A DNA stretch of 64,000 nt from assembly GCF_030408835.1 (NCBI RefSeq), contig NZ_CP047357.1:2108001-2172000 (forward strand), written 5' to 3'. The notes below the pieces were generated by a model that was given only the letters and a program-made list of their open reading frames with translations, ran no database searches and was not told where the DNA came from. Within the stretch, counting starts at the first letter, position 1. Each line of letters opens with the position of its first letter. The position numbers and the translations under genes are program-made. The DNA comes from Corynebacterium freneyi (GTDB lineage Bacteria; Actinomycetota; Actinomycetes; Mycobacteriales; Mycobacteriaceae). This document shows positions 1-64,000 of the stretch, in pieces.

Positions 1-2410
1 GCAGCGCGCGGGCGATGGCCACCCTCTGGCGTTCGCCGCCGGAAAGACGGTTCGGTTCGACCACGGTGTCGTAGCCGTCGGGAAGCGCTTCGATGACCCG
101 GTGCACGTCCGCGGCCTCCGCAGCCTCGCGGATCTGGGCGTCGGTCGCCTCGGGACGGTTCAGCGCGATGTTGTCGCGGATGCTCGCATGCACCAGCTGG
201 GCATCCTGCAACAGCACCGACACCGAGGAATACAGCTGCTCCTGGGTGAGATCGCGCACGTCGACCCCGTCGATGCTCACGGAACCGCCGGTGGCGTCCC
301 ACAGCCGGGCCAGCAACGCCGCCACCGTCGACTTGCCCGCCCCCGAGGGGCCCACCAGCGCGGTGACGCTGCCGGGCTCCAGCGTGAGGGAAAGATCGTC
401 GATGACCTTCCGGCCGCCGCCGTAGGTGAAATCGACGTGGTCGAAACGCACGTGGCCCGGGGGCGCGGGACGATCCACCGGGGGCGCGAGCTCCGGCGTC
501 GCCAGTAAAAGCTCGACGCTGGCTTTGGCGTCAAGTCCGCCCGACAAACTGGCCACGCCCAACCCGAGGTTCAGCAGCCGGCCGCCGAAGGACGTGCCCA
601 GGATGAGGAAGGGGATCAGATCCGTCGCCGGCATCCAGCCCGCCACGACCATCGCGAATCCCGCCACTAGAAGCACGCCCAGCACCGTGGTGGGGCGGTT
701 CGTCATCACCGCGATGATCTTGCGGGGGCCGGTGTCGCGCTGCCAATCGGCCATGAAATCACCGGATTCCCGCAGCGTGCCCTCGAGGTCGACGACCGCT
801 TTCGGCCCGAAGACCGCGGAGGTCCCGCGCGAGCCGATGAAGGCCTGGGTCTGGCCCGCCGCCAGCACCTCGTACCGCTGGTTCTGCAGCACCTTGTCCT
901 TGTCGCGGCGCTGGATTCCCTTGATGACGTAGATGTAGGCGACGATCGGCAGCAGCAGTACCAGGCCCAATCGCCATTGGACGGCGAACAGGTAGATCAG
1001 GCTGCCCAGCGCCGCGACGACGGCGCCGACGATGTCGGGCACCGCGTGGGTGACCAGGTAATGCAGTGCCCTGACGTCATCGCCGGCAATCTTTTTGACG
1101 TCGGCCGCCCGGCCGCGCATGAACCAGCCCAACGGCAGCCGGGAGAATTTCGCCAAGAGGCGATGCCGCAGCGCCGTGGCGAAGTTGGCGTCCAGGAAGT
1201 GAAGCCACAGCACCAGCAGCGTCGTCCCCGCCGCCGAGACGGCCATCGCGACCACCGCCCAGATCGCCGGTTTGGCGAAAGCCTCCGCAGGTGCCCCTTC
1301 GACGAACAGCCGGGCCAGTTCCGCGAACAGGATGAAGGGGATCAGCTGCAGCAGGGACAGCGCTCCCTCGACGATGCCTGCGGCGATGAGCGGACGCTTG
1401 AGCGGCCGGAGCACACCCCCCTTGCCGGCGTCGGCGCCGGGGGTTTGCCGGGGTTCGGGAGCGTCGGTGGAGCCGACGGCGCCGGCACTTGCGGACGTGG
1501 AGGCGCTGGACGAAGCGCCAGTGGTGCCGGCGGTGGCCGAGGCGCCGGAGGCAGCGGAGGCAGCCGCCATGACGTTGACATCGGAGGCGGCGTCCGCGTC
1601 GGCGGCGGCAGGCGCAGCCGACGCGCCCTTCGCCTCGGTTGCCTCCGGACCCGCCGAATCGATGGTCTGCGTCTTGCCCATCTGGCGTCCGCGGACCCAG
1701 TAGGCATGCGCGTGCAAGGTCGCTCGGTTGAGTCCGAATTTCTTCTGCAGCAGTGTCTTCGCGTGCCGGGTCGACGCGGTTTCCGCGGTCACCCAGGCGT
1801 ACCAGCCGGCCCAGTCCCCGTCGCTGATCGCCTGGACCAGCGCCTGCCCGTCGGGAAGCTCGTCGACCCAGGACGCGGTGATGTTCGGGCCCTCGGGCAG
1901 GGCGATGTGGTCGTCGTCGGGGCTGTGCCGCTCCAGGTAGACGACCACGGGGCTGTCCTCGGGGATGGCGGCGACCAGGGCGCGGATCGCCGGATAGCCG
2001 GCGAGGTCCCCGAGCAGCAGGTACCCCGCCGGGGGCGGCTCGGGCAGGGCGAAGGGTTGCTCGCCGTAGCGCATGGCGACGATCCGGTCGCCTTCCTCGC
2101 AGTTCACCGCCCAGTGCGAGGCGGGCCCGGCGGGCTCGTGTATGACGAAATCGATGGAGAACTCGCCGGTCGCCGGATCGGGATCGACGAGCGTGTAGCC
2201 GCGCTGGAACTCCTTCGGGCCGCCGTCGGGGTCGGGGAACCAGAGGCGCAGCCAGTTCGCCGGCGCTTCCCCCTTCGGATCGAGCAGCCCTTCCGAGCGG
2301 CACGTGACCCGGATGAAGTGCGGCGCGAGCCGGCGTTTCCCGATCACGGTCACCGCATGTTCCTTGGCGCCCAGGCCACGGAGTACGACGGCCTCAAACC
2401 CCTTCGCCAT
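1..2410 (-). CDS. irtA: IrtA-like siderophore reductase/ABC importer, C-terminus beyond window
   Basis: Imports ferric siderophore across the inner membrane and reduces it, by analogy with mycobacterial IrtA. An N-terminal siderophore-interacting FAD domain (about residues 1-240) is joined by a long Ala/Ser-rich linker (about 240-325) to an ABC exporter-fold membrane domain and an ATPase. Walker A GPSGAGKST lies near residue 687 and the signature LSGGERQRV near 788; the product then leaves the window, missing roughly its last 50 residues including Walker B. ATG at 2410 follows an AAAGGTGAG ribosome site. IrtA normally pairs with IrtB, expected to the left of the window. A DtxR-like box lies upstream. 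The fusion order is seen directly; the substrate is inferred from the family. Confidence 0.85.
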   Translation of the reverse strand, partial: MAKGFEAVVLRGLGAKEHAVTVIGKRRLAPHFIRVTCRSEGLLDPKGEAPANWLRLWFPDPDGGPKEFQRGYTLVDPDPATGEFSIDFVIHEPAGPASHWAVNCEEGDRIVAMRYGEQPFALPEPPPAGYLLLGDLAGYPAIRALVAAIPEDSPVVVYLERHSPDDDHIALPEGPNITASWVDELPDGQALVQAISDGDWAGWYAWVTAETASTRHAKTLLQKKFGLNRATLHAHAYWVRGRQMGKTQTIDSAGPEATEAKGASAAPAAADADAASDVNVMAAASAASGASATAGTTGASSSASTSASAGAVGSTDAPEPRQTPGADAGKGGVLRPLKRPLIAAGIVEGALSLLQLIPFILFAELARLFVEGAPAEAFAKPAIWAVVAMAVSAAGTTLLVLWLHFLDANFATALRHRLLAKFSRLPLGWFMRGRAADVKKIAGDDVRALHYLVTHAVPDIVGAVVAALGSLIYLFAVQWRLGLVLLLPIVAYIYVIKGIQRRDKDKVLQNQRYEVLAAGQTQAFIGSRGTSAVFGPKAVVDLEGTLRESGDFMADWQRDTGPRKIIAVMTNRPTTVLGVLLVAGFAMVVAGWMPATDLIPFLILGTSFGGRLLNLGLGVASLSGGLDAKASVELLLATPELAPPVDRPAPPGHVRFDHVDFTYGGGRKVIDDLSLTLEPGSVTALVGPSGAGKSTVAALLARLWDATGGSVSIDGVDVRDLTQEQLYSSVSVLLQDAQLVHASIRDNIALNRPEATDAQIREAAEAADVHRVIEALPDGYDTVVEPNRLSGGERQRVAIARAL

Positions 2411-2477
2411 CGACCACTCACCTTTCGAGGATGGGTCCCGTCGCAAAGCGCACGGGACCGACGCAGACATTTGAAGG

Positions 2478-2496
2478 GCAGCCTAGCCTAACTATG
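2478..2496 (-). promoter_or_regulatory. Possible DtxR (iron repressor) box upstream of the siderophore importer
   Basis: The minus strand reads GTTAGGCTA over nine contiguous bases of the DtxR consensus TTAGGTTAGGCTAACCTAA, but the outer arms match poorly (about 11 of 19 in total). It includes TAGGCT, which could serve as a -10. Iron repression would suit a siderophore importer, but the site is weak. Confidence 0.35.
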
Positions 2497-2577
2497 TGAC
2501 AGGTTCCATGGCGTCCGACCATCGGCAAGGTAGCGCCACTGCCCAATGCGGCCATCCCCGATCGAAAGGGCGGCACG

Positions 2578-2738
2578 ATGAAGCTCGGCGAGCTCGCGGC
2601 GGCCACGGACACGTCGACCGCGACCATCAAGTACTACATCCGCGAGGGCCTGCTTCCGTCCGGGGCGAAGAAGAACCAGACCACGTCCGTCTACGGTCCC
2701 GCGCACCGCGAGCGCCTCGAATTGATTTCCGCTTTACG
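2578..2738 (+). pseudogene. MerR-family regulator, truncated by ISL3 copy A
   Basis: The first 53 codons encode a MerR-type winged helix-turn-helix (MKLGELAAATDTSTATIKYY, then REGLLP), starting at ATG 2578 after AAAGGG. At 2739 the reading frame enters the inverted repeat of an insertion sequence and the effector-binding half is lost. The missing part does not resume on the far side of the element (after 4193), so DNA was also deleted or rearranged. It is divergent from the siderophore importer and may once have regulated it; this is only positional inference. Confidence 0.75.
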
Positions 2739-4193
2739 GGTTCTTCACGATTTAGAGTGCGTTGATCCGGGTGTGCAGCTGCCCGGAGTGAATCAGGCAC
2801 CGCAAGATGTAGTTGTCCAGGTTCCTGAAGCCCAGAGCGATACCACGCAGGTGCTCGAGCCTGCCGTTGATCGCTTCCACAGGGCCGTTGGACGCCCCGA
2901 TGTCGAAGTAGGCGAGCACGTCCTCGCGCCGGCGCCACAACGTCCGACCCAGCTGGGCCAGCTCCTCCAACCCTTTCGGCACGCCCTTACGCAGGGTGTT
3001 GATGATCCGTTCCATCAACTTCTTGCCCTCCGATTTCTTCGGGTGCCCGTAGGCCTGGATCATGTCCTGTGAGAGCCATCCACGTGACCTCGAGTGCCAC
3101 GTATTCGTCATCGGTGGCCCACAACAGGTCCAGCCGCCTGTTCTGCCGCTCGGTGAGGTAGTTTCTCCTGGCCAGCAGGGTCCGCCGGTGCTTGTACAGC
3201 GGATCATCCTTGCGTCCACGCCGCCCTGTGGTCTCACGTTGGAGCCTCTGCCGGCAGCCAGTGAGCTTGTCCGCTGCCAGATGCACGACGTGGAACGGAT
3301 CCATCACCTTCCTCGCCCGGGGCAGTACCTGGTCGACGGCGGCGGCGTAGCCGGTGAAGCCGTCCATGGTCACCACCTGCACCTGGCTGCGGAAACCAGG
3401 GTCGCGTTCCTGCAGCCACGTGCGCAGCACGTCGCGCTGCGGCCTGGGCGGATATCCAGTAGTCGGGCCGGCCCACGGCCATCGGCCAGCGGGGTGAGGT
3501 CGACCAGGATCGTCACCAGGTTCGACGGCTGGCCTGGCTTTCGGGTGTGCTTCCACACGTGCTCATCCACCCCGAGGATCCTCACCCCGTCCAGGTGGTG
3601 GGGGTTGTCGTAGACGAGCTTGCGGCAGGCGTCCACAGCGACCTGATTGGCCAGTTCCCACCCCACCCCGAGGGCCTTGGCGGTGGCGGCCACGCTCATC
3701 CGGTCGATGGCCAGTCGCTGGAGGATCCAGCCGGTCACCCGGTCGGTGAGCTTGGCCCCGTCATTGGCGCAGTTGAGGCAGGCTTGGAAGATTTTCCTCC
3801 GACATTGTTGATTGGTGCAGGTCAATCGGGGGACACGAACGTGCAGGCGGGTGGGAAACCCCACGACCGGCAGGTCAACCAGTCGGCGGACAGTGTGATC
3901 ACGCAGTTTCCCGGGTTGGGTGCAGTCGGGGCAGTGCCCCTCGACAGCGACCGGGGCGGCGTCGATGATGGTGAAGGTTCCGGCGTCGGCGGCTCCGGTG
4001 ATCGTCAAGCCGATTTCTGCCGTGCGGCAGATGGTGTCTGCGACGAGGTTGCCACTAGGCTGCACAGTAGGGTCCTGGTTCGGTCAGATGGAAGCGTCGT
4101 AACTCTCATCTTGTACCGGCCAGGACCCCTACATGTTGTGCCACCCCGAGCCTGGCTCTGCGGTCAGCTACGCACTCCGAAACGCGAAGAGCC
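2739..4193 (-). mobile_element. ISL3-family insertion sequence, copy A (degenerate)
   Basis: Bounded by imperfect inverted repeats of about 24 bp: GGTTCTTCACGATTTAGAGT at 2739 and, on the other strand ending at 4193, GGCTCTTCGCGTTTCGGAGT (19 of 24 positions agree). It carries one broken transposase. The flanking octamers (gctttacg and cgtaatcg) are not duplicates, unlike copies B and C, so this is an old or rearranged insertion. Its transposase is clearly diverged from B and C, so it is a related but different IS. Confidence 0.85.
2752..4065 (-). pseudogene. ISL3-family transposase with two frameshifts (copy A)
   Basis: Aligns end to end with the intact 438-residue transposase at 42172-43488 but is split over three frames. 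Frame one runs from ATG 4065 to about 3450 (ending near LLDIRPGRSA), frame two to about 3060 (through VVTMDGFTGYA and DPFHVVHLAADK), and frame three to the stop at 2752 (NGPVEAINGRLEHLRG). The zinc-ribbon, helix-turn-helix and DDE regions are recognisable, but no full-length enzyme can be made. Confidence 0.9.
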
Positions 4194-4354
4194 CGTAATC
4201 GCCGCGATGGGCCACGCTCATCCGCGTACATGAGGGCCAACATTCGGGGAGGTGGAATCAGGGCCGGGATGCCGCGGCGCACGACCGCGGCACTCCCCCG
4301 ACGAATGGCGGGGAACCCTGGTGCAGCCGAAGGGCATGCCGTATAAACCTCACC

Positions 4355-5746
4355 ATGCGACTCCTTTCGCCCCGAAAATGTCCCGAGTCGACCATCATCG
4401 CCCTGTTCGCCCTGTTCGCGGCGCTGTCCGCGTTGGCTCCCATGCTGGTTCCACCGCTGGCTCCGGCCGGTTTCGCGGCCACCGGTTCCCCCGAGGTCCC
4501 GTCGTTCGCCGAGCGCGCCGAACGCCTCGGGGTTCCCGGTGGCGCGGTCGCGTACCTCGACGACGGGGCAGTCACCCGCACCGAGGTTTTCGGCGCCGAC
4601 GGCGAGGGCCACCCCGTCGACGCGGCGACGCCGATGCTCTGGGGCTCGGTGTCTAAACCCGTGGCGGCCGCCGTCGTGAAGCACCTGGCCGACGAGGGCA
4701 CGCTCGACCCGGCTGCTTCGGCGGATTCGTACGTGCCCGACGCGCCGAATGTACCGGTCAGCGCGCTGCTCGACCACACATCCGGCCTGGGGTTCGGGGC
4801 GGGTCACCTCGACGTCGACCGTCCCGACGCAACCGCAATGGACGTCGTCGGCGGCATGTCCGGCGAGACGGGTGAATCGGGCACGGTCGGCGAGCACGGT
4901 TATTCCAGCCTCGGTTACCTGCACCTGCAGGCCGTCATCGAGGCAGCGACCGGCGGGGCCTACGCGGACGCGGTCCGCGCGACGCCGGGGCTGAGCCACG
5001 TGGGCGCCTCGGCCGCGGATTGTGCCGACGTCCCCCGCGGCCACCGCCTGGCCGGCCCGTTCGCCTGGGCGATGACCACCGGTTACGACGGCGCCGGCGC
5101 CGCCTACGGCTATTCCTGCGGGAGCATCGATGATTTGGCCGGTTTCGCCGTCTCCCAGCTCGGCACCGCCGCCGATGTCGCCGATTCGCTTGCCGACGCC
5201 GCCCCGACCGGCTCCCCGAAACAGTTTTACGGGCCGGGCTGGCGCGTGACGAACGAGGACGACGGCCGGGCCACCGTGTGGCACACCGGCACGGTCCCCG
5301 GGTACTTTTCCGCCGTGTACCACGACGCGGAATCGGGTGACGGCGCGGTGGTCCTGCTCAACGCGTCGGGGTTCCTGCACGAGGAATCGCTCGCTGCGTT
5401 GACCCGCTCCGCATTCGACGAGGCCACGGGGCGGACGGTCACTCCCGTCGAACCGGGCGGCATGGGCGTCATCGTTCCCGCGGTCCTGCTCGGCGTCGCG
5501 GCGCTGGTGCTGGTGCTCGGCTGGGTGGGGCGCCGGCGCATGCGGCCGGTCGCGTGGATTCTGCTCACGGTGGTCGTGGTCGCCGCGGCGCTCATCGCCG
5601 CTCCCCTGCTGATGGCAGTGCCCCTCCGGTACTTCTGGCTCTGGGAGCCCGGCGTCGTCGTGGCCGCCGCAGCGGTGCCCGTCGCGATGCTCCTCGCGGC
5701 GGCGATGGCCACGGCGAGCAGTGGGCGGGACCGCGGCCGCAGTTAG
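4355..5746 (+). CDS. Serine hydrolase, beta-lactamase/penicillin-binding class C fold, membrane-anchored
   Basis: A 463-residue secreted or membrane protein. A hydrophobic N-terminal segment (about residues 13-40) precedes a beta-lactamase-like domain with the SxxK motif SVSK near residues 98-101, a YSSLGY tyrosine motif in place of the usual YxN, and a late HTGTVPGY segment. Three C-terminal hydrophobic helices (about 370-455) anchor it. The family includes peptidases, esterases and true beta-lactamases; the substrate cannot be read here. The start is supported by TATAAA seven bases upstream (leaderless). It lies directly downstream of IS copy A debris and 10 bases before arfB. Confidence 0.8.
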   Translation: MRLLSPRKCPESTIIALFALFAALSALAPMLVPPLAPAGFAATGSPEVPSFAERAERLGVPGGAVAYLDDGAVTRTEVFGADGEGHPVDAATPMLWGSVSKPVAAAVVKHLADEGTLDPAASADSYVPDAPNVPVSALLDHTSGLGFGAGHLDVDRPDATAMDVVGGMSGETGESGTVGEHGYSSLGYLHLQAVIEAATGGAYADAVRATPGLSHVGASAADCADVPRGHRLAGPFAWAMTTGYDGAGAAYGYSCGSIDDLAGFAVSQLGTAADVADSLADAAPTGSPKQFYGPGWRVTNEDDGRATVWHTGTVPGYFSAVYHDAESGDGAVVLLNASGFLHEESLAALTRSAFDEATGRTVTPVEPGGMGVIVPAVLLGVAALVLVLGWVGRRRMRPVAWILLTVVVVAAALIAAPLLMAVPLRYFWLWEPGVVVAAAAVPVAMLLAAAMATASSGRDRGRS

Positions 5747-5756
5747 GGTGGTCGGC

Positions 5757-6200
5757 ATGAACGACCTGACCATCGCGCCCGGACCGGGGATCCCCGATGG
5801 TCTCGTCATCCCCGCCGCGGATCTCACCGAGCGGTTCGTGAAGTCGTCGGGGCCGGGCGACCAGGGTGTCAACACGACGGACAGCAAGGTTCAGCTGTCC
5901 GTCGACGTCGCCGCGTGCGCGTCGCTTTCCGACGCCCAGCGCCGGCGCGTCCTCCGGAATCTCGAAAGCCGACTGGACGGCACCGTGCTCACCGTCGTCG
6001 CGTCGACGCAGCGGTCGCAGGTGCGCAATCGGGCGGAAGCACGCGAGCGGATGGCCGCGCTGTTGCGGGAAGCACTGGCCCCGCCGTCTCCTCCGCGACG
6101 GAAAACGAAGCCGACGCGCGGCTCCGTTCGGCGCCGGCTCGCCGCGAAGAAGCGACGGTCGGAGCTCAAGTCGACGAGGCGGCGACCCGACGTTTCCTAG
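5757..6200 (+). CDS. arfB: ArfB/YaeJ-like peptidyl-tRNA hydrolase with GDQ in place of GGQ
   Basis: A 147-residue protein of the codon-independent ribosome-rescue family: a class I release-factor catalytic domain plus a basic C-terminal tail (KPTRGSVRRRLAAKKRR) that in ArfB enters the empty mRNA channel. The motif expected to be GGQ reads SSGPGDQGVNTT (codons GGC GAC CAG), so the second glycine is aspartate. In release factors this glycine is needed for peptidyl-tRNA hydrolysis, so activity is doubtful unless the family tolerates it. TAGGGT lies seven bases before the ATG, suggesting a leaderless transcript. A truncated paralogue with intact GGQ is at 15827-16096. Confidence 0.85.
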   Translation: MNDLTIAPGPGIPDGLVIPAADLTERFVKSSGPGDQGVNTTDSKVQLSVDVAACASLSDAQRRRVLRNLESRLDGTVLTVVASTQRSQVRNRAEARERMAALLREALAPPSPPRRKTKPTRGSVRRRLAAKKRRSELKSTRRRPDVS

Positions 6201-6235
6201 GACGCACCACCGAAGATTTTCATACAATTAGCGCC

Positions 6236-7139
6236 ATGCCGAGAACCGACGTGACGTTTCCCTCCGGGCACGACTGTTGCGCCGCATGGCTTTACGTCCC
6301 CGGCGATGCACCCGCCCCGGGGCCGATCATCGTGATGGCGCATGGCCTCGGCGGGGTACGCCAGATGCGCCTCGACGCCTTCGCCGAGCGTTTCAGCGCC
6401 GCCGGCTACCGATGCCTGGTGTTCGACTACCGGCACTTCGGGGCCAGCGCCGGCGAGCCCCGACAGCCGCTTTCGGTGCGGCGCCAGCTCGAAGATTGGC
6501 GATCGGCGATCGCGCACGCGAGGAAACTCGAGGGCGTCGACCCGGACCGCGTGATCCTCTGGGGCACCTCGTTCGGCGGCGGACACGTGATCCGCACGGC
6601 GTCGCGCGAACCACGGATTGCGGCGGTGATCGCACAATGCCCGTTCACCGATGGCCTGGCCTCGACGTTCGCGTTGCCGCCTTCGACGTTGGCCAAGGTT
6701 TCGCTGCTGGCCGCCCGCGATCTTTTCGCGGCTGCACGACACAAGGAGCCGGTGATGATCCCCGCCTACGGGGAGCCCGGTTCGACCGCGCTCATGACCT
6801 CACCCGACTCCGTGGCCGGAATCGAAGCCCTCATTCCCCCGGGGGGACGAAACTTCCGGCGACATCACGGCCCGGTTCGGCGCCGACATCGTGCGCTACT
6901 TCCCGGGGCGCGACGCCCGCAAGATCCCGTGCCCGGCGCACTTCGCGGTCTGCGAGAACGACACGCTGGCCCCGCCGGGCCCCACTCTGCGGCATGTGCG
7001 GAAGGCCCCGAAGGGCGAAGTGCGAATGCAGCCCGGCGGGCACTTCGACATCTACGTCGGCGATGCCTTCGAGCACAACGTCGCCGAACAGCTGGCCTTT
7101 CTCGCACGGCACGTCCCGCCTGCCGTCAACGGGACCTGA
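6236..7139 (+). pseudogene. Alpha/beta hydrolase with a frameshift in a C/G run
   Basis: A serine hydrolase of the dienelactone-hydrolase/S9-like group: HGLGG oxyanion region, nucleophile elbow GTSFGG, and a late GGHFDIYVG histidine segment. The first frame (from ATG 6236, TACAAT seven bases upstream) stays in homology to about 6835. The rest (RYFPGRDARKIPCP onward to the stop at 7139) is in the +1 frame. The switch falls at a CCCCCGGGGGG tract near 6835-6846, a typical place for a slip or a sequencing error. If the slip is real the C-terminal catalytic histidine is lost. Confidence 0.75.
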
Positions 7140-7153
7140 ACACGCGGCCGACG

Positions 7154-7528
7154 CTATTCGTCGAAGATCAGCTCGATCGGCTCCGTTTCCCGCAGTTCGT
7201 GGTCCCAGACGTAAAAGCGGTCGTCGCCGGGCAGGAGAACGATCGCATTGCCCTCCTGATCCTCGGCGACGGGGACGGCGTCCTGCGGGAATCCGTCAGC
7301 CTCGGAACGCCACGTTTCGGTTTCCTTCACCACGTGATTCGCGGACCGGGCGAGGCGGCGGCGGTCGGAATCGTCATACACCGGGTACAGGAACCAGTAC
7401 CCCTCGTCGGCGTCGTCGATTTCGCCGCCATTCTCCGACATCAGGCGCTGCCGCAAAACGTCCGGGAAGGTGAGCCCCAATGCTTCCTCGGCGGCGCGAA
7501 TTTGTGATTCATCAACGGGAAAAGCCAT
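7154..7528 (-). CDS. SUKH (SMI1/KNR4)-type protein, immunity-like
   Basis: A 124-residue soluble acidic protein with the SMI1/KNR4 layout: an N-terminal LGLTFPDVLRQRL helix followed by NGG, a central GYWFLYP strand, and GNAIVLLPGDDRFYVWDHE near the C-terminus. SUKH proteins are often immunity proteins for contact-dependent or polymorphic nuclease toxins; no toxin gene is adjacent. It is convergent with the frameshifted hydrolase. Two more SUKH-like genes lie at 7835 and 16406. Confidence 0.7.
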   Translation of the reverse strand: MAFPVDESQIRAAEEALGLTFPDVLRQRLMSENGGEIDDADEGYWFLYPVYDDSDRRRLARSANHVVKETETWRSEADGFPQDAVPVAEDQEGNAIVLLPGDDRFYVWDHELRETEPIELIFDE

Positions 7529-7604
7529 GGCGGGAGCATACGTCGCCGTTTAACGCTTCGCATTGCGAAACATCAATCCTCGGGGCACGATTCGAGTGCG
7601 GAAG

Positions 7605-7762
7605 GCTCCACCTGACCCAAGGAGTACCTGACGCTCGCCAACGACGGCATGGTGGAGATGTCCCCCACCGGCGCCGACGTCCCGCTTCTGCACTTCAGCA
7701 CAAACTTCGAGCTGCTCGGGGCCAAGGACATCGCCCGCCGGTTGGAGATGTTGGCCCAGCCT
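7605..7762 (+). pseudogene. Partial duplicate of the following SUKH-like gene
   Basis: About 155 bases closely match 7879-8037 inside the next gene (both encode SPTG.(D/E)VPLLHFSTNFELLG). The copy lacks a start region and breaks off after the RRLEMLA segment. It is a truncated tandem duplicate, as is common in immunity-gene arrays that gain or lose units by recombination. Confidence 0.8.
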
Positions 7763-7834
7763 CCGATGCCGGGACATCCTGCCCCCATCTTGCTAGATTC
7801 TGGGTCAAGACCACTTGAACGAAGGAACGGTGCC

Positions 7835-8491
7835 ATGACCACCTCGGCGGAATTGCGCGAGATCTCTGCCGCACATGGGCTCACCTGGCCCGAGGAGTAC
7901 TTGACGCTCGCCGACGACGGCATGGTGGACATGTCCCCCACCGGCGACGAAGTCCCGCTGCTGCACTTCAGCACGAACTTCGAGCTGCTCGGGGCCAAGG
8001 ACATCGCCCGCCGGCTGGAGATGTTGGCGGAGCCGGACGATTTCCGGAACATCGATCCCGCCGAGGGCCTGTTGCCCTTCGGGATGGAGCCCGGCGGCAA
8101 CCTCTATTGCTTCCGTACCGGGGCCGCCGGCGCGGGTCCGGTCCCCGTGGTTCTGCTGCAGAACGATGAGCAGGAGGATGAGCGTCTCGCGCCGGATCTC
8201 GCCGGGTTCATTTTCGCGGAGATGGTCGTCGCTTCCGCCGAGTTCTACGACGACGATTACCTGGGTGAGGGCGAGCCCCGTCGTAATGCGGAAGCCTGGC
8301 TGCGGTCGCACGAGCCCTACCTGGGGCAGGAGCAGGCCGCGGCGCTCCGCGAACTCTTCGCGCGTCCGCTGATCGTGCGTGACGACGACTCGATGGGGTT
8401 CCTCGAATTCTCGGAGGTGGATGAGCTGGTGGACCCGGTTCTGCGGTATCCGGAGCGCCACGAGCCGATTCAGCTCTGGGAGCGCGGGTAG
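7835..8491 (+). CDS. SUKH/SMI1-like protein, probable immunity-type
   Basis: A 218-residue acidic protein. It begins TSAELREISAAHGLTWPEEY and continues PLLHFSTNFELLGAKDIARR, then GGNLYCFRTGAAGAGPVPVV, the strand pattern of SMI1/KNR4-like proteins, followed by a helical C-terminal part (about 125-218). ATG 7835 follows GGAACGG. Its own 5' part is duplicated immediately upstream. The exact family is less sure than for the neighbour at 7154; no toxin partner is visible. Confidence 0.6.
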   Translation: MTTSAELREISAAHGLTWPEEYLTLADDGMVDMSPTGDEVPLLHFSTNFELLGAKDIARRLEMLAEPDDFRNIDPAEGLLPFGMEPGGNLYCFRTGAAGAGPVPVVLLQNDEQEDERLAPDLAGFIFAEMVVASAEFYDDDYLGEGEPRRNAEAWLRSHEPYLGQEQAAALRELFARPLIVRDDDSMGFLEFSEVDELVDPVLRYPERHEPIQLWERG

Positions 8492-8535
8492 CTCCACCTC
8501 CACCGGCCGGTGCGTGCGACTCCCCGACGGTGGCG

Positions 8536-8976
8536 TTACGCCTCGAGCACGTAGCGCAGGATTTCCACGACCTGGTCGGTGGCCGTGCACCACGCCTGGG
8601 CGGCGGCGTCGACTTCCTTGAGCGGGTGGACGATGTCCTCGCCATGAAGCGTGATGTACGGCTTGTCCAGGGCCGCGCAGTAACCGGCGTCGAAGGCGGC
8701 GTTCCACTGCTTGTACTGGTCGCCGAAACGCACGACGACCATGTCGGCCTTCTCGATCAGCGTGCGGGTCCGGATGGAGTTGACCTTCGACGACTGGTGG
8801 TCGCGCCAGAACCCGGCGGGCGCCTCTCCCAAGTGGTCGCCGGCGGCATCGCTGGCGTCGTGATCGGTGACCGGCGCCGTGAAGACCACGTCCAGTCCGG
8901 CGGCCTCGGCGCCGCGCTGGATTTCCTCACGCCAATCGGTGTGGATCTCGCCGGAAAGGTACACGTTGAAGCTCAT
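8536..8976 (-). CDS. ytoQ: YtoQ family protein
   Basis: A 146-residue cytosolic protein matching the YtoQ family throughout: N-terminal FNVYLSGEIHTDWRE, central KADMVVVRFGDQYKQWNAAF, and C-terminal YITLHGED. The fold resembles nucleoside 2-deoxyribosyltransferase-like proteins, but the function of YtoQ is not established. ATG 8976 is preceded on its strand by GGAGAAAGCAG. It is divergent from the alpha-glucosidase. Confidence 0.85.
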   Translation of the reverse strand: MSFNVYLSGEIHTDWREEIQRGAEAAGLDVVFTAPVTDHDASDAAGDHLGEAPAGFWRDHQSSKVNSIRTRTLIEKADMVVVRFGDQYKQWNAAFDAGYCAALDKPYITLHGEDIVHPLKEVDAAAQAWCTATDQVVEILRYVLEA

Positions 8977-9118
8977 GGCCTGCTTTCTCCTTACGTCGAT
9001 GGGCCGGTGAACGGCACCCGCAGCCTACCGGGACGCCAATGGCTAGGGTGGAATGACGACGGTTGATGTAACACCGAAATCAACTCCCACTTGAAGTCCA
9101 CGCAGGAGGGTTTCACCC

Positions 9119-10822
9119 ATGAACCAGCGACGGCGCGAAGTTTTCGACCTCCCCGACTGGTGGCGCCAAGCCGTCGTCTACCAGATCTATCCCCGCAGTT
9201 TCGCCGACGCCAACGCCGACGGGATCGGAGATCTGGCCGGCATCACGTCGCGGGTGGACTATCTGCGGGACCTTGGCATCGACGCCGTGTGGTTGAGCCC
9301 GTTCTACCCCTCCGCGCTGGCCGACGGCGGCTACGACGTCGACGACTACCGGGACGTCGACCCGAAGATCGGCACCCTGGACGAGTTCGACGAGATGGTG
9401 GCCGCGCTGCATGCGGCGCACATCAAGGTGGTGGTCGACATCGTCCCCAACCATTCGTCGAACCGCCATGAATGGTTCCGCGCCGCCCTGAACTCGCCGA
9501 GGGGTTCGAACGAGCGGTCCCGCTACATTTTCCGCGACGGCAAGGGGGAAAACGGCGAGCTGCCGCCCAACGAATGGCAGTCGATCTTCGGTGGCGGCGC
9601 ATGGGAGCGGATCACCGAACCCGACGGCAGCCCCGGCCAGTGGTACCTCCATCTGTTCGCCAAGGAGCAGCCGGACTTCAACTGGGATCACCCGGACGTG
9701 CACGAGGATTTCCTTGAGACCCTTCGGTTCTGGAGCGACCGGGGCGTCGACGGCTTCCGCGTCGACGTGGCGCACGGGTTGAAGAAGAACCTGGACCCGG
9801 CCTTCGATGCCCTGGCGGATGTGCTGGGCGGGCGGGAGCTGTTCGTCGACGGGCAACATCCCGTGTGGGACCGCGACGAAGTCCACGAGATCTACAAGGA
9901 GTGGCGCGACGTCTTCAATGAGTACGAGCCGCCCCGCACCGCGGTCGCCGAAGCGTGGGTCGCGCCGCACCGGCAGGCACGCTACGCATCCCCCGAGGGC
10001 CTCGGCCAGACCTTCAACTTCGACCTGCTGCAGGCGGACTTCCGCGCCGACGAGTTCCACGAGATCATCTCGCGCAACCTCGCGGCGGCCGAAGCCATCG
10101 GCGGTTCCACCACGTGGGTGCTTTCCAACCATGACGTGGTGCGCCACGCCTCCCGTTACGGGCTGCCCGGCGGCCAGGAGAGCAAGGGCGCTCCGGGAGC
10201 GGGGGCGCCCGCCGGCACCGGCAATGACGGAAAGCAGTGGCTTTTCGACGGCGGGGATCCCGCACAGGTCGATCATGCCCAAGGGTTCCGACGCGCTCGT
10301 GCGGCGACGATGTTTCTTCTCGGGCTGCCCGGCTCGGCCTACCTGTATCAGGGCGAGGAGCTGGGCCTGCCGGAGGTGGGTCAGATTCCCGACGAGGATC
10401 GTCAGGATCCGGCGTTCTTCCGCAACCGGGATGTCGAGGTCGGCCGTGATGGTTGCCGCGTTCCGCTGCCGTGGAGCAGCCGGGGCCGGTCGTTCGGATT
10501 CGGCGACGACGGCTCTCACTTGCCGCAGCCGGACTGGTTCGGCGACTACGCCGTCGAGGTTCAGGATGAAGACCCCGCCTCCACCTTGAACCTCTACCGA
10601 CGAGCCCTCGAACTGCGCGCTGAGCTGCAGGGCGATGAAACGCTCGAGTGGGAGGACGTCACGGACTCGTCTCTGACGTTCCGCCGGCCGGGTGGATGGC
10701 GGGTGGTGCTGAACTTCGGCACCGAACCCATCCCGCTGCCCTCCGGGGAGGTGCTGCTGAGCAGCTCGGAACTTGGCGACGGCGGCCTGCTGCCCGGCGA
10801 GACCTGCGCCTGGCTGCGCTGA
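9119..10822 (+). CDS. GH13 alpha-glucosidase (oligo-1,6-glucosidase/maltase type)
   Basis: Hydrolyses terminal alpha-glucosidic bonds of malto- or isomalto-oligosaccharides in the cytoplasm. At 567 residues it has the usual family length and no signal peptide. The four GH13 regions are visible: DIVPNHSS, the nucleophile in GFRVDVAHG, the acid/base in AVAEAW, and the stabiliser in LSNHD. The N-terminus QAVVYQIYPRSFADANADG is typical of the subfamily with maltases and trehalose synthases; exact specificity cannot be read. ATG 9119 follows GCAGGAGGG. A terminator follows at 10830. Confidence 0.9.
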   Translation: MNQRRREVFDLPDWWRQAVVYQIYPRSFADANADGIGDLAGITSRVDYLRDLGIDAVWLSPFYPSALADGGYDVDDYRDVDPKIGTLDEFDEMVAALHAAHIKVVVDIVPNHSSNRHEWFRAALNSPRGSNERSRYIFRDGKGENGELPPNEWQSIFGGGAWERITEPDGSPGQWYLHLFAKEQPDFNWDHPDVHEDFLETLRFWSDRGVDGFRVDVAHGLKKNLDPAFDALADVLGGRELFVDGQHPVWDRDEVHEIYKEWRDVFNEYEPPRTAVAEAWVAPHRQARYASPEGLGQTFNFDLLQADFRADEFHEIISRNLAAAEAIGGSTTWVLSNHDVVRHASRYGLPGGQESKGAPGAGAPAGTGNDGKQWLFDGGDPAQVDHAQGFRRARAATMFLLGLPGSAYLYQGEELGLPEVGQIPDEDRQDPAFFRNRDVEVGRDGCRVPLPWSSRGRSFGFGDDGSHLPQPDWFGDYAVEVQDEDPASTLNLYRRALELRAELQGDETLEWEDVTDSSLTFRRPGGWRVVLNFGTEPIPLPSGEVLLSSSELGDGGLLPGETCAWLR

Positions 10823-10829
10823 TCGGACG

Positions 10830-10856
10830 AACCCCCGGCCGACACGGTCGGGGGTT
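10830..10856 (+). terminator. Terminator after the alpha-glucosidase
   Basis: Stem AACCCCCGGCCG / CGGTCGGGGGTT (11 of 12 pairs, one mismatch) with a three-base loop, eight bases after the stop codon and followed by a short T-containing tail. Confidence 0.7.
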
Positions 10857-10933
10857 GTCCTTTGCCGGGCCCGGCGAAGCACCCCATCATCGGTTGTTGT
10901 CTTTGGCGGACGAAACGCGCCTGGCCTACACGA

Positions 10934-10957
10934 TCAGACGTTGAACTTGAACTCCAC
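10934..10957 (-). repeat. Displaced ychF 3'-end copy (a), left boundary of island
   Basis: On the minus strand it encodes VEFKFNV followed by TGA, like the end of ychF at 19791-19814, but without any ychF sequence before it. It is the outermost of six such 24-base segments. The 295 bases between the glucosidase and the next gene otherwise hold nothing I recognise. Confidence 0.75.
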
Positions 10958-11151
10958 AGAGTGTCGGCGCAGTTTAACGCGTGCGAGATTCATTCTTGGA
11001 CCCAGCCCAGTCGCTGGCGTTAACCTTGCACACAACTACGGCGATGGTCCTGGACGGCCTTGCTGACTGAGCACCCGGCACCTCCATCACAGGCGTTCGT
11101 GCTCCCCACATCCTTCGCTCAAGCGGACTGCTATTCCGTAAACCGATGTTG

Positions 11152-11877
11152 TCACCCCTCCAGGACGGTAGCCTTATCAACCCAGCGAGCCAATAGACTG
11201 AAAGCCGCGAGCTGCTCCAACGCGACTTGCTCCTCACCACCGTCGTGTGGAACATGCATCCCGGGATTGCGGATAGCCGCGTACAAGCCCTCTGCAAAGG
11301 CGCGGGCACCCCGATGCAGGTTCTCAAACGTCTTACTGCCATCATTTTCCATAAGCCGAAGGCGCGGCACATTACGCTTCGGATCGTGGAGTGAAAACGC
11401 CTCGTTGAAAAGTGCTGTTTCAGATACGTCTAGGCGGTTCAGTTTCGCTTGGGTCTCTGCATTGACGCGGATGGCAGCCTGCATCACTGCTTGATGGTAG
11501 TGCCCGTGATTCCAGTAACCCTTGCCATTTTCCCACGCCCACGGATGCAGACTGGCTGCGTCTAAGTCTGGCGTGTTCTCTCCGAGCTTTTCAGCGAGTT
11601 CAGACCGACGTTCAAGCGCTGTCTTGGCCCGGGCCGCTTGACCCCTCAGCCAGCTATACTCCTTGTCCTGGACCGGGAGTTCTTGTCTCCACCCGGGAAG
11701 CACTCGGTCAAGAATCATTTCAACGACATGGGCGCGTGCCGCAGCCTCAGTCGGCGATCCACTCATAACGGTTCCAAGGTAGGCGATGCCCGGGCCCATG
11801 TCGGGGACTACCTTCGCTGTGACTTGCAGGAACGCGTCTATCTCATTGATCGCCCACTCGGGGTCCAGCTCGGCCAT
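11152..11877 (-). CDS. TIGR02391 (Hypoth_Ymh) domain protein
   Basis: A 241-residue cytosolic protein. The C-terminal half carries the TIGR02391 pattern: LHPWAW, GHYHQAVMQAAIRVN, LFNEAFSL, and the closing FAEGLYAAIRNPGMH. The N-terminal half is helical and unassigned. This domain is common in phage, plasmid and island genes and next to restriction or abortive-infection systems; its biochemical role is not established. ATG 11877 has CATAAT six bases upstream (leaderless). It is the first cargo gene inside the island, running toward ychF-end copy a. Confidence 0.7.
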   Translation of the reverse strand: MAELDPEWAINEIDAFLQVTAKVVPDMGPGIAYLGTVMSGSPTEAAARAHVVEMILDRVLPGWRQELPVQDKEYSWLRGQAARAKTALERRSELAEKLGENTPDLDAASLHPWAWENGKGYWNHGHYHQAVMQAAIRVNAETQAKLNRLDVSETALFNEAFSLHDPKRNVPRLRLMENDGSKTFENLHRGARAFAEGLYAAIRNPGMHVPHDGGEEQVALEQLAAFSLLARWVDKATVLEG

Positions 11878-11990
11878 GCCGCCATTATGACGTATGGGGC
11901 TGACATGGCCGGAGAGAACTGGTCTGATACCCCCACCAGAAACACCCCGCATTGTTGCAGGCGCGCTGACGCGCGCCCACAATGGAAACC

Positions 11991-12341
11991 ATGAGCGATC
12001 CCAACTTCACGATCCGCCAGATCACCTTCGACTGCCACGATCCCTCAAAGCTCGCCAAGTTTTGGTCCGCCGCAACCGGCTGCGAAATCGCCGCGGATTA
12101 CGGCGATTTCGTGATGGTTGATTCCACCCCGGCGCTGGGATTTCAGCGCGTTGAGGAACCGACACCTGGGAAAAACCGCATGCACGTCGACGTTGGCGGG
12201 GCGGAGCGCGAAACCTTAGTAGAGCGTCTCAAAGGCTTGGGCGCTGCCGAACTAGACACCCACGAAGCACCGGGATTGGTGTGGACCATCATGCAGGACC
12301 CAGAGGGCAACGAGTTCTGTGTGGGCAGCCCCAAGGCCTAG
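11991..12341 (+). CDS. VOC (glyoxalase/bleomycin-resistance fold) protein
   Basis: A 116-residue single-domain VOC protein: ITFDCHDPSKLAKFW at the N-terminus, NRMHVDVGG in the middle, and QDPEGNEFCVG at the end, the standard beta-alpha-beta-beta-beta module with metal-ligand positions H/E. The family includes glyoxalases, dioxygenases and drug-binding proteins; specificity is unknown. CACAAT seven bases before ATG 11991 favours this start over the in-frame ATG at 11982. Its stop codon directly abuts ychF-end copy b. Confidence 0.8.
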   Translation: MSDPNFTIRQITFDCHDPSKLAKFWSAATGCEIAADYGDFVMVDSTPALGFQRVEEPTPGKNRMHVDVGGAERETLVERLKGLGAAELDTHEAPGLVWTIMQDPEGNEFCVGSPKA

Positions 12342-12365
12342 CTACACATTGAACCTAAATTCAAC
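12342..12365 (-). repeat. Displaced ychF 3'-end copy (b)
   Basis: Encodes VEFRFNV-stop on the minus strand with different synonymous codons from the other copies. It forms the C-terminus of the HEPN reading frame at this site, so that gene acquired a ychF-type tail. Confidence 0.7.
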
Positions 12366-12971
12366 CATGTACTCATCGAATTTTTCAATCAGTCGCCGAA
12401 CAAAATCAGCCCAATTACGGACTAGACCAAGGTTAAGCGCATCGGGCGTTGAACCTCGATGCACAATTTCACCTCGTATTATGACCAGCTCGGAAACCTG
12501 TTTCCGCACCGCCGCGTTGGTTTTCTTCTGCCATTTGATTTCCCGCAGCGGGCAGAAACCGAGGATACTTTTGTACAGGCTTTCGACACCGCCAACGCTA
12601 GCTGTGTTGAATCCGTAACGGCCGTCCGAATCTCCTTCGATTCGCAATCGAACAAGTTCAAGTACAGCCGATCGCCACGAGTCGCCCACGAACACCCACG
12701 GATCACTACTTTGCTCAGCCACCCACGACCGTCACTTTTCCGGCAGCTCATCGGCTTTCTTATTCGCCAAAAGCCATTCAACCGTCTCGATCAGTGATTC
12801 TTCGACATAGACCTCCCACGCCGTATAGCAGAGGGATGTACCCGCGCGCAGCAACGGCCCGTAACCTGGCCCCGCGGGCTTTCCCGGCTTAGGGTCCTTC
12901 TGTGCGGGATGGTGGTCAAGAAGGGAATTGACATCCTCTAAGAGTTCTTGGGCAGCCTCTAACGCAGTCAT
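12342..12971 (-). pseudogene. HEPN-domain protein (RiboL-PSP-HEPN type) interrupted by an in-frame TGA
   Basis: Two consecutive reading frames, 12971-12732 (79 codons) and 12722-12342 (126 codons), are in the same phase and separated only by one TGA and three codons. Together they give about 209 residues, a plausible length for a RiboL-PSP-HEPN protein: YTAWEVYVEESL in the first part and the HEPN RxxxxH motif IRGEIVHRG in the second. HEPN proteins are often RNases in TA or defence systems. The last residues, VEFRFNV, are the ychF tail. Two separately translated polypeptides (GTG at 12722) remain possible. Confidence 0.6.
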
Positions 12972-13009
12972 ATCCCTGACTTCCTTTACTTCTTGTTTCC
13001 AGAGGTAGT

Positions 13010-13027
13010 ATTAAATTTGAACTCCAC
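13010..13027 (-). repeat. Degenerate ychF 3'-end copy (c)
   Basis: The minus strand encodes VEFKFN, then diverges before the Val-stop. The sequence GTGGAGTTCAAATTTAA is shared with the other copies apart from two third-position changes. It lies just upstream of the HEPN gene and separates it from the mercury module. Confidence 0.6.
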
Positions 13028-13085
13028 GGTACGTAGTCGCAAAGTTACTCCCTCTCGTTAACACCATCAAAAGGAGTGTTATCCA

Positions 13086-13334
13086 ATGAAAGCGTTCGGC
13101 TTCTTAAGCTTCAGGCATTACGCCTTCGGCAGCTAGCGCGGGCCATCTGCGGAAAAGATCGCCAAGACTCATCTGGAGATCACCCAGGCTGCGGACGAAA
13201 TCGGCGTGAACAACGCGTCCTTCCGAGTCCACCACTTCGCGCTGCAGGCCTCCGCCCCGATGCCGCTGCTGTGTGCTGTCGCGGCCACCACCAAAAATAT
13301 CGAGGTGGGCACCGGCGGCATCGACATGCGCTAG
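13086..13334 (+). pseudogene. Remnant of a luciferase-like (LLM) flavin monooxygenase
   Basis: Starts with a good ribosome site (AAAAGGAG) and MKAFGFLSFRHYAFG, then hits a stop. A shifted frame resumes with EITQAADEIGVNNASFRVHH, PMPLLCAVAATTKNIEVGTG and GIDMR before another stop. These are the N-terminal segments of LLM-class flavin-dependent oxidoreductases. An internal piece and the whole C-terminal two thirds are missing. Confidence 0.7.
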
Positions 13335-13377
13335 CGCATATCGGGGTTGTAGCGTTTGAGTCATTGACTCCCGTCGT

Positions 13378-13767
13378 CTACAAGTACCTACACACTTGAT
13401 CGGTGCTGCACGTTTCAGGGTCCGGGTGCGCGGCGTCCTGTCTGAGGTCTGCGATAGTGTCGCGCAGCACGGAGAGCTGCGCGATCTGCTGCTCGATCTC
13501 AGCGAGGCGCACGTCAAGCAGGTCGCGCACGTGCTCGCAGGGCACATGGCCGCCGTCGCGGATGTCGAGGATCTGGTGGATCTGGGCGAGGGTGAGGCCC
13601 GCGGCCTGGCCGCGGTGGACGAAGTCGATCCGAGCGACCGTCTCGGGCGCGTAGTCGCGGTATCCGGACGGCGTGCGCTCGGGCGGGGGCAGAAGGCCCT
13701 GTTCCTCGTAGAAGCGAAGGGTCTTCGCGGTAGTGCCCGCCCTCTCGGCGAGTTCTCCGATCCGCAT
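13378..13767 (-). CDS. merR: MerR mercury-responsive regulator
   Basis: A 129-residue MerR protein: winged helix-turn-helix (RIGELAERAGTTAKTLRFYE), coiled-coil dimer helix, and three cysteines at about 77, 120 and 126, close to the three Hg(II)-binding cysteines of classical MerR. It is divergent from merA across a 98-bp region holding a MerR-type operator. It probably represses the merA promoter without Hg(II) and activates it by DNA distortion with Hg(II). Metal specificity is inferred from the cysteine pattern and from merA. Confidence 0.85.
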   Translation of the reverse strand: MRIGELAERAGTTAKTLRFYEEQGLLPPPERTPSGYRDYAPETVARIDFVHRGQAAGLTLAQIHQILDIRDGGHVPCEHVRDLLDVRLAEIEQQIAQLSVLRDTIADLRQDAAHPDPETCSTDQVCRYL

Positions 13768-13791
13768 TGCTGTCTCCCTCCGTGGCCGCGC

Positions 13792-13822
13792 TTGACCTTC
13801 CCCTGCACTGGAAGGTCCAGTA
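13792..13822 (+). promoter_or_regulatory. MerR-type promoter/operator of merA
   Basis: A -35 TTGACC at 13792 overlaps a perfect dyad GACCTTCC-N8-GGAAGGTC (13794-13817), followed by a -10 candidate CAGTAT (13818-13823). The spacing of about 20 bases is over-long, as expected for promoters activated by MerR-type twisting. Confidence 0.75.
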
Positions 13823-13865
13823 TGGCTGAGACAGAGCAGAAAGCCAAGAGTTGACAGGAGTAGCG

Positions 13866-15287
13866 ATGCCTACGAAGTACGATCTCGCCATCATCGGATC
13901 GGGAGGCGGCGCGTTCGCCGCTGCGATCCGCGCCAGCACGCTCGGGAAATCGGTGGTGATGATCGAGCGCGGGACGCTCGGCGGCACCTGCGTGAACACG
14001 GGCTGCGTCCCGTCGAAGGCGCTCATCGCCGCGGCCGGCGCGCGGCACGTCGCCGTCGACGCCGCAACCCGGTTCCCCGGGATCGCGACGACGGCGGATC
14101 CCGTCGACATGCCCGCGCTGATCGCTGGGAAGCAAGCGTTAGTGGAGTCGCTGCGCGGCGAGAAGTACGCCGACGTCGCCGACTCCTACGGCTGGCAGGT
14201 CCTCCGCGGCGACGCCTCGTTCGTGGGCACCCCTGATGCGCCGGTTCTCGATGTTGCCGGAGCCGACGGAAGCGTCGAGACCATCGAGGCCCACCACTAC
14301 CTGGTCGCGACTGGTTCTCGCCCGTGGGCACCGCCGATCGACGGCCTGGAGGAGACCGGATACCTGACCTCGACCACGGCGATGGAGCTGACGGAGGTCC
14401 CCGAGTCGCTGCTGGTGCTCGGCGGCGGCTACGTCGCCCTGGAGCAGACGCAGCTGTTCGCCCGCCTCGGCTCGCAGGTCACGCTGCTCGTGCGGTCCCG
14501 GCTCGCCTCGAAGGAGGAGCCGGAGGTGTCGAAGGCGCTCCAGGAGGTGTTCGCCGACGAGGGCATCCGCGTCGTCAGCCGCGCAGTGCCCACCCGGGTC
14601 TCCCGCGGCACGGGAGGCGAGGCCGTCGTGACCGCCGCCTTGTCCGGCGGCTCGCAGGAGTTCCGCGCCGACCAGGTCCTGGTCGCCCTCGGACGCCGTC
14701 CCGTCACCGATGGCCTGAACCTCGATGCGGTCGGGGTGAATACCGGAGACTCCGGCGAGGTGGTCGTCTCCGACCGGCTGCAGTCCTCGAACCCGCGGGT
14801 CTGGGCCGCGGGCGACGTGACCGGGCACCCCGAGTTCGTCTACGTCGCCGCCGACCACGGCACCCTCGTCGCCGAGAACGCGTTCGCCGACGCCGACCGG
14901 TCCGTCGACTACGCCCGCCTGCCGCGGGTGACGTTCACCGAGCCCGCGATCGGCGCGGTCGGGATGACCGAGAAGGACGTCCTCGCCGCGGGGATCCGCT
15001 GCGACTGCCGCGTCCTGCCCCTGCACCACGTGCCCCGCGCCTTGGTGAACCGCGACACCCGCGGGTTCATCAAGATCGTCGTGAACGCCGAGACGAAAGA
15101 GATCCTCGGCCTGACCGCCGTCGCCAAGGACGCCGGGGAGCTCGCCGCCGCAGGCGTCCACGTGCTCGGCAGGACCGTCGCCGAGGTCGCCAACGCCTGG
15201 GCCCCCTACCTGACCATGGCCGAGGGCATCCGGATCGCTGCGAAGGCCTTCACCACCGACCCGTCGCTGCTGTCGTGCTGCGCATGA
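13866..15287 (+). CDS. merA: Mercuric reductase MerA (no N-terminal HMA domain)
   Basis: Reduces Hg(II) to Hg(0) with NADPH in the cytoplasm. A 473-residue flavoprotein disulfide reductase with FAD motif IIGSGGGAFAAAI, redox pair C42/C47 in GGTCVNTGCVPSKA, NADPH-binding LVLGGGYVALE, second FAD motif VWAAGDVTG, and the diagnostic C-terminal vicinal cysteines (SLLSCCA) that hand mercury to the active site. The N-terminal heavy-metal domain found in many MerA proteins is absent. ATG 13866 follows ACAGGAG. It overlaps the next gene by 4 bases (ATGA). Confidence 0.95.
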   Translation: MPTKYDLAIIGSGGGAFAAAIRASTLGKSVVMIERGTLGGTCVNTGCVPSKALIAAAGARHVAVDAATRFPGIATTADPVDMPALIAGKQALVESLRGEKYADVADSYGWQVLRGDASFVGTPDAPVLDVAGADGSVETIEAHHYLVATGSRPWAPPIDGLEETGYLTSTTAMELTEVPESLLVLGGGYVALEQTQLFARLGSQVTLLVRSRLASKEEPEVSKALQEVFADEGIRVVSRAVPTRVSRGTGGEAVVTAALSGGSQEFRADQVLVALGRRPVTDGLNLDAVGVNTGDSGEVVVSDRLQSSNPRVWAAGDVTGHPEFVYVAADHGTLVAENAFADADRSVDYARLPRVTFTEPAIGAVGMTEKDVLAAGIRCDCRVLPLHHVPRALVNRDTRGFIKIVVNAETKEILGLTAVAKDAGELAAAGVHVLGRTVAEVANAWAPYLTMAEGIRIAAKAFTTDPSLLSCCA

Positions 15288-15634
15288 ACGGCAACGCAGG
15301 CAATCGGGGAGATCTCATCCTGAAGCAGACGATGAGCGCCGATCAGGACCGCGACGAATGGCGCGCCGGTCCCGTCGTCGCTGCAGTGACCGGGCTGCTC
15401 TTGCTGGCATGCTGCGCGCTTCCGTCGCTGCTCTGCTGCGGCCTGCCGTTCATCGCGGCGGGCGGAGCACTCGCAGGCGTCGGTGGGCTCCTCGGTAATC
15501 CCTGGATCATCGGTGCCGGGACCGCCGTCGTGATGGCCGTCATGGCGGGGATGCTCGTCAGGCTACGGCGGCGGCACCGGCGCCGCAGGTCCGGCTGCTG
15601 CGAAAATCCTTCGACCGCTGATCGGAACCGGTAG
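15284..15634 (+). CDS. Small cysteine-pair membrane protein, probable mercuric ion transporter (MerT-like)
   Basis: A 116-residue protein with two hydrophobic helices (about residues 33-75 and 80-98). The first contains two vicinal cysteine pairs, LLLLACCALPSLLCCGLP, the kind of motif by which MerT/MerC-type carriers pass Hg(II) inward; a third CC lies near the C-terminus (SGCCENP). Its start codon overlaps the merA stop, so it is translationally coupled to the reductase. The family assignment rests on the cysteine pattern and the operon rather than on overall similarity. Confidence 0.65.
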   Translation: MNGNAGNRGDLILKQTMSADQDRDEWRAGPVVAAVTGLLLLACCALPSLLCCGLPFIAAGGALAGVGGLLGNPWIIGAGTAVVMAVMAGMLVRLRRRHRRRRSGCCENPSTADRNR

Positions 15635-15826
15635 TTCGAGCGGATCCAGCGATCACTGCCACCTGCGGAGGCCGCTGAAATCGAAGCCCGACGGGAGAAG
15701 GAGGAGCAAAAAGCGTTCGAATCAACCGGTGACGAGGATAATACTGAGGCTGGATCCCGGCCGTCGCGACGCGGTCTCCGCTTCCGCCGAGACGAGAAAG
15801 GGTTGTGGGCACCTAGGCTGGGCGGC

Positions 15827-16096
15827 ATGAACGACATGACCATAGCGCCCGGCCCGGGGATCCCCGACGGTGCGGTCATCGCCGCCGATCTCGCGGAGCG
15901 TTTCGCGAAATCGTCGACTCCGGGCGGCCAGGGCGTCAACACGACGGACGGCAAAGTCCAGCTTTCCATCGATGTCGCCGAATGCGCATCGCTTACCGAC
16001 GCCCAGCGTCACCGTGTCTCGCGCAACCTCGAGCACCGCCTAGACGGCTCCGTCTTTACCGTGACTGCGTCGACTCAGCGGTCTGTGTTTCGCTAG
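15827..16096 (+). pseudogene. Truncated ArfB-like paralogue with intact GGQ
   Basis: Encodes 89 residues closely similar to the first 88 of the ArfB-like protein at 5757, including a normal SSTPGGQGVNTTD catalytic loop. It stops right after STQRSV, losing the basic C-terminal tail that binds the ribosome channel. Upstream, TAGGCT precedes ATG 15827 by ten bases, as in the full-length gene, so it may be transcribed. It lies inside the island behind the mercury operon, probably a fragment acquired from a related strain. Confidence 0.75.
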
Positions 16097-16405
16097 TGGT
16101 CCTCTCGCTTGCACCTGCGACACAGCCTCGTGCCCCCGGGCCGTAGCGTTCGGGGGAGCACAATAGCCCCAGTCCTCATCACGTCCCGGGATCAAAGAGT
16201 TCATCGCAGAGGTTAAGCACTACACGTTGAACTTGAACTCCACGACGTTCCGAAGCTGATTAACGTCCTTTCGGCGCCACAGCTCCCGAGAACCCCGATA
16301 CTTCCGTTTTGGTCGATGCCGTCAAGGACGCCCACACCCGCGCACTTGCCACAGGCGTCGACATCGTGCCTCCGCTAACGACCGTGGGCTGAGACCAAGG
16401 TGCAA
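16097..16405. other. Intergenic stretch with ychF-end copy and a possible gene tail
   Basis: Holds ychF-end copy d (16220-16243) and, at about 16287-16392 (+), about 35 open codons (ENPDTSVLVDAVKDAH, ending PPLTTVG and TGA) with no start codon, perhaps the 3' end of a lost gene. Nothing else is recognised. Confidence 0.4.
16220..16243 (-). repeat. Displaced ychF 3'-end copy (d)
   Basis: Identical over all 24 bases to copy e at 18577-18600; encodes VEFKFNV-TAG on the minus strand. It separates the mercury/ArfB-fragment module from the SUKH module. Confidence 0.8.
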
Positions 16406-16912
16406 TCATTCAAAATAGTTGAAGGGAAACCTCTCACGCAGTTGCGGATGGATGCTATTCAGAAGGTCCGAAACTTCCTGCTCGTATTCATCGATCTCCT
16501 GCCCCTCGTCAAGCTTCTCCTCCAGCTCCGACAACAGGAACGCCATCCTGACAAAACCAGTGAAGTCGATCTTCAGATCGAGGAAGCTCTCTGGCCCTCC
16601 GTACTCCCCCTGGTCGTGGTCGAAAAAGAACACTGTCTTGGTCCGTGCACTCAAGAACCACTCATCGCCCTGCCCCGACTGCCCGATAAGCCACAGATCT
16701 TCGGGCAAACCTTCGCCACGTGCTCGCCGATTCCACTCGAGCACCTTCTGATAGCCATACAGAACAATGTCCGGCGTGATACTTACCCCGTCATAACGAT
16801 GAATGAACTCGGTGTACGTTGCATCGATGTCAGGGATCTTGGCTTTGTTTTTGATGGCGGGATCAAGCTGCTCAAGAGAACTGAAAAGCTCGTTCGGATC
16901 AATCAACCTCAT
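16406..16912 (-). CDS. SUKH (SMI1/KNR4)-type protein, immunity-like
   Basis: A 168-residue acidic protein with the SUKH pattern: FIHRYDGVSITP, LPEDLWLIGQSGQGDEWFLS and VFFFDHDQGEYGG, ending in a helical tail. SUKH proteins commonly neutralise nuclease or deaminase toxins, but no toxin gene is present in this module. ISL3 copy B sits about 120 bases upstream of its start and may have replaced its promoter or its partner gene. Confidence 0.75.
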   Translation of the reverse strand: MRLIDPNELFSSLEQLDPAIKNKAKIPDIDATYTEFIHRYDGVSITPDIVLYGYQKVLEWNRRARGEGLPEDLWLIGQSGQGDEWFLSARTKTVFFFDHDQGEYGGPESFLDLKIDFTGFVRMAFLLSELEEKLDEGQEIDEYEQEVSDLLNSIHPQLRERFPFNYFE

Positions 16913-17030
16913 GATTTTCCCCTACTCATCCGTGACCGGAGACTGGTCACCGAAAACCAGCTCGGCGGGCTGAACCCCAGTGAGTTCGTGGTTTCAAAGA
17001 TGGACGGCATCGTCGCCCGACAGCATAACA

Positions 17031-18489
17031 GGCTCATCCGGATCTGGAGTGCGTAATTAGCGGGAAGTGATATGTCGGGGTGGCACAACATGTAGGGGCC
17101 CTGGCCGGTACAAGATGAGAGTTACCACACAACCATCTGACCGAACCAGGACCCTACGATGCAGCCTACGTTCAACCTCGTCGCCGACACCATTTGCCGC
17201 ACCGCGGAGCTGGGATTAACGATCACCGATGCCGCGGATGCCGGCGAGTTCACGGTCATCAGTGCTCGTCCCATCGACTCCTGCGACAAGTGCCCGGGCT
17301 GCGGACACACAGGCCGGCTGCGTGATCACGTCGTGCGCCGGCTGACCGATCTTCCCGTCGTCGGCTTCCCCACCAGGTTGCAGGTACGCGTGCCGCGGTT
17401 CCTGTGCCTGAATCAGTCCTGTGCCCAGCGGATCTACCAGGGCGAACTGGCCTGCGCCGAACGCGGGCGCACCGTCACTCGCCGGGTGACCCGCTGGATT
17501 CTGCAACGGTTGGCGATCGACAAAATGAGTATCTCCGCCACCGCCAAAGCCCTGGGCTTGGGCTGGGACCTGGTCAACGACCTCGCCCTGGATGCCTGCC
17601 GGCACCTGGTCTATGACGACCCCGGCCACCTTGCCGGGGTACGCGTGCTGGGCGTGGACGAGCACGTGTGGAAGCACACCCACCGGGCCGGTGAGCCGGA
17701 CTCGTTCGTCACCGTGCTCGTCGACATCACCCCCGTCATCGACGGCGCCGGACCGGCCCGGTTGCTGGACATGGTCCCGGGTCGTAGCGCCGCGGTACTG
17801 AGCGATTGGCTCGGCCAGCGTGGGCAGGGCTTTCGCGACCGGGTCGAGGTTGTCACGATGGATGGGTTTGCCGGCTACGCCACCGCCACCAAACAGGCCC
17901 TGCCGCGGGCGCAGGCGGTGATGGATCCCTTTCACGTGGTGCACCTGGCCGCCGACAAGTTGACCGTGTGCCGGCAGCGCCTGCAGCGGATGACCACCGG
18001 GCGGCGGGGCAAGAAAAACGATCCGTTGTATAAGAACCGGAAAACCCTGTTGACCAGGATTGACTTCCTCACTGATCGACAGCATCGGCGACTCGAGCAA
18101 CTGTGGGCCACCGACGAAGACTACGTGGCTTTGGAGGTGACGTGGTCGGTGTATCAGCAGATCATCGCCGCCTATCAGTACCCGAAGAAAGCCGAGGGCA
18201 AGAAGCTGATGCAGAAGGTGATCAGCACGCTGCGTTCATCGACGATGCCGAAGGGGTTAGAGGAGATTAAGCAGCTGGGAAACACGCTGTACCGGCGCCA
18301 GAAGGACGTGCTGGCGTATTTCGATATCCGGCGCGTCCAACGGGCCCGTCGAGGCGATCAACGGGCGCCTGGAGCATCTGCGCGGCATCGCTCTGGGGTT
18401 CAAGAACCTCGGGCACTACATCTTGCGATCCTTGATCCACTCCGGACAGCTGCACACCAAGATCAACGCACTCTAAATCCTGAAGAGCC
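17031..18489 (+). mobile_element. ISL3-family insertion sequence, copy B
   Basis: Runs from GGCTCATCCGGATCTGGAGT at 17031 to the other inverted repeat ending GAAGAGCC at 18489. It is flanked by a perfect 8-bp target duplication, gcataaca (17023-17030 and 18490-18497), the size expected for this family. It is 1459 bp long and nearly identical to copy C. Its transposase is frameshifted by one inserted base. Confidence 0.95.
17159..18476 (+). pseudogene. ISL3-family transposase, copy B, frameshifted near the C-terminus
   Basis: Identical to the intact copy C transposase apart from one Ala/Thr change, up to DVLAYFDI. One extra C at 18328-18329 then shifts the frame, so the catalytic-glutamate region (NGPVEAINGRLEHLRG) is read out of frame and translation runs on to about 18673 instead of stopping at 18476. 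The N-terminal zinc ribbon (CDKCPGCGHTG, FLCLNQSC) and DDE segments GVDEHVWKH and VVTMDGFAGYA are intact. Probably inactive in cis but able to be mobilised by copy C. Confidence 0.9.
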
Positions 18490-18498
18490 GCATAACAA

Positions 18499-18565
18499 GG
18501 GCGGCCCCGGCGAACTCCGGGGCCGCCCTCAAGCGGCCGTTCAGCCGATCAGCCAGAGGCTGAAC
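18499..18565. terminator. Two adjacent hairpins, probable terminator region
   Basis: GGGCGGCCCCGG / CCGGGGCCGCCC (12-bp perfect stem, six-base loop, 18499-18528) is followed by GTTCAGCC / GGCTGAAC (18539-18565). They lie downstream of the minus-strand higB-higA-GNAT operon, beyond ychF-end copy e, and directly beside the IS copy B target duplication. Confidence 0.5.
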
Positions 18566-18576
18566 GACGCACTCGG

Positions 18577-18600
18577 CTACACGTTGAACTTGAACTCCAC
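18577..18600 (-). repeat. Displaced ychF 3'-end copy (e)
   Basis: Identical to copy d; encodes VEFKFNV-TAG on the minus strand. It is the copy nearest to the genuine ychF end and bounds the higBA-GNAT module on the left. Confidence 0.8.
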
Positions 18601-18662
18601 CGAATTCCGGCAGATACCAACCTCGGGGTGGAACGTGCGCAACATTCGTGCCCGAAAGCCCC

Positions 18663-19184
18663 TCAAAACCTAGATGATGCAGAGATCGTCAGGGCGTGCC
18701 TGCTGCTCGCGAGGCAGGCAACGACTTCCCCATGATTAAACAGGGGGGTGCGTTCACCCCAGAGCGCGGTCTCCTCCAGCGACAGAAAACCCCATCGCTC
18801 ATAGAAGCGACGAGTGCGCGCATATCCGGGATCTGGGTGCGAGGCTCCGAGAGTCTTCACCTGCAACAGCCGCACCTCACGGCGAACCGCTTCGTCTTCG
18901 ACGGCCCTGAGCATTGCCGTGCCGACGCCGGTCCCGTGCACTGACCGGTCGACGACGGTGAGGTGCACTTCAGCGACATGCGGAAAGTGGCGATCGATCA
19001 GCGTGACACCGACGACCGCTCCCTCGCTGTTACGGACCGTCCATGTCTCCTTGGAGCGAGCTGCTTCGAAGTACTCCTCATTGGATTGCGGCTGCGCGAA
19101 CCATTCGGGGACCGTGGCGAGCAACCTCGCGACATCCCCAGGCACCTGCCGGTCGAGCCCGGCAACCCATGCAGTGCTGCTCAC
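18663..19184 (-). CDS. GNAT-family N-acetyltransferase in the higBA operon
   Basis: A 173-residue acetyltransferase with the GNAT core: VGVTLIDRHFPHVAEVHLTV, the acetyl-CoA loop VDRSVHGTGVGTAML, and the late ARTRRFYERWGF motif. Its ATG (19184) overlaps the higA stop by four bases, so the three genes form one translationally coupled operon. The acceptor is unknown. It could be a passenger resistance or modification enzyme, or a third component of the toxin-antitoxin unit; tRNA-acetylating GNAT toxins normally pair with ribbon-helix-helix antitoxins, not HigA. Confidence 0.8.
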   Translation of the reverse strand: MSSTAWVAGLDRQVPGDVARLLATVPEWFAQPQSNEEYFEAARSKETWTVRNSEGAVVGVTLIDRHFPHVAEVHLTVVDRSVHGTGVGTAMLRAVEDEAVRREVRLLQVKTLGASHPDPGYARTRRFYERWGFLSLEETALWGERTPLFNHGEVVACLASSRHALTISASSRF

Positions 19185-19501
19185 GCGACCGCGAGAGGCG
19201 TGATAGCAGCGACCTTGTCGCGCAGCACTCGGCGCTCCAAGCGCAGCTCGTAGTTCGACTGCAAGTTCATCCAGAACTCCTCGGACGTCCCGAAGTATCG
19301 CGCCAGACGGATCGCCGTATCAGCGGTGATCCCCCGCTTGCCGTGCACGATCTCATTGATCCGGCGCGGCGGCACACCGATGGACACGGCGAGCCTGTTC
19401 TGCGTGATCCCGAAGCCCTCGATGAAATCCTCCATCAGGATCTCTCCCGGGTGAATCGGCTCGATCAGGTCGCTCTCAGTGGTAGTCGACGAGTTCGACA
19501 T
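19181..19501 (-). CDS. higA: HigA antitoxin
   Basis: A 106-residue XRE-type helix-turn-helix protein of the HigA/VapI group: HPGEILMEDFIEGFGITQNR, LAVSIGVPPRRINEIVHGKR, GITADTAIRLARYFGTSEEF, WMNLQSNYELR. It binds and neutralises HigB and represses its own operon. The start at ATG 19501 overlaps the end of higB by 26 bases, the usual toxin-first order of higBA. Confidence 0.9.
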   Translation of the reverse strand: MSNSSTTTESDLIEPIHPGEILMEDFIEGFGITQNRLAVSIGVPPRRINEIVHGKRGITADTAIRLARYFGTSEEFWMNLQSNYELRLERRVLRDKVAAITPLAVA

Positions 19502-19757
19502 TGTCCGCACCTCCCTCTCTCCAGACGAAGCAGAGACGCCATTGCGCGTTGACGCGGATGCTGTGCTGCCCACGTCGGTCGCCGACCAGACGCTCTAGGC
19601 GATTGCCAGGCGGAACCCGGAGGTCCTCGAGATCCTTCGCCGCATGGATCAGTTCGAGCTTCCGCAAGGCCGCCCGCTGCACCATCCGGTCGACTCGCTT
19701 GACATACTGCTCATGCCAGATGCGCTCGGTGTCCTTGCTGCCGAACGATCTGATCAC
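19476..19757 (-). CDS. higB: HigB toxin (RelE/ParE superfamily)
   Basis: A 93-residue HigB-type mRNA interferase: MIRSFGSKDTERIW at the N-terminus, HAAKDLEDLRVPPGNRLERL in the middle, and the conserved C-terminal GQHSIRVNAQWRLCFVW. GTG start at 19757. It lies 33 bases from the end of ychF and transcribes away from it, so its promoter must lie in the short gap or within the ychF 3' end. Confidence 0.9.
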   Translation of the reverse strand: MIRSFGSKDTERIWHEQYVKRVDRMVQRAALRKLELIHAAKDLEDLRVPPGNRLERLVGDRRGQHSIRVNAQWRLCFVWREGGADNVELVDYH

Positions 19758-19790
19758 GTCACCAGTGTATAACGGACACCGTCATTAACG

Positions 19791-20870
<1,080 letters not shown>

Positions 20871-21033
20871 GCGCCCCATCCTACGGGCCCGGCTTGGCTT
20901 TACGACGATGCGGTCTCCCCTGCTCCCGTCGAGGGACCCGGGATCGGGTGGGCGGCCCGTCGTCAAGCACTGCAACCGGGATGTCGGCGACGCCCGGAAG
21001 AGGGGGAAACCACCCACGACGCGACCACCCTAA

Positions 21034-21049
21034 TGTGACGGGGGTTACA
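21034..21049. promoter_or_regulatory. GlxR/CRP-type operator upstream of metPS
   Basis: TGTGACGGGGGTTACA matches the GlxR consensus TGTGA-N6-TCACA at nine of ten defined positions. It lies 121 bases before metP in the gap between divergent ychF and metP. GlxR is the global cAMP-type regulator of corynebacteria. Confidence 0.5.
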
Positions 21050-21169
21050 TTCTCCTGATAGAAACCATATGCTGTGACCATTCGGGGCGCATTCCACCGA
21101 ACATGTGTCACGAACCTTAAGATCGGCTGATAAAATCCAGCCAATTGTCCACCTGTCACTGGAGACACC

Positions 21170-22837
21170 ATGAGCAACCAGAAGACCGGCGCAGCCGGCA
21201 CGAAACAGGGCCGGGAGGTGTTCTCGACCCGGGCGGCGTTCATCTTCGCGGCCATCGGCTCCGCCGTGGGTCTGGGCAACATCTGGCGCTTCCCGTACGT
21301 CGCCTACGAATCGGGCGGCGGCGCGTTCCTGATCCCCTACCTCGTCGCACTGCTGTCCGCGGGCATCCCCCTGCTGTTCCTCGACTACGCGCTGGGCCAC
21401 CGCTACCGCGGCTCCGCCCCCAAGGTCTTCCGCCGCATCAAGTCCTGGGCCGAACCGATCGGCTGGATCCAGGTCGGCGTCGCGTTCTTCATCACCATCT
21501 ACTACGCGGTGATCATTGCCTACGCGGCCCTCTACGCCCTGAAGTCCGTCGGCAAGTCCTGGGGCGAAGACCCCGAAGGCTACTTCTTCGGGGACTTCCT
21601 GCAGCTCGACGCCGAGCCCCTGTCTTCCTTCGACTTCGTGCTGCCCATCACCGCCACCCTGCTGCTCGTGTGGCTCGTGGTGATCGGCATCCTCGCCCTC
21701 GGCGTGGACAAGGGCATCGGCCGCACCGCAACGTTCTTCATCCCCCTGCTCGCCGTGCTCTTCGTCGGCGTGGTCGTCTACGCCCTCACCCTCGACGGCG
21801 CGACCGACGGCCTCAACGCCTTCTTCACCCCGAACTGGGGCGCGCTGGCCGACACGTCGGTGTGGATCGCCGCCTACGGCCAGATCTTCTTCTCCCTGTC
21901 CATCGCCTTCGGCATCATGCTGACCTACGCGTCCTACCTCAAGCCCCGCTCGAACCTCTCCGGTTCGGCGCTGGTCGCCGGCTTCGCCAACTCCTCCTTC
22001 GAGGTCCTCGCCGGCGTCGGCGTCTTCGCCGCCCTCGGCTTCATGGCCGCGCAGACCGGCGTCGGCGTCGAGGAAGTCGTCACCGGCGGCATCGGCCTGG
22101 CGTTCGTCGCGTTCCCCGCCGTCATCTCCGAGATGAGCCCCGTCATCGGCCCGATCTTCGGCGTCCTGTTCTTCCTGTCGCTGGCCATCGCCGGCCTGAC
22201 CTCCCTGGTGTCGCTGGTCGAGGTCGTCATCTCCGCCGTCCAGGACAAGCTGAACCTGCCGCGCGTTGCCGCCGTGCTCTCCGTCGGCGGCGTCATGGCG
22301 CTGATCTCCATGCTCCTCTTCCCGACCACGTCGGGCCTGGTGACCCTGGACATCGTGGACAAGTTCACCAACAACGTCGGCATCGTCGGCGTCGCAATCG
22401 TCAGCCTCATCACGCTGGGCTGGGTCCTGCGCCGCGGCGACGAAATCGCCAACCACATCAACGCCGTGTCGTCGTTCCGCGCCGGCCCCCTGTGGAAGGT
22501 CTGCACCTTCATCCTCACCCCGATCGTGCTGGCCATCACCCTCTTCAACGAGCTGCGCGGCCTGTTCGCCGAAAACTACGAGGGCTACTCCAACGCCCAG
22601 ATCAACGTGTTCGGTTGGGGCGTCATCGCCTTCATCGTCGTGATGGCGTTCGTGCTCAGCGCCCTGCCGTGGGGCGGCACCCAATCCCTGTCGGGCCCGC
22701 CCGGCTCGGACTTCGGCGTCCCCGTCGGGCTCCGCACCGGCAAGAACGGCAACCCGGGCAACTCGCTGGTCAACGGTGGCCACCTGCCCGCCGCGTCGTC
22801 GACTGAATCCACCAACGACCGTTACGGAGAGAGGTAG
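21170..22837 (+). CDS. metP: Sodium-dependent methionine/alanine importer, large subunit (NSS family)
   Basis: Couples sodium entry to uptake of methionine and alanine, by analogy with MetPS of C. glutamicum. A 555-residue membrane protein of the neurotransmitter:sodium symporter family with 11-12 predicted helices. The family hallmark is GSAVGLGNIWRFPYVAYES in helix 1, followed by GGGAFLIPYL. ATG 21170 is preceded by CTGGAGACACC. The gene for a one-helix partner follows after four bases. A GlxR-like operator lies upstream. Confidence 0.9.
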   Translation: MSNQKTGAAGTKQGREVFSTRAAFIFAAIGSAVGLGNIWRFPYVAYESGGGAFLIPYLVALLSAGIPLLFLDYALGHRYRGSAPKVFRRIKSWAEPIGWIQVGVAFFITIYYAVIIAYAALYALKSVGKSWGEDPEGYFFGDFLQLDAEPLSSFDFVLPITATLLLVWLVVIGILALGVDKGIGRTATFFIPLLAVLFVGVVVYALTLDGATDGLNAFFTPNWGALADTSVWIAAYGQIFFSLSIAFGIMLTYASYLKPRSNLSGSALVAGFANSSFEVLAGVGVFAALGFMAAQTGVGVEEVVTGGIGLAFVAFPAVISEMSPVIGPIFGVLFFLSLAIAGLTSLVSLVEVVISAVQDKLNLPRVAAVLSVGGVMALISMLLFPTTSGLVTLDIVDKFTNNVGIVGVAIVSLITLGWVLRRGDEIANHINAVSSFRAGPLWKVCTFILTPIVLAITLFNELRGLFAENYEGYSNAQINVFGWGVIAFIVVMAFVLSALPWGGTQSLSGPPGSDFGVPVGLRTGKNGNPGNSLVNGGHLPAASSTESTNDRYGER

Positions 22838-22841
22838 CGCC

Positions 22842-23009
22842 ATGTCCGGAATCGCAATCATCATGATGGTTCTGTTCATCGTCATCATCTGGGGCGGATT
22901 CGTCACCGCGTTGGTGAGCCTGTCCAACAACCCCGACCACAGCAGCGGCGATCTCGGCAACCATCCCAACACCACCGACGAGGATCTCGCCGCCCTCGAG
23001 CAGCAGTAA
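22842..23009 (+). CDS. metS: Methionine/alanine importer small subunit MetS
   Basis: A 55-residue protein: one hydrophobic helix (IAIIMMVLFIVIIWGGFVTA) and an acidic soluble tail ending ALEQQ. MetS-type peptides are required by their NSS partner. Its start lies four bases after the metP stop and within reach of the GGAGAGAGG sequence at the metP end, so the two are co-translated. The 293 bases after it hold nothing I recognise. Confidence 0.85.
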   Translation: MSGIAIIMMVLFIVIIWGGFVTALVSLSNNPDHSSGDLGNHPNTTDEDLAALEQQ

Positions 23010-23302
23010 CCCTCGCCCACCAGGCAGGAGTCGCCCAACGTCCGCTCGGACCGAGTCGAACCTCCTCCCCGGGATTCGGTGGCCGCAAGCCACGCGGGTC
23101 GGCCGCACGTGCCAATCAGCATGTGCCGCCGGCCCGCCGCCGTTTCCGGGGTGCACGGGACGCAAGGTGCCAAGCGGGGCACGGACGTGCGGGGCCCGAA
23201 GCATGTGATGCCCCCTTCCCGGCAACGCACATTCCCCGCCCAACCCAACGACAACACGGCCGGGTTGCCGCGCCAAACGGGCCGTTGCCCCATAATGGCG
23301 GT

Positions 23303-24880
23303 GTGAGTAACGACGAAAAACGCGGAGATTCGCTCTCCCGCGACGACCGCGACATGATCGACGAGTTCATCGGCGCCGAACCCCTGCGCGCGGACGAAGC
23401 GCTGTCCGTGCCGGAGGACGAACTCGGCCCCACCGCCGGATCCGCCGATAACAAGGACCGCGAAGAGGAACGCGACGCGTTGATGTCCGAGTCCGACGAG
23501 GAGTTCGTCGACCGGGCCGACGTCATCGGCGAAGGCGCCCGCTGGTTCGCCGGCTGGTGCCTGCGCTTCCTCATCGTCTGTGCGGCGCTGTTCGTCGCCT
23601 TCACCGCGCTGGGCAAGGTGTGGGCCGGACTACTGCCGGTGCTGTTGGCGCTCATCGTGGCGACGGTGCTCGGCCCGCCGGCCGCGTTCCTGATCCGCCA
23701 CAAGTGGCCCGACGCCCTCGCCGCGATCGTTTCGCTGCTGGGCGCGATCGGCATCGTCAGCGGCGTCATCGCGCTCATCGCGCCGACGGTGCGGGCCCAG
23801 CTGCCGACGCTGAAGGACCAGTTCACGCAGGGCATCCTCGAGCTGCAGAATCTGGTCCAGGGCCCGCCGTTCAACGTCAAGGACGAGCAGCTGCTCGACC
23901 TTCTCGACGAGGCGACGTCGTGGCTGCAGGAGCGCTCGGGTGACATCGCCAACACGGTCTTCCAGGGCATCAGCGTCGTCGGCAGCGCCACGATCACCTT
24001 GGTGGTCATGCTGGTGCTGACGTTCTTCTTCATCAAGGACGGCCGCCACTTCCTGCCGTGGCTGCGTTCCATCGCGGGCCGCCGCCTGGGCTGGCACCTC
24101 ACCGAGGTGCTCACCCGGTCCTGGAACACGCTGGGCGGATTCATCCGCACGCAGGCCGTGGTGTCCATGATCGATGCGGTGTTCATCGGTTTGGGCCTGT
24201 GGCTTCTCGACGTCCCGCTGGCGTTGGTGATCGCCGTGATCACCTTCTTCGCCGGCTTCATCCCCATCGTCGGTGCCTTCACCGCGGGCTTCATCGCCGT
24301 GGTCGTCGCACTGGTGGCCAACGGCTTCACCACGGCGATCCTGGCGCTGGTCCTCATCATCGTGGTCCAGCAGGTGGAGGGCAACATCCTGTCCCCGATG
24401 CTGCAGTCGAAGGCGATGAACCTCCACGCGGCGATCGTCCTGCTGTCCGTGACGCTCGGAGGCACGCTGTTCGGCATCACCGGCGCGTTCCTTGCCGTGC
24501 CCGTCGCCGCGGTGCTCGCCGTGTGGCTGCGCTACCTCGGCGACCTGACGGACCTGCGCACGGGCGACAAGACCGCCGCGGACATCCAGTTCGCCACCGA
24601 AGCCGGATCCATTTCCGGTCTGCGGACGGAGGCCGCCGGCAAGGCGATGCGCGACCATCTCATGGCCCTGCGCCTCGGCGGGGGCTCGAAGGACGACGAG
24701 TCCGGCGCCGCCGATGGCACGGTCGCGGCGCCCGCGGGGAACGACGCCACCGGCGCAGGGTCCGCCGCCTCGGCGACCGCCCGGGCGAACGCGTCGTCGT
24801 CAAGCAGCGACGAAGGCCCCACCACGCGCGCCTTCAACCGCATCACCAGCGCGGTGACGGAGCGGTTCCGCAAACGCTGA
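23303..24880 (+). CDS. AI-2E family transporter (PerM-like)
   Basis: A 525-residue membrane protein. The N-terminal ~75 residues are acidic and soluble. Then come about seven or eight helices of the AI-2E/PerM family, with the conserved FFFIKDGRHFLPWLR, LGGFIRTQAVVSMIDAVF, FIPIVGAFTAGF and VQQVEGNILSPMLQSK segments, and a Ser/Ala-rich C-terminal tail. Family members export small molecules or act as Na/H antiporters; the substrate is unknown. GTG 23303 is chosen because CATAAT lies six bases upstream. Confidence 0.85.
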   Translation: MSNDEKRGDSLSRDDRDMIDEFIGAEPLRADEALSVPEDELGPTAGSADNKDREEERDALMSESDEEFVDRADVIGEGARWFAGWCLRFLIVCAALFVAFTALGKVWAGLLPVLLALIVATVLGPPAAFLIRHKWPDALAAIVSLLGAIGIVSGVIALIAPTVRAQLPTLKDQFTQGILELQNLVQGPPFNVKDEQLLDLLDEATSWLQERSGDIANTVFQGISVVGSATITLVVMLVLTFFFIKDGRHFLPWLRSIAGRRLGWHLTEVLTRSWNTLGGFIRTQAVVSMIDAVFIGLGLWLLDVPLALVIAVITFFAGFIPIVGAFTAGFIAVVVALVANGFTTAILALVLIIVVQQVEGNILSPMLQSKAMNLHAAIVLLSVTLGGTLFGITGAFLAVPVAAVLAVWLRYLGDLTDLRTGDKTAADIQFATEAGSISGLRTEAAGKAMRDHLMALRLGGGSKDDESGAADGTVAAPAGNDATGAGSAASATARANASSSSSDEGPTTRAFNRITSAVTERFRKR

Positions 24881-24979
24881 CTCGATTTCCGCGCCCGACA
24901 TCCCCCCGCCCGCGATTCCCCTCGCCCGACACACCGCGCCTCCGTCTCACCGCAGAGGCCAAACGGTAAGGTCTGGACC

Positions 24980-26362
24980 GTGTCCGATACCTCAACCCGC
25001 GCCAACCCGAACGCCACCCGACGTTCGGGACCGTGGCGACTGCCCATCTGGGCGCCGCCGCTGCTGATCCTGCTGGCGGGGCTCATCGGCATCCTCGGCG
25101 GGCTGCCCACCGGCAACATCGGCCTGCCGTACCTTCTTGCCTTCGCGGCGGCGGCGATCGTCGGCACGGCGCTGGTCGATCCCCGCGGGCTGGTCGTGAC
25201 CGTCGCGCAGCAGCCGCTGCTGTTCACCATCGTCACACCGGTCGTCACGTGGCTGATCGCCTCATGGTCGGATCCCTCCGTCGGCGGTACCACTGGCTCG
25301 ACGCCGACGAAAACCAGGCTGATCACCGCCGCATACCCGATCGTCCAGTACTTCCCGTGGATGGCGCTGATCCCGCTGATCTGCACGGCGATCGCCATCT
25401 GGCGATACCTGGACATCACGCGCGTCAACGCGAAGACGGACAAGGAAACCCGCCGCGAAAACGCCCGCGTGCACAAGGCCGAGGAGGCCACCACCGTGTC
25501 GGCCACCCGCGCACGCAAACGGGTCGCCGAATCGGATGCGCGCGTGCGGCATGCACGGGGCAAGGATCCTTCACGACGACCCGCCTCCGAAATCATCCAG
25601 GCCGCCGAAGAAAGGCGCCGCCGGGCTGCGGAGCGTGCCCGAGCCGCCCAGGAAGCCCGCCGTGCGCAAAAACCGGCCCCCGCTCCTGCCGCGGAGCGCC
25701 GTGGTCCGGCGCGTCCGACCGAGCAGGAGGCGGAGCAGCAACGTCCGGTCCGCCGCCGGGATCCCCGCGCGGAACAGCGGATGATGGAACAGCGCGCCGC
25801 CGCCGGCCGCCCCGCCCCGCGCCGCGCCGATGAGTGGCGTGGCGACGAGCGCCGTGCAGGCCGCCCCGCCGATGAGCGTCGTTCCGATGGCCGTCGTGTC
25901 GACGAGCGTCGTGTCGAGGGGCGCCCCGCCGATGAGCGTCGTTCCGATGGCCGTCGTGTCGACGAGCGTCGTGTCGAGGGGCGCCGTGCCGGCCGCCCCG
26001 TCGACGACCGTGCCGCAGCTCATGCCGGCCGCCGGGACATCCAGCGCGCCGCCCGCCGCAGCGAGGATCCCCGCCGTGTCCGGCGCGATGCCCGCGACGA
26101 TCGCGGCGTGCGCGAGTACCGCTTCGACGACCGCCGTTCGGCGCCCCGTGGTGACCGTCGCGGCGCCCCTCGGGACGACCGCCGCATGGCTCCCCGACGG
26201 GACGATGTCCGACGCGATGATGCCCGCCGCGAAGACCGATACCGGGATGGTGCGCGTTACGACGGTCGTCGTGAAGCACACCCGGAACGCCGACGCGTGC
26301 GGGAATGGCCGCCGCGCCACGAACGCCCGCGGCACTCGCGCGACGACCTCCGCCGCGACTGA
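24980..26362 (+). CDS. DUF6542-type membrane protein with a long Arg/Asp-rich repetitive tail
   Basis: A 460-residue protein. The N-terminal part has four hydrophobic helices (about residues 23-145) of the DUF6542 type; genes of this kind sit between ispH and ychF in related genomes (Rv1111c position). The remaining ~300 residues are low-complexity and strongly charged (arginine, aspartate, glutamate, alanine), including two exact 20-residue repeats built on ADERRSDGRRVDERRVEGR. Function unknown; the basic tail could bind nucleic acid or the membrane surface. GTG start with TAAGGT seven bases upstream. Convergent with ispH. Confidence 0.75.
   Translation: MSDTSTRANPNATRRSGPWRLPIWAPPLLILLAGLIGILGGLPTGNIGLPYLLAFAAAAIVGTALVDPRGLVVTVAQQPLLFTIVTPVVTWLIASWSDPSVGGTTGSTPTKTRLITAAYPIVQYFPWMALIPLICTAIAIWRYLDITRVNAKTDKETRRENARVHKAEEATTVSATRARKRVAESDARVRHARGKDPSRRPASEIIQAAEERRRRAAERARAAQEARRAQKPAPAPAAERRGPARPTEQEAEQQRPVRRRDPRAEQRMMEQRAAAGRPAPRRADEWRGDERRAGRPADERRSDGRRVDERRVEGRPADERRSDGRRVDERRVEGRRAGRPVDDRAAAHAGRRDIQRAARRSEDPRRVRRDARDDRGVREYRFDDRRSAPRGDRRGAPRDDRRMAPRRDDVRRDDARREDRYRDGARYDGRREAHPERRRVREWPPRHERPRHSRDDLRRD
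25862..25981 (+). repeat. Two tandem 60-bp repeats inside the DUF6542 tail
   Basis: Positions 25862-25920 and 25922-25980 are identical, giving an exact in-frame duplication of 20 codons. It is likely to vary in copy number between strains by slippage without breaking the frame. Confidence 0.85.
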
Positions 26363-26424
26363 TTCACCGGCCGGCTCTCCGATATTCCGGGCCCTGCGCC
26401 GCCGGCGGCCCCCGCCCCACCCGC

Positions 26425-26564
26425 AAACCACGGGGTCCGAAACACGGGATCGCCCCTTTTAAAGCGCTAAACCACGGGGTCGGCATCGACCCCGTGGTTT
26501 GGACCCCGTGGTTTGGGTTCGGAGTGCTGAACCCGTGGTTTGGCGGATTTCGACCCCGTGGTTT
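26425..26564. repeat. Cluster of six 13-bp GACCCCGTGGTTT elements
   Basis: Two copies point left (26425-26437, 26469-26481) and four point right (26488-26500, 26502-26514, 26529-26541 with one change, 26552-26564). They fill the gap between the convergent DUF6542 and ispH genes. Confidence 0.85.
26469..26500. terminator. Bidirectional hairpin terminator between DUF6542 and ispH
   Basis: Perfect 13-bp stem AAACCACGGGGTC / GACCCCGTGGTTT with a six-base loop, A-rich before and T-rich after, so it can act on both convergent transcripts. Confidence 0.65.
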
Positions 26565-26618
26565 GGGCAAGGACGCAACGCCGGCGGGCGTCGTTCGTAC
26601 CCTGCCGGACCCCGACGT

Positions 26619-27596
26619 CTAGCGCTGGACGCGGGCCTCGCGCAGCTCGCGCGGCAGGGAGAACACGATCTTCTCGCTGGCCGTGCGAACCTCCTCGACG
26701 TCGACGTACCCGCGCTCGGCGAGGTAGTCCAAGACGCCCTTGACCAGGATCTCCGGCACCGACGCACCGGAGGTCAGGCCGATGGTGGTCACGCCGTCGA
26801 ACCACTCGTCCTGGATCTGGTGCGCGTAGTCGACCAGGTGCGAATCGCGGGCACCGGCCTGCAGCGCCACCTCGACCAGACGCTTCGAGTTGGAGGAGTT
26901 CTGCGAGCCGACCACGATGACCAGGTCGCACTTCGGAGCCAGGGCCTTCACAGCGACCTGGCGGTTCTGGGTGGCGTAGCAGATGTCGTCGCTCGGCGGG
27001 TCCTGGATGTGCGGGTACTTCGCCTTGAGCAGGTCGACCATCTCCATGGTTTCGTCGACCGACAGGGTGGTCTGGGACAGCCACACCAGCTTGTCCTCGG
27101 GGCCGAAGTCGAGGGACTCGATGGACTCGGCGCCGTCGATGAGGTGCACGCGATCCGGGGCCTCGCCTGCGGTGCCCTCCACCTCCTCGTGGCCCTCGTG
27201 GCCGATGAGCAGAATCTGGTAGCCGTCGCGCGCGAAGCGCTTGACCTCGTTGTGGACCTTCGTCACCAGCGGGCAGGTGGCGTCGAAGGTGTGCAGGTCC
27301 AGGGCCTTGGCCTGGCGGTGCACCTCGGGCGAGACGCCGTGGGCGGAGAACACCAGGTTGGCGCCATGCGGCACTTCGTCGGTCTCGTCGACGAAGATGA
27401 CGCCCTGCTCCTCGAAGGTTTCGACCACGTACTTGTTGTGCACGATTTCCTTGCGCACGTACAGGGGCGCGCCGTGCATGGCCAGGGCCTTTTCCACGGT
27501 CTCGACGGCGCGATCGACGCCGGCGCAGTACCCGCGCGGGGCGGCCAGCAGCACCTTCTTCTCGGCGGCGGTTGCGTCGGTTGAGATAGTCGTCAT
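26619..27596 (-). CDS. ispH: 4-hydroxy-3-methylbut-2-enyl diphosphate reductase
   Basis: Last step of the MEP isoprenoid pathway, producing IPP and DMAPP with an iron-sulphur cluster. A 325-residue protein with the three cluster cysteines visible: PRGYCAGV (C24), [11 protein letters not shown] and [11 protein letters not shown]. The substrate-binding histidine motifs VHNKYVV, FSAHGV and IGHEGHEE are also present. ATG 27596 has TAGGGT seven bases upstream. It is divergent from the lipid-droplet-type gene, as in related genomes. Confidence 0.95.
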
Positions 27597-27678
27597 GGCC
27601 ACCACCCTAGCCAAAGGCACCTACAATCGACACAAGCCGACCACTTCCCGCCACTTCCCTTCCACCAGGAGCGTTGAC

Positions 27679-28182
27679 ATGCCCGCACCGTTGCCCATCC
27701 GCCTTGCGGCAGGCATCGCCGTCACCACCGTCGAAGAGGCGTTTCGCCTCCCCTACCGCCTGCGTCGACTGCCCGGTCGCGTCGCGGGTTCGGCGTTGAC
27801 GTCGGCGGCGGGCTCGGCCATGCGGGCCCGCCAGAATTTCACCGATCTGGTGGCCCGCGGCGACATGGTGTTGGAGGAGCTGGCCACGCCGGTGGAGGAA
27901 CAGCCGGCGTGGGCGACGTTCGACGAGGACGTCGATCCCGACGCCGCTGCGGCGAATTCGGCGTCGGCGGCGGCGTCCGCGCGCGCCGCAGCCGACGGTG
28001 ACGTGCCCGCTCCGGAGCAGGTCGCCCGGGATGTCGGGTACGCGGACATGGACGCGGAGGATCTGGAGGATCTGATCCCGACGTTGGATGCGGTGCAGTT
28101 GTCGGCGTTGAGCCGCCACGAGCGCACCCTGGGCGATCGTCCGGCGTTCCGCACGCTGCTCGACAACGCCCTGCGCGGCTGA
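27679..28182 (+). CDS. Lipid-droplet-associated-type protein (Rv1109c-like)
   Basis: A 167-residue protein with no transmembrane helix. The N-terminal ~60 residues are amphipathic (PIRLAAGIAVTTVEEAFRLP, then RVAGSALTSAAGSAMRARQ). Then comes an acidic, Ala-rich linker and a small helical C-terminal domain (DLIPTLDAVQLSALSRHER). Its position between ispH and xseA and its composition match proteins annotated as lipid-droplet-associated in mycolata. ATG 27679 follows CCAGGAG. The function is inferred from the family only. Confidence 0.6.
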   Translation: MPAPLPIRLAAGIAVTTVEEAFRLPYRLRRLPGRVAGSALTSAAGSAMRARQNFTDLVARGDMVLEELATPVEEQPAWATFDEDVDPDAAAANSASAAASARAAADGDVPAPEQVARDVGYADMDAEDLEDLIPTLDAVQLSALSRHERTLGDRPAFRTLLDNALRG

Positions 28183-28206
28183 CCGGCGGGACGGTACGAG
28201 CGCCAT

Positions 28207-29442
28207 ATGTCGAAGCTGACCACCACGCCGGAGTCGCCGGTCCAGGTCCGTCGTCTGAATCAGATGGTCAAGGACTGGATCGAGCAGCTGGGCCAGATTT
28301 GGGTCGAGGGAGAGATCGCGCAGATCAGTTCCAAGCCGACCTGGAAATTGTCGTATGTGACGTTGCGTGACACGCAGGCGGATGCGTCGGTGTCCGTGAC
28401 GTGTTCGACGGCGGCGTTGCGGGCGAATCCGCTCAGCACGGGTGACCGGGTGGTCATGTTGGGCAAGCCGGCGTTTTACGCGGGCCGCGGGTCTTTTTCG
28501 TTGTGGGCGACGCAGTGGCGGCCGGTGGGCGTGGGCGAGTTGTTGGCGCGCATCGAGCGGTTGCGGGTGGCGTTGGCGGCCGAGGGGCTTTTCGACGCTC
28601 GCCTGAAGCGTCCCCTGCCGTTTTTGCCGCGGCGCGTCGGCTTGATCACGGGTCGGGGGTCGGCCGCCGAGCGTGATGTGCTGACGGTGGCGCGGGGGCG
28701 ATGGCCGGAGGTCGATTTCGAGGTGATCAACACCATCGTCCAGGGCGCCAAGGCGGTGTCGGAGATCATTCCGGCGTTGGAGAGGCTCGATGCTGATCCG
28801 TCGGTCGACGTCATCATCATCGCCCGCGGCGGCGGGTCGGTGGAGGATCTGCTGCCCTTTTCCGACGAGGCCCTGGTCCGCGCGGTCAGCCGTGCGCGGA
28901 CTCCGGTGGTGTCGGCGATCGGCCATGAACCGGACAATCCGCTGCTGGATCATGTCGCGGATGTGCGTGCGGCGACGCCGACGGATGCCGCCAAGCGCGT
29001 CGTTCCGGACGTCATGGAGGAGCGCCATCGGTTGGCCGAGCTGCGGGCCCGCTCCGCGGCGGCTTTGCGACGATGGGTCGACCGGGAGGCCCGCATCGTC
29101 CGGGATTTGCGCTCGCGTCCCGTTTTGGCGGATCCGATGACACCGATCCGCGCCCGGTCGGAGGACATCGGACGCGGCCGTGATCGTCTGCGCGGGGCGA
29201 TGACGCGACGTCTGGAGCGCGAGGAGTCGCTGGTCGCCGGGTTGCGCGGAAAGGTCTCCGCACTGGGGCCGGCCGCGACGCTGGCCCGCGGTTACGCCGT
29301 GGTGCAGGTCCAGCCGCGCGATGGTTCGGGCGATCAGGTGGTCACCACCATCGATCAGTCGCCGCCGGGTTCGCAGTTGCGCATCCGAGTGGCCGACGGT
29401 TCGATCACGGCGGCCGCGATGGGCGTCAAACCCGCCGACTGA
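28207..29442 (+). CDS. xseA: Exodeoxyribonuclease VII large subunit
   Basis: Degrades single-stranded DNA to short oligonucleotides with XseB, in repair and recombination. A 411-residue protein with an N-terminal OB fold ([20 protein letters not shown], residues about 30-115), then the catalytic domain with [33 protein letters not shown] and [13 protein letters not shown] [18 protein letters not shown], and a coiled-coil C-terminal region that carries the small subunits. It follows the lipid-droplet-type gene by 24 bases. The 146-base gap to xseB is filled by GACCGA-rich simple repeats. Confidence 0.95.
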
Positions 29443-29446
29443 CCGA

Positions 29447-29940
29447 TGACCGACCGATTACGGGCCGATGACCAACCGACCGACGACTGACCGACCGGTG
29501 ACCGAGGAATGACCTCCGGTCGACCGGACGCCACGACACCGAACACCAATCCCCGGCCGAGGGCCGGAAACACGAGAGGAACACGCACATGAACCAGGAC
29601 GTTGTCGGCGCGGGTGACGGCCGCGGAGCCGAGCCGGTGCCCGTCGAAAAGCTCGGTTACGAACAGGCCCGCGACGAGCTGGTGGAAACCGTGAAGCTTC
29701 TGGAGATGGGCCAAATGGGCCTGGATGATTCGCTGGCGCTGTGGGAGCGCGGCGAGGCGCTGGCGCGACGCTGCGAAGAGCATCTGGCCGGCGCGAAGGC
29801 CAAGGTCGAGGCTGCGCTGTCCCGCGGCGCAGAGGGCGCCGGCGGCGAGGACGACGACCGGGACTGACCGGACCCGGTTGGACCTGATCGAACCCGGTCG
29901 GGATTGACCGGACCCGGTTGGTCCCGACCGAACCCGGTTG
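29447..29940. repeat. GACCGA / GACCCGGTTGG simple repeats on both sides of xseB
   Basis: 29447-29530 contains about ten GACCGA/GACCAA/GACTGA-type units. 29866-29940 contains four units of GACC(G/C)GAACCCGGTTGG type. They lie only in the non-coding gaps before and after xseB. Confidence 0.6.
29589..29867 (+). CDS. xseB: Exodeoxyribonuclease VII small subunit
   Basis: A 92-residue partner of Xse[21 protein letters not shown], then [20 protein letters not shown] and [15 protein letters not shown] form the helical hairpin of the family. N- and C-terminal extensions are acidic and unstructured. ATG 29589 is 10 bases after GAGAGGA. The downstream 76 bases again carry imperfect GACCGGACCCGGTTGG repeats. 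Confidence 0.95.
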
Positions 29941-29943
29941 GCC

Positions 29944-30513
29944 CTAGTTGGTGTGCTTCTCCACGATCGGCGCGTCCTGCATGGCCTTGGCCAGCACGCG
30001 GTACTCGTCGTCGTTGGCGGAGCCTTCGAGAAGCACGCGGGAGTCGCCCAGGTCGGCGACCCAGGTGCGGCGGGTGTTCGGCTCGACGCCCTCCTTCTTC
30101 ACCCACGTCACGCCATCGACGTCGACCGTGCCGTCGTCGACGCGGGCCTTGCCGTCGGCCGGCAACGACTCGAGCGGGGCGTCGGTCTGCAACGCATGGA
30201 CGTAATCGCCGTTGGCGGTGACGAAACCGAGGATCGTCGTGATGTGGCCGTCGGCCATGCCGGCGCGCACCGAGTTGGGCTGCCACCCCTGCGGCGTTTC
30301 CGGCTCGCGCACCGGATAATCGGCGCGCTGGGCCTCCATCTGGAGGAACGACGCCGAGTCGACTTCCCGAACCGGCCCGTTCTCCGGCTTGCCCGGATTG
30401 AAGCTGCACAGACCGGTGAAGCCGACGGTGACCAGCATCGCGATGCCCAAGACCACGAGGGTCATGGTCATGTCGCGGCCATCCTGCAGAATCCTGGGCT
30501 TCTCCGATTTCAC
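29944..30513 (-). CDS. DUF4245 membrane-anchored protein
   Basis: A 189-residue protein with one N-terminal transmembrane helix (MTMTLVVLGIAMLVTVGFTG, about residues 15-35) and an exported domain of the DUF4245 type: PQGWQPNSVRA, VTANGDYVHALQT, VKKEG and a closing NDDEYRVLAKAM. Homologues sit between glpX and xseB in mycobacteria (Rv1100). Function unknown. GTG 30513 is preferred over upstream codons because CATACT lies seven bases before it. Divergent from glpX. Confidence 0.85.
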   Translation of the reverse strand: MKSEKPRILQDGRDMTMTLVVLGIAMLVTVGFTGLCSFNPGKPENGPVREVDSASFLQMEAQRADYPVREPETPQGWQPNSVRAGMADGHITTILGFVTANGDYVHALQTDAPLESLPADGKARVDDGTVDVDGVTWVKKEGVEPNTRRTWVADLGDSRVLLEGSANDDEYRVLAKAMQDAPIVEKHTN

Positions 30514-30714
30514 GCGCCCAAGTATGCCATCCCACGCCGCCACCCCCGAACACGACTGCCCCGCCCGCCGTCATTTCCGAAAAAGTGGAACACTTGAGGT
30601 GGAGCCCATGCGGGGCGCGTCCCGCATGGCCGCCGGGCCCCGAAACGGGGTGCGGCGATCCTTTACGCGCCGATCTTCAGACGCTTCATACTCAAAGACG
30701 GAGGCCACCCGAAC

Positions 30715-31740
30715 ATGAACGCTGTCAATCCCGAAATCCCCGACCGCAACCTCGCCATGGAGCTGGTCCGCGTCACCGAGTCCGCGGCACTGGCCGCCGG
30801 CCAGTGGGTCGGTCGTGGTCAGAAGGAGAAGGGCGACGGCGCCGCGGTCGACGCGATGCGCAAGCTCATCAACACCGTGCAGATGAACGGCGTGGTCGTG
30901 ATCGGCGAGGGCGAAAAGGACGAGGCCCCGATGCTGTTCAACGGCGAGAAGGTCGGCAACGGCGAGGGCCCGGAGGTCGACATCGCCGTCGACCCGATCG
31001 ACGGCACCACCCTGATGGCCGAGGGCCGCCCGAACTCCATCGCCGTTCTCGCCGCCGCCGAGCGCGGCACCATGTACGACCCCTCCGCGGTGTTCTACAT
31101 GGACAAGATCGCCGTCGGCCCGGAGGCCGCGGGCAAGATCGACATCGAGGCCCCGGTCGACCACAACATCACTGCCGTCGCCAAGGCCAAGGGCCTGCGC
31201 AAGGAGGACGTCACCGTGATGGTTCTCGACCGTCCGCGCCACGCCGACCTGATCCGCGACATCCGCGAGTCCGGCGCGAAGATCCGTCTCATCGGCGATG
31301 GCGACGTCGCCGGTGCCGTGGCCGCCGCGCAGAACACCAACTCCGTCGACATCATGATGGGCATCGGCGGCACCCCGGAGGGCGTCATCACCGCGTGCGC
31401 CATGAAGTGCATGGGCGGCGAGATCCAGGGCAAGCTGCACCCGCGCGACGAGGCCGAGATCCAGAAGGCCCTCGACGCCGGCCTGGTGCTCGACACCGTC
31501 CTGACCACCGATGACCTGGTCAGCTCGGACAACTGCTACTTCGTCGCCACCGGCGTCACCAACGGCGACATGCTGCGCGGCGTCGCCTACCGCGGCAAGG
31601 GCGCCTGGACCCGTTCGCTGGTCATGCGCTCGAAGTCGGGCACGGTCCGCAACATCGAGGCCTGGCACTCGCTGGAGAAGCTGCGCCAGTTCTCCTCCGT
31701 GGACTACGGCTCGAACGGTTTCCCGGACATGGACCTGTAG
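30715..31740 (+). CDS. glpX: Class II fructose-1,6-bisphosphatase
   Basis: Gluconeogenic hydrolysis of fructose-1,6-bisphosphate to fructose-6-phosphate. A 341-residue GlpX protein with [14 protein letters not shown], the metal-binding DPIDGTT near residue 92, and [20 protein letters not shown]. It is the only FBPase type in most actinobacteria. ATG 30715 follows GGAGGCC. A strong hairpin follows the stop, then fumarase in the same direction, as in related genomes. Confidence 0.95.
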
Positions 31741-31749
31741 AACGCCGTT

Positions 31750-31779
31750 CGGTGGCCGCGCACATGCCCGCGGCCACCG
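31750..31779 (+). terminator. Hairpin after glpX
   Basis: Perfect 11-bp stem CGGTGGCCGCG / CGCGGCCACCG with an eight-base loop, ten bases after the stop codon; no T-run. Confidence 0.6.
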
Positions 31780-31828
31780 TCGGCGAGCGTCGCGATCGGC
31801 CGTGGTGGCCCGGTCGCGGCGCTCACCC

Positions 31829-31870
31829 GCACCCGCCGGGGGTGGAGCCCACCACGGGCCCGGCGGGTGC
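31829..31870 (+). promoter_or_regulatory. Inverted repeat in the fumarase leader region
   Basis: Perfect 12-bp arms GCACCCGCCGGG / CCCGGCGGGTGC with an 18-base loop, immediately before a possible -10 (CAATACTT at 31873). It could be a second terminator for glpX or a regulatory site for fum. Confidence 0.4.
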
Positions 31871-31938
31871 GCAATACTTGGGGATGGAATCCATCCACCT
31901 TTCACACCTCAGATGGACCCGACACGAAAGAGGAATTT

Positions 31939-33339
31939 ATGACCGAGCAGCAGTACCGCATCGAGCACGACACCATGGGCGAGGTCAAGGTGCCCGTCGA
32001 CGCCCTGTGGCGTGCCCAGACCCAGCGCGCCGTCGAGAACTTCCCGATCTCCGGCCGTGGCCTCGAGGCCCAGCAGATCCGCGCGATGGGCCTGCTGAAG
32101 GCGGCGTGCGCGATCGTCAACAAGGACCGTGGCCTCCTGCCGGCCGAGCAGGCCGACGCCATCGTGGCCGCCGCGAAGGAGATCGCGGACGGCAAGCACG
32201 ATGCCGAGTTCCCGATCGACGTCTTCCAGACCGGTTCCGGCACCTCCTCGAACATGAACACCAACGAGGTCATCGCCTCCATCGCGAAGGCCAACGGCGT
32301 CGAGGTCCACCCGAACGACCACGTCAACATGGGCCAGTCGTCGAACGACACGTTCCCGACCGCCACCCACGTCGCCGCCACCGAGGCCGCCGTCAACGAC
32401 CTGATCCCGGGCCTGAAGGTTCTGCAGGAGTCGCTGGCGAAGAAGGCCGCCGAGTGGAAGTCCGTGGTCAAGTCGGGCCGCACCCACCTGATGGACGCCG
32501 TCCCGGTGACCCTGGGCCAGGAGTTCGGCGGCTACGCCCGCCAGATCGAGGCCGGCATCGAGCGCATCGAGGCCACCCTGCCGCGCCTGGGCGAGCTGCC
32601 CATCGGCGGCACCGCCGTCGGCACCGGTCTGAACACCCCGGCCGACTTCGGCGCCAAGGTCACCGCCGAGCTCGTCGAGCTGACCGGCGTCAAGGAGCTG
32701 TCCGAGGCCAAGAACCACTTCGAGGCCCAGGCCAACCGCGACGCCCTGGTCGAGTTCTCCGGCGCCATGCGCGTCGTCGCCGTGTCGCTGTACAAGATCG
32801 CCAACGACATCCGCCTGATGGGCTCGGGCCCGCTGACCGGTCTGGCCGAGATTCACCTGCCGGACCTGCAGCCGGGTTCGTCGATCATGCCGGGCAAGGT
32901 CAACCCGGTGCTGTGCGAGACCGCCACCCAGGTGTCCGCTCAGGTCATCGGCAACGACGCCGCGGTCGCCTTCGCCGGCACCCAGGGCCAGTTCGAGCTC
33001 AACGTGTTCATCCCGGTGATGGCCCGCAACGTCCTCGAGTCCTCCCGCCTGCTGGCCAACACCGCCCGCGTCTTCGCGGAGAAGCTGGTCGACGGCATCG
33101 AGCCGAACGAGGAACGCATGAAGACCCTGGCCGAGTCCTCGCCGTCCATCGTGACGCCGCTGAACTCCGCCATCGGCTACGAAAACGCCGCCAAGGTGGC
33201 CAAGACCGCCCTCAAGGAGGGCAAGACCATCCGCCAGACCGTCATCGACATGGGCTTCGTCGATGGCGAGAAGCTGACGGAGGAGGAGCTGGACAAGCGC
33301 CTCGACGTGCTGGCCATGGCCAACACCGACCGCGACTAG
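31939..33339 (+). CDS. fumC: Class II fumarate hydratase
   Basis: Reversible hydration of fumarate to malate in the TCA cycle. A 466-residue iron-independent fumarase of the aspartase/fumarase superfamily: [26 protein letters not shown], the [17 protein letters not shown] catalytic region, and the signature [11 protein letters not shown] near residue 313. ATG 31939 follows AAAGAGGA. It is transcribed with or after glpX and ends in a strong terminator. Confidence 0.95.
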
Positions 33340-33381
33340 TCTCCGCCGTTCGGCCGCACGCCGGCCGAACCGCTTGACGCG

Positions 33382-33427
33382 CCGCGCCCCGTCCCCGGGT
33401 TTCCCGGGGGCGGGGCGCGGTGTTTTC
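33382..33427 (+). terminator. Rho-independent terminator after fumarase
   Basis: Arms CCGCGCCCCGTCCCCGGG / CCCGGGGGCGGGGCGCGG (17 of 18 pairs), three-base loop, followed by TGTTTTCGTT. Confidence 0.85.
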
Positions 33428-33521
33428 GTTGGCGGAGCGGGTGCCGCGGGGCGGGCCCGTGCTTTACGACGGGCCGGCGTGTGGCGCCGAGCCGTCGTTC
33501 GTCGACGGTGCGGCCGCCGCT

Positions 33522-34160
33522 TTATCGGTCGTGCACGGTGAAATCGACGGGCAGTCCGACGGTCTCCCCATTGCGCGTCACCAGGATTTCCAGCCTGTAG
33601 TCGCCGGCGGGGAGTTGCTTGATCCCCAGAAAGGACGTGGCCGCGGACTGGGGAGCCCGGTGGCACGACACGTTGGGGTTGGCCTCGTAGGACTCGTTGC
33701 GCACCCGGTCGCCATCTTCGTCGTAGATGGAAATGTCGATGTCGCAGTTCTTCACCGAGCGATTGTCCCTGCCGGACTTGTCCGCGAGAATCCAGCCGAG
33801 CGCGAGGTCCTCGGACGAGTACAGGGGCGCATCGACACCCTTTTCGGACGAATCGACCGGCTTGTAATTGGTCAGCCGGTACTTGATCAGGAACGGGCCG
33901 TTGAAGCGGCCGTTCACCTTGTTCTTGCCATCACGGTCCACAACCTTCTGCCACCAGATTCCGTCGGCATCCTTCGTGCCGTAGGTCGCCCTGGACGAGT
34001 ACGTCGAGGAGGTGCTGGTGGTTCGGGTCGATTGGGCCGCCGCGACATCGGCCGCGGCAATGGTCACGCCGGCGAAGCTCAGGGCACCGGCGGTCAGCAG
34101 GGCCGCAGCACGACGAACGATGGGGCGCAGGTTGCCGGAAGAGTTGGTGTGGGTGGACAT
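33522..34160 (-). CDS. Secreted protein of unknown function
   Basis: A 212-residue exported protein. A signal peptide (basic VRR, hydrophobic ALLTAGALSFAGVTIAAA, then AAAQS) probably cleaves near residue 40. The mature part is a single beta-rich domain: GPFLIKYRLTNYKP, ALGWILADKSG, CDIDISIYDEDGDRVRNES and a closing AGDYRLEILVTRNG. The two cysteines could form a disulfide. ATG 34160 follows AAAGGAGATT. I do not recognise the family. Confidence 0.7.
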   Translation of the reverse strand: MSTHTNSSGNLRPIVRRAAALLTAGALSFAGVTIAAADVAAAQSTRTTSTSSTYSSRATYGTKDADGIWWQKVVDRDGKNKVNGRFNGPFLIKYRLTNYKPVDSSEKGVDAPLYSSEDLALGWILADKSGRDNRSVKNCDIDISIYDEDGDRVRNESYEANPNVSCHRAPQSAATSFLGIKQLPAGDYRLEILVTRNGETVGLPVDFTVHDR

Positions 34161-34282
34161 GGAATCTCCTTTTGAGATAGGTGGGTTCCCGTTGCCAACG
34201 GGGATGATGGGGGCAGCCGACGCCGCCTTGGGAGGGGCGCGGGCTGCGGCTGCAGTGATCACACCGGAGTGATCACGTCGGC

Positions 34283-35458
34283 TCAGCGGAGCGCCGGGCG
34301 CCGACGGCGGCGGGGCTTGCGGATCTGCTCGAGCGTCGTCTCGATGACCCGGGACAACGTGTCCAACGGGTTTCCCCGGTTTTCGGCGAGGATCCTGAGG
34401 CGATGCGCATCGCGGCGGGCCCACACCGGGGCGACGCCGAATTGCGAGATCTCCGCCGCCCTGAGCTCGATGGCCCTGGCTGCGGTGGGCACCCAGGCGG
34501 GGCGAAGAACGTCCTCATCCCAGTAGCCGTCAGTCAGTGCTTCGGAACAGAGCACCTCGGCATGGTCAACGCCATCGCAATCGGCCAGGTCCCAGACGTT
34601 GCCGGCGTCCGCTGAGCGCGCCCAGCCCGTGATGCCCAATGCCTCCTCTGCGTTGACGATGCCCGTCACCGCAATTCCGTGGGCGGCAAGCTCGGCGAGC
34701 ATCTCGTGCATGCGTCGGCTCGCCGCATCGCCGACGTCGGAGAAGGTCTCGGCCAGCGTCGCCAGCAGGGGCTCCCCTTCCGCATCGACGGGCGCCGAGG
34801 AACCAGCCTGCGCCCAGTACCGGCGCACCTGCTCGAGGTAGTCGTCGAAGGACTTCATCCACAGCCATTCGGCGTCGCCGTCATCGATGTAGCCGGTCTC
34901 GGCGGCCTTCAGCACCACCTCGGGCTGCTCGGGTCCATCGACGTGGAAGCCGGCGGCGAGGACGTGGCGAAGGCCGACCATGTCGAAGGCACGCGAGCGG
35001 AACGTGCTCCACGGCAGGTAGACCGTGCTTTCGAAGATCGGGTAGGTGACGGAGCCACCGTCATCGGGCGATTCACCCGGGAAGGAAACCAGCTCGTAGG
35101 GAGCCTTCCGCCAGTCGCCGAGCGGTTCGAACCCGGCAAGGCGGAGCTGCTCATCGAGCTTCCGGCCGCTTTCCAACACGAAGGCGGCATCGGCGAACTC
35201 GTCGTCCAGCTTCTCCGCCAGACCATTGTCGATGCCGGAGGCATGCTCGCGGCACATCTCGGACAGACCGCCGACGGCGTCATCCGTCAGGTCGATGATT
35301 CGGTCGAAACGCCGACCATCGACGAGCAGGGGCGCTTCCGTCGGCGTAACCCGGTGCGGGCTGTAGCGGATCCACAGCCGGGGATGACTCAGCTCGAGGA
35401 CCGCCGTGAACGACGCGACCGAGTCTCGGAGGGGCGAGGGGGCATGTGATGTAGTCAT
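34283..35458 (-). CDS. Conserved protein of unknown function
   Basis: A 391-residue acidic cytosolic protein without signal peptide or membrane segments, ending in a very basic tail (RKPRRRRRPALR). Aromatic- and acid-rich segments such as YPIFESTVYLPWSTFRSRAF and LWMKSFDDYLEQVRRYWAQ are visible, but I cannot assign a domain. ATG 35458 is chosen over the codon at 35494. An AT-richer promoter region (35459-35710) separates it from the next, divergent gene. Confidence 0.6.
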   Translation of the reverse strand: MTTSHAPSPLRDSVASFTAVLELSHPRLWIRYSPHRVTPTEAPLLVDGRRFDRIIDLTDDAVGGLSEMCREHASGIDNGLAEKLDDEFADAAFVLESGRKLDEQLRLAGFEPLGDWRKAPYELVSFPGESPDDGGSVTYPIFESTVYLPWSTFRSRAFDMVGLRHVLAAGFHVDGPEQPEVVLKAAETGYIDDGDAEWLWMKSFDDYLEQVRRYWAQAGSSAPVDAEGEPLLATLAETFSDVGDAASRRMHEMLAELAAHGIAVTGIVNAEEALGITGWARSADAGNVWDLADCDGVDHAEVLCSEALTDGYWDEDVLRPAWVPTAARAIELRAAEISQFGVAPVWARRDAHRLRILAENRGNPLDTLSRVIETTLEQIRKPRRRRRPALR

Positions 35459-35710
35459 GCCACTGAACGTAGGCTGCCGCCGTTTACATGTCAACCCCTG
35501 TGGGCATGCTTCGCACTGCTACCCCCGCAGTAAATTTCACATTCGACAACTTTTCCTGCGGGTTTAGCGTATTTTCCCACCATTCTCGCACATGAACACC
35601 CCCCGGCAAAACCCAGCCACCGACGCAAGCGTCACGCAACACACACTCTTGCCTTACACTGATTTTCGCATGCAGTTGGCTTTACGGAAGCACACTCAAG
35701 GAGGAAGACG

Positions 35711-36202
35711 ATGACGGACATCATCTGGAACGAGACGCAGGCCCCGGCGGGCTGGTACCGGGCCCGCTGCGCCACGACGGGCAACGGGCTGCCGAACGCG
35801 GCGACCCTGCACTCGGCCACGGGCCCGCACCGCAGCCACGGCGAAGCGATGCTCGCCAACCGTGGTGCGAGGACGATCGTGACGGTGCCCACCGGCGACA
35901 CCACCGAACTCGGCCGGGCCTGCACGCTGCTCGGCGAGCAAACGAGGGCCGCGTTGCTCGCCGAACTCGACGCGCTCGCCGACAAGGCGGCAGAACACGA
36001 AAGGCTCCGCGAGCACTGGGCGGCGCGAACGCTCTCCGCCGAGGCGCGACTCCGGGCCGCGAAGCCCGACGGCACCGAGGCAAAGAAGGCGGCGAAGAGC
36101 CTCCACGCCGCGAAGGACCTCACCCGACGCCACGACGCCGCGGCCAAGGCCGCCCGGCGCGCGCACCGCACCCGCGCCAAGCAGCTCGGAATGGAAATCT
36201 GA
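35711..36202 (+). CDS. Small coiled-coil protein of unknown function
   Basis: A 163-residue protein. The first ~65 residues form a small globular part (WNETQAPAGWYRARCATTGN, then GARTIVTVPTGDTTELGRA). The rest is Ala/Lys/Arg/Glu-rich and should form a long coiled coil, ending AKQLGMEI. ATG 35711 follows AAGGAGGAAG. No family recognised. It is monocistronic, with a terminator after it. Confidence 0.6.
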   Translation: MTDIIWNETQAPAGWYRARCATTGNGLPNAATLHSATGPHRSHGEAMLANRGARTIVTVPTGDTTELGRACTLLGEQTRAALLAELDALADKAAEHERLREHWAARTLSAEARLRAAKPDGTEAKKAAKSLHAAKDLTRRHDAAAKAARRAHRTRAKQLGMEI

Positions 36203-36227
36203 CCGAATCCCACCGCGGAAACCGACA

Positions 36228-36257
36228 CCCCGAGCGGCGCCGCACCGCCGCTCGGGG
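36228..36257 (+). terminator. Terminator before the peptide ABC transporter
   Basis: Perfect 12-bp stem CCCCGAGCGGCG / CGCCGCTCGGGG with a six-base loop, 25 bases after the stop of the upstream gene. Confidence 0.65.
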
Positions 36258-36319
36258 ACGTCGTTAAGCGAAAATCAAAGCGTCACATCCCTTACCCAGT
36301 CGCCGAAAGCAGGCGTGCG

Positions 36320-37243
36320 GTGCTCAGATTTCTCGGCGTGCGGATCCCGCAGACGGCTGTCGCGTTCCTCCTGGCGACGTTCGTCGTCTTCGGCCTCGCC
36401 TACATCGCACCCGGCGACCGAGTTTCCGCCGCCCCCGAAACGGTCGGGCTGTCGGAGACGGACGCCGCCGCCATGCGCGCGGAATTGGGCCTCGACCGGC
36501 CCTTTTGGGAGCAGTACTTCGACTTCCTCCGGGGCCTGCGGGCCTTCGATTTGGGCACGTCGACGACCGGGGTTCCGGTGACCTCGCTCGTCGGGGCCGC
36601 GTTGCCCGCCACCGCGGCACTGGCGACGGCCGCCCTGGCTGTGTCGATCCTCGTCGGGCTGACCATGGGCGTCGTCGCAGGACTGACCGATACCCGCCGG
36701 GTCACCGTCCCCGTCTTCATCGTCTCCGCGTTCCTGGTGGCGTTGCCGCAATTCGTGCTGGCCATCACCGTGCGCGACACCGCGATCGGTGCGGGGTGGC
36801 AGTTCGGTTCGGCGGGGCGGGACATCGCCATCGGCGCGTTGATCCTGCCTGCGCTGGCCGCCGGGCTCGCGTCGGCCGGGTACCTCGCGCGAGTGTCGCG
36901 CGCCGAGGTCACCGGTGCCCGCCGCGCCGAGCACGTCCGCATGGCCCGTGCCCGCGGGCAGACGGGTGCGGGCCTCGCTCGTCGGCACATTCTGCGAAAT
37001 GCGCTGCCGCCCGTCAACGCCTTCGCCGCCACGGAGTTCGCGGGATTGCTCGGCGGCACCGTGATCATCGAAAGGATCTTCAACGTCCCCGGCATCGGCA
37101 CGCTCCTGTACGACTCCGTGCAGCGCGGCGATGTTCCGGTGACGGTGGCCATCATCATGTGCTTCATCGCCTTCCACATGGTGGTCACGCTGCTTCTCGA
37201 CGTCGCGCACGCCGCCCTCGATCCGAGACTGCGCAATGGCTGA
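36320..37243 (+). CDS. Peptide/nickel-type ABC transporter permease (DppB/NikB-like)
   Basis: A 307-residue integral membrane protein with six predicted helices and the BPD-transport signature region ARARGQTGAGLARRHILRNA (the EAA loop), followed by GGTVIIERIFNVPGIGTLL. It forms the translocation pore with the next gene product. GTG 36320 is used, after AGCAGGCG. The 3' end overlaps the next gene by eight bases. Substrate is inferred as oligopeptide or nickel-like from the family. Confidence 0.85.
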   Translation: MLRFLGVRIPQTAVAFLLATFVVFGLAYIAPGDRVSAAPETVGLSETDAAAMRAELGLDRPFWEQYFDFLRGLRAFDLGTSTTGVPVTSLVGAALPATAALATAALAVSILVGLTMGVVAGLTDTRRVTVPVFIVSAFLVALPQFVLAITVRDTAIGAGWQFGSAGRDIAIGALILPALAAGLASAGYLARVSRAEVTGARRAEHVRMARARGQTGAGLARRHILRNALPPVNAFAATEFAGLLGGTVIIERIFNVPGIGTLLYDSVQRGDVPVTVAIIMCFIAFHMVVTLLLDVAHAALDPRLRNG

Positions 37244-38165
37244 GGGGCGTGGTGGCGACCAGGTGGGCGTCGTCAAGCAACGAACCCGGCGTCCGGGGTT
37301 GCTCGCCCGGCTCGCCGCGGACCCGCGATTCTGGTGTGCGATGGCGATCCTCGCGGCGATGACGCTCGCCGCCGTGGCCCCGAGATTGTTCACCGACGTC
37401 GACCCGCGGGCCGCGGACCTGCACCGATCGCTGGAAGGCGCGGCTGCGGGCCACCCGCTCGGATTCAACCGGCAGGGCCAGGACATCTGGGCGCGAATCG
37501 TGCACGGTGCGGGACGGTCGTTGTTGATCAGCGTGCCATCGACGGTGCTGGCGGGCACGCTCGGGATCGCCATCGGCGCCGTCGCCGGATTCGTCGGAGG
37601 GTGGGTGGACACGGTGCTGACGCGGCTGACGGAAGTGGCGATCGCCATCCCCATGTACTTCGCCGCCATCGCGTTGCTGCACGATTCGGGTCCGGCGGCC
37701 ATGACCGGGCCGATCGACGCCGGCGATGAGGCGCGCATGACGATGATGCTCATCCTGCTTTTCGGCGTACTCGGATTCCCGATGACCGCGCGGCTCACGC
37801 GCAGTGCCGTGCGGTCGGTGGCCAACGACGACTACGTCCGCGCCGCCCTCGCATTGGGCAGATCGCGCACCGGAGTGCTTCTGCGCCACGTGCTGCCGAA
37901 CTGCCTGGGGCCCGTGATCGCGTTCGCGGCGACGCTGCCCGCCGGGTACATCCTCTCGGCGGCCGGTTTGTCGTATCTGGGACTGGGCGTGGGAGCGGAG
38001 GCGGTGAGCTGGGGCCGCGACATTTCGGCGGCTGAACCGGTTTTCGCCACCGACCCCGCTCCCCTGCTGTGGCCGGCGGCGGCGCTGACGGCGTGCATGT
38101 TCGCGTTCCTCATGCTCGGCGACGCGCTGAAGGCAGCGTTCGATGATCGGGCGGTGTCGCGATGA
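37236..38165 (+). CDS. Peptide/nickel-type ABC transporter permease (DppC/NikC-like)
   Basis: A 309-residue membrane protein, second permease of the operon. Conserved features are HPLGFNRQGQDIWARIVHGA near the N-terminus, the EAA loop (RAALALGRSRTGVLLRHVLP), and AGLSYLGLGVGAEAVSWG near the C-terminus. It overlaps both neighbours (eight bases upstream, ATGA downstream), so the three genes are translationally coupled. Confidence 0.85.
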   Translation: MAEGRGGDQVGVVKQRTRRPGLLARLAADPRFWCAMAILAAMTLAAVAPRLFTDVDPRAADLHRSLEGAAAGHPLGFNRQGQDIWARIVHGAGRSLLISVPSTVLAGTLGIAIGAVAGFVGGWVDTVLTRLTEVAIAIPMYFAAIALLHDSGPAAMTGPIDAGDEARMTMMLILLFGVLGFPMTARLTRSAVRSVANDDYVRAALALGRSRTGVLLRHVLPNCLGPVIAFAATLPAGYILSAAGLSYLGLGVGAEAVSWGRDISAAEPVFATDPAPLLWPAAALTACMFAFLMLGDALKAAFDDRAVSR

Positions 38166-39745
38166 GCCGAAGACAGGCGGGGTGGGAGCAGGCGGGGCGG
38201 GCCCCACACTCGATTCCGGACGAGGGACCACACGCCGATCCGGACGGAAGGTCGGCGGCACCGGTGTTGCGCTTCGATCACGTGTCCGTGGCGCATCACG
38301 GGGCCGCGCCGACGCTCGCGGACGTCTCGTTCCAGGTGTTTCCGGGCGAAACCGTCGCCGTCGTCGGCCGGTCGGGGTCGGGCAAGTCGACGCTGGCGCT
38401 GGCCGCGATGGCGTTGTTACCGGAGTCCGCGCGGGTCACGGGCGGGGCGATCACGGTCGACGGTGCGGACCTCACCCGGGCTCGCGAACGCACGTGGGCG
38501 GATGTGCGCGGGGCGACGATCGGATTGGTGCCGCAGGACCCGGCCGAGGCCCTCAACCCGTTGATGACGGTCGGCGACCAGATCGGGGAGGCGTTGCCGC
38601 CCCGCACCCTGGATGCCGGGGGCCGCGTCGCCGAGCTTCTCGCCGCCGTCGGCCTGGCCGATCCGGCGCGCATCGCGGGTGCGTATCCGCATGAGTTGTC
38701 CGGCGGGATGAAGCAGCGCGCGCTCATCGCCGCCGCGTTGGCGGGGCAGCCGGCTCTCGTCATCGCCGATGAGCCGACGTCCGCGCTCGATGCGGATGCC
38801 GCCGAGCATGTCCTCGACCTGTTGCAGTCCCGGGTGCGCGATGGCGGCCGGGCGCTCATCGTGATCACCCACGACCTCGCGCTCGTCGAGTCGCGGGCCG
38901 ATCGAGTGCTCGTCGTCGACGAGGGTCGAATCGTCGAACAGGGCCCCACCGCGACCGTGATGGCGTCGCCCGATCACGAGATCACCCGCGAACTCATCGC
39001 GGCCGCGCAACTCCCCGCCACGTCCCGGAGCGTGGCTCCCTCCCCGTCCCGCACGACGCTGCTGTCCGTCCGCGACATCCGTCGCACGTTCCCGGCTCGT
39101 CGAGGACGTCCAGCCGCCGAGGTTCTCGATGGCGTCAGCTTCGACGTGCGCGCCGGCGAATGCGTCGGCGTCGTGGGCCCATCCGGGGTGGGAAAGTCGA
39201 CGTTGGCGAACATCATTCTCGGTCTTGACCGGCCCACGTCCGGGGTGGTCCTCCTCGATGGAATCAACGTCCATTCCCGTCGCGGCAGAAAAAAGAATCT
39301 TGCTTTGCGACGGCGCATTCAGCCGGTTTTCCAGAATTCGACGGCATTGAATCCACGAATGACCGTCGGGGACATCGTGGCAGAGCCCCTGACGCTGCAT
39401 CGCGTGGGCGAGGCTCGGTACCGACGAGACCGCGTTGTCGAGCTTCTCGACGATGTCGAATTGACGGCGGATCTAATGGACCGCCGGCCCTTCGAGTTGT
39501 CCGGCGGCCAACGGCAACGTGTGGCCATCGCCAGGGCATTGGCTTTGGCTCCGGATGTGCTGGTTCTCGATGAGCCTTTCCATGCCCTGGATTCCATTGC
39601 CCAGTCACGCCTTCTGGTTCTGTTGTCGACTTTGCGTGCGGACCGGGGCCTCGCGAGCATCCTCATCTCCCACGATCGCCGCGTCGTTGACGCGATCGCC
39701 GACACGGTCGTCGCCGTGCCGCCCCAGCGCGCCGGTCGCCCCTGA
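38162..39745 (+). CDS. Peptide/nickel-type ABC transporter, fused double ATPase (DppD-DppF-like)
   Basis: A 527-residue protein with two complete ABC domains in tandem. Domain 1 has GRSGSGKST, signature LSGGMKQRA and Walker B LVIADEPTSALD. Domain 2 has GPSGVGKST, LSGGQRQRVAIARAL and VLVLDEPFHALD. One polypeptide therefore replaces the usual DppD/DppF pair. No substrate-binding protein follows directly; the probable partner is at 44279. Confidence 0.9.
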   Translation: MSRRQAGWEQAGRAPHSIPDEGPHADPDGRSAAPVLRFDHVSVAHHGAAPTLADVSFQVFPGETVAVVGRSGSGKSTLALAAMALLPESARVTGGAITVDGADLTRARERTWADVRGATIGLVPQDPAEALNPLMTVGDQIGEALPPRTLDAGGRVAELLAAVGLADPARIAGAYPHELSGGMKQRALIAAALAGQPALVIADEPTSALDADAAEHVLDLLQSRVRDGGRALIVITHDLALVESRADRVLVVDEGRIVEQGPTATVMASPDHEITRELIAAAQLPATSRSVAPSPSRTTLLSVRDIRRTFPARRGRPAAEVLDGVSFDVRAGECVGVVGPSGVGKSTLANIILGLDRPTSGVVLLDGINVHSRRGRKKNLALRRRIQPVFQNSTALNPRMTVGDIVAEPLTLHRVGEARYRRDRVVELLDDVELTADLMDRRPFELSGGQRQRVAIARALALAPDVLVLDEPFHALDSIAQSRLLVLLSTLRADRGLASILISHDRRVVDAIADTVVAVPPQRAGRP

Positions 39746-40147
39746 GGCAGGCCACTGTCGGCTACCAACGGACGTCGATGATGGCGTCGATCCCGGTGGT
39801 TTCATCGCCGGGGACGACCGTGCACTACCCCCGCCCGGAGCGTCTACGCTTTTCCGTTTACATATTCCCCTCCGATCAACACCCCCGCCGTGAGCGTCAT
39901 GCCAGCGCCACCCGCCTGACAGTCCCGGCATTCGACATTCGCGACATCGAGTCACCGACACGCGATCTGGAACACATTTCCGCAGGCTACAGTCGCCCAT
40001 ATTACACCCTGCACACAAGTGATATGCAGCCACACAACAGCGAGAGCTGCCACAGTTGCCGATTAGCGCGATCGCCAGCGCGAGCGCCACCGAGAGAATT
40101 TCGGAGATTTTGTGCACGCTATTGGCTTTGCGGATAAAGTCGACGCC
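39746..40147. other. 402-base gap without a recognised gene
   Basis: Lower in GC than the flanking operon. It contains TAAAGT (40135-40140), the likely -10 of the following leaderless lipoprotein gene. I see no convincing gene, RNA or repeat in the rest. Confidence 0.5.
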
Positions 40148-40543
40148 GTGAAGACATCCCGCCTCAACACCACCGTGAAACCGCTCCTGGCGACGCTCGC
40201 GATCATCCCGCTGATGATCACGGGCTGCGGGAGCGGACAGTCCGAGCCACAGACCGTCACGGAGACGGTCAAGGAGATTCCCCCCGTAACCGAGACGGTC
40301 ACGGAGACGGCTACCGAGACGGCCGAAGAGACGACGCCGAGCCCCACCCAGGCCACGACGCAAACGGAAACCAGTAACCCCAGGGTCAATCCCGTCGGCA
40401 CGACGGGCGATCCGAGCAATGGTTTCCGCGTGTTGGAGGGCTACGTAATCGAAAGTTGCGACACCTCCGGCAACTACCAGAACGGAATGACCTACTTCAC
40501 GAACGGCGAGACCGGCTTCACTACCTACTGCGCCAACCAATAA
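40148..40543 (+). CDS. Small lipoprotein
   Basis: A 131-residue exported lipoprotein: signal peptide with hydrophobic LLATLAIIPLM and lipobox ITGC. A Thr/Glu/Val-rich linker (repeated TETVTETATETAEETT) follows, then a small C-terminal part with two cysteines (IESCDTSGNYQ and FTTYCANQ). GTG 40148 is chosen because TAAAGT lies seven bases upstream. No family recognised. It sits 30 bases before the GIY-YIG gene and may be co-transcribed. Confidence 0.7.
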   Translation: MKTSRLNTTVKPLLATLAIIPLMITGCGSGQSEPQTVTETVKEIPPVTETVTETATETAEETTPSPTQATTQTETSNPRVNPVGTTGDPSNGFRVLEGYVIESCDTSGNYQNGMTYFTNGETGFTTYCANQ

Positions 40544-40573
40544 CCCCCGAGATGACCTAGAGAGGACCTATTG

Positions 40574-41638
40574 ATGTCAGAAAACATCACGAAGACCGAA
40601 GTGCTCAAGCGCATTGGCATGACCCAGAACTCAGCGCAGGAACTTGGCGCAAACCTCGCCCGGTACGTCTACGCATACTTTGACCCGCAGGACTGGGCGG
40701 ACCGAATCGATGCCCATGAGGACGTTGAGAGCTTCGACGAAAGCCTCGACAACGCTCCAGCTCCTTTCTACGTAGGAATTGGCGTCGGCGATCGTTTTGC
40801 GGCGCACATCGACGAAGCGCGCAACGGAATGGAAGGCGCCAAGCGCGAAAAGATCCGTGAGCTCATCGCCGATGGTTCCGCTCCCGATATTCGATTTCTC
40901 GCATACGGACTGCCCACTGACGACGAGGAGTCCGTCTCCGGTCGAACTGCAGTGAGGACGATCGAAACGGTGCTGCTCAACTTGTACGGAGTCGAGTACC
41001 GCGGAAGCGAAGCCACCAGCCGCGAAAGTTTCGATGACCGGATGGGATACCCGCGGTCGTTGACGAATCGAGCCGGATCCTCGATTGAGGTGCCCTCGGG
41101 CTCGCTGCCCGTCGTCTCCGGTGAGATGCGGGGCCTGAACGAGCTCGAGATCAATTCGGTCGAGTCCATCGTCGAGGAGATTCAGGAAGAGTGGGGTATC
41201 GAGAACGTCCTTTTCATCGGCATCTCCGGCTCGTACTCTCCCCGGGCAAACATTGACCAGTTGCGGTCGATCACCTGCGAATGGTGGAACTTGCGGGACA
41301 CTCCTCTGCAGAACGAGAAGTTCGTCGTCCTCGGCTGGTCGCGTGACAACCATCGCGAGTGGCAGGACAATAACGGGAACTGGTCCCGGTCCATTCCGGT
41401 CATCCGTGCGGCGTTCGTCGTGGATGCAGGCGAGGTGGAAGAGAGCCTCCATGGAGACCGCGTGAGCTTCACGCACCGCGCGAACTTCGACTCCGATCTC
41501 TGGAGCAGCTACGTCGGCACCGCACTCGATCGCACCACCAATCAGATGCAGGGCCAGAAGTGGGGTGTCCCGAAGACGGAGAGCAGGGCCGACTTGTCGT
41601 CCATTCGCTTCTGTGACGCCGATGTCGAAGAAGAGTAA
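40574..41638 (+). CDS. LEM-3-like GIY-YIG domain protein, putative endonuclease
   Basis: A 354-residue protein. The N-terminal half has the layout of LEM-3/COG3680-type GIY-YIG domains: YVYAYFDP (GIY strand), PFYVGIGVGDRFAAHI (YIG strand with following Arg and His), PDIRFLAYGL, and a glutamate helix RTIETVLLNLYG. The C-terminal ~170 residues (IENVLFIGISGSYSPRANID, KFVVLGWSRDNH) are unassigned. GC content is lower than the surroundings, as for acquired DNA. ATG 40574 follows GAGAGGACC. Role unknown; nuclease activity is inferred from the fold. Confidence 0.6.
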   Translation: MSENITKTEVLKRIGMTQNSAQELGANLARYVYAYFDPQDWADRIDAHEDVESFDESLDNAPAPFYVGIGVGDRFAAHIDEARNGMEGAKREKIRELIADGSAPDIRFLAYGLPTDDEESVSGRTAVRTIETVLLNLYGVEYRGSEATSRESFDDRMGYPRSLTNRAGSSIEVPSGSLPVVSGEMRGLNELEINSVESIVEEIQEEWGIENVLFIGISGSYSPRANIDQLRSITCEWWNLRDTPLQNEKFVVLGWSRDNHREWQDNNGNWSRSIPVIRAAFVVDAGEVEESLHGDRVSFTHRANFDSDLWSSYVGTALDRTTNQMQGQKWGVPKTESRADLSSIRFCDADVEEE

Positions 41639-42158
41639 CGATCGGCTACTCGGTCTCCGCCTGTAATCCTTCCGCTAGAACAGCTCCTTCCCCTTCTGCC
41701 TGAGCCGCAGGACGGGGTTGGTGGAGGCCGGCCCCAGTCGAATCGCCCGTCCCGAAAGGAGACGGGCGATTCGCATATCATCCTCCGTTGGTGCCTGGTC
41801 GGACACGGTCATCGTCGGCAGCCAACCATTGTCCGGGTTCTCCGGGCCCATCTCGATCAGCCGCTCCCCCTCGGCGTCGATCAGCCAGCCGCGCCCCGCG
41901 AAGTACTTGGCACGCGGTCCAGCCTCCGCGCTCAACCGCGTCCACGAATCCTCGTCGACCCGGAAAACATACGGGCACCAGCCATACCTCGACGGCACCA
42001 AGTACCGCGCCCCCGGCTGCAGCGACCAGTATCCGCGCGCGGAACTCCACACGCGGTCGGGTCCGTCGACGAGCGACATTCCAATTCGCGTACGCGGGTA
42101 GCCCCTCTTCGGAGGCGTCTGATCCTGCGGCCCCAGGTCATTCTCCAGGTCCCATTCC

Positions 42159-43616
42159 GGCTCTTCAGGATTTAGAGTGCGTTGATCTTGGTGTGCAGCT
42201 GTCCGGAGTGGATCAAGGATCGCAAGATGTAGTGCCCGAGGTTCTTGAACCCCAGAGCGATGCCGCGCAGATGCTCCAGGCGCCCGTTGATCGCCTCGAC
42301 GGGCCCGTTGGACGCGCCGATATCGAAATACGCCAGCACGTCCTTCTGGCGCCGGTACAGCGTGTTTCCCAGCTGCTTAATCTCCTCTAACCCCTTCGGC
42401 ATCGTCGATGAACGCAGCGTGCTGATCACCTTCTGCATCAGCTTCTTGCCCTCGGCTTTCTTCGGGTACTGATAGGCGGCGATGATCTGCTGATACACCG
42501 ACCACGTCACCTCCAAAGCCACGTAGTCTTCGTCGGTGGCCCACAGTTGCTCGAGTCGCCGATGCTGTCGATCAGTGAGGAAGTCAATCCTGGTCAACAG
42601 GGTTTTCCGGTTCTTATACAACGGATCGTTTTTCTTGCCCCGCCGCCCGGTGGTCATCCGCTGCAGGCGCTGCCGGCACACGGTCAACTTGTCGGCGGCC
42701 AGGTGCACCACGTGAAAGGGATCCATCACCGCCTGCGCCCGCGGCAGGGCCTGTTTGGTGGCGGTGGCGTAGCCGGCAAACCCATCCATCGTGACAACCT
42801 CGACCCGGTCGCGAAAGCCCTGCCCACGCTGGCCGAGCCAATCGCTCAGTACCGCGGCGCTACGACCCGGGACCATGTCCAGCAACCGGGCCGGTCCGGC
42901 GCCGTCGATGACGGGGGTGATGTCGACGAGCACGGTGACGAACGAGTCCGGCTCACCGGCCCGGTGGGTGTGCTTCCACACGTGCTCGTCCACGCCCAGC
43001 ACGCGTACCCCGGCAAGGTGGCCGGGGTCGTCATAGACCAGGTGCCGGCAGGCATCCAGGGCGAGGTCGTTGACCAGGTCCCAGCCCAAGCCCAGGGCTT
43101 TGGCGGTGGCGGAGATACTCATTTTGTCGATCGCCAACCGTTGCAGAATCCAGCGGGTCACCCGGCGAGTGACGGTGCGCCCGCGTTCGGCGCAGGCCAG
43201 TTCGCCCTGGTAGATCCGCTGGGTACAGGACTGATTCAGGCACAGGAACCGCGGCACGCGTACCTGCAACCTGGTGGGGAAGCCGACGACGGGAAGATCG
43301 GTCAGCCGGCGCACGACGTGATCACGCAGCCGGCCTGTGTGTCCGCAGCCCGGGCACTTGTCGCAGGAGTCGATGGGACGAGCACTGATGACCGTGAACT
43401 CGCCGGCATCCGCGGCATCGGTGATCGTTAATCCCAGCTCCGCGGTGCGGCAAATGGTGTCGGCGACGAGGTTGAACGTAGGCTGCATCGTAGGGTCCTG
43501 GTTCGGTCAGATGGTTGTGTGGTAACTCTCATCTTGTACCGGCCAGGGCCCCTACATGTTGTGCCACCCCGACATATCACTTCCCGCTAATTACGCACTC
43601 CAGATCCGGATGAGCC
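42159..43616 (-). mobile_element. ISL3-family insertion sequence, copy C (intact)
   Basis: 1458 bp, from GGCTCTTCAGGATTTAGAGT at 42159 to the complement of GGCTCATCCGGATCTGGAGT ending at 43616. Flanked by a perfect 8-bp target duplication, cccattcc (42151-42158 and 43617-43624). Nearly identical to copy B, so transposition was recent. It carries an intact transposase and could be active. Confidence 0.95.
42172..43488 (-). CDS. ISL3-family transposase (intact)
   Basis: A 438-residue DDE transposase. The N-terminal zinc ribbon has paired cysteines (CDKCPGCGHTG, RFLCLNQSC), followed by a helix-turn-helix (RLAIDKMSISATAKALGLGW). The catalytic domain has GVDEHVWKH, VVTMDGFAGYA, the DPFHVVHLAADKL segment and a late GASNGPVEAINGRLEHLRG glutamate region. 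The stop codon lies within the right inverted repeat. This is the only full-length transposase of the three copies and may act on the ends of all of them. Confidence 0.95.
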   Translation of the reverse strand: MQPTFNLVADTICRTAELGLTITDAADAGEFTVISARPIDSCDKCPGCGHTGRLRDHVVRRLTDLPVVGFPTRLQVRVPRFLCLNQSCTQRIYQGELACAERGRTVTRRVTRWILQRLAIDKMSISATAKALGLGWDLVNDLALDACRHLVYDDPGHLAGVRVLGVDEHVWKHTHRAGEPDSFVTVLVDITPVIDGAGPARLLDMVPGRSAAVLSDWLGQRGQGFRDRVEVVTMDGFAGYATATKQALPRAQAVMDPFHVVHLAADKLTVCRQRLQRMTTGRRGKKNDPLYKNRKTLLTRIDFLTDRQHRRLEQLWATDEDYVALEVTWSVYQQIIAAYQYPKKAEGKKLMQKVISTLRSSTMPKGLEEIKQLGNTLYRRQKDVLAYFDIGASNGPVEAINGRLEHLRGIALGFKNLGHYILRSLIHSGQLHTKINAL

Positions 43617-44278
43617 CCCATTCCTCCGCAAGGAACTGACCGGCCCAGCTTTCCGTCGACGAACGGTAAGACGACGGTTTTTCCACCCCCTCCGGAATCA
43701 CCCTCACGATGTCCGGCGAAACGATGAGCGGCGGCCCCATCCGGAACAACAACGCCGTATGCCCGGCCGGCAACGAATCGTGCACCGTTTTGCGGTCCAG
43801 GGCGGCGTCGGAAAGCAACTCACCGAGCACGTGCCGGGCGGTGTGCATTTCGCGCACGCGGTCAGGAGCGGGTGCGTCCTCGTAATCCGCAACATGCGCC
43901 AACAACAGCAGTTCCTGCAGATCACCGGGGTCGACGGCGGCGGACAGATCCGCGGCCCCGATCTTGTTGCCCGGCGCTGGCACGTCATAACCGCCGATCC
44001 GCGCAATCCGCCGCAACAACGCCGGCGCCACCGGCACCCTATTGTTCAATCCGTGAATCTGCGCCGCAGTCAACGATTCGGGTGCCATGCCCCAACGTTA
44101 AATCAACCACCACCCGAAGTGGTGGGAGCCCGCATTCCCACATTCCCCGTGGCTTAGGCTTTTCCAAGTACAACCCCACCGCCGGTTCCGCGCTTTCCGC
44201 GATTTCCTCGCCTTCCGCGATCTCCGGCGTGTGCCGTCGCCACCGCGCCGCCCGCGGGGCCCTGCCTGAGGAGCCCGA

Positions 44279-45976
44279 ATGCCTCCGCTCGCCGCCACGA
44301 TCGTCAAAGCCCCACTGCGACGATCACCCCGGCATACCGGCGACGGGAAAGCACGGACGGCGAAGGCGTCTACCCAAATCCGCAGCGTCATCGCAGTACT
44401 CGCGGCCCTGCCCCTGGCCCTGACCGCCTGCTCCCCCGCCGACTCACTGCCACTCGATGGCGCCGGAGCCGACGGCGCCCGCGTCATCCGCACGAGCCTG
44501 GGCAACCCGGACGGTCCCCTCTACCCGTCCGACTCCGGTTCGGTGGAGCAGATTGTCCTGGTCAAGCAGATTTTCGCGGGCCTGACGCGCCACGCGCCCG
44601 ACGGCGGCACGGTGCTCGACGACGCCGAGTCGATCGAGCCGAACGACGACTTCACCCGTTGGGACATCACCATCCGCGACGGCCGCCGATTCGCGGACGG
44701 CTCCCCCGTCACCGCCGACTCCTACATCCGCGCGTGGAACGACGCCGCCTACGGCCCGAATCTGCGCCTCCAGCGCAACTACCTGGAGCCCATCGTCGGC
44801 TTCGACGCAATGGACGGCGACGAGCCCACCTCCGAGCTGTCCGGACTGACCCGCACGGGCGATCTCACCTTCACGGTCGAGCTCACCGACCCCATGTCGA
44901 CGTTCGCGGACGTGCTTGCCAGCGTCGCGTTCAAACCGCTGCCGGACGCCGCCTTCGACGATCCGGAAGGCTTCGGCATGCGGCCCATCGGCAACGGCCC
45001 GTACCGCTTGGCCGATGCGCCCGACGCCTGGCGCCAGGGCCGCGACATCAACCTGGTGCCCAACGAGGAGTACCGCGGCGATCTGGTCCCCGACAACGCC
45101 GGCCTGACCTTCGTCTTCCACCGTTCGGCCGACGCCGCCTACGCGGACCTGCGCTCCGGCGCCATCGACATCCTGCCGGGCGTCCCGAGCACCGTCCCGG
45201 TCGCCGAGCATTTCCCCGACACCCGCTCGTCGGGCCCGGGCTTCGGCATGCGATCCCTGGTCATCCCCGTCGACCAGGCGGGATTCACCGGCGAGGAGGG
45301 CCGCCTGCGCCGGCGGGCCCTGTCCCTGGCGATCGACCGTCCCCTCATCGTCGATCGGCTTTACGACGGCCTCGCCGTCCCCGCATCCGGCCCCGCACCC
45401 CAGGCAACCCGTGATTCCGGCGCCCCGATCCCCGGCGCGGAGGTGCTCGGCCACGACCCCGAACGTGCCCGGGAGCTATGGCGCGAGGCCGACGAGATCG
45501 CCGAGTGGGAGGGGCCCTTCCCCATCCACTTCCCCGGCACCGGCGATGACCGTGCGTGGATCGAGGCCGTGGTCGCGCAGATCGAAAGCACGCTGGGCAT
45601 CGACGCCATCGCAAAGCCCCTGCCCACCTCCGCCGCATTCGGTGAACTGTCCCGTTCCGGGAAGTACGTCGGGGCGGCGCGGGGCTCCCTCGAACCCACG
45701 CTGCCCCTGGCGTCGCAGCACCTTTTGCCGGCGTTCGGCACCGACGGCCCGCTGAACCGCTCCGGGTACTCGAATGCGGAGGTCGATGCGCTGCTCGCCG
45801 AAGCCGGCCGCGCCGACGACCCGCGTGAACTGCACCGGCGGATTTCCGGGATCATCCTGCGGGACCTGCCCGTCATCCCGTTGTGGACCGTCGACGAATC
45901 GGTCGCCTGGTCCGCCGAACTCTACGGCGTCATCGTCGGCTGGGACGGGTTCCCCGAGTACGCGAAACTCCGGTAG
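44279..45976 (+). CDS. Peptide-type ABC transporter substrate-binding lipoprotein (family 5)
   Basis: A 565-residue secreted lipoprotein. A long N-terminus leads to hydrophobic VIAVLAALPLAL and lipobox LTAC. The mature protein has the family 5 solute-binding pattern: VKQIFAGLTRHAPDGG, DFTRWDITIRDGRRFADGSP, VTADSYIRAWN, RPIGNGPYRL, and a late RDLPVIPLWTVDESVAWS. It is the likely binding protein for the ABC permeases and ATPase at 36320-39745, although 4.5 kb of other genes intervene. ATG 44279 follows GAGGAG. Confidence 0.85.
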   Translation: MPPLAATIVKAPLRRSPRHTGDGKARTAKASTQIRSVIAVLAALPLALTACSPADSLPLDGAGADGARVIRTSLGNPDGPLYPSDSGSVEQIVLVKQIFAGLTRHAPDGGTVLDDAESIEPNDDFTRWDITIRDGRRFADGSPVTADSYIRAWNDAAYGPNLRLQRNYLEPIVGFDAMDGDEPTSELSGLTRTGDLTFTVELTDPMSTFADVLASVAFKPLPDAAFDDPEGFGMRPIGNGPYRLADAPDAWRQGRDINLVPNEEYRGDLVPDNAGLTFVFHRSADAAYADLRSGAIDILPGVPSTVPVAEHFPDTRSSGPGFGMRSLVIPVDQAGFTGEEGRLRRRALSLAIDRPLIVDRLYDGLAVPASGPAPQATRDSGAPIPGAEVLGHDPERARELWREADEIAEWEGPFPIHFPGTGDDRAWIEAVVAQIESTLGIDAIAKPLPTSAAFGELSRSGKYVGAARGSLEPTLPLASQHLLPAFGTDGPLNRSGYSNAEVDALLAEAGRADDPRELHRRISGIILRDLPVIPLWTVDESVAWSAELYGVIVGWDGFPEYAKLR

Positions 45977-46025
45977 CCCCTGCGTGAACGGGCCCTGTTC
46001 GTACGGGCCCTGCTCGAACAGCCCC

Positions 46026-47141
46026 CTACTTGAACAGGCGGCGGCCCTTCTGCCGCAGGCGCAGGACGGAGTTCGTCGACGACGCGCCGAGCCGGATCGT
46101 CTGGCCGGCGACGGCGCGGGCCACCCGCATGTCCTCCTCCGACGCGGGAATCGTGTCGGGCCCGTCGGGATCGATCGTCGGGTAGTACGGGCTCTCCCGC
46201 TTGGCCTCCGGAGTCTCCTCGATCTCCCTGATGGGGACCAGCCGACCGTGGTCCGGGTCGATGAGCCACGCCTTCCGCGCGAAGTACCGTTCGGGCTTCG
46301 CCCGCTGCTTCGACCTCGACTCCGAATCAGCGCCGTGGGCATCGTCCGCATCGGCATCGTCGTCGGCTCCGACCGAGAGCCAATCGTCGTCATCGACGCG
46401 GAACACGTACGGGCACCACCCGAACCGGGAGGGCACGACGTAGCGGGTGTCCGGCTTCAGCCGCCAGTAACCGCGCGCGGACGACCACACCGCCTCCGGC
46501 CCATCCGCCAGCGACATGCCGATGCGCACGCGCGGATACGGACGGGCGTCGTACGGGTCATTCGGGTCGCGGAACCCGTAACCGCCGTTGTCGCCCGCAT
46601 CGAGCCAGTCCACGTGCTCGGAATCGAACATCCGCCAGGCGACGTCGTTGCGGCGCTCCTGCTCCGCGTCGCCCTTCAGTCCGCGGGCGAGATCGTCGGT
46701 GGGCACGAACTCCTTCGCGGATTCGCCGCGCGGTCGCACCGGGCCCATCCGCAGCAGGACGACCGTTTCGGTCGACGGCAACAAATCATGGACTTCGTGG
46801 CGCGACCGCGCGCGCCCGGAGAATAAATCCGCCAGAACGCGCCTGGCCATGTGCATCTCACGGCGGCGGAACTCCGACGGTTCCTCCTCGTAGCTGGCCA
46901 GCTGCGACAGCAGCATCAGCTCGATCAGGTCGGTGTAATCGATGGCGTCGGTCAGATCGACGCCCTTCATCCGCGCGCCGACGGCGGGCTTGTCGTAGTC
47001 GGCGACGGTGGCCACGCGACGCAGCAGCTCCGGCGACAGGGTCACGCGGTTGTTGATCGCCTGCAGCTGCGCGGCGGTCGGAAATTCCGCGATCTCTCGT
47101 CCGTTCACGTACCGTCCCGTGCCTTCATCCTGATCCGTCAT
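46026..47141 (-). CDS. Conserved protein of unknown function, intact paralogue of the IS-split gene
   Basis: A 371-residue cytosolic protein. An N-terminal helical region (QLQAINNRVTLSPELLRRVA and REMHMARRVLADLFSGRAR) leads to LLPSTETVVLLRMGP. The C-terminal part has GMSLADGPEAVWSSARGYW, VPSRFGWCPYVFRVD and a basic end (VLRLRQKGRRLFK). An acidic Asp/Ala-rich insert near residues 250-275 is absent from the split copy. ATG 47141 has TATGTT seven bases upstream. Family not recognised. The two copies flank the binding-protein gene. Confidence 0.65.
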   Translation of the reverse strand: MTDQDEGTGRYVNGREIAEFPTAAQLQAINNRVTLSPELLRRVATVADYDKPAVGARMKGVDLTDAIDYTDLIELMLLSQLASYEEEPSEFRRREMHMARRVLADLFSGRARSRHEVHDLLPSTETVVLLRMGPVRPRGESAKEFVPTDDLARGLKGDAEQERRNDVAWRMFDSEHVDWLDAGDNGGYGFRDPNDPYDARPYPRVRIGMSLADGPEAVWSSARGYWRLKPDTRYVVPSRFGWCPYVFRVDDDDWLSVGADDDADADDAHGADSESRSKQRAKPERYFARKAWLIDPDHGRLVPIREIEETPEAKRESPYYPTIDPDGPDTIPASEEDMRVARAVAGQTIRLGASSTNSVLRLRQKGRRLFK

Positions 47142-47266
47142 AACCCGCAACATACCCGCTCCACAGGCACCCGTGGCCGCCGCCGGGCCCCTGTTCCCGA
47201 CGCCGCTCGGGGCATGGCACGTATCGTCGTTCACCAAGAACCAGTCCGGCACGGAAGGACGACCCC

Positions 47267-48724
47267 ATGGCCATCCCGTTCATCGCCCCGACGACCGACC
47301 GTTTCACTCACCTGCTGTTTCATCCGCGCGAGCGGGTGGTCGACTGGTTCGCGCGGCCCGGCGCGGTGCGCCGCCTGACGCCGGGGCTGTTGCCGATGAC
47401 GCCGGTGGAGGAGGCCGCCAATCTCCGCGACGGCACGACGGTGTTCGACATGCCGGCGGGCCTGTCGTGGCGGGCGAAGCATGATCGCGGGGAGTACGTC
47501 GCCGGTCATCGTTTCGCCGATTACGTGGCCAACCAACCCTTCCGCCGCATGCTCGGTTGGCGCCACGTCCACCGTTTCGAGGACGTCCGCGGTCCCGGCG
47601 AGGATCACCCCGATTGGTGGACCAACGTCGTCGACGAGGTCACCTCCCGCGTGCCGCGCCGCACCATCGCGGGCGTCTTCGCCTACCGGGCGGCGGTTCT
47701 CGAGGGCGACTTCGCGGCCGCCGACAGGCTGGCGTCGGCCTTGGCTTCTTCGCGTGACGACGGCCCGCCGACCACCTCGGGCGGCCGCGAACACCCGGTG
47801 CGCCCGCATCCCCACAACGCGCTGCCCCGCAAGATCATCGCGGTGACGGGCGCATCGGGCACCGTGGGTTCGATGCTCTGCGCGCTGCTGTCGACCTCCG
47901 GCCATGACGTCGTGAAGCTGACGCGAACCTCCTCCACCGAGCCGAACACCCGCACGTGGGATCCGGAGGCCCCGGCCGGCGACCTTCTCGACGGCATCGA
48001 CGTGCTCATCCACCTCGCCGGAGCGCCGATCGCCGGGCGTTTCACCGACAAGCACCTGGCCAAAGTCCGCGATTCCCGCGTCGGGCCGAGCCGGAAGCTC
48101 GCCGAACTGGCGGCGGCGTCACAGGTGGAGGCGGTCGTTTCGGCCTCGGCCGTCGGTTATTACGGAGCGGACCGAGGCACGGAACTTCTCGACGAGTCGG
48201 CGCCCCCGGGGTCCGGCCCGCTCGCCGACATCGTTCGGGATTGGGAAGCCGCGTGGGCTCCGGCGCGGGAAGCCGGCATCCGGGTCACGTGCGTGCGCAC
48301 CGGGCTGGTGCAGGCCGGCGGCGGTGGCCTGTTGCCGATCCTGGCCGGCATCACCTCCACCGGGCTGGGCGGAACGCTCGGCGACGGCGGACAGTGGTTC
48401 CCGTGGATCGCCCTGGACGATCTCCTCGACATCTACCATCGCGCCGCCCTCGACCCGAGCCTGGAGGGGCCGGTCAACGCTGTCGCGCCGGGTGGCGTCG
48501 ACAATGCCGAATACACGCGGACGCTGGCCTCGGTGCTCCGACGCCCGGCCGCGATCCCCGTGCCGAAGGTCGCCCCCTCGCTGGTGCTGGGCGGCCGCGG
48601 CGCCGAGGAGCTGGCCTTCGCCAACCAGCGGGCTATCCCCGCCGCACTGCAGGCGGTGGGCCACGAATTCCGCTTCCCGGACCTGAAGAAGGCATTGCGC
48701 CACGAGCTGCTGCGGGCGGAGTGA
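47267..48724 (+). CDS. TIGR01777 family NAD(P)-dependent epimerase with N-terminal SRPBCC-like domain
   Basis: A 485-residue two-domain protein. Residues about 1-160 resemble a coenzyme Q-binding/polyketide cyclase-like START domain (FHPRERVVDWFARPGAVRRL, GWRHVHRFEDV). Residues about 190-485 are a YfcH-type short-chain dehydrogenase with KIIAVTGASGTVGS, DVLIHLAGAPI, SASAVGYYG and a C-terminal FPDLKKALRHEL. The fusion is common in actinobacteria; the substrate is unknown. ATG 47267 follows GGAAGGAC. Confidence 0.85.
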   Translation: MAIPFIAPTTDRFTHLLFHPRERVVDWFARPGAVRRLTPGLLPMTPVEEAANLRDGTTVFDMPAGLSWRAKHDRGEYVAGHRFADYVANQPFRRMLGWRHVHRFEDVRGPGEDHPDWWTNVVDEVTSRVPRRTIAGVFAYRAAVLEGDFAAADRLASALASSRDDGPPTTSGGREHPVRPHPHNALPRKIIAVTGASGTVGSMLCALLSTSGHDVVKLTRTSSTEPNTRTWDPEAPAGDLLDGIDVLIHLAGAPIAGRFTDKHLAKVRDSRVGPSRKLAELAAASQVEAVVSASAVGYYGADRGTELLDESAPPGSGPLADIVRDWEAAWAPAREAGIRVTCVRTGLVQAGGGGLLPILAGITSTGLGGTLGDGGQWFPWIALDDLLDIYHRAALDPSLEGPVNAVAPGGVDNAEYTRTLASVLRRPAAIPVPKVAPSLVLGGRGAEELAFANQRAIPAALQAVGHEFRFPDLKKALRHELLRAE

Positions 48725-48864
48725 GCACCGCAGCGGAGACCCCAGATCACGGCACGACGGCGGACGTGTCCCGTGCGGTGGTCGGGCCGTCGTAAAGCAT
48801 GCGTTTTTCGGACACGTCGTTTGGACGGTGGCACGACCCAGCGAATCGGCGCATCCTGGATGCC

Positions 48865-52273
<3,409 letters not shown>

Positions 52274-52282
52274 CCCCCGCCC

Positions 52283-52915
52283 TTACGCGCCGACCTGGTC
52301 GGCGGCGTTGTCGAGCTTCTCCAGCACCGGCCGCACCGGGTCGCCGGACTCCTCGGCCTCCTTGATGGCGCGCTTCTCGGCTCGTTCCTCGGGCTTTTCC
52401 AGCAGGCGCTCGAGGATGATGATGTCGCGCCACTGGCCGGCCATCGGCCCGTAGGTCATCTTCGCCATGTGGTGGTACACGCCGACCTCGCGGAAACCGA
52501 CCTTGCGGTGCAGCTTCAGCGAGCCGACGTTTTCGGGGAACACCCACGAGTGGATGGACCAGCAGCCCTTCTCGGTGGCCTCGGCGATGAGGTGGTTGAG
52601 CAGCGCGCCGGCGATGCCCATGCCCTGCCCGTCGGGATGAACGTAGATGGAGTCCTCGATGACGCCGTTGAAGATCTGGCGCTTGGACACCGACGACGCC
52701 GACGCCCAGGCGAGGATCTTCGACGGGTCGTCGTCGGAAGTCGCGACGTAACAGAGGTCGAGCCGCTTCAGCGCGCTGAACCCCTCCCAGTCCGGCGCCG
52801 AGTGCTCCCACGATGCGTGCCCCGTGTCGAGGCCGATCTCGTAGATCGCCTGCACCTGCGGGTAGTCGTCTTCGCGCATCAACCGAATGCTGAATCCGCG
52901 GTTTCCGTCAGCCAT
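52283..52915 (-). CDS. GNAT acetyltransferase, phosphinothricin acetyltransferase-like
   Basis: A 210-residue acetyltransferase: IRLMREDDYPQVQAIYEIGL at the N-terminus, EDSIYVHPDGQGMGIAGALL as the acetyl-CoA loop, and SLKLHRKVGFREVGVYHHMA near the end, the PAT/Bar-like pattern. A charged helical extension (about 165-210) follows. Members acetylate amino acid analogues or methionine derivatives. CAGACT lies six bases before ATG 52915. Convergent with the efflux pump, nine bases apart. Confidence 0.8.
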   Translation of the reverse strand: MADGNRGFSIRLMREDDYPQVQAIYEIGLDTGHASWEHSAPDWEGFSALKRLDLCYVATSDDDPSKILAWASASSVSKRQIFNGVIEDSIYVHPDGQGMGIAGALLNHLIAEATEKGCWSIHSWVFPENVGSLKLHRKVGFREVGVYHHMAKMTYGPMAGQWRDIIILERLLEKPEERAEKRAIKEAEESGDPVRPVLEKLDNAADQVGA

Positions 52916-52971
52916 GAGACCAGTCTGTCCGATTTGGCGCGCCACGTCGAATGAATCGACGAAAAGCCTGT

Positions 52972-53841
52972 TCAGCGTCGCCGTTTCGATGCGCGGGGCC
53001 CGCCCTTTCCGCGACCGCCCCGGCCCGTGCCGCCGCCGGATGATCCGCCCCGCTTGGCGCCGGTCTTTCCGGTGGGTTTGCCGCCCGTCTTCGCCGCTTG
53101 ACGACGAGCCTGTTTGGCCAACGTCTTTTCCCGCGCCGACATTTTCTTCTTCGGGGTTCGATCGTCGGCGAGCGCCGACCGGCGGGAGCCTTCGCGGCGC
53201 CCGCGGACGATGCCAGCCAGTTCCTGCGTCAGATCGTCGTCGCCGTCCTTGGGCCACGTCAGCCACAGGGTCGTCGGCTCGGCGCCGGCGGCCGGGGCGA
53301 TTTCCCGGTGGGTCGTGCCGCGGGCGTTGAGTGCCCGCAGCAGCGGCCGAGGCGCCAACACCACGCCCGCCCCGGTGGCCACGACCTGCAGCATGTCCCG
53401 AACCTCCCCCGGGTCGGCCGCCGACGAGGCGTCGAGAAGCACCGTCTCCCCCTCGAGATCCGCACGGTCGACGACCTCACCATCCTTGATCAGAGACAAC
53501 ACGTGTTCCCGCTCGACGGCGATGCCGCAGGCCTCGTCGTAAAGCCTGATGCGGTGCAGGGAATCGTCCTCCCGGGGATCCCTGGCCAACGCCATGTCCG
53601 CGCGGCCCGCACGCAGCTCCGCAACCGGATCATTGGCGGAAAACGACGTCAGCTCCAACCCCGTGCGTTCACGGTACCGGCGAAACCACTTCTCCGGCAT
53701 CACCCCCGGAACGAACGCCACCCGCAACGCCCGCGGCCCCGGCGGCACATCCCGGTCGGCGGCGTCTGCGGTGGCGTCTGCAACAGCGTCGGCGGTGGCA
53801 TCGGCGCGGGCATCGGCATGATCTGCGGGCACGGTCGGCAT
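52972..53841 (-). CDS. LysR-type substrate-binding-domain protein without HTH, with a basic tail
   Basis: A 289-residue protein. After an Ala/Asp-rich N-terminus (about 35 residues) it has a LysR-like effector domain: LRVAFVPGVMPEKWFRRY, VAELRAGRADMALARDP, and VVATGAGVVLAPRPLLRAL. No DNA-binding helix-turn-helix is present. Instead the last ~75 residues are Lys/Arg/Gly-rich (KKKMSAREKTLAKQARRQA, then GRGGRGKGG), which may bind nucleic acid. ATG 53841 has TAGCAT seven bases upstream. Divergent from DUF5997 over 38 bases. Confidence 0.75.
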   Translation of the reverse strand: MPTVPADHADARADATADAVADATADAADRDVPPGPRALRVAFVPGVMPEKWFRRYRERTGLELTSFSANDPVAELRAGRADMALARDPREDDSLHRIRLYDEACGIAVEREHVLSLIKDGEVVDRADLEGETVLLDASSAADPGEVRDMLQVVATGAGVVLAPRPLLRALNARGTTHREIAPAAGAEPTTLWLTWPKDGDDDLTQELAGIVRGRREGSRRSALADDRTPKKKMSAREKTLAKQARRQAAKTGGKPTGKTGAKRGGSSGGGTGRGGRGKGGPRASKRRR

Positions 53842-53879
53842 GAACACCATGCTACGTCGCCGGTGCTACCGTGGGGCCC

Positions 53880-54227
53880 ATGAAACCCCTGACCGCGGCC
53901 AAGAAACTGGGCATCTACCTGCCCGCGACCCCCGAAGATTTCCAGCAGTCGGACTTGAGCCACGAGCAGTTCGTGGAACTCCAAAAGAACCCGCCGGAAT
54001 GGCTCGCCGAACTGCGCCGCACCGGCCCCCACCCGCGGCCCGAAGTCGCCCGGCGCCTGGGCATCACCATCACCGCCCTCAAAGCCAACGACATGGACAA
54101 GCCGCTGACCACCGAAGACATCAAGGCGCTCCTGGCCGACCAGCCCGACTGGCTGCGCGCGGCCCGCACGTCCCTGGCCCAGCAGCGCGCCGACGCCGCC
54201 GAGCGAAAGGACGGGGGCGCGCAATGA
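53880..54227 (+). CDS. DUF5997 family protein
   Basis: A 115-residue soluble protein: MKPLTAAKKLGIYLPATPED, FVELQKNPPEWLAELRRTGP, HPRPEVARRLGITITALKAN, ending in a helical region. DUF5997 genes in actinobacteria are often next to the LysR-like gene, as here. Function unknown. TACCGT lies seven bases before ATG 53880 (leaderless). It overlaps the hydrolase gene by four bases (ATGA), so the two are co-translated. Confidence 0.85.
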   Translation: MKPLTAAKKLGIYLPATPEDFQQSDLSHEQFVELQKNPPEWLAELRRTGPHPRPEVARRLGITITALKANDMDKPLTTEDIKALLADQPDWLRAARTSLAQQRADAAERKDGGAQ

Positions 54228-55033
54228 CCGGAACCGTCGAGCTCGCATACGACGTCCACGGGCCGACCGGCGCCGGAGTCGGCGTCGAGGCCTCGGGCGA
54301 GGGAAAGAGCGCGCCGACCGCCATCCTGCTGGGATCGCTCGGCGCGTCCCGCGACATGTGGGATCCGCAGGTGGAGGCACTGTCCGAGTCGGTGCGGATC
54401 ATCACCGTCGACCTGCGCGGCCACGGCGGATCCCCGGCGCCGGTCGGCGAATACTCCATGACCGACCTGGCCGACGACGTGCTGGCGCTCATGGATTCCC
54501 TCGGAATCGACCGCGCCCACATCGTCGGCCTGTCGCTCGGCGGAGCGGTGGCCCAGACCATCGCCCTGGACCACCCCGAGCGCCTGCGGACCCTGACCCT
54601 GATCTCGACCGCACCGAAGTTCGGCGAGACCGACGCCTGGCTGGACAAGGCCGAGAACGTCCGCGCCAACGGCACCGGCGTGCTGGCCGACACCGTCGTG
54701 GGCAATTGGTTCACCGACGCGTGCTTCGCCGAGAACCCGCAACTGCCCGCCCGTTTCGCCGACGGCATCCGCGCCACCTCGGACGAGGGCTACGCCGGCT
54801 GCTGCCACGCCATCGCCGGCTTCGACACCCGCGAGCGACTCGCCGACATCACCGTTCCCACCTGGGTCATCGCCGGCGAGGAGGACACGTCAACTCCGCT
54901 CGACGTGGTGACGTCGCTGTACGACGGCATTCCCGAGTCGTCGTTGACCGAGATTTCCCCGGCGAAGCACCTGGTCAACGTCGAGGTGCCGGACGCGGTC
55001 AATCGGGTGCTGGCCATGCAGTGGGGCGTGTAG
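54224..55033 (+). CDS. Alpha/beta hydrolase, 3-oxoadipate enol-lactonase-like
   Basis: A 269-residue hydrolase with TAILLGSLGASRDMWDPQVE, VDLRGHGGSPAP, nucleophile elbow GLSLGG (Ser), and acid/His region VIAGEEDTSTPLDV...SPAKHLVNVE. It is close to PcaD, but no other protocatechuate-pathway gene is nearby, so the substrate is uncertain. It is translationally coupled to DUF5997. A repeat array starts nine bases after its stop. Confidence 0.75.
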   Translation: MTGTVELAYDVHGPTGAGVGVEASGEGKSAPTAILLGSLGASRDMWDPQVEALSESVRIITVDLRGHGGSPAPVGEYSMTDLADDVLALMDSLGIDRAHIVGLSLGGAVAQTIALDHPERLRTLTLISTAPKFGETDAWLDKAENVRANGTGVLADTVVGNWFTDACFAENPQLPARFADGIRATSDEGYAGCCHAIAGFDTRERLADITVPTWVIAGEEDTSTPLDVVTSLYDGIPESSLTEISPAKHLVNVEVPDAVNRVLAMQWGV

Positions 55034-55041
55034 GCGACGAC

Positions 55042-55285
55042 GCCGACGAATGTGCGCCACAAGCCCTCACGCGCACACTCGTCAGATGTGCAGCCCCACC
55101 CGCGCCGACGAATGTGCGCCACAAGGCCCCTCGCGCACACTCGTCAGATGTGCAGCCCCACCCGCGCCGACGAATGTGCGCCACAAGGCCCCTCGCGCAC
55201 ACTCGTCAAATGTGCAGCCCCACCCGCGCCGACGAATGTGCGCCACAAGGCCCCTCGCGCACACTCGTCAGATGTGCAGCCCGGC
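55042..55285. repeat. Four tandem 62-bp repeats, each a hairpin
   Basis: Units begin at 55042, 55104, 55166 and 55228 (exact 62-base period). Units 2-4 differ at one position (GTCAGATG/GTCAAATG); unit 1 is slightly diverged. Each contains GACGAATGTGCGC and GCGCACACTCGTC, complementary at 12 of 13 positions around a 13-base loop. Reading frames through it on both strands are a by-product of a repeat free of stops. Confidence 0.9.
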
Positions 55286-55317
55286 AGACGCCCGAACAAC
55301 CGCCGGGAGCACAAAAG

Positions 55318-55356
55318 GCGAGGCGGCCATCCTGTTCCAAGGGATGGCCGCCTCGC
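55318..55356 (+). terminator. Strong hairpin after the 62-bp repeat array
   Basis: Perfect 15-bp stem GCGAGGCGGCCATCC / GGATGGCCGCCTCGC with a nine-base loop, A-run before and CTCTTCGTG after; probably terminates the DUF5997-hydrolase transcript. Confidence 0.75.
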
Positions 55357-55859
55357 TCTTCGTGTGCAATTGGAGGTTGCATGTGACTGACTGTCGTGAC
55401 TGTCGTGGCAGTTGACCACTGAGCGCAACGATAATCCCCGACCTGCACCAACGCGATTAAAACAACGAAAAGCTTGCGTTAATCACCCCCGTGAGGCCAT
55501 CTCGCACGCCAACTTCGCGCCGTCGTCACCGCAGGTAAACACCGATTTTTTAGGGCACCCTAAGTCACGGGCGGAAAGTTGAAACGGGGGTAGTCGCGAC
55601 CGTCGCAAAGCATCCCAACCAGCACATTCCGCAGCCCGCCCGCACTCACCGCCCCGCCCGCACGCCCCACCGCAACGTGATACGCCCCTCAGGTTTGGCG
55701 AAAATGGGGGCAATGTCACCGACAACGGTGGCCCCAGTCACATATTTATGCATAATGGTTGAGACAGACATTCCGGAGAGCGGCCCGCCGCCCGAGCCAC
55801 CGGCCCGGACCCGCGCACCGCACCGAACCCACCTCAACCGAGCACGAGGAGACGCCCCC
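55357..55859. other. 500-base gap upstream of acyl-CoA dehydrogenase
   Basis: Contains the palindrome TTAGGG-CA-CCCTAA (55551-55564) and, nearer the gene, CATATTTATGCATAATGG (55741-55758), whose CATAAT is a likely -10 for the dehydrogenase. No gene or RNA recognised. Confidence 0.5.
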
Positions 55860-57032
55860 ATGAAGGACTTCCTGCCCCGTACCCACTTCAACGAAGAGCA
55901 CGAGATGTTCCGCGACATGGTCCGCGGCTTCGTCGAGAAGGAGATCACCCCCAACGTCGAGCGCTGGCACGAGCAGGGCATGCCGGACCGCGAGGTCTTC
56001 AAGAAGGCCGGCGAGCTCGGCCTCATCGGCATGTCGACCCCGGAGGCCTACGGCGGCGGCGGCGAGATGGACTTCCGCTACAACCAGGTTCTCAACGAGG
56101 AGCTGACCAAGTCCGACTGCGGCTCGATCGTCGTGTCCTTCGGCACCCTCAACGACCTGTGCGCCCCGTACCTGGCCAAGTTCGCGTCCGAGGAGCTCAA
56201 GCAGAAGTACCTGGCGCCGATGAACGCCGGCGACCTGATCGGCTGCCTGGCCATGACCGAGCCGGGCGCGGGCTCCGACCTCGCCGGCATGCGCACCTTC
56301 GCCAAGCGCGACGGCGACCACTGGGTCCTCAACGGTGCGAAGACCTTCATCTCCAACGGCATGCTGTCGGACTTCGCGCTGGTCGCGGCGATCACCGACC
56401 CGTCGAAGGGCCGCGCCGGCGTGTCCATGTTCGTGGTCGACACCGGCCTGGAGGGCTACACCAAGACCGGCCCGCTGAAGAAGGTCGGCCTGAAGGCCCA
56501 GGACACCGCCGAGCTGCACTTCGACAACGTGCGCGTCCCGGCCGAGAACCTGCTGGGCGAGGAGGGTGCCGCGTTCGGTTACCTGCGCACCAACCTGGCC
56601 CACGAGCGCCTGACGGTCGCCGTCGGTTCGGTGGCCACCTCCCGCCGCGCCTGGACCCTGGCGTACAACTACGCGCAGGAGCGCGAGACCTTCGGCAAGC
56701 CGCTGATCCAGCACCAGGTTCACGGCCACTACCTGGCGGACATCGCTTCGCGCCTCACCGTGCAGCAGGCGTTCGTCGACCAGTGCGTCATGGCGCACAA
56801 CGACGGCAACCTCGATGAGACCGCGGCGTCGATGGCGAAGTTCTGGACCACCGAGGAGCAGCAGGACATCGTGACCCGCTGCCTGCAGATGTTCGGCGGC
56901 TACGGCTTCATGCTCGAGTACCCGATCTCGACGCACTACCTGGACTCGAAGGTGCAGACCATCTACGGCGGCACCAACGAGATCATGAAGGAGATCATCT
57001 TCCGCCGCATCGCCAAGGGCGGCGCCGCGTAA
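55860..57032 (+). CDS. Acyl-CoA dehydrogenase
   Basis: A 390-residue flavoprotein catalysing alpha,beta-dehydrogenation of acyl-CoA in beta-oxidation or branched-chain amino acid breakdown. Conserved segments are CLAMTEPGAGSDLAGMRT, WVLNGAKTFISNG, LAHERLTVAVGSVATSRRAW, ERETFGKPLIQHQ and the C-terminal YGGTNEIMKEIIFRRIAKG. Chain-length specificity cannot be read. ATG 55860 follows CACGAGGAGACG. A convergent enoyl-CoA hydratase nearby fits a fatty-acid theme. Confidence 0.9.
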   Translation: MKDFLPRTHFNEEHEMFRDMVRGFVEKEITPNVERWHEQGMPDREVFKKAGELGLIGMSTPEAYGGGGEMDFRYNQVLNEELTKSDCGSIVVSFGTLNDLCAPYLAKFASEELKQKYLAPMNAGDLIGCLAMTEPGAGSDLAGMRTFAKRDGDHWVLNGAKTFISNGMLSDFALVAAITDPSKGRAGVSMFVVDTGLEGYTKTGPLKKVGLKAQDTAELHFDNVRVPAENLLGEEGAAFGYLRTNLAHERLTVAVGSVATSRRAWTLAYNYAQERETFGKPLIQHQVHGHYLADIASRLTVQQAFVDQCVMAHNDGNLDETAASMAKFWTTEEQQDIVTRCLQMFGGYGFMLEYPISTHYLDSKVQTIYGGTNEIMKEIIFRRIAKGGAA

Positions 57033-57125
57033 GGTTCGCGGTTCGGCGGGTGCCGGCGCCGTGTGCGGCCCGGTTTCCGCGGCACGGTTGGCGTGCCTCC
57101 CCTGATTGCTTTTGCGCTTGACGAC

Positions 57126-57152
57126 GGCCCGTTCCCCCGGTGGGAGCGGGCC
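57126..57152 (+). terminator. Terminator after acyl-CoA dehydrogenase
   Basis: GGCCCGTTCCC / GGGAGCGGGCC (10 of 11 pairs) with a five-base loop, followed by TTCGTCGT. Confidence 0.65.
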
Positions 57153-57175
57153 TTCGTCGTGGGTGCGGTGGGGCT

Positions 57176-57769
57176 GTGCAGGGGCGGTGCGCGGCCCACC
57201 CCGATCGCGGGACCGTCCTGGTCGCAGGACGCGCGTTCCGGGTGGTCGTCGCCGTGGGCGCGGCGTTGGCGACGTTTCTCATCATCGGCGTGCCCACCGA
57301 CATCATCCCCAACCCGATGTTCGGCCGGGACGTGCCGGTGCGGCCGTGGGAGCTGCCGGTCCTGGCGGCCACCTCAGGGCTGACGGGCCTCTACTTCGGA
57401 CTGCAGCGCCCCGGTTCGGCCAAGTCGGGCCCGGCGATCGGCGGCGCAGGTCTGGCCATGTTCGCCGTGGCCTGCCCGGTCTGCAACAAGATCGTGCTCC
57501 TCGCCCTGGGCACGTCGGGCGCGCTGCGATTTTGGCAACCGCTGCAGCCGTTCCTCGCCGGGATTTCCCTCGCCGCCCTCATCGCCGCGGTGGCATGGGC
57601 GTGGCGACGCAACCCCATGCGCCGACAACGGTTGCGACGCCGAATGTTCGGTGCGCTGAGGCGTCGCAAAGCAAGCCCCGCGACGAAACACCGACGCGAC
57701 GGCGCCCCCTACCGCCCCGTGAACTTCGGGGCGCGCTTGTTCAGGAACGCCTCGACGGCCTCGCGGTGA
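57176..57769 (+). CDS. Membrane protein with a CPVCNK motif, unknown function
   Basis: About 197 residues with four predicted helices. The notable segment is MFAVACPVCNKIVLLALGTS followed by GALRFWQPLQPFLAG; a CPxC pair in a membrane helix suggests thiol redox or metal chemistry. The start is uncertain: GTG 57176 is used because an earlier GTG (57140) lies inside the preceding terminator, and GTG 57242 is also possible. The basic C-terminus overlaps the convergent enoyl-CoA hydratase gene by about 60 bases. Confidence 0.6.
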   Translation: MQGRCAAHPDRGTVLVAGRAFRVVVAVGAALATFLIIGVPTDIIPNPMFGRDVPVRPWELPVLAATSGLTGLYFGLQRPGSAKSGPAIGGAGLAMFAVACPVCNKIVLLALGTSGALRFWQPLQPFLAGISLAALIAAVAWAWRRNPMRRQRLRRRMFGALRRRKASPATKHRRDGAPYRPVNFGARLFRNASTASR

Positions 57770-58545
57770 TCCACCGAGTTGACCAGCCGCTTCTGCGCGC
57801 CGCCCTCCAAATCGGCGACCGCCAACATCGCCGCCGCATCCTTCACCATCGCCTTGATCTCCCGGTACGACCCCGTCGGACCCGACGCGAGCCTCCGCGC
57901 GAACTCCTCCGCCGCCTCATCGGCGTCATCCCCGTCGGCGACCTGCGTGACCAGCCCCAACTCGAGGGCCGCCTCCGCCGAGACGGGCTGATCGTCGAAA
58001 AGCAACTGCAACGCCTTCGCCGGTCCAACCAACTGCGGCAGCAGGTAGCTGATGCCGCAATCCGTGGCCAACCCAATCGACGGGAACGCCGCCTTGAACG
58101 ACGCCGACCGCGCCGCCACCCGGAAATCGCAGTTCAACGCCAACGACCAACCCGCGCCCGCCGCCGCACCATTGACCGCCGCGACCACCGGCACCGGAAT
58201 CGCCGCCAGCGCCGCGACCATCGGGTTGTACTCCGTGTCGACCTTGTCCATCGCCGACGGCTCGTTCATGTCCACCAGGTGTTCCTTGAGGTCCTGCCCC
58301 GTGCAAAACACCTTCTTCCCGCCCTTGAGCAGCACCGCACGCACCGGGCCGACGTCCGTGGCGCCCGTGCCGGTGGCGTCGGCGTCGGCGTCGGCATCAT
58401 GCTTGACGACGCACTGTTCCGCCGCATCCTCGAAAGCGCGCCGCAGCTCCAGCCGCAGAGCGCGGTTCAGGGAGTTGTGACCCTCGGGGCGGTCGATGGT
58501 GATGGTGAGCAAGCCGGCGTCGCGAGTGACGGTGACGAATTCCAT
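57709..58545 (-). CDS. Enoyl-CoA hydratase/isomerase family protein
   Basis: A 278-residue crotonase-fold protein: TITIDRPEGHNSLNRALRLE, KVFCTGQDLKEHL (oxyanion loop), AAVNGAAAGAGWSLALNCDF and a closing REAVEAFLNKRAPKFTGR. An unusual short Asp/Ala/Thr-rich insert (DADADADATGTGATD) lies near residue 52. The family hydrates enoyl-CoA or isomerises related thioesters; the exact reaction is open. ATG 58545 is supported by TAGTTT seven bases upstream. Confidence 0.85.
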   Translation of the reverse strand: MEFVTVTRDAGLLTITIDRPEGHNSLNRALRLELRRAFEDAAEQCVVKHDADADADATGTGATDVGPVRAVLLKGGKKVFCTGQDLKEHLVDMNEPSAMDKVDTEYNPMVAALAAIPVPVVAAVNGAAAGAGWSLALNCDFRVAARSASFKAAFPSIGLATDCGISYLLPQLVGPAKALQLLFDDQPVSAEAALELGLVTQVADGDDADEAAEEFARRLASGPTGSYREIKAMVKDAAAMLAVADLEGGAQKRLVNSVDHREAVEAFLNKRAPKFTGR

Positions 58546-58636
58546 GGCCCTCAAACTACCCGGTGTCCGCGATCCCGGGGTGGACTTAGCCGGTGGTCCT
58601 CAACGAGGTCCTAGACGATGGCGCCAAACGACCGTC

Positions 58637-59938
<1,302 letters not shown>

Positions 59939-60119
59939 GGGTGGCCAACAACCTTTCGAAGGAAGCTACGGGTTCGAAAGGCCATCGTAGTCCCCCGCCT
60001 CCAGCGGGGCCGATTCGGTCTGGGTCGTCTCCCCCTGCAGCGAACCACATCACTCACCAACGGCCCGCCTCCTTCTCAGCTGGCCACCTCCCCCCCACGG
60101 CGCACGCTCTCCCCGACCG
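59939..60119. other. Pyrimidine-rich spacer upstream of glyA
   Basis: Contains the glyA leader and a degenerate first unit of the following direct repeat (about 60053-60119). No gene recognised. Confidence 0.5.
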
Positions 60120-60330
60120 GCGCCCCAGATCCCCCACTCACGGTCCGCCTTTTCTCAGCCCACCACCTCTCACCCGCGACCCACGCTCTCCCCCACAACC
60201 ACCCAAGCCACTCACGTCACCCGCGCCCCAGATCCCCCACTCACGGTCCGCCTTTTCTCAGCCCACCACCTCTCACCCGCGACCCACGCTCTCCCCCACA
60301 ACCACCCAAGCCCCTCACGTCACCTGCGCC
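60120..60330. repeat. 103-bp direct repeat, two full copies plus a degenerate one
   Basis: CGCCCCAGATCCCCCACTCA begins units at 60121 and 60224; the ~100 bases that follow are almost identical. A diverged third unit lies before 60120 and the start of a further one at about 60326. The strand is strongly C/T-rich. Part of the second unit (from 60241) is inside the ChrA reading frame. Confidence 0.8.
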
Positions 60331-61785
60331 CCAAATTCCGAGGCATCGCACAAAACGGGACACGCCGATCAGCAAAAGCCCAGTTCGCCGCCGAGCGTTT
60401 TGTCCCGTTTTGTGCGATAGAAGACTTGCTGCCCAAAGCCGGGCCCTGACACCGATTACCTGCAAGGAGTAGTGACCCCGGAAAGGGCGGTTGGAGTCGA
60501 CGAACCAAAGAAGGCCCGCCCAGAACACCACCCAGCCAACCGCGCCGGCGGCGAGGACGACGGCCCACGCGGGAATCTTGAACCTGGTCAGCGCCGCCAA
60601 AGCGATCACGGCGACGACGAAACTACCCGGCCCGGTGATGCCATGCGTCCACACGGGGTCGTAGAACGCGGCCCCCAGCAGGCCGACGACGGCGGCGTTG
60701 ATCGCGGCGACGGCACCACGGGCCCTCGGGTTGGCGGCCTGCTTCGCCCACACCGGCATCACGGCGACGAGCAGCAACATCGACGGAAGGAAGATCGCCA
60801 AAGTCGCGACCACCGCGCCGAGCACCCCACCGGACGCCATCCCCAGGTACGACGCGAAAGTGAACAACGGACCCGGCACCGCCTGCGCCAGGCCGTACCC
60901 CGCCAGGAAGGTATCGGCGTCGACGACGTCCGGCACCAGGCCGCCCTCCAGCAGCGGCAACACGACGTGCCCGCCGCCGAACACCAGCGCACCCGCCCAG
61001 TAGTACGTGCCCCACCACTGCGTTGCGGCGACGGCCATGACGACGAAGAACGCCACCAGCGCACCGATCGACGCCCACGCGGGCACCGAGTACGCCAGAT
61101 GCGCAGGCTTCGTCGGGCCCTCGGAATCGTCGTCACCACGATCACCCCCGCGGATGAACGCCAACCCGACGACGCCGGCGACGACGATCGCCGCGACCTG
61201 CGCCCACGCTCCCCACGTGCCCGGCGCGAGCAGCGTCACCGCCATCGCGCCGATGGCCAGCGCGGCGGTCAACCGCGACGTCACCAGGTTGCCGGCCATT
61301 CCCCACAGGGCGACGGCGACGACCGCCACCGCCGCCGCCTTCAATCCCGCGATTGCGCCGTCCAAATCGCCGAAGTACGCCACTCCGATCGCGGCGAGCG
61401 CCAGGACGATCGCGGAAGGCGTCGTAAAGCCGATGAACGCCGCCACCATGCCCGGCAGCCCCGCGCGCCGCCAACCCAGCGCCATGCCGACCTGCGACGA
61501 CGCCGGCCCCGGCAGGAATTGGCACAGGGCGACGACGTCGGCGTACTCCGAGTCGGTGAGCCAATTGCGCTTGCCGACGAACTCCTCGCGAAAATAGCCG
61601 AGGTGCGCCACGGGGCCGCCGAAAGACGTCAGACCCAGCAGGCCGAACGCCGAAAACACCTCGCCGACCGAGCCTTTGCGTGTCGACGCTCCCCCGGCGT
61701 CGCTTATCCCGCCATCCGCCCCACCGGCACCATCCGCCGCACGAGCGGCACGTCCTTCGCTGTTCCCGGGCTTCGGTTCGGCCAT
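60241..61785 (-). CDS. chrA: Chromate transporter family protein ChrA
   Basis: CHR-family membrane protein that exports chromate or transports related anions. Two homologous CHR domains are visible: GLTSFGGPVAHLGYFREEFV with CQFLPGPASSQVGMALG in the first, and FGGGHVVLPLLEGGLVPDVV with GYGLAQAVPGPLFTFASYLG in the second. At 514 residues it is longer than usual. After the last helix (WFVDSNRPFRGHYS) some 85 residues of Arg/Gly-rich sequence are read through the inverted repeat and the 103-bp repeat, which suggests loss of the original stop. TAGGCT eight bases before ATG 61785 supports this start. Confidence 0.85.
   Translation of the reverse strand: MAEPKPGNSEGRAARAADGAGGADGGISDAGGASTRKGSVGEVFSAFGLLGLTSFGGPVAHLGYFREEFVGKRNWLTDSEYADVVALCQFLPGPASSQVGMALGWRRAGLPGMVAAFIGFTTPSAIVLALAAIGVAYFGDLDGAIAGLKAAAVAVVAVALWGMAGNLVTSRLTAALAIGAMAVTLLAPGTWGAWAQVAAIVVAGVVGLAFIRGGDRGDDDSEGPTKPAHLAYSVPAWASIGALVAFFVVMAVAATQWWGTYYWAGALVFGGGHVVLPLLEGGLVPDVVDADTFLAGYGLAQAVPGPLFTFASYLGMASGGVLGAVVATLAIFLPSMLLLVAVMPVWAKQAANPRARGAVAAINAAVVGLLGAAFYDPVWTHGITGPGSFVVAVIALAALTRFKIPAWAVVLAAGAVGWVVFWAGLLWFVDSNRPFRGHYSLQVIGVRARLWAASLLSHKTGQNARRRTGLLLIGVSRFVRCLGIWGAGDVRGLGGCGGERGSRVRGGGLRKGGP
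60345..60418. repeat. 18-bp perfect inverted repeat within the chrA 3' end
   Basis: ATCGCACAAAACGGGACA (60345-60362) and its exact complement (60401-60418) flank a 38-base loop. It lies where ChrA homology ends, so it may be the original terminator or a small inserted element. Confidence 0.75.
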
Positions 61786-61847
61786 GACAATCCAGCCTAA
61801 GGCACCCGGTTGGCCGCCGCAGTCGGAGGAATTGGCATGATGGGGCC

Positions 61848-62774
61848 ATGACCCGCGCGCATGCACCCGGCCCGTACCTGGAGTTCGACAGGCGCACATG
61901 GCGCGAACTCCGCGAGTCGATGCCGCAGGTGCTCACCGCCGAGGAAGCCGAGCGTCTGTCCGGCATCGGCGAGAACATCGATCTCGACGAGGTCGCCGAG
62001 GTCTACCTGCCGCTGTCGCGTCTGATTCACCTGCGGGTGCAGGCGCATCGCGAGCTCAACCGCACGACGGCGACGTTCCTCGGCGAGGAGTATCAGGGCG
62101 TGCCGTTCATCATCGGCGTCGCCGGTTCGGTGGCCGTCGGCAAGTCCACGACGGCGCGTCTGCTGCAGGTGCTGTTGGAGCGGTGGGACACTAATCCGCG
62201 GGTGGATCTGATCACCACGGACGGCTTCCTGTATCCGTCGGCCGAGTTGAATCGGCGGGGGATCATGAACCGCAAGGGTTTCCCGGAGTCGTACGATCAG
62301 CGGGCGTTGATGCGTTTCGTCACGTCGGTGAAGGCGGGGGTCCGCGACGTGAAGGCGCCGGTGTATTCGCACACCGCCTATGACCGGGTGCCCGGCGAGT
62401 TCGAGGTCGTCGACCAGCCGGACATTCTCATCGTGGAAGGCCTCAACGTCCTGCAGACGGGCCCGATGCTGATGGTGTCCGATCTGTTCGACTTTTCCGT
62501 GTACGTCGACGCGCGTCGCGAGGACATCGAGCGCTGGTACATCGAGCGTTTCCTCAAGTTGCGGCATACGGCGTTCCGGGCGCCGGGGGCCCATTTCGCG
62601 GATTACGCGGATCTGGACGACGAGGCGGCGACCGTCGAGGCGCGCCGCATCTGGCAGACGGTGAACCTGCCGAATCTGATGGAGAACATTCTGCCCACGC
62701 GGGTCCGGGCGTCGTTGGTGTTGCGCAAGTCGAGCGATCACACGATTGACCGCGTGCGCATGCGCAAGCTGTAG
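61848..62774 (+). CDS. coaA: Pantothenate kinase type I
   Basis: First committed step of coenzyme A synthesis. A 308-residue Coa[21 protein letters not shown] at the N-terminus, P-loop [20 protein letters not shown] near residues 88-105, [20 protein letters not shown] and KGFPESYD, and [16 protein letters not shown] six bases before the ATG suggests a leaderless transcript. Divergent from chrA. Confidence 0.95.
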
Positions 62775-62794
62775 CGTGCTTTACGACGGCGCCC

Positions 62795-63376
62795 CTATTT
62801 CCCGTCGGCCGTCTCCAACCATTCGACCAGTGCGTCGAGTTCCGAGTAGTCGACGCGGTCGGTGTCGACGCCGTAGGACTCGATCATCTGGATTTCGTTC
62901 GGCGACGGGTTCTTCTTCCCCTTGATCATCCGCGTCATGGTCCACATCACCGCCCGGTGTTTGCGGGACATCACGGAGTACAGCAGGCGCCCGGGCAGGT
63001 AGTGGCGGTGGACGAGGTCGGAGACGTCGTCGAGGGCCGCGCGGGCGGGGTCCTTTTCGCGGACTTCGTCGAGAAGTGTCATGCCGATGACGGCCAGCGC
63101 CATGTGGCGGTCCGGGGTGGCGCGGGCGATGGTTTTCATCAGGTTGGCGCCGCCGAAGGTGCCGGCGTAGTTCGGGGTGAACACGATCACGGGGGCGTCG
63201 GGGTGTTGAGTGAGCACCGAGTCGAGTTCATCGGTCATCTGCGTCGAAGCCCCGCCGTCGCCGCCGATGAGCCGTCCCCCGGTGCGGCGGGCGAATTCCG
63301 TCGCGTAATCCTTCGTCGATCCGTAGCGGGTGTTGGCGACGACGACGATGGGCTGAACGGGCGTGGTGTTCGACAT
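62795..63376 (-). CDS. Flavodoxin-domain protein
   Basis: A 193-residue soluble protein with a flavodoxin-like fold: VVVANTRYGSTKDYATEFAR (the phosphate-binding loop of FMN) and PVIVFTPNYAGTFGGANLMK. The C-terminal part resembles HemG/menaquinone-linked flavodoxin-domain proteins (HYLPGRLLYSVMSRKHR). The redox partner is unknown. CACAAT seven bases before ATG 63376. Convergent with coaA. Confidence 0.75.
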   Translation of the reverse strand: MSNTTPVQPIVVVANTRYGSTKDYATEFARRTGGRLIGGDGGASTQMTDELDSVLTQHPDAPVIVFTPNYAGTFGGANLMKTIARATPDRHMALAVIGMTLLDEVREKDPARAALDDVSDLVHRHYLPGRLLYSVMSRKHRAVMWTMTRMIKGKKNPSPNEIQMIESYGVDTDRVDYSELDALVEWLETADGK

Positions 63377-63514
63377 GGCACCGATTGTGCCCTCATCCGT
63401 CGCGATCCGCGCGGGACGGCCGGCGGTTGCGTGGAGTTGCAGAGTGTTTGGCCGTTGCGCGGCGATCCGCGCGGGACGTCCGGCGGCTGCGCGGCGCGAC
63501 CGGATGTCGGCCGG

Positions 63515-64000
63515 TCAGCGCCCGAAACGGCGGCTGCGTTGCGAAAAGTCCCGCAGCGCCCGGAGGAAATCGATGCGCCGGAACTCCGGCCAATAGGTGT
63601 CGGTGAACCAGATCTCCGAGTACGCCGACTGCCACAGCAGAAAACCGCTGAGCCGCTGCTCCCCCGAAGTGCGGATGACCAGGTCCGGATCCGGCTGCCC
63701 CGACGTGTACAAATGACCGCCGATGGCTTCCGGCGTGATCAGCTCGACGATGTCCTTCGCCGCCACGCCCTCGGCCGCGGCGTCGCCGACGATCCGACGC
63801 ACCGCATCCACGATCTCCTGGCGACCGCCGTAACCGACCGCGATGTTGACCTGGATGCCCGTATTCCCCGCCGTGAGCTCCTCGTCCCGGCGCAACCGAT
63901 CGGCCATCTCGTCGGGAAGCAACTCGAGATGCCCCACCATCCGCAGCCGAATGTCCTGCCCGGCATCGGCCAACTCGTCGGCGACGTCGCCGATGATGTC
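63515..64000 (-). CDS. uppS: Isoprenyl (undecaprenyl/decaprenyl-type) diphosphate synthase, N-terminus beyond window
   Basis: The C-terminal 161 residues of a cis-prenyltransferase. Visible are NIAVGYGGRQEIVDAVRRIV, IRTSGEQRLSGFLLWQSAY and SEIWFTDTYWPEFRRIDF, then a basic end FSQRSRRFGR. The Arg-x-Ser-Gly-Glu-x-Arg motif binds isopentenyl diphosphate. It makes the polyprenyl carrier for cell-wall precursors; whether the product is long-chain or the short Z-farnesyl type cannot be told from this part. Confidence 0.85.
   Translation of the reverse strand, partial: DIIGDVADELADAGQDIRLRMVGHLELLPDEMADRLRRDEELTAGNTGIQVNIAVGYGGRQEIVDAVRRIVGDAAAEGVAAKDIVELITPEAIGGHLYTSGQPDPDLVIRTSGEQRLSGFLLWQSAYSEIWFTDTYWPEFRRIDFLRALRDFSQRSRRFGR

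What the first reader, a model, noticed from the sequence alone, without database searches (positions are those of the whole stretch)
10934..19814. Modular island built by repeated integration at the 3' end of ychF
Seen: six copies of the last ~24 bases of ychF (encoding VEF(K/R)FNV-stop, all on the minus strand) occur at 10934, 12342, 13010, 16220, 18577 and at ychF itself (19791). Copies d and e are identical; sequence on both sides of every copy is unrelated. Each interval is a self-contained cargo module: TIGR02391+VOC, HEPN, mercury operon, SUKH, higBA-GNAT. Inference: elements integrate into the ychF end, restore it with their own tail and push the older tail outward, like stacked islands at a tRNA end but in a protein-coding gene. 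The current ychF tail uses T/A-ending codons unlike the rest of the gene, as expected if donated. No integrase is visible, so modules may be moved in trans.
Basis: partly seen in the sequence, partly recalled or inferred. Interest (0 to 1): 0.87.

Follow-up and report, generated by a model that had tools for sequence, protein, structure and literature searches.

The report
Gene cassettes docking at ychF's end
Behind the gene ychF, many Corynebacterium genomes and some bacteria of two other orders carry interchangeable strings of gene modules (metal resistance, toxin-antitoxin genes, sometimes an antibiotic-resistance gene), each beginning with a replacement copy of the last codons of ychF, and these modules were likely inserted by a serine integrase that the genome read here lacks and that would therefore have acted from elsewhere.

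Summary
In detail: ychF and five displaced copies of its tail bound five modules in 8.9 kb, all on one strand. A close relative (G239, ychF 99% identical) has the same chromosome on both sides but other modules between, and homology stops at the repeat on each side. The window's mercury module recurs at 91-99% identity in 21 other genomes of the genus, and in Gleimia, among changing neighbours. Site comparisons put the crossover at one GT in the Val codon of VEFKFNV: sequence left of it follows the upstream module, sequence right of it the downstream one. Some modules carry a 503-aa large serine integrase about 25 bp behind ychF; it or a relative lies within 10 kb of ychF in 24 of 27 testable genomes, and the type of YchF tail follows the type of integrase. 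The same enzyme sits at ychF in Actinotignum, Varibaculum and Arcanobacterium. The window's genome has none. It works like SCC but differs in target gene, recombinase and array length. Recombination itself is inferred, not shown.

The parts
19791..20873 (-). ychF (YchF GTPase); host gene whose 3' end is the docking site
   Evidence: PF06071 138 bits, MMR_HSR1 79 bits
19791..19814 (-). current ychF tail (VEFRFNV-stop), most likely donated by the proximal module; inferred crossover GT at 19813-19814
   Evidence: linkage; GTA and TTT absent from the gene body; G239 carries another tail here, with 56 of 60 bases identical upstream of the site and 17 of 60 downstream
18601..19814 (-). module 1 (1214 bp, F19): HigB-like ORF (by position; no library hit), HigA antitoxin, GNAT acetyltransferase
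   Evidence: TIGR02607 HigA 105.8 bits and GNAT Pfam hits; boundaries and no full-length relative among the 124 modules
16244..18600 (-). module 2 (2357 bp, F20): SUKH-like ORF (weak) plus an ISL3-family transposase; GT at 18599-18600
   Evidence: no relative among the 124 modules
13028..16243 (-). module 3 (3216 bp, F0): MerR-family regulator, mercury(II) reductase, an ORF without family, RF-1-like ORF (weak); GT at 16242-16243
   Evidence: MerA TIGR02053 554 bits; the same module in 19 other arrays at 96.6-98.8% identity, and about 91% inside a longer module in G020 and G059; 98.5% over 3216 bp in Gleimia europaea L171
12366..13027 (-). module 4 (662 bp, F21): HEPN (RiboL-PSP) split over two ORFs; the site at 13008-13027 is degenerate (VEFKFNT)
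   Evidence: PF18735: 30.2 bits (cut-off 28.4) and 25.1 bits (below it) in the two ORFs; boundaries
10958..12365 (-). module 5 (1408 bp, F11): Hypoth_ymh/TIGR02391 ORF and, on the other strand, a VOC (Glyoxalase_6) ORF; GT at 12364-12365
   Evidence: 98.0% identical over all 1408 bp in G020
10934..10957 (-). most distal copy: most likely the ancestral tail of ychF, displaced by 8.9 kb; host DNA resumes beyond it
   Evidence: from the GT outward 52 of 60 bases identical to the distal end of the G239 island, inward 16 of 40; 94.3% over 2431 bp including the host side

Best explanation
The region is a string of five gene modules stacked at the 3' end of ychF, each starting with its own copy of the last codons of ychF, and it was likely built by repeated site-specific insertions catalysed by a large serine integrase supplied in trans. 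Inferred steps: a circular module carries an attP made of a left arm (about CNMCGACAYNYC) and a right arm (GT|NGAGTTCAAGTTCAACGT..., coding EFKFNV-stop). The integrase recombines it with the ychF end at the shared dinucleotide GT. The left half of the site stays with the chromosome, so YchF keeps its reading frame and receives the module's tail; the old tail is pushed outward together with everything beyond it. Because the ychF end keeps its own left half, it would serve again and again, so new modules would enter next to ychF and older ones would lie further out. Junctions between modules have attP-like composition (left arm of one module, right arm of another), so a module could also leave precisely, as the G127/G076 pair suggests. 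Modules with an intact integrase gene would be autonomous; the others are passengers. In the window's genome only passengers remain, so the array should be static until an integrase enters again. How modules pass between cells is unknown.
For: (1) Flank comparison: G239 and the window share both sides of the island and differ inside; identity switches at the repeat on each side. (2) Reuse and reshuffling: 124 modules in 49 fetched loci, 95 of them in 19 families with at least two members, 29 single; families recur in different orders. (3) Crossover: left of GT, bases follow the upstream module (position -10: identical in 0.90 of 372 pairs with the same upstream and another downstream module, against 0.33 of 11976 unrelated pairs); right of it, the downstream module (position +24: 0.93 of 356 pairs against 0.37). 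(4) Presence/absence: G127 lacks the 2339-bp F3 module between flanks 98.5% (9.1 kb) and 99.2% (8.5 kb) identical to G076, and its junction is the left half of one G076 site plus the right half of the other (the first alignment runs about 80 bp past the site because F3 and F2 begin alike). (5) Integrase: 503 aa, PF00239 + PF07508; 32 of 242 genus genomes match at E <= 1e-60, whole or in pieces; in 27 of the 32 ychF is on the same contig, and in 24 of the 27 the integrase lies within 10 kb downstream of ychF (my count). Ten copies are full length, at least 98% identical and without stops; eight of the ten start about 25 bp behind ychF. (6) Tail follows enzyme: all eight genomes with that integrase directly at ychF have a YchF ending FRFNVT; all eight with a 51-54% identical integrase within 10 kb of ychF have a tail of the RTG/KTG type, such as RTGLTSGSKK. 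(7) The same integrase is at the ychF 3' end in Actinotignum (2 loci), Varibaculum (2) and Arcanobacterium (1); all five share the donated tail while the DNA before the GT differs. (8) No tyrosine recombinase (PF00589) lies within 90 kb of ychF on its contig in the 16 genomes tested (one search read).
Against: No recombination was observed. The window's own genome has no PF07508 protein, so its array cannot be tied to a resident enzyme. Within family F0 the module bodies are about 98% identical, but the 20-bp tail has five versions in 20 copies, more than strict linkage to the downstream module predicts; position +2 shows little linkage (0.54 against 0.44). Three of the 27 same-contig integrases are not within 10 kb of ychF (G184 31 kb, G065 49 kb, G036 1.08 Mb), and one that is lies on the other strand (G107, 46% identical). 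In G036 and C. striatum ATCC 6940 (L164) the element sits at a site that is not ychF. The 49 loci were partly chosen because they had several sites, and one of them (G036x) is not at ychF, so they give no array frequency. Among 40 relatives taken in order of ychF similarity (one at a contig end was skipped), 10 have further sites with at most one mismatch within 19 kb, 11 with a doubtful copy in L050; two of the 40 were not parsed (my count).
Confidence: 0.9

Rival explanations
1. Homologous recombination between short repeats: the tail copies spread and modules shuffle by RecA-type exchange or gene conversion, without a dedicated recombinase.
For: Tail versions inside one module family vary more than the module body, which conversion between copies could explain; modules could also exchange through shared bodies (F1 and F2 vary in length).
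Against: The shared stretch is about 20 bp and often differs at several third positions; identity switches at the GT and not at random points; the strict copies are all in one orientation (139 to 0); a serine integrase starts about 25 bp behind ychF in 8 of 10 intact copies; at the ychF of other orders unlike flanks are joined exactly at the site.
Confidence: 0.06
2. Xer- or integron-type cassettes: modules moved by a tyrosine recombinase (XerCD as for pdif modules, or an IntI).
For: Short cassettes, short direct repeats and no recombinase in most modules resemble pdif modules and integrons (recalled); every one of the 16 genomes tested has PF00589 proteins, as expected for Xer.
Against: In the 16 genomes no PF00589 protein was within 90 kb of ychF on its contig; the recombinase that does sit at the sites is of the serine type. 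Likeness of the site to dif or attC was not scored by a tool.
Confidence: 0.02
3. Independent serine-integrase elements each inserted with its own integrase, which was later lost from every passenger; no trans mobilisation ever happened.
For: Integrase pieces occur in several modules: F2 keeps only about 14 residues of the N-terminus in six arrays, F3 a longer N-terminal piece. So loss does happen.
Against: F0, found in 20 arrays and conserved end to end over 3.2 kb, holds no integrase match at E <= 1e-60 in any copy, so its spread would be in trans unless it always travels with a neighbour. None of the window's annotated module proteins is an integrase remnant, though short remnants were not searched for.
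Confidence: 0.15

Closest known systems
Staphylococcal cassette chromosome (SCC, SCCmec) and the enterococcus cassette chromosome (ECC)
   Same: Large serine recombinase; insertion in the 3' region of a conserved protein gene (rlmH); direct-repeat att sites; variable cargo (ECC paper PMC6222049, passages read). Stacked and recombinase-less SCC elements are recalled, not read here.
   Different: Target is ychF, not rlmH; one integrase gene, whose match to the CcrB model is 74 bits against a cut-off of 900; arrays of up to eight modules seen, modules down to 0.5 kb; the C-terminal protein sequence of the target gene changes with the element.
Integrons
   Same: Arrays of small cassettes in one orientation at a fixed docking site, most without a recombinase, shared and reshuffled between species (integron features recalled).
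   Different: No tyrosine recombinase at the locus; the docking site is the coding end of a host gene; inferred crossover at a GT shared by both sites.
pdif modules (XerCD)
   Same: Small modules with toxin-antitoxin and resistance genes between short repeats (recalled).
   Different: Serine integrase at the sites; repeats all in one orientation and tied to one gene.
Large serine integrases of actinobacterial phages
   Same: Same enzyme family; 105 phage records match at E <= 1e-20, and the 20 listed (Microbacterium, Streptomyces, Mycobacterium phages) are 29-43% identical over 70% or more of the protein.
   Different: The IMG/VR scan confirmed no relative, and the plasmid collection has none at E <= 1e-30.
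Pneumococcal prophages near ychF
   Same: The ychF neighbourhood is used for integration (PMC6375853 and PMC10383233, passages read).
   Different: They lie upstream of ychF (between dnaN and ychF, or in the intergenic region before it), not at its coding end.

Membership tests
Large serine integrase | Resolvase catalytic domain followed by the Recombinase domain in a protein of about 500 aa | tested here: met
   PF00239 107 bits, PF07508 52 bits, 503 aa
Large serine integrase | Recombines attP with attB at a shared central dinucleotide | not testable with these tools
   Position inferred from linkage only
Staphylococcal cassette chromosome (SCC) | Insertion at the 3' end of rlmH (orfX) | tested here: not met
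   Insertion is at ychF
Staphylococcal cassette chromosome (SCC) | ccrA/ccrB or ccrC recombinase | tested here: not met
   NCBIfam CcrB 73.9 bits against cut-off 900; CcrC 30.4 against 900; CcrA 27.1 against 700
Staphylococcal cassette chromosome (SCC) | Direct-repeat att sites that keep the target gene's reading frame | tested here: met
   All YchF tails read are open to a stop within a few codons of the site, with varying C-termini; sites are direct repeats
Integron | Tyrosine recombinase IntI next to the array | tested here: not met
   No PF00589 within 90 kb of ychF on its contig in 16 genomes
Integron | attC sites that fold as single strands | not tested
   Sites were not folded
Prophage | Structural phage genes in the element | tested here: inconclusive
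   IMG/VR scan for the integrase confirmed no relative; only some proteins of one integrase module were scanned, without a phage hit; the PHROGs library was not used
ICE / IME | Relaxase or conjugation genes in the element | tested here: inconclusive
   None among the proteins scanned from the F5 module; not all ORFs were scanned

The most novel reading that the evidence does not exclude
This is an integron-like capture platform run by a serine integrase, with the coding end of a conserved housekeeping gene as its docking site: one incoming enzyme can load, stack, drop and exchange integrase-free cassettes between genera and orders of actinobacteria, and every insertion rewrites the C-terminus of the host's YchF protein.
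Probability: 0.6. Interest if true: 0.88.

Novelty: new variant of a known kind. Interest (0 to 1): 0.82.

Why it matters
It would give corynebacteria and neighbouring actinobacteria (several of the named species are known from people; recalled) a counterpart of SCC and of integrons: one chromosomal address where mercury, cadmium/lead and copper resistance, toxin-antitoxin genes and an Erm-family methyltransferase gene gather and are exchanged across three orders. It is easy to miss, because most modules hold no recombinase and the repeat looks like part of a gene. It also makes a question testable: how a serine integrase, normally one-way, can build arrays of many cassettes at one site. I found no description of it in nine searches of the held library, one of which was about SCC; most subscription papers are not in that library.

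Tried and rejected
Tyrosine recombinases as movers: searched in 16 genomes, none near ychF. Phage origin: the IMG/VR scan confirmed no relative; phage records match only distantly. Plasmids: no match for the integrase at E <= 1e-30; of the mercury module the 17 matching plasmids hold at most 70% and never the ends. Breadth: an even sample of 394 genomes of the class gave the integrase at E <= 1e-90 only in G121, which is of the window's own genus, so outside Corynebacterium it is patchy; the named other hosts come. First idea that the crossover might lie further right (at the second GT, in AACGT) was dropped after the linkage table. Likeness to integron core sites was considered while reading and dropped once the serine integrase was found. 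Defence library: for the window proteins only weak matches (Hypoth_ymh ORF: Aga_HEPN 1.6e-5 and PD-Lambda-3_B 5e-5; HigA: PDC-M69A 3.7e-4 and RmrA 0.0068). Three diverged integrases (G065, G052, G165; 41-48% identical) belong to genomes whose YchF ends VCDFKIGG and are not shown to be tied to ychF. Of the papers listed by the searches I read passages of six (PMC10383233, PMC8460829, PMC6222049, PMC6375853, PMC9973851, PMC11477358), all others only as listings.
Full report
What is there. The window is G000:C1:2108001-2172000 of a 2.88-Mb genome in one contig, 99.97% complete. ychF runs from 20873 to 19791 on the minus strand. Its last codons, VEFRFNV-stop, recur five times downstream, always on the ychF strand, with the Val codon starting at 18600, 16243, 13027, 12365 and 10957. 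The copy at 13027 is worn (VEFKFNT, no stop), and the one at 12365 forms the end of a HEPN reading frame. Between the copies lie five modules: HigA with a HigB-like ORF and a GNAT; a weakly SUKH-like ORF with an ISL3 transposase; MerR and mercury(II) reductase; HEPN; Hypoth_ymh and VOC.

More than chance. A 24-base search of the window with up to three mismatches gives three matches against none in 100 shuffles. A degenerate form of the tail, searched in 242 genus genomes, matched in 68, with none in the reversed-pattern control. Where I know ychF to be on the same contig, the matches are the ychF tail itself or lie downstream of ychF within about 72 kb, except in G036. In 49 fetched loci (1.27 Mb) the exact degenerate tail occurs 139 times in ychF orientation and never in the other; with two mismatches allowed, 173 and 2. 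The 49 loci were partly picked for having several sites; most start at ychF, a few start further downstream, and one is the non-ychF site of G036.

Relatives carry other modules between the same flanks. The best comparison is G239 (ychF 99% identical). Both sides of the island align: 96.4% over 1121 bp at ychF and 94.3% over 2431 bp on the glucosidase side. In between, G239 has 23 kb of other DNA in at least two modules. At the distal end, 52 of 60 bases outward from the GT agree and only 16 of 40 inward; at the ychF end, 56 of 60 agree up to the GT and 17 of 60 beyond it; random 60-mers agree at 15.5 on average, 29 at most in 5000. Part of the outward agreement is the shared tail itself. The distal copy is therefore most likely the original tail of ychF, and its sense codons all end in G or C like most of the gene (GC3 0.93). 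The tail now on ychF uses TTT and GTA, which occur in none of the 14 Phe and 31 Val codons of the body. In the other near relatives G001, G056 and G039 the glucosidase side was not found within 59 kb, so they did not help.

Modules are shared and reshuffled. In the 49 loci 124 modules lie between consecutive sites; by alignment, 95 fall into 19 families with at least two members and 29 are single. The window's mercury module is family F0, in 20 arrays counting the window, 96.6-98.8% identical to the window copy, and it is present at about 91% inside a longer module in G020 and G059. Module 5 is 98.0% identical in G020. Modules 1, 2 and 4 have no full-length relative in the set; parts of module 1 align at 70-76%. 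Example arrays, read from ychF outward: G076 F0-F9-F1-F3-F2, G127 F0-F9-F1-F2, G054 F0-F1-F3-F2, G134 F1-F3-F2, G126 F0-F18-F6-F1-F3-F2-F4-F17. Here an outer block is shared while the ychF side differs, which fits addition next to ychF; other pairs share the ychF side and differ further out (G122 and G069), and there is no strain tree, so polarity is an inference. G127 and G076 differ by one module exactly, with a hybrid junction at the site.

Where the crossover lies. I compared pairs of sites by the modules on their two sides. Up to position -1 the sequence follows the upstream module; beyond +20 clearly, and at +8 and +17 as well, it follows the downstream module; G and T at positions 0 and +1 are nearly invariant. 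The natural reading is a crossover at this GT, as large serine integrases use a shared dinucleotide (established knowledge). The consequences fit: what lies right of the GT comes with the element. Where the P0001-type integrase is directly at ychF (8 genomes), YchF ends FRFNVT in all 8; where an integrase 51-54% identical to it lies within 10 kb of ychF (G121, G094, G120, G020, G015, G239, G193, G182), YchF has an RTG/KTG tail in all 8; G003 (61%) has FNTTSANKK. One result does not fit neatly: F0 copies have five versions of the 20-bp tail though the bodies are about 98% alike. Later exchange among copies could explain it; I did not test this. Third codon positions of the tails vary about ten times as much as first and second positions (0.364 against 0.034 and 0.039), but the search pattern favours this.

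The enzyme. Modules whose tail reads ...FNVT-stop begin with a gene, or the remains of a gene, for a large serine integrase. The intact protein (P0001, 503 aa) has PF00239 and PF07508. In 242 genus genomes 32 have a match at E <= 1e-60, some of them fragments. For 27 of these ychF is on the same contig, and in 24 of the 27 the integrase is within 10 kb downstream, in 23 of them on the ychF strand; a random place would be that close in under 1% of cases (10 kb in about 2.5 Mb). Ten copies are full length, at least 98% identical and free of stops; eight start about 25 bp behind ychF, one (G051) is at another site and one (G234) is inside an array piece on a short contig. Deleted or decayed copies also occur, e.g. 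in G060, G122, G054 and G076. The window's genome has no match at that threshold and no PF07508 protein at all. Its array would have been built by an enzyme that is now gone, or by one that visited.

Beyond the genus. A scan of the named species genomes gave 29 loci; 13 match P0001 over its length at 98% or more, and 9 of these 13 sit directly at ychF, among them Actinotignum schaalii, Actinotignum timonense, two Varibaculum cambriense and Arcanobacterium urinimassiliense. Taxonomy look-ups place Actinotignum in Actinomycetales, Pseudoglutamicibacter and Helcobacillus in Micrococcales and Corynebacterium in Mycobacteriales. An even sample of 394 genomes of the class gave one hit, G121, itself of the window's genus, so the spread is patchy.

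Cargo. Besides mercury reductase: a cadmium-type P-type ATPase with the Cd/Pb sensor CmtR (F1), a copper-type P-type ATPase and a multicopper-oxidase-like protein (F2), an Erm-family 23S rRNA methyltransferase (F3; a copy with 282 of 298 identical residues in the integrase-bearing F5 of G069, which also has an IS1249 transposase), HigA-type antitoxins, and in F8 a DUF488 gene that matches a candidate-defence model (PDC-M45B, 7.7e-25). Only a part of the ORFs was annotated, and no transfer genes were seen among those scanned.

What it works like and what it is. It works like SCC: a serine recombinase, a docking site in the end of a conserved gene, and passengers without a recombinase. It is not SCC: the target gene and the recombinase families were tested and differ. 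It looks like an integron in form but has no tyrosine recombinase at the locus. I file it as a new variant of a known kind.

Shown and inferred. Shown by sequence: the repeats, the shared and reshuffled modules, the same flanks with other contents, the switch of identity at the GT, the integrase at the ychF end in many genomes and its absence here. Inferred: that this enzyme performs the insertions, that passengers move in trans, that new modules enter next to ychF, and that internal junctions are active. Unknown: how modules pass between cells, and how directionality is controlled.

Noticed in passing
L057:9298-10191, L034:3237-4130: An Erm-family 23S rRNA methyltransferase gene sits inside the shared F3 module (NCBIfam Erm broad model 298 bits, cut-off 212); a copy with 282 of 298 identical residues is in the integrase-bearing F5 module of G069, which also holds an IS1249 transposase. 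So the system carries a drug-resistance gene in species that include C. jeikeium.
   Followed up: partly
L164:9955, L181:9956, G036:C1:1515942: In C. striatum ATCC 6940, C. sp. HMSC078H07 and G036 the array sits at one and the same site that is not ychF. In G036 and C. striatum (G051), YchF ends VCDFKIGG instead of VVEFKFNV, so the usual site is gone and a substitute may be used.
   Followed up: partly
L134:204, L135:631 (minus), L136:854 (minus), L147:377, L151:804: A second type of tail (VEFRTGLTSGSKK and variants) goes with integrases 52-54% identical to P0001 in four of these five loci (the fifth, G078, has a P0001-type gene broken in two further on): a sister system at the same address with another C-terminus.
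   Followed up: partly
12342-12722: The HEPN ORF takes its last codons and stop from the tail at the start of the next module, as ychF does.
   Followed up: no
12342-12971: The HEPN domain is split over two neighbouring ORFs in different frames, matching late and early parts of the same Pfam model; either two genes or a broken one.
   Followed up: no
17159-18673: ISL3-family transposase whose last part looks frame-shifted, judging by the translation.
   Followed up: no
15803-16096, L057:14638-15243, L082:15048-15497, L084:1646-2095: An ORF with a GGQ motif (weak RF-1 match in the window copy) recurs in several module families, as do VOC-like and HigA-like ORFs; the window copy's DNA also resembles window 5736-6201 outside the island, through their common match in G239.
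   Followed up: no
7649-8491: ORF with an internal duplication (PLLHFSTNFELLGAKDIARRLEML occurs twice), outside the island.
   Followed up: no
Start of module family F0 in 20 arrays (window 16224-16243): Five tail versions on otherwise about 98% identical modules; not explained by a single fixed crossover.
   Followed up: partly
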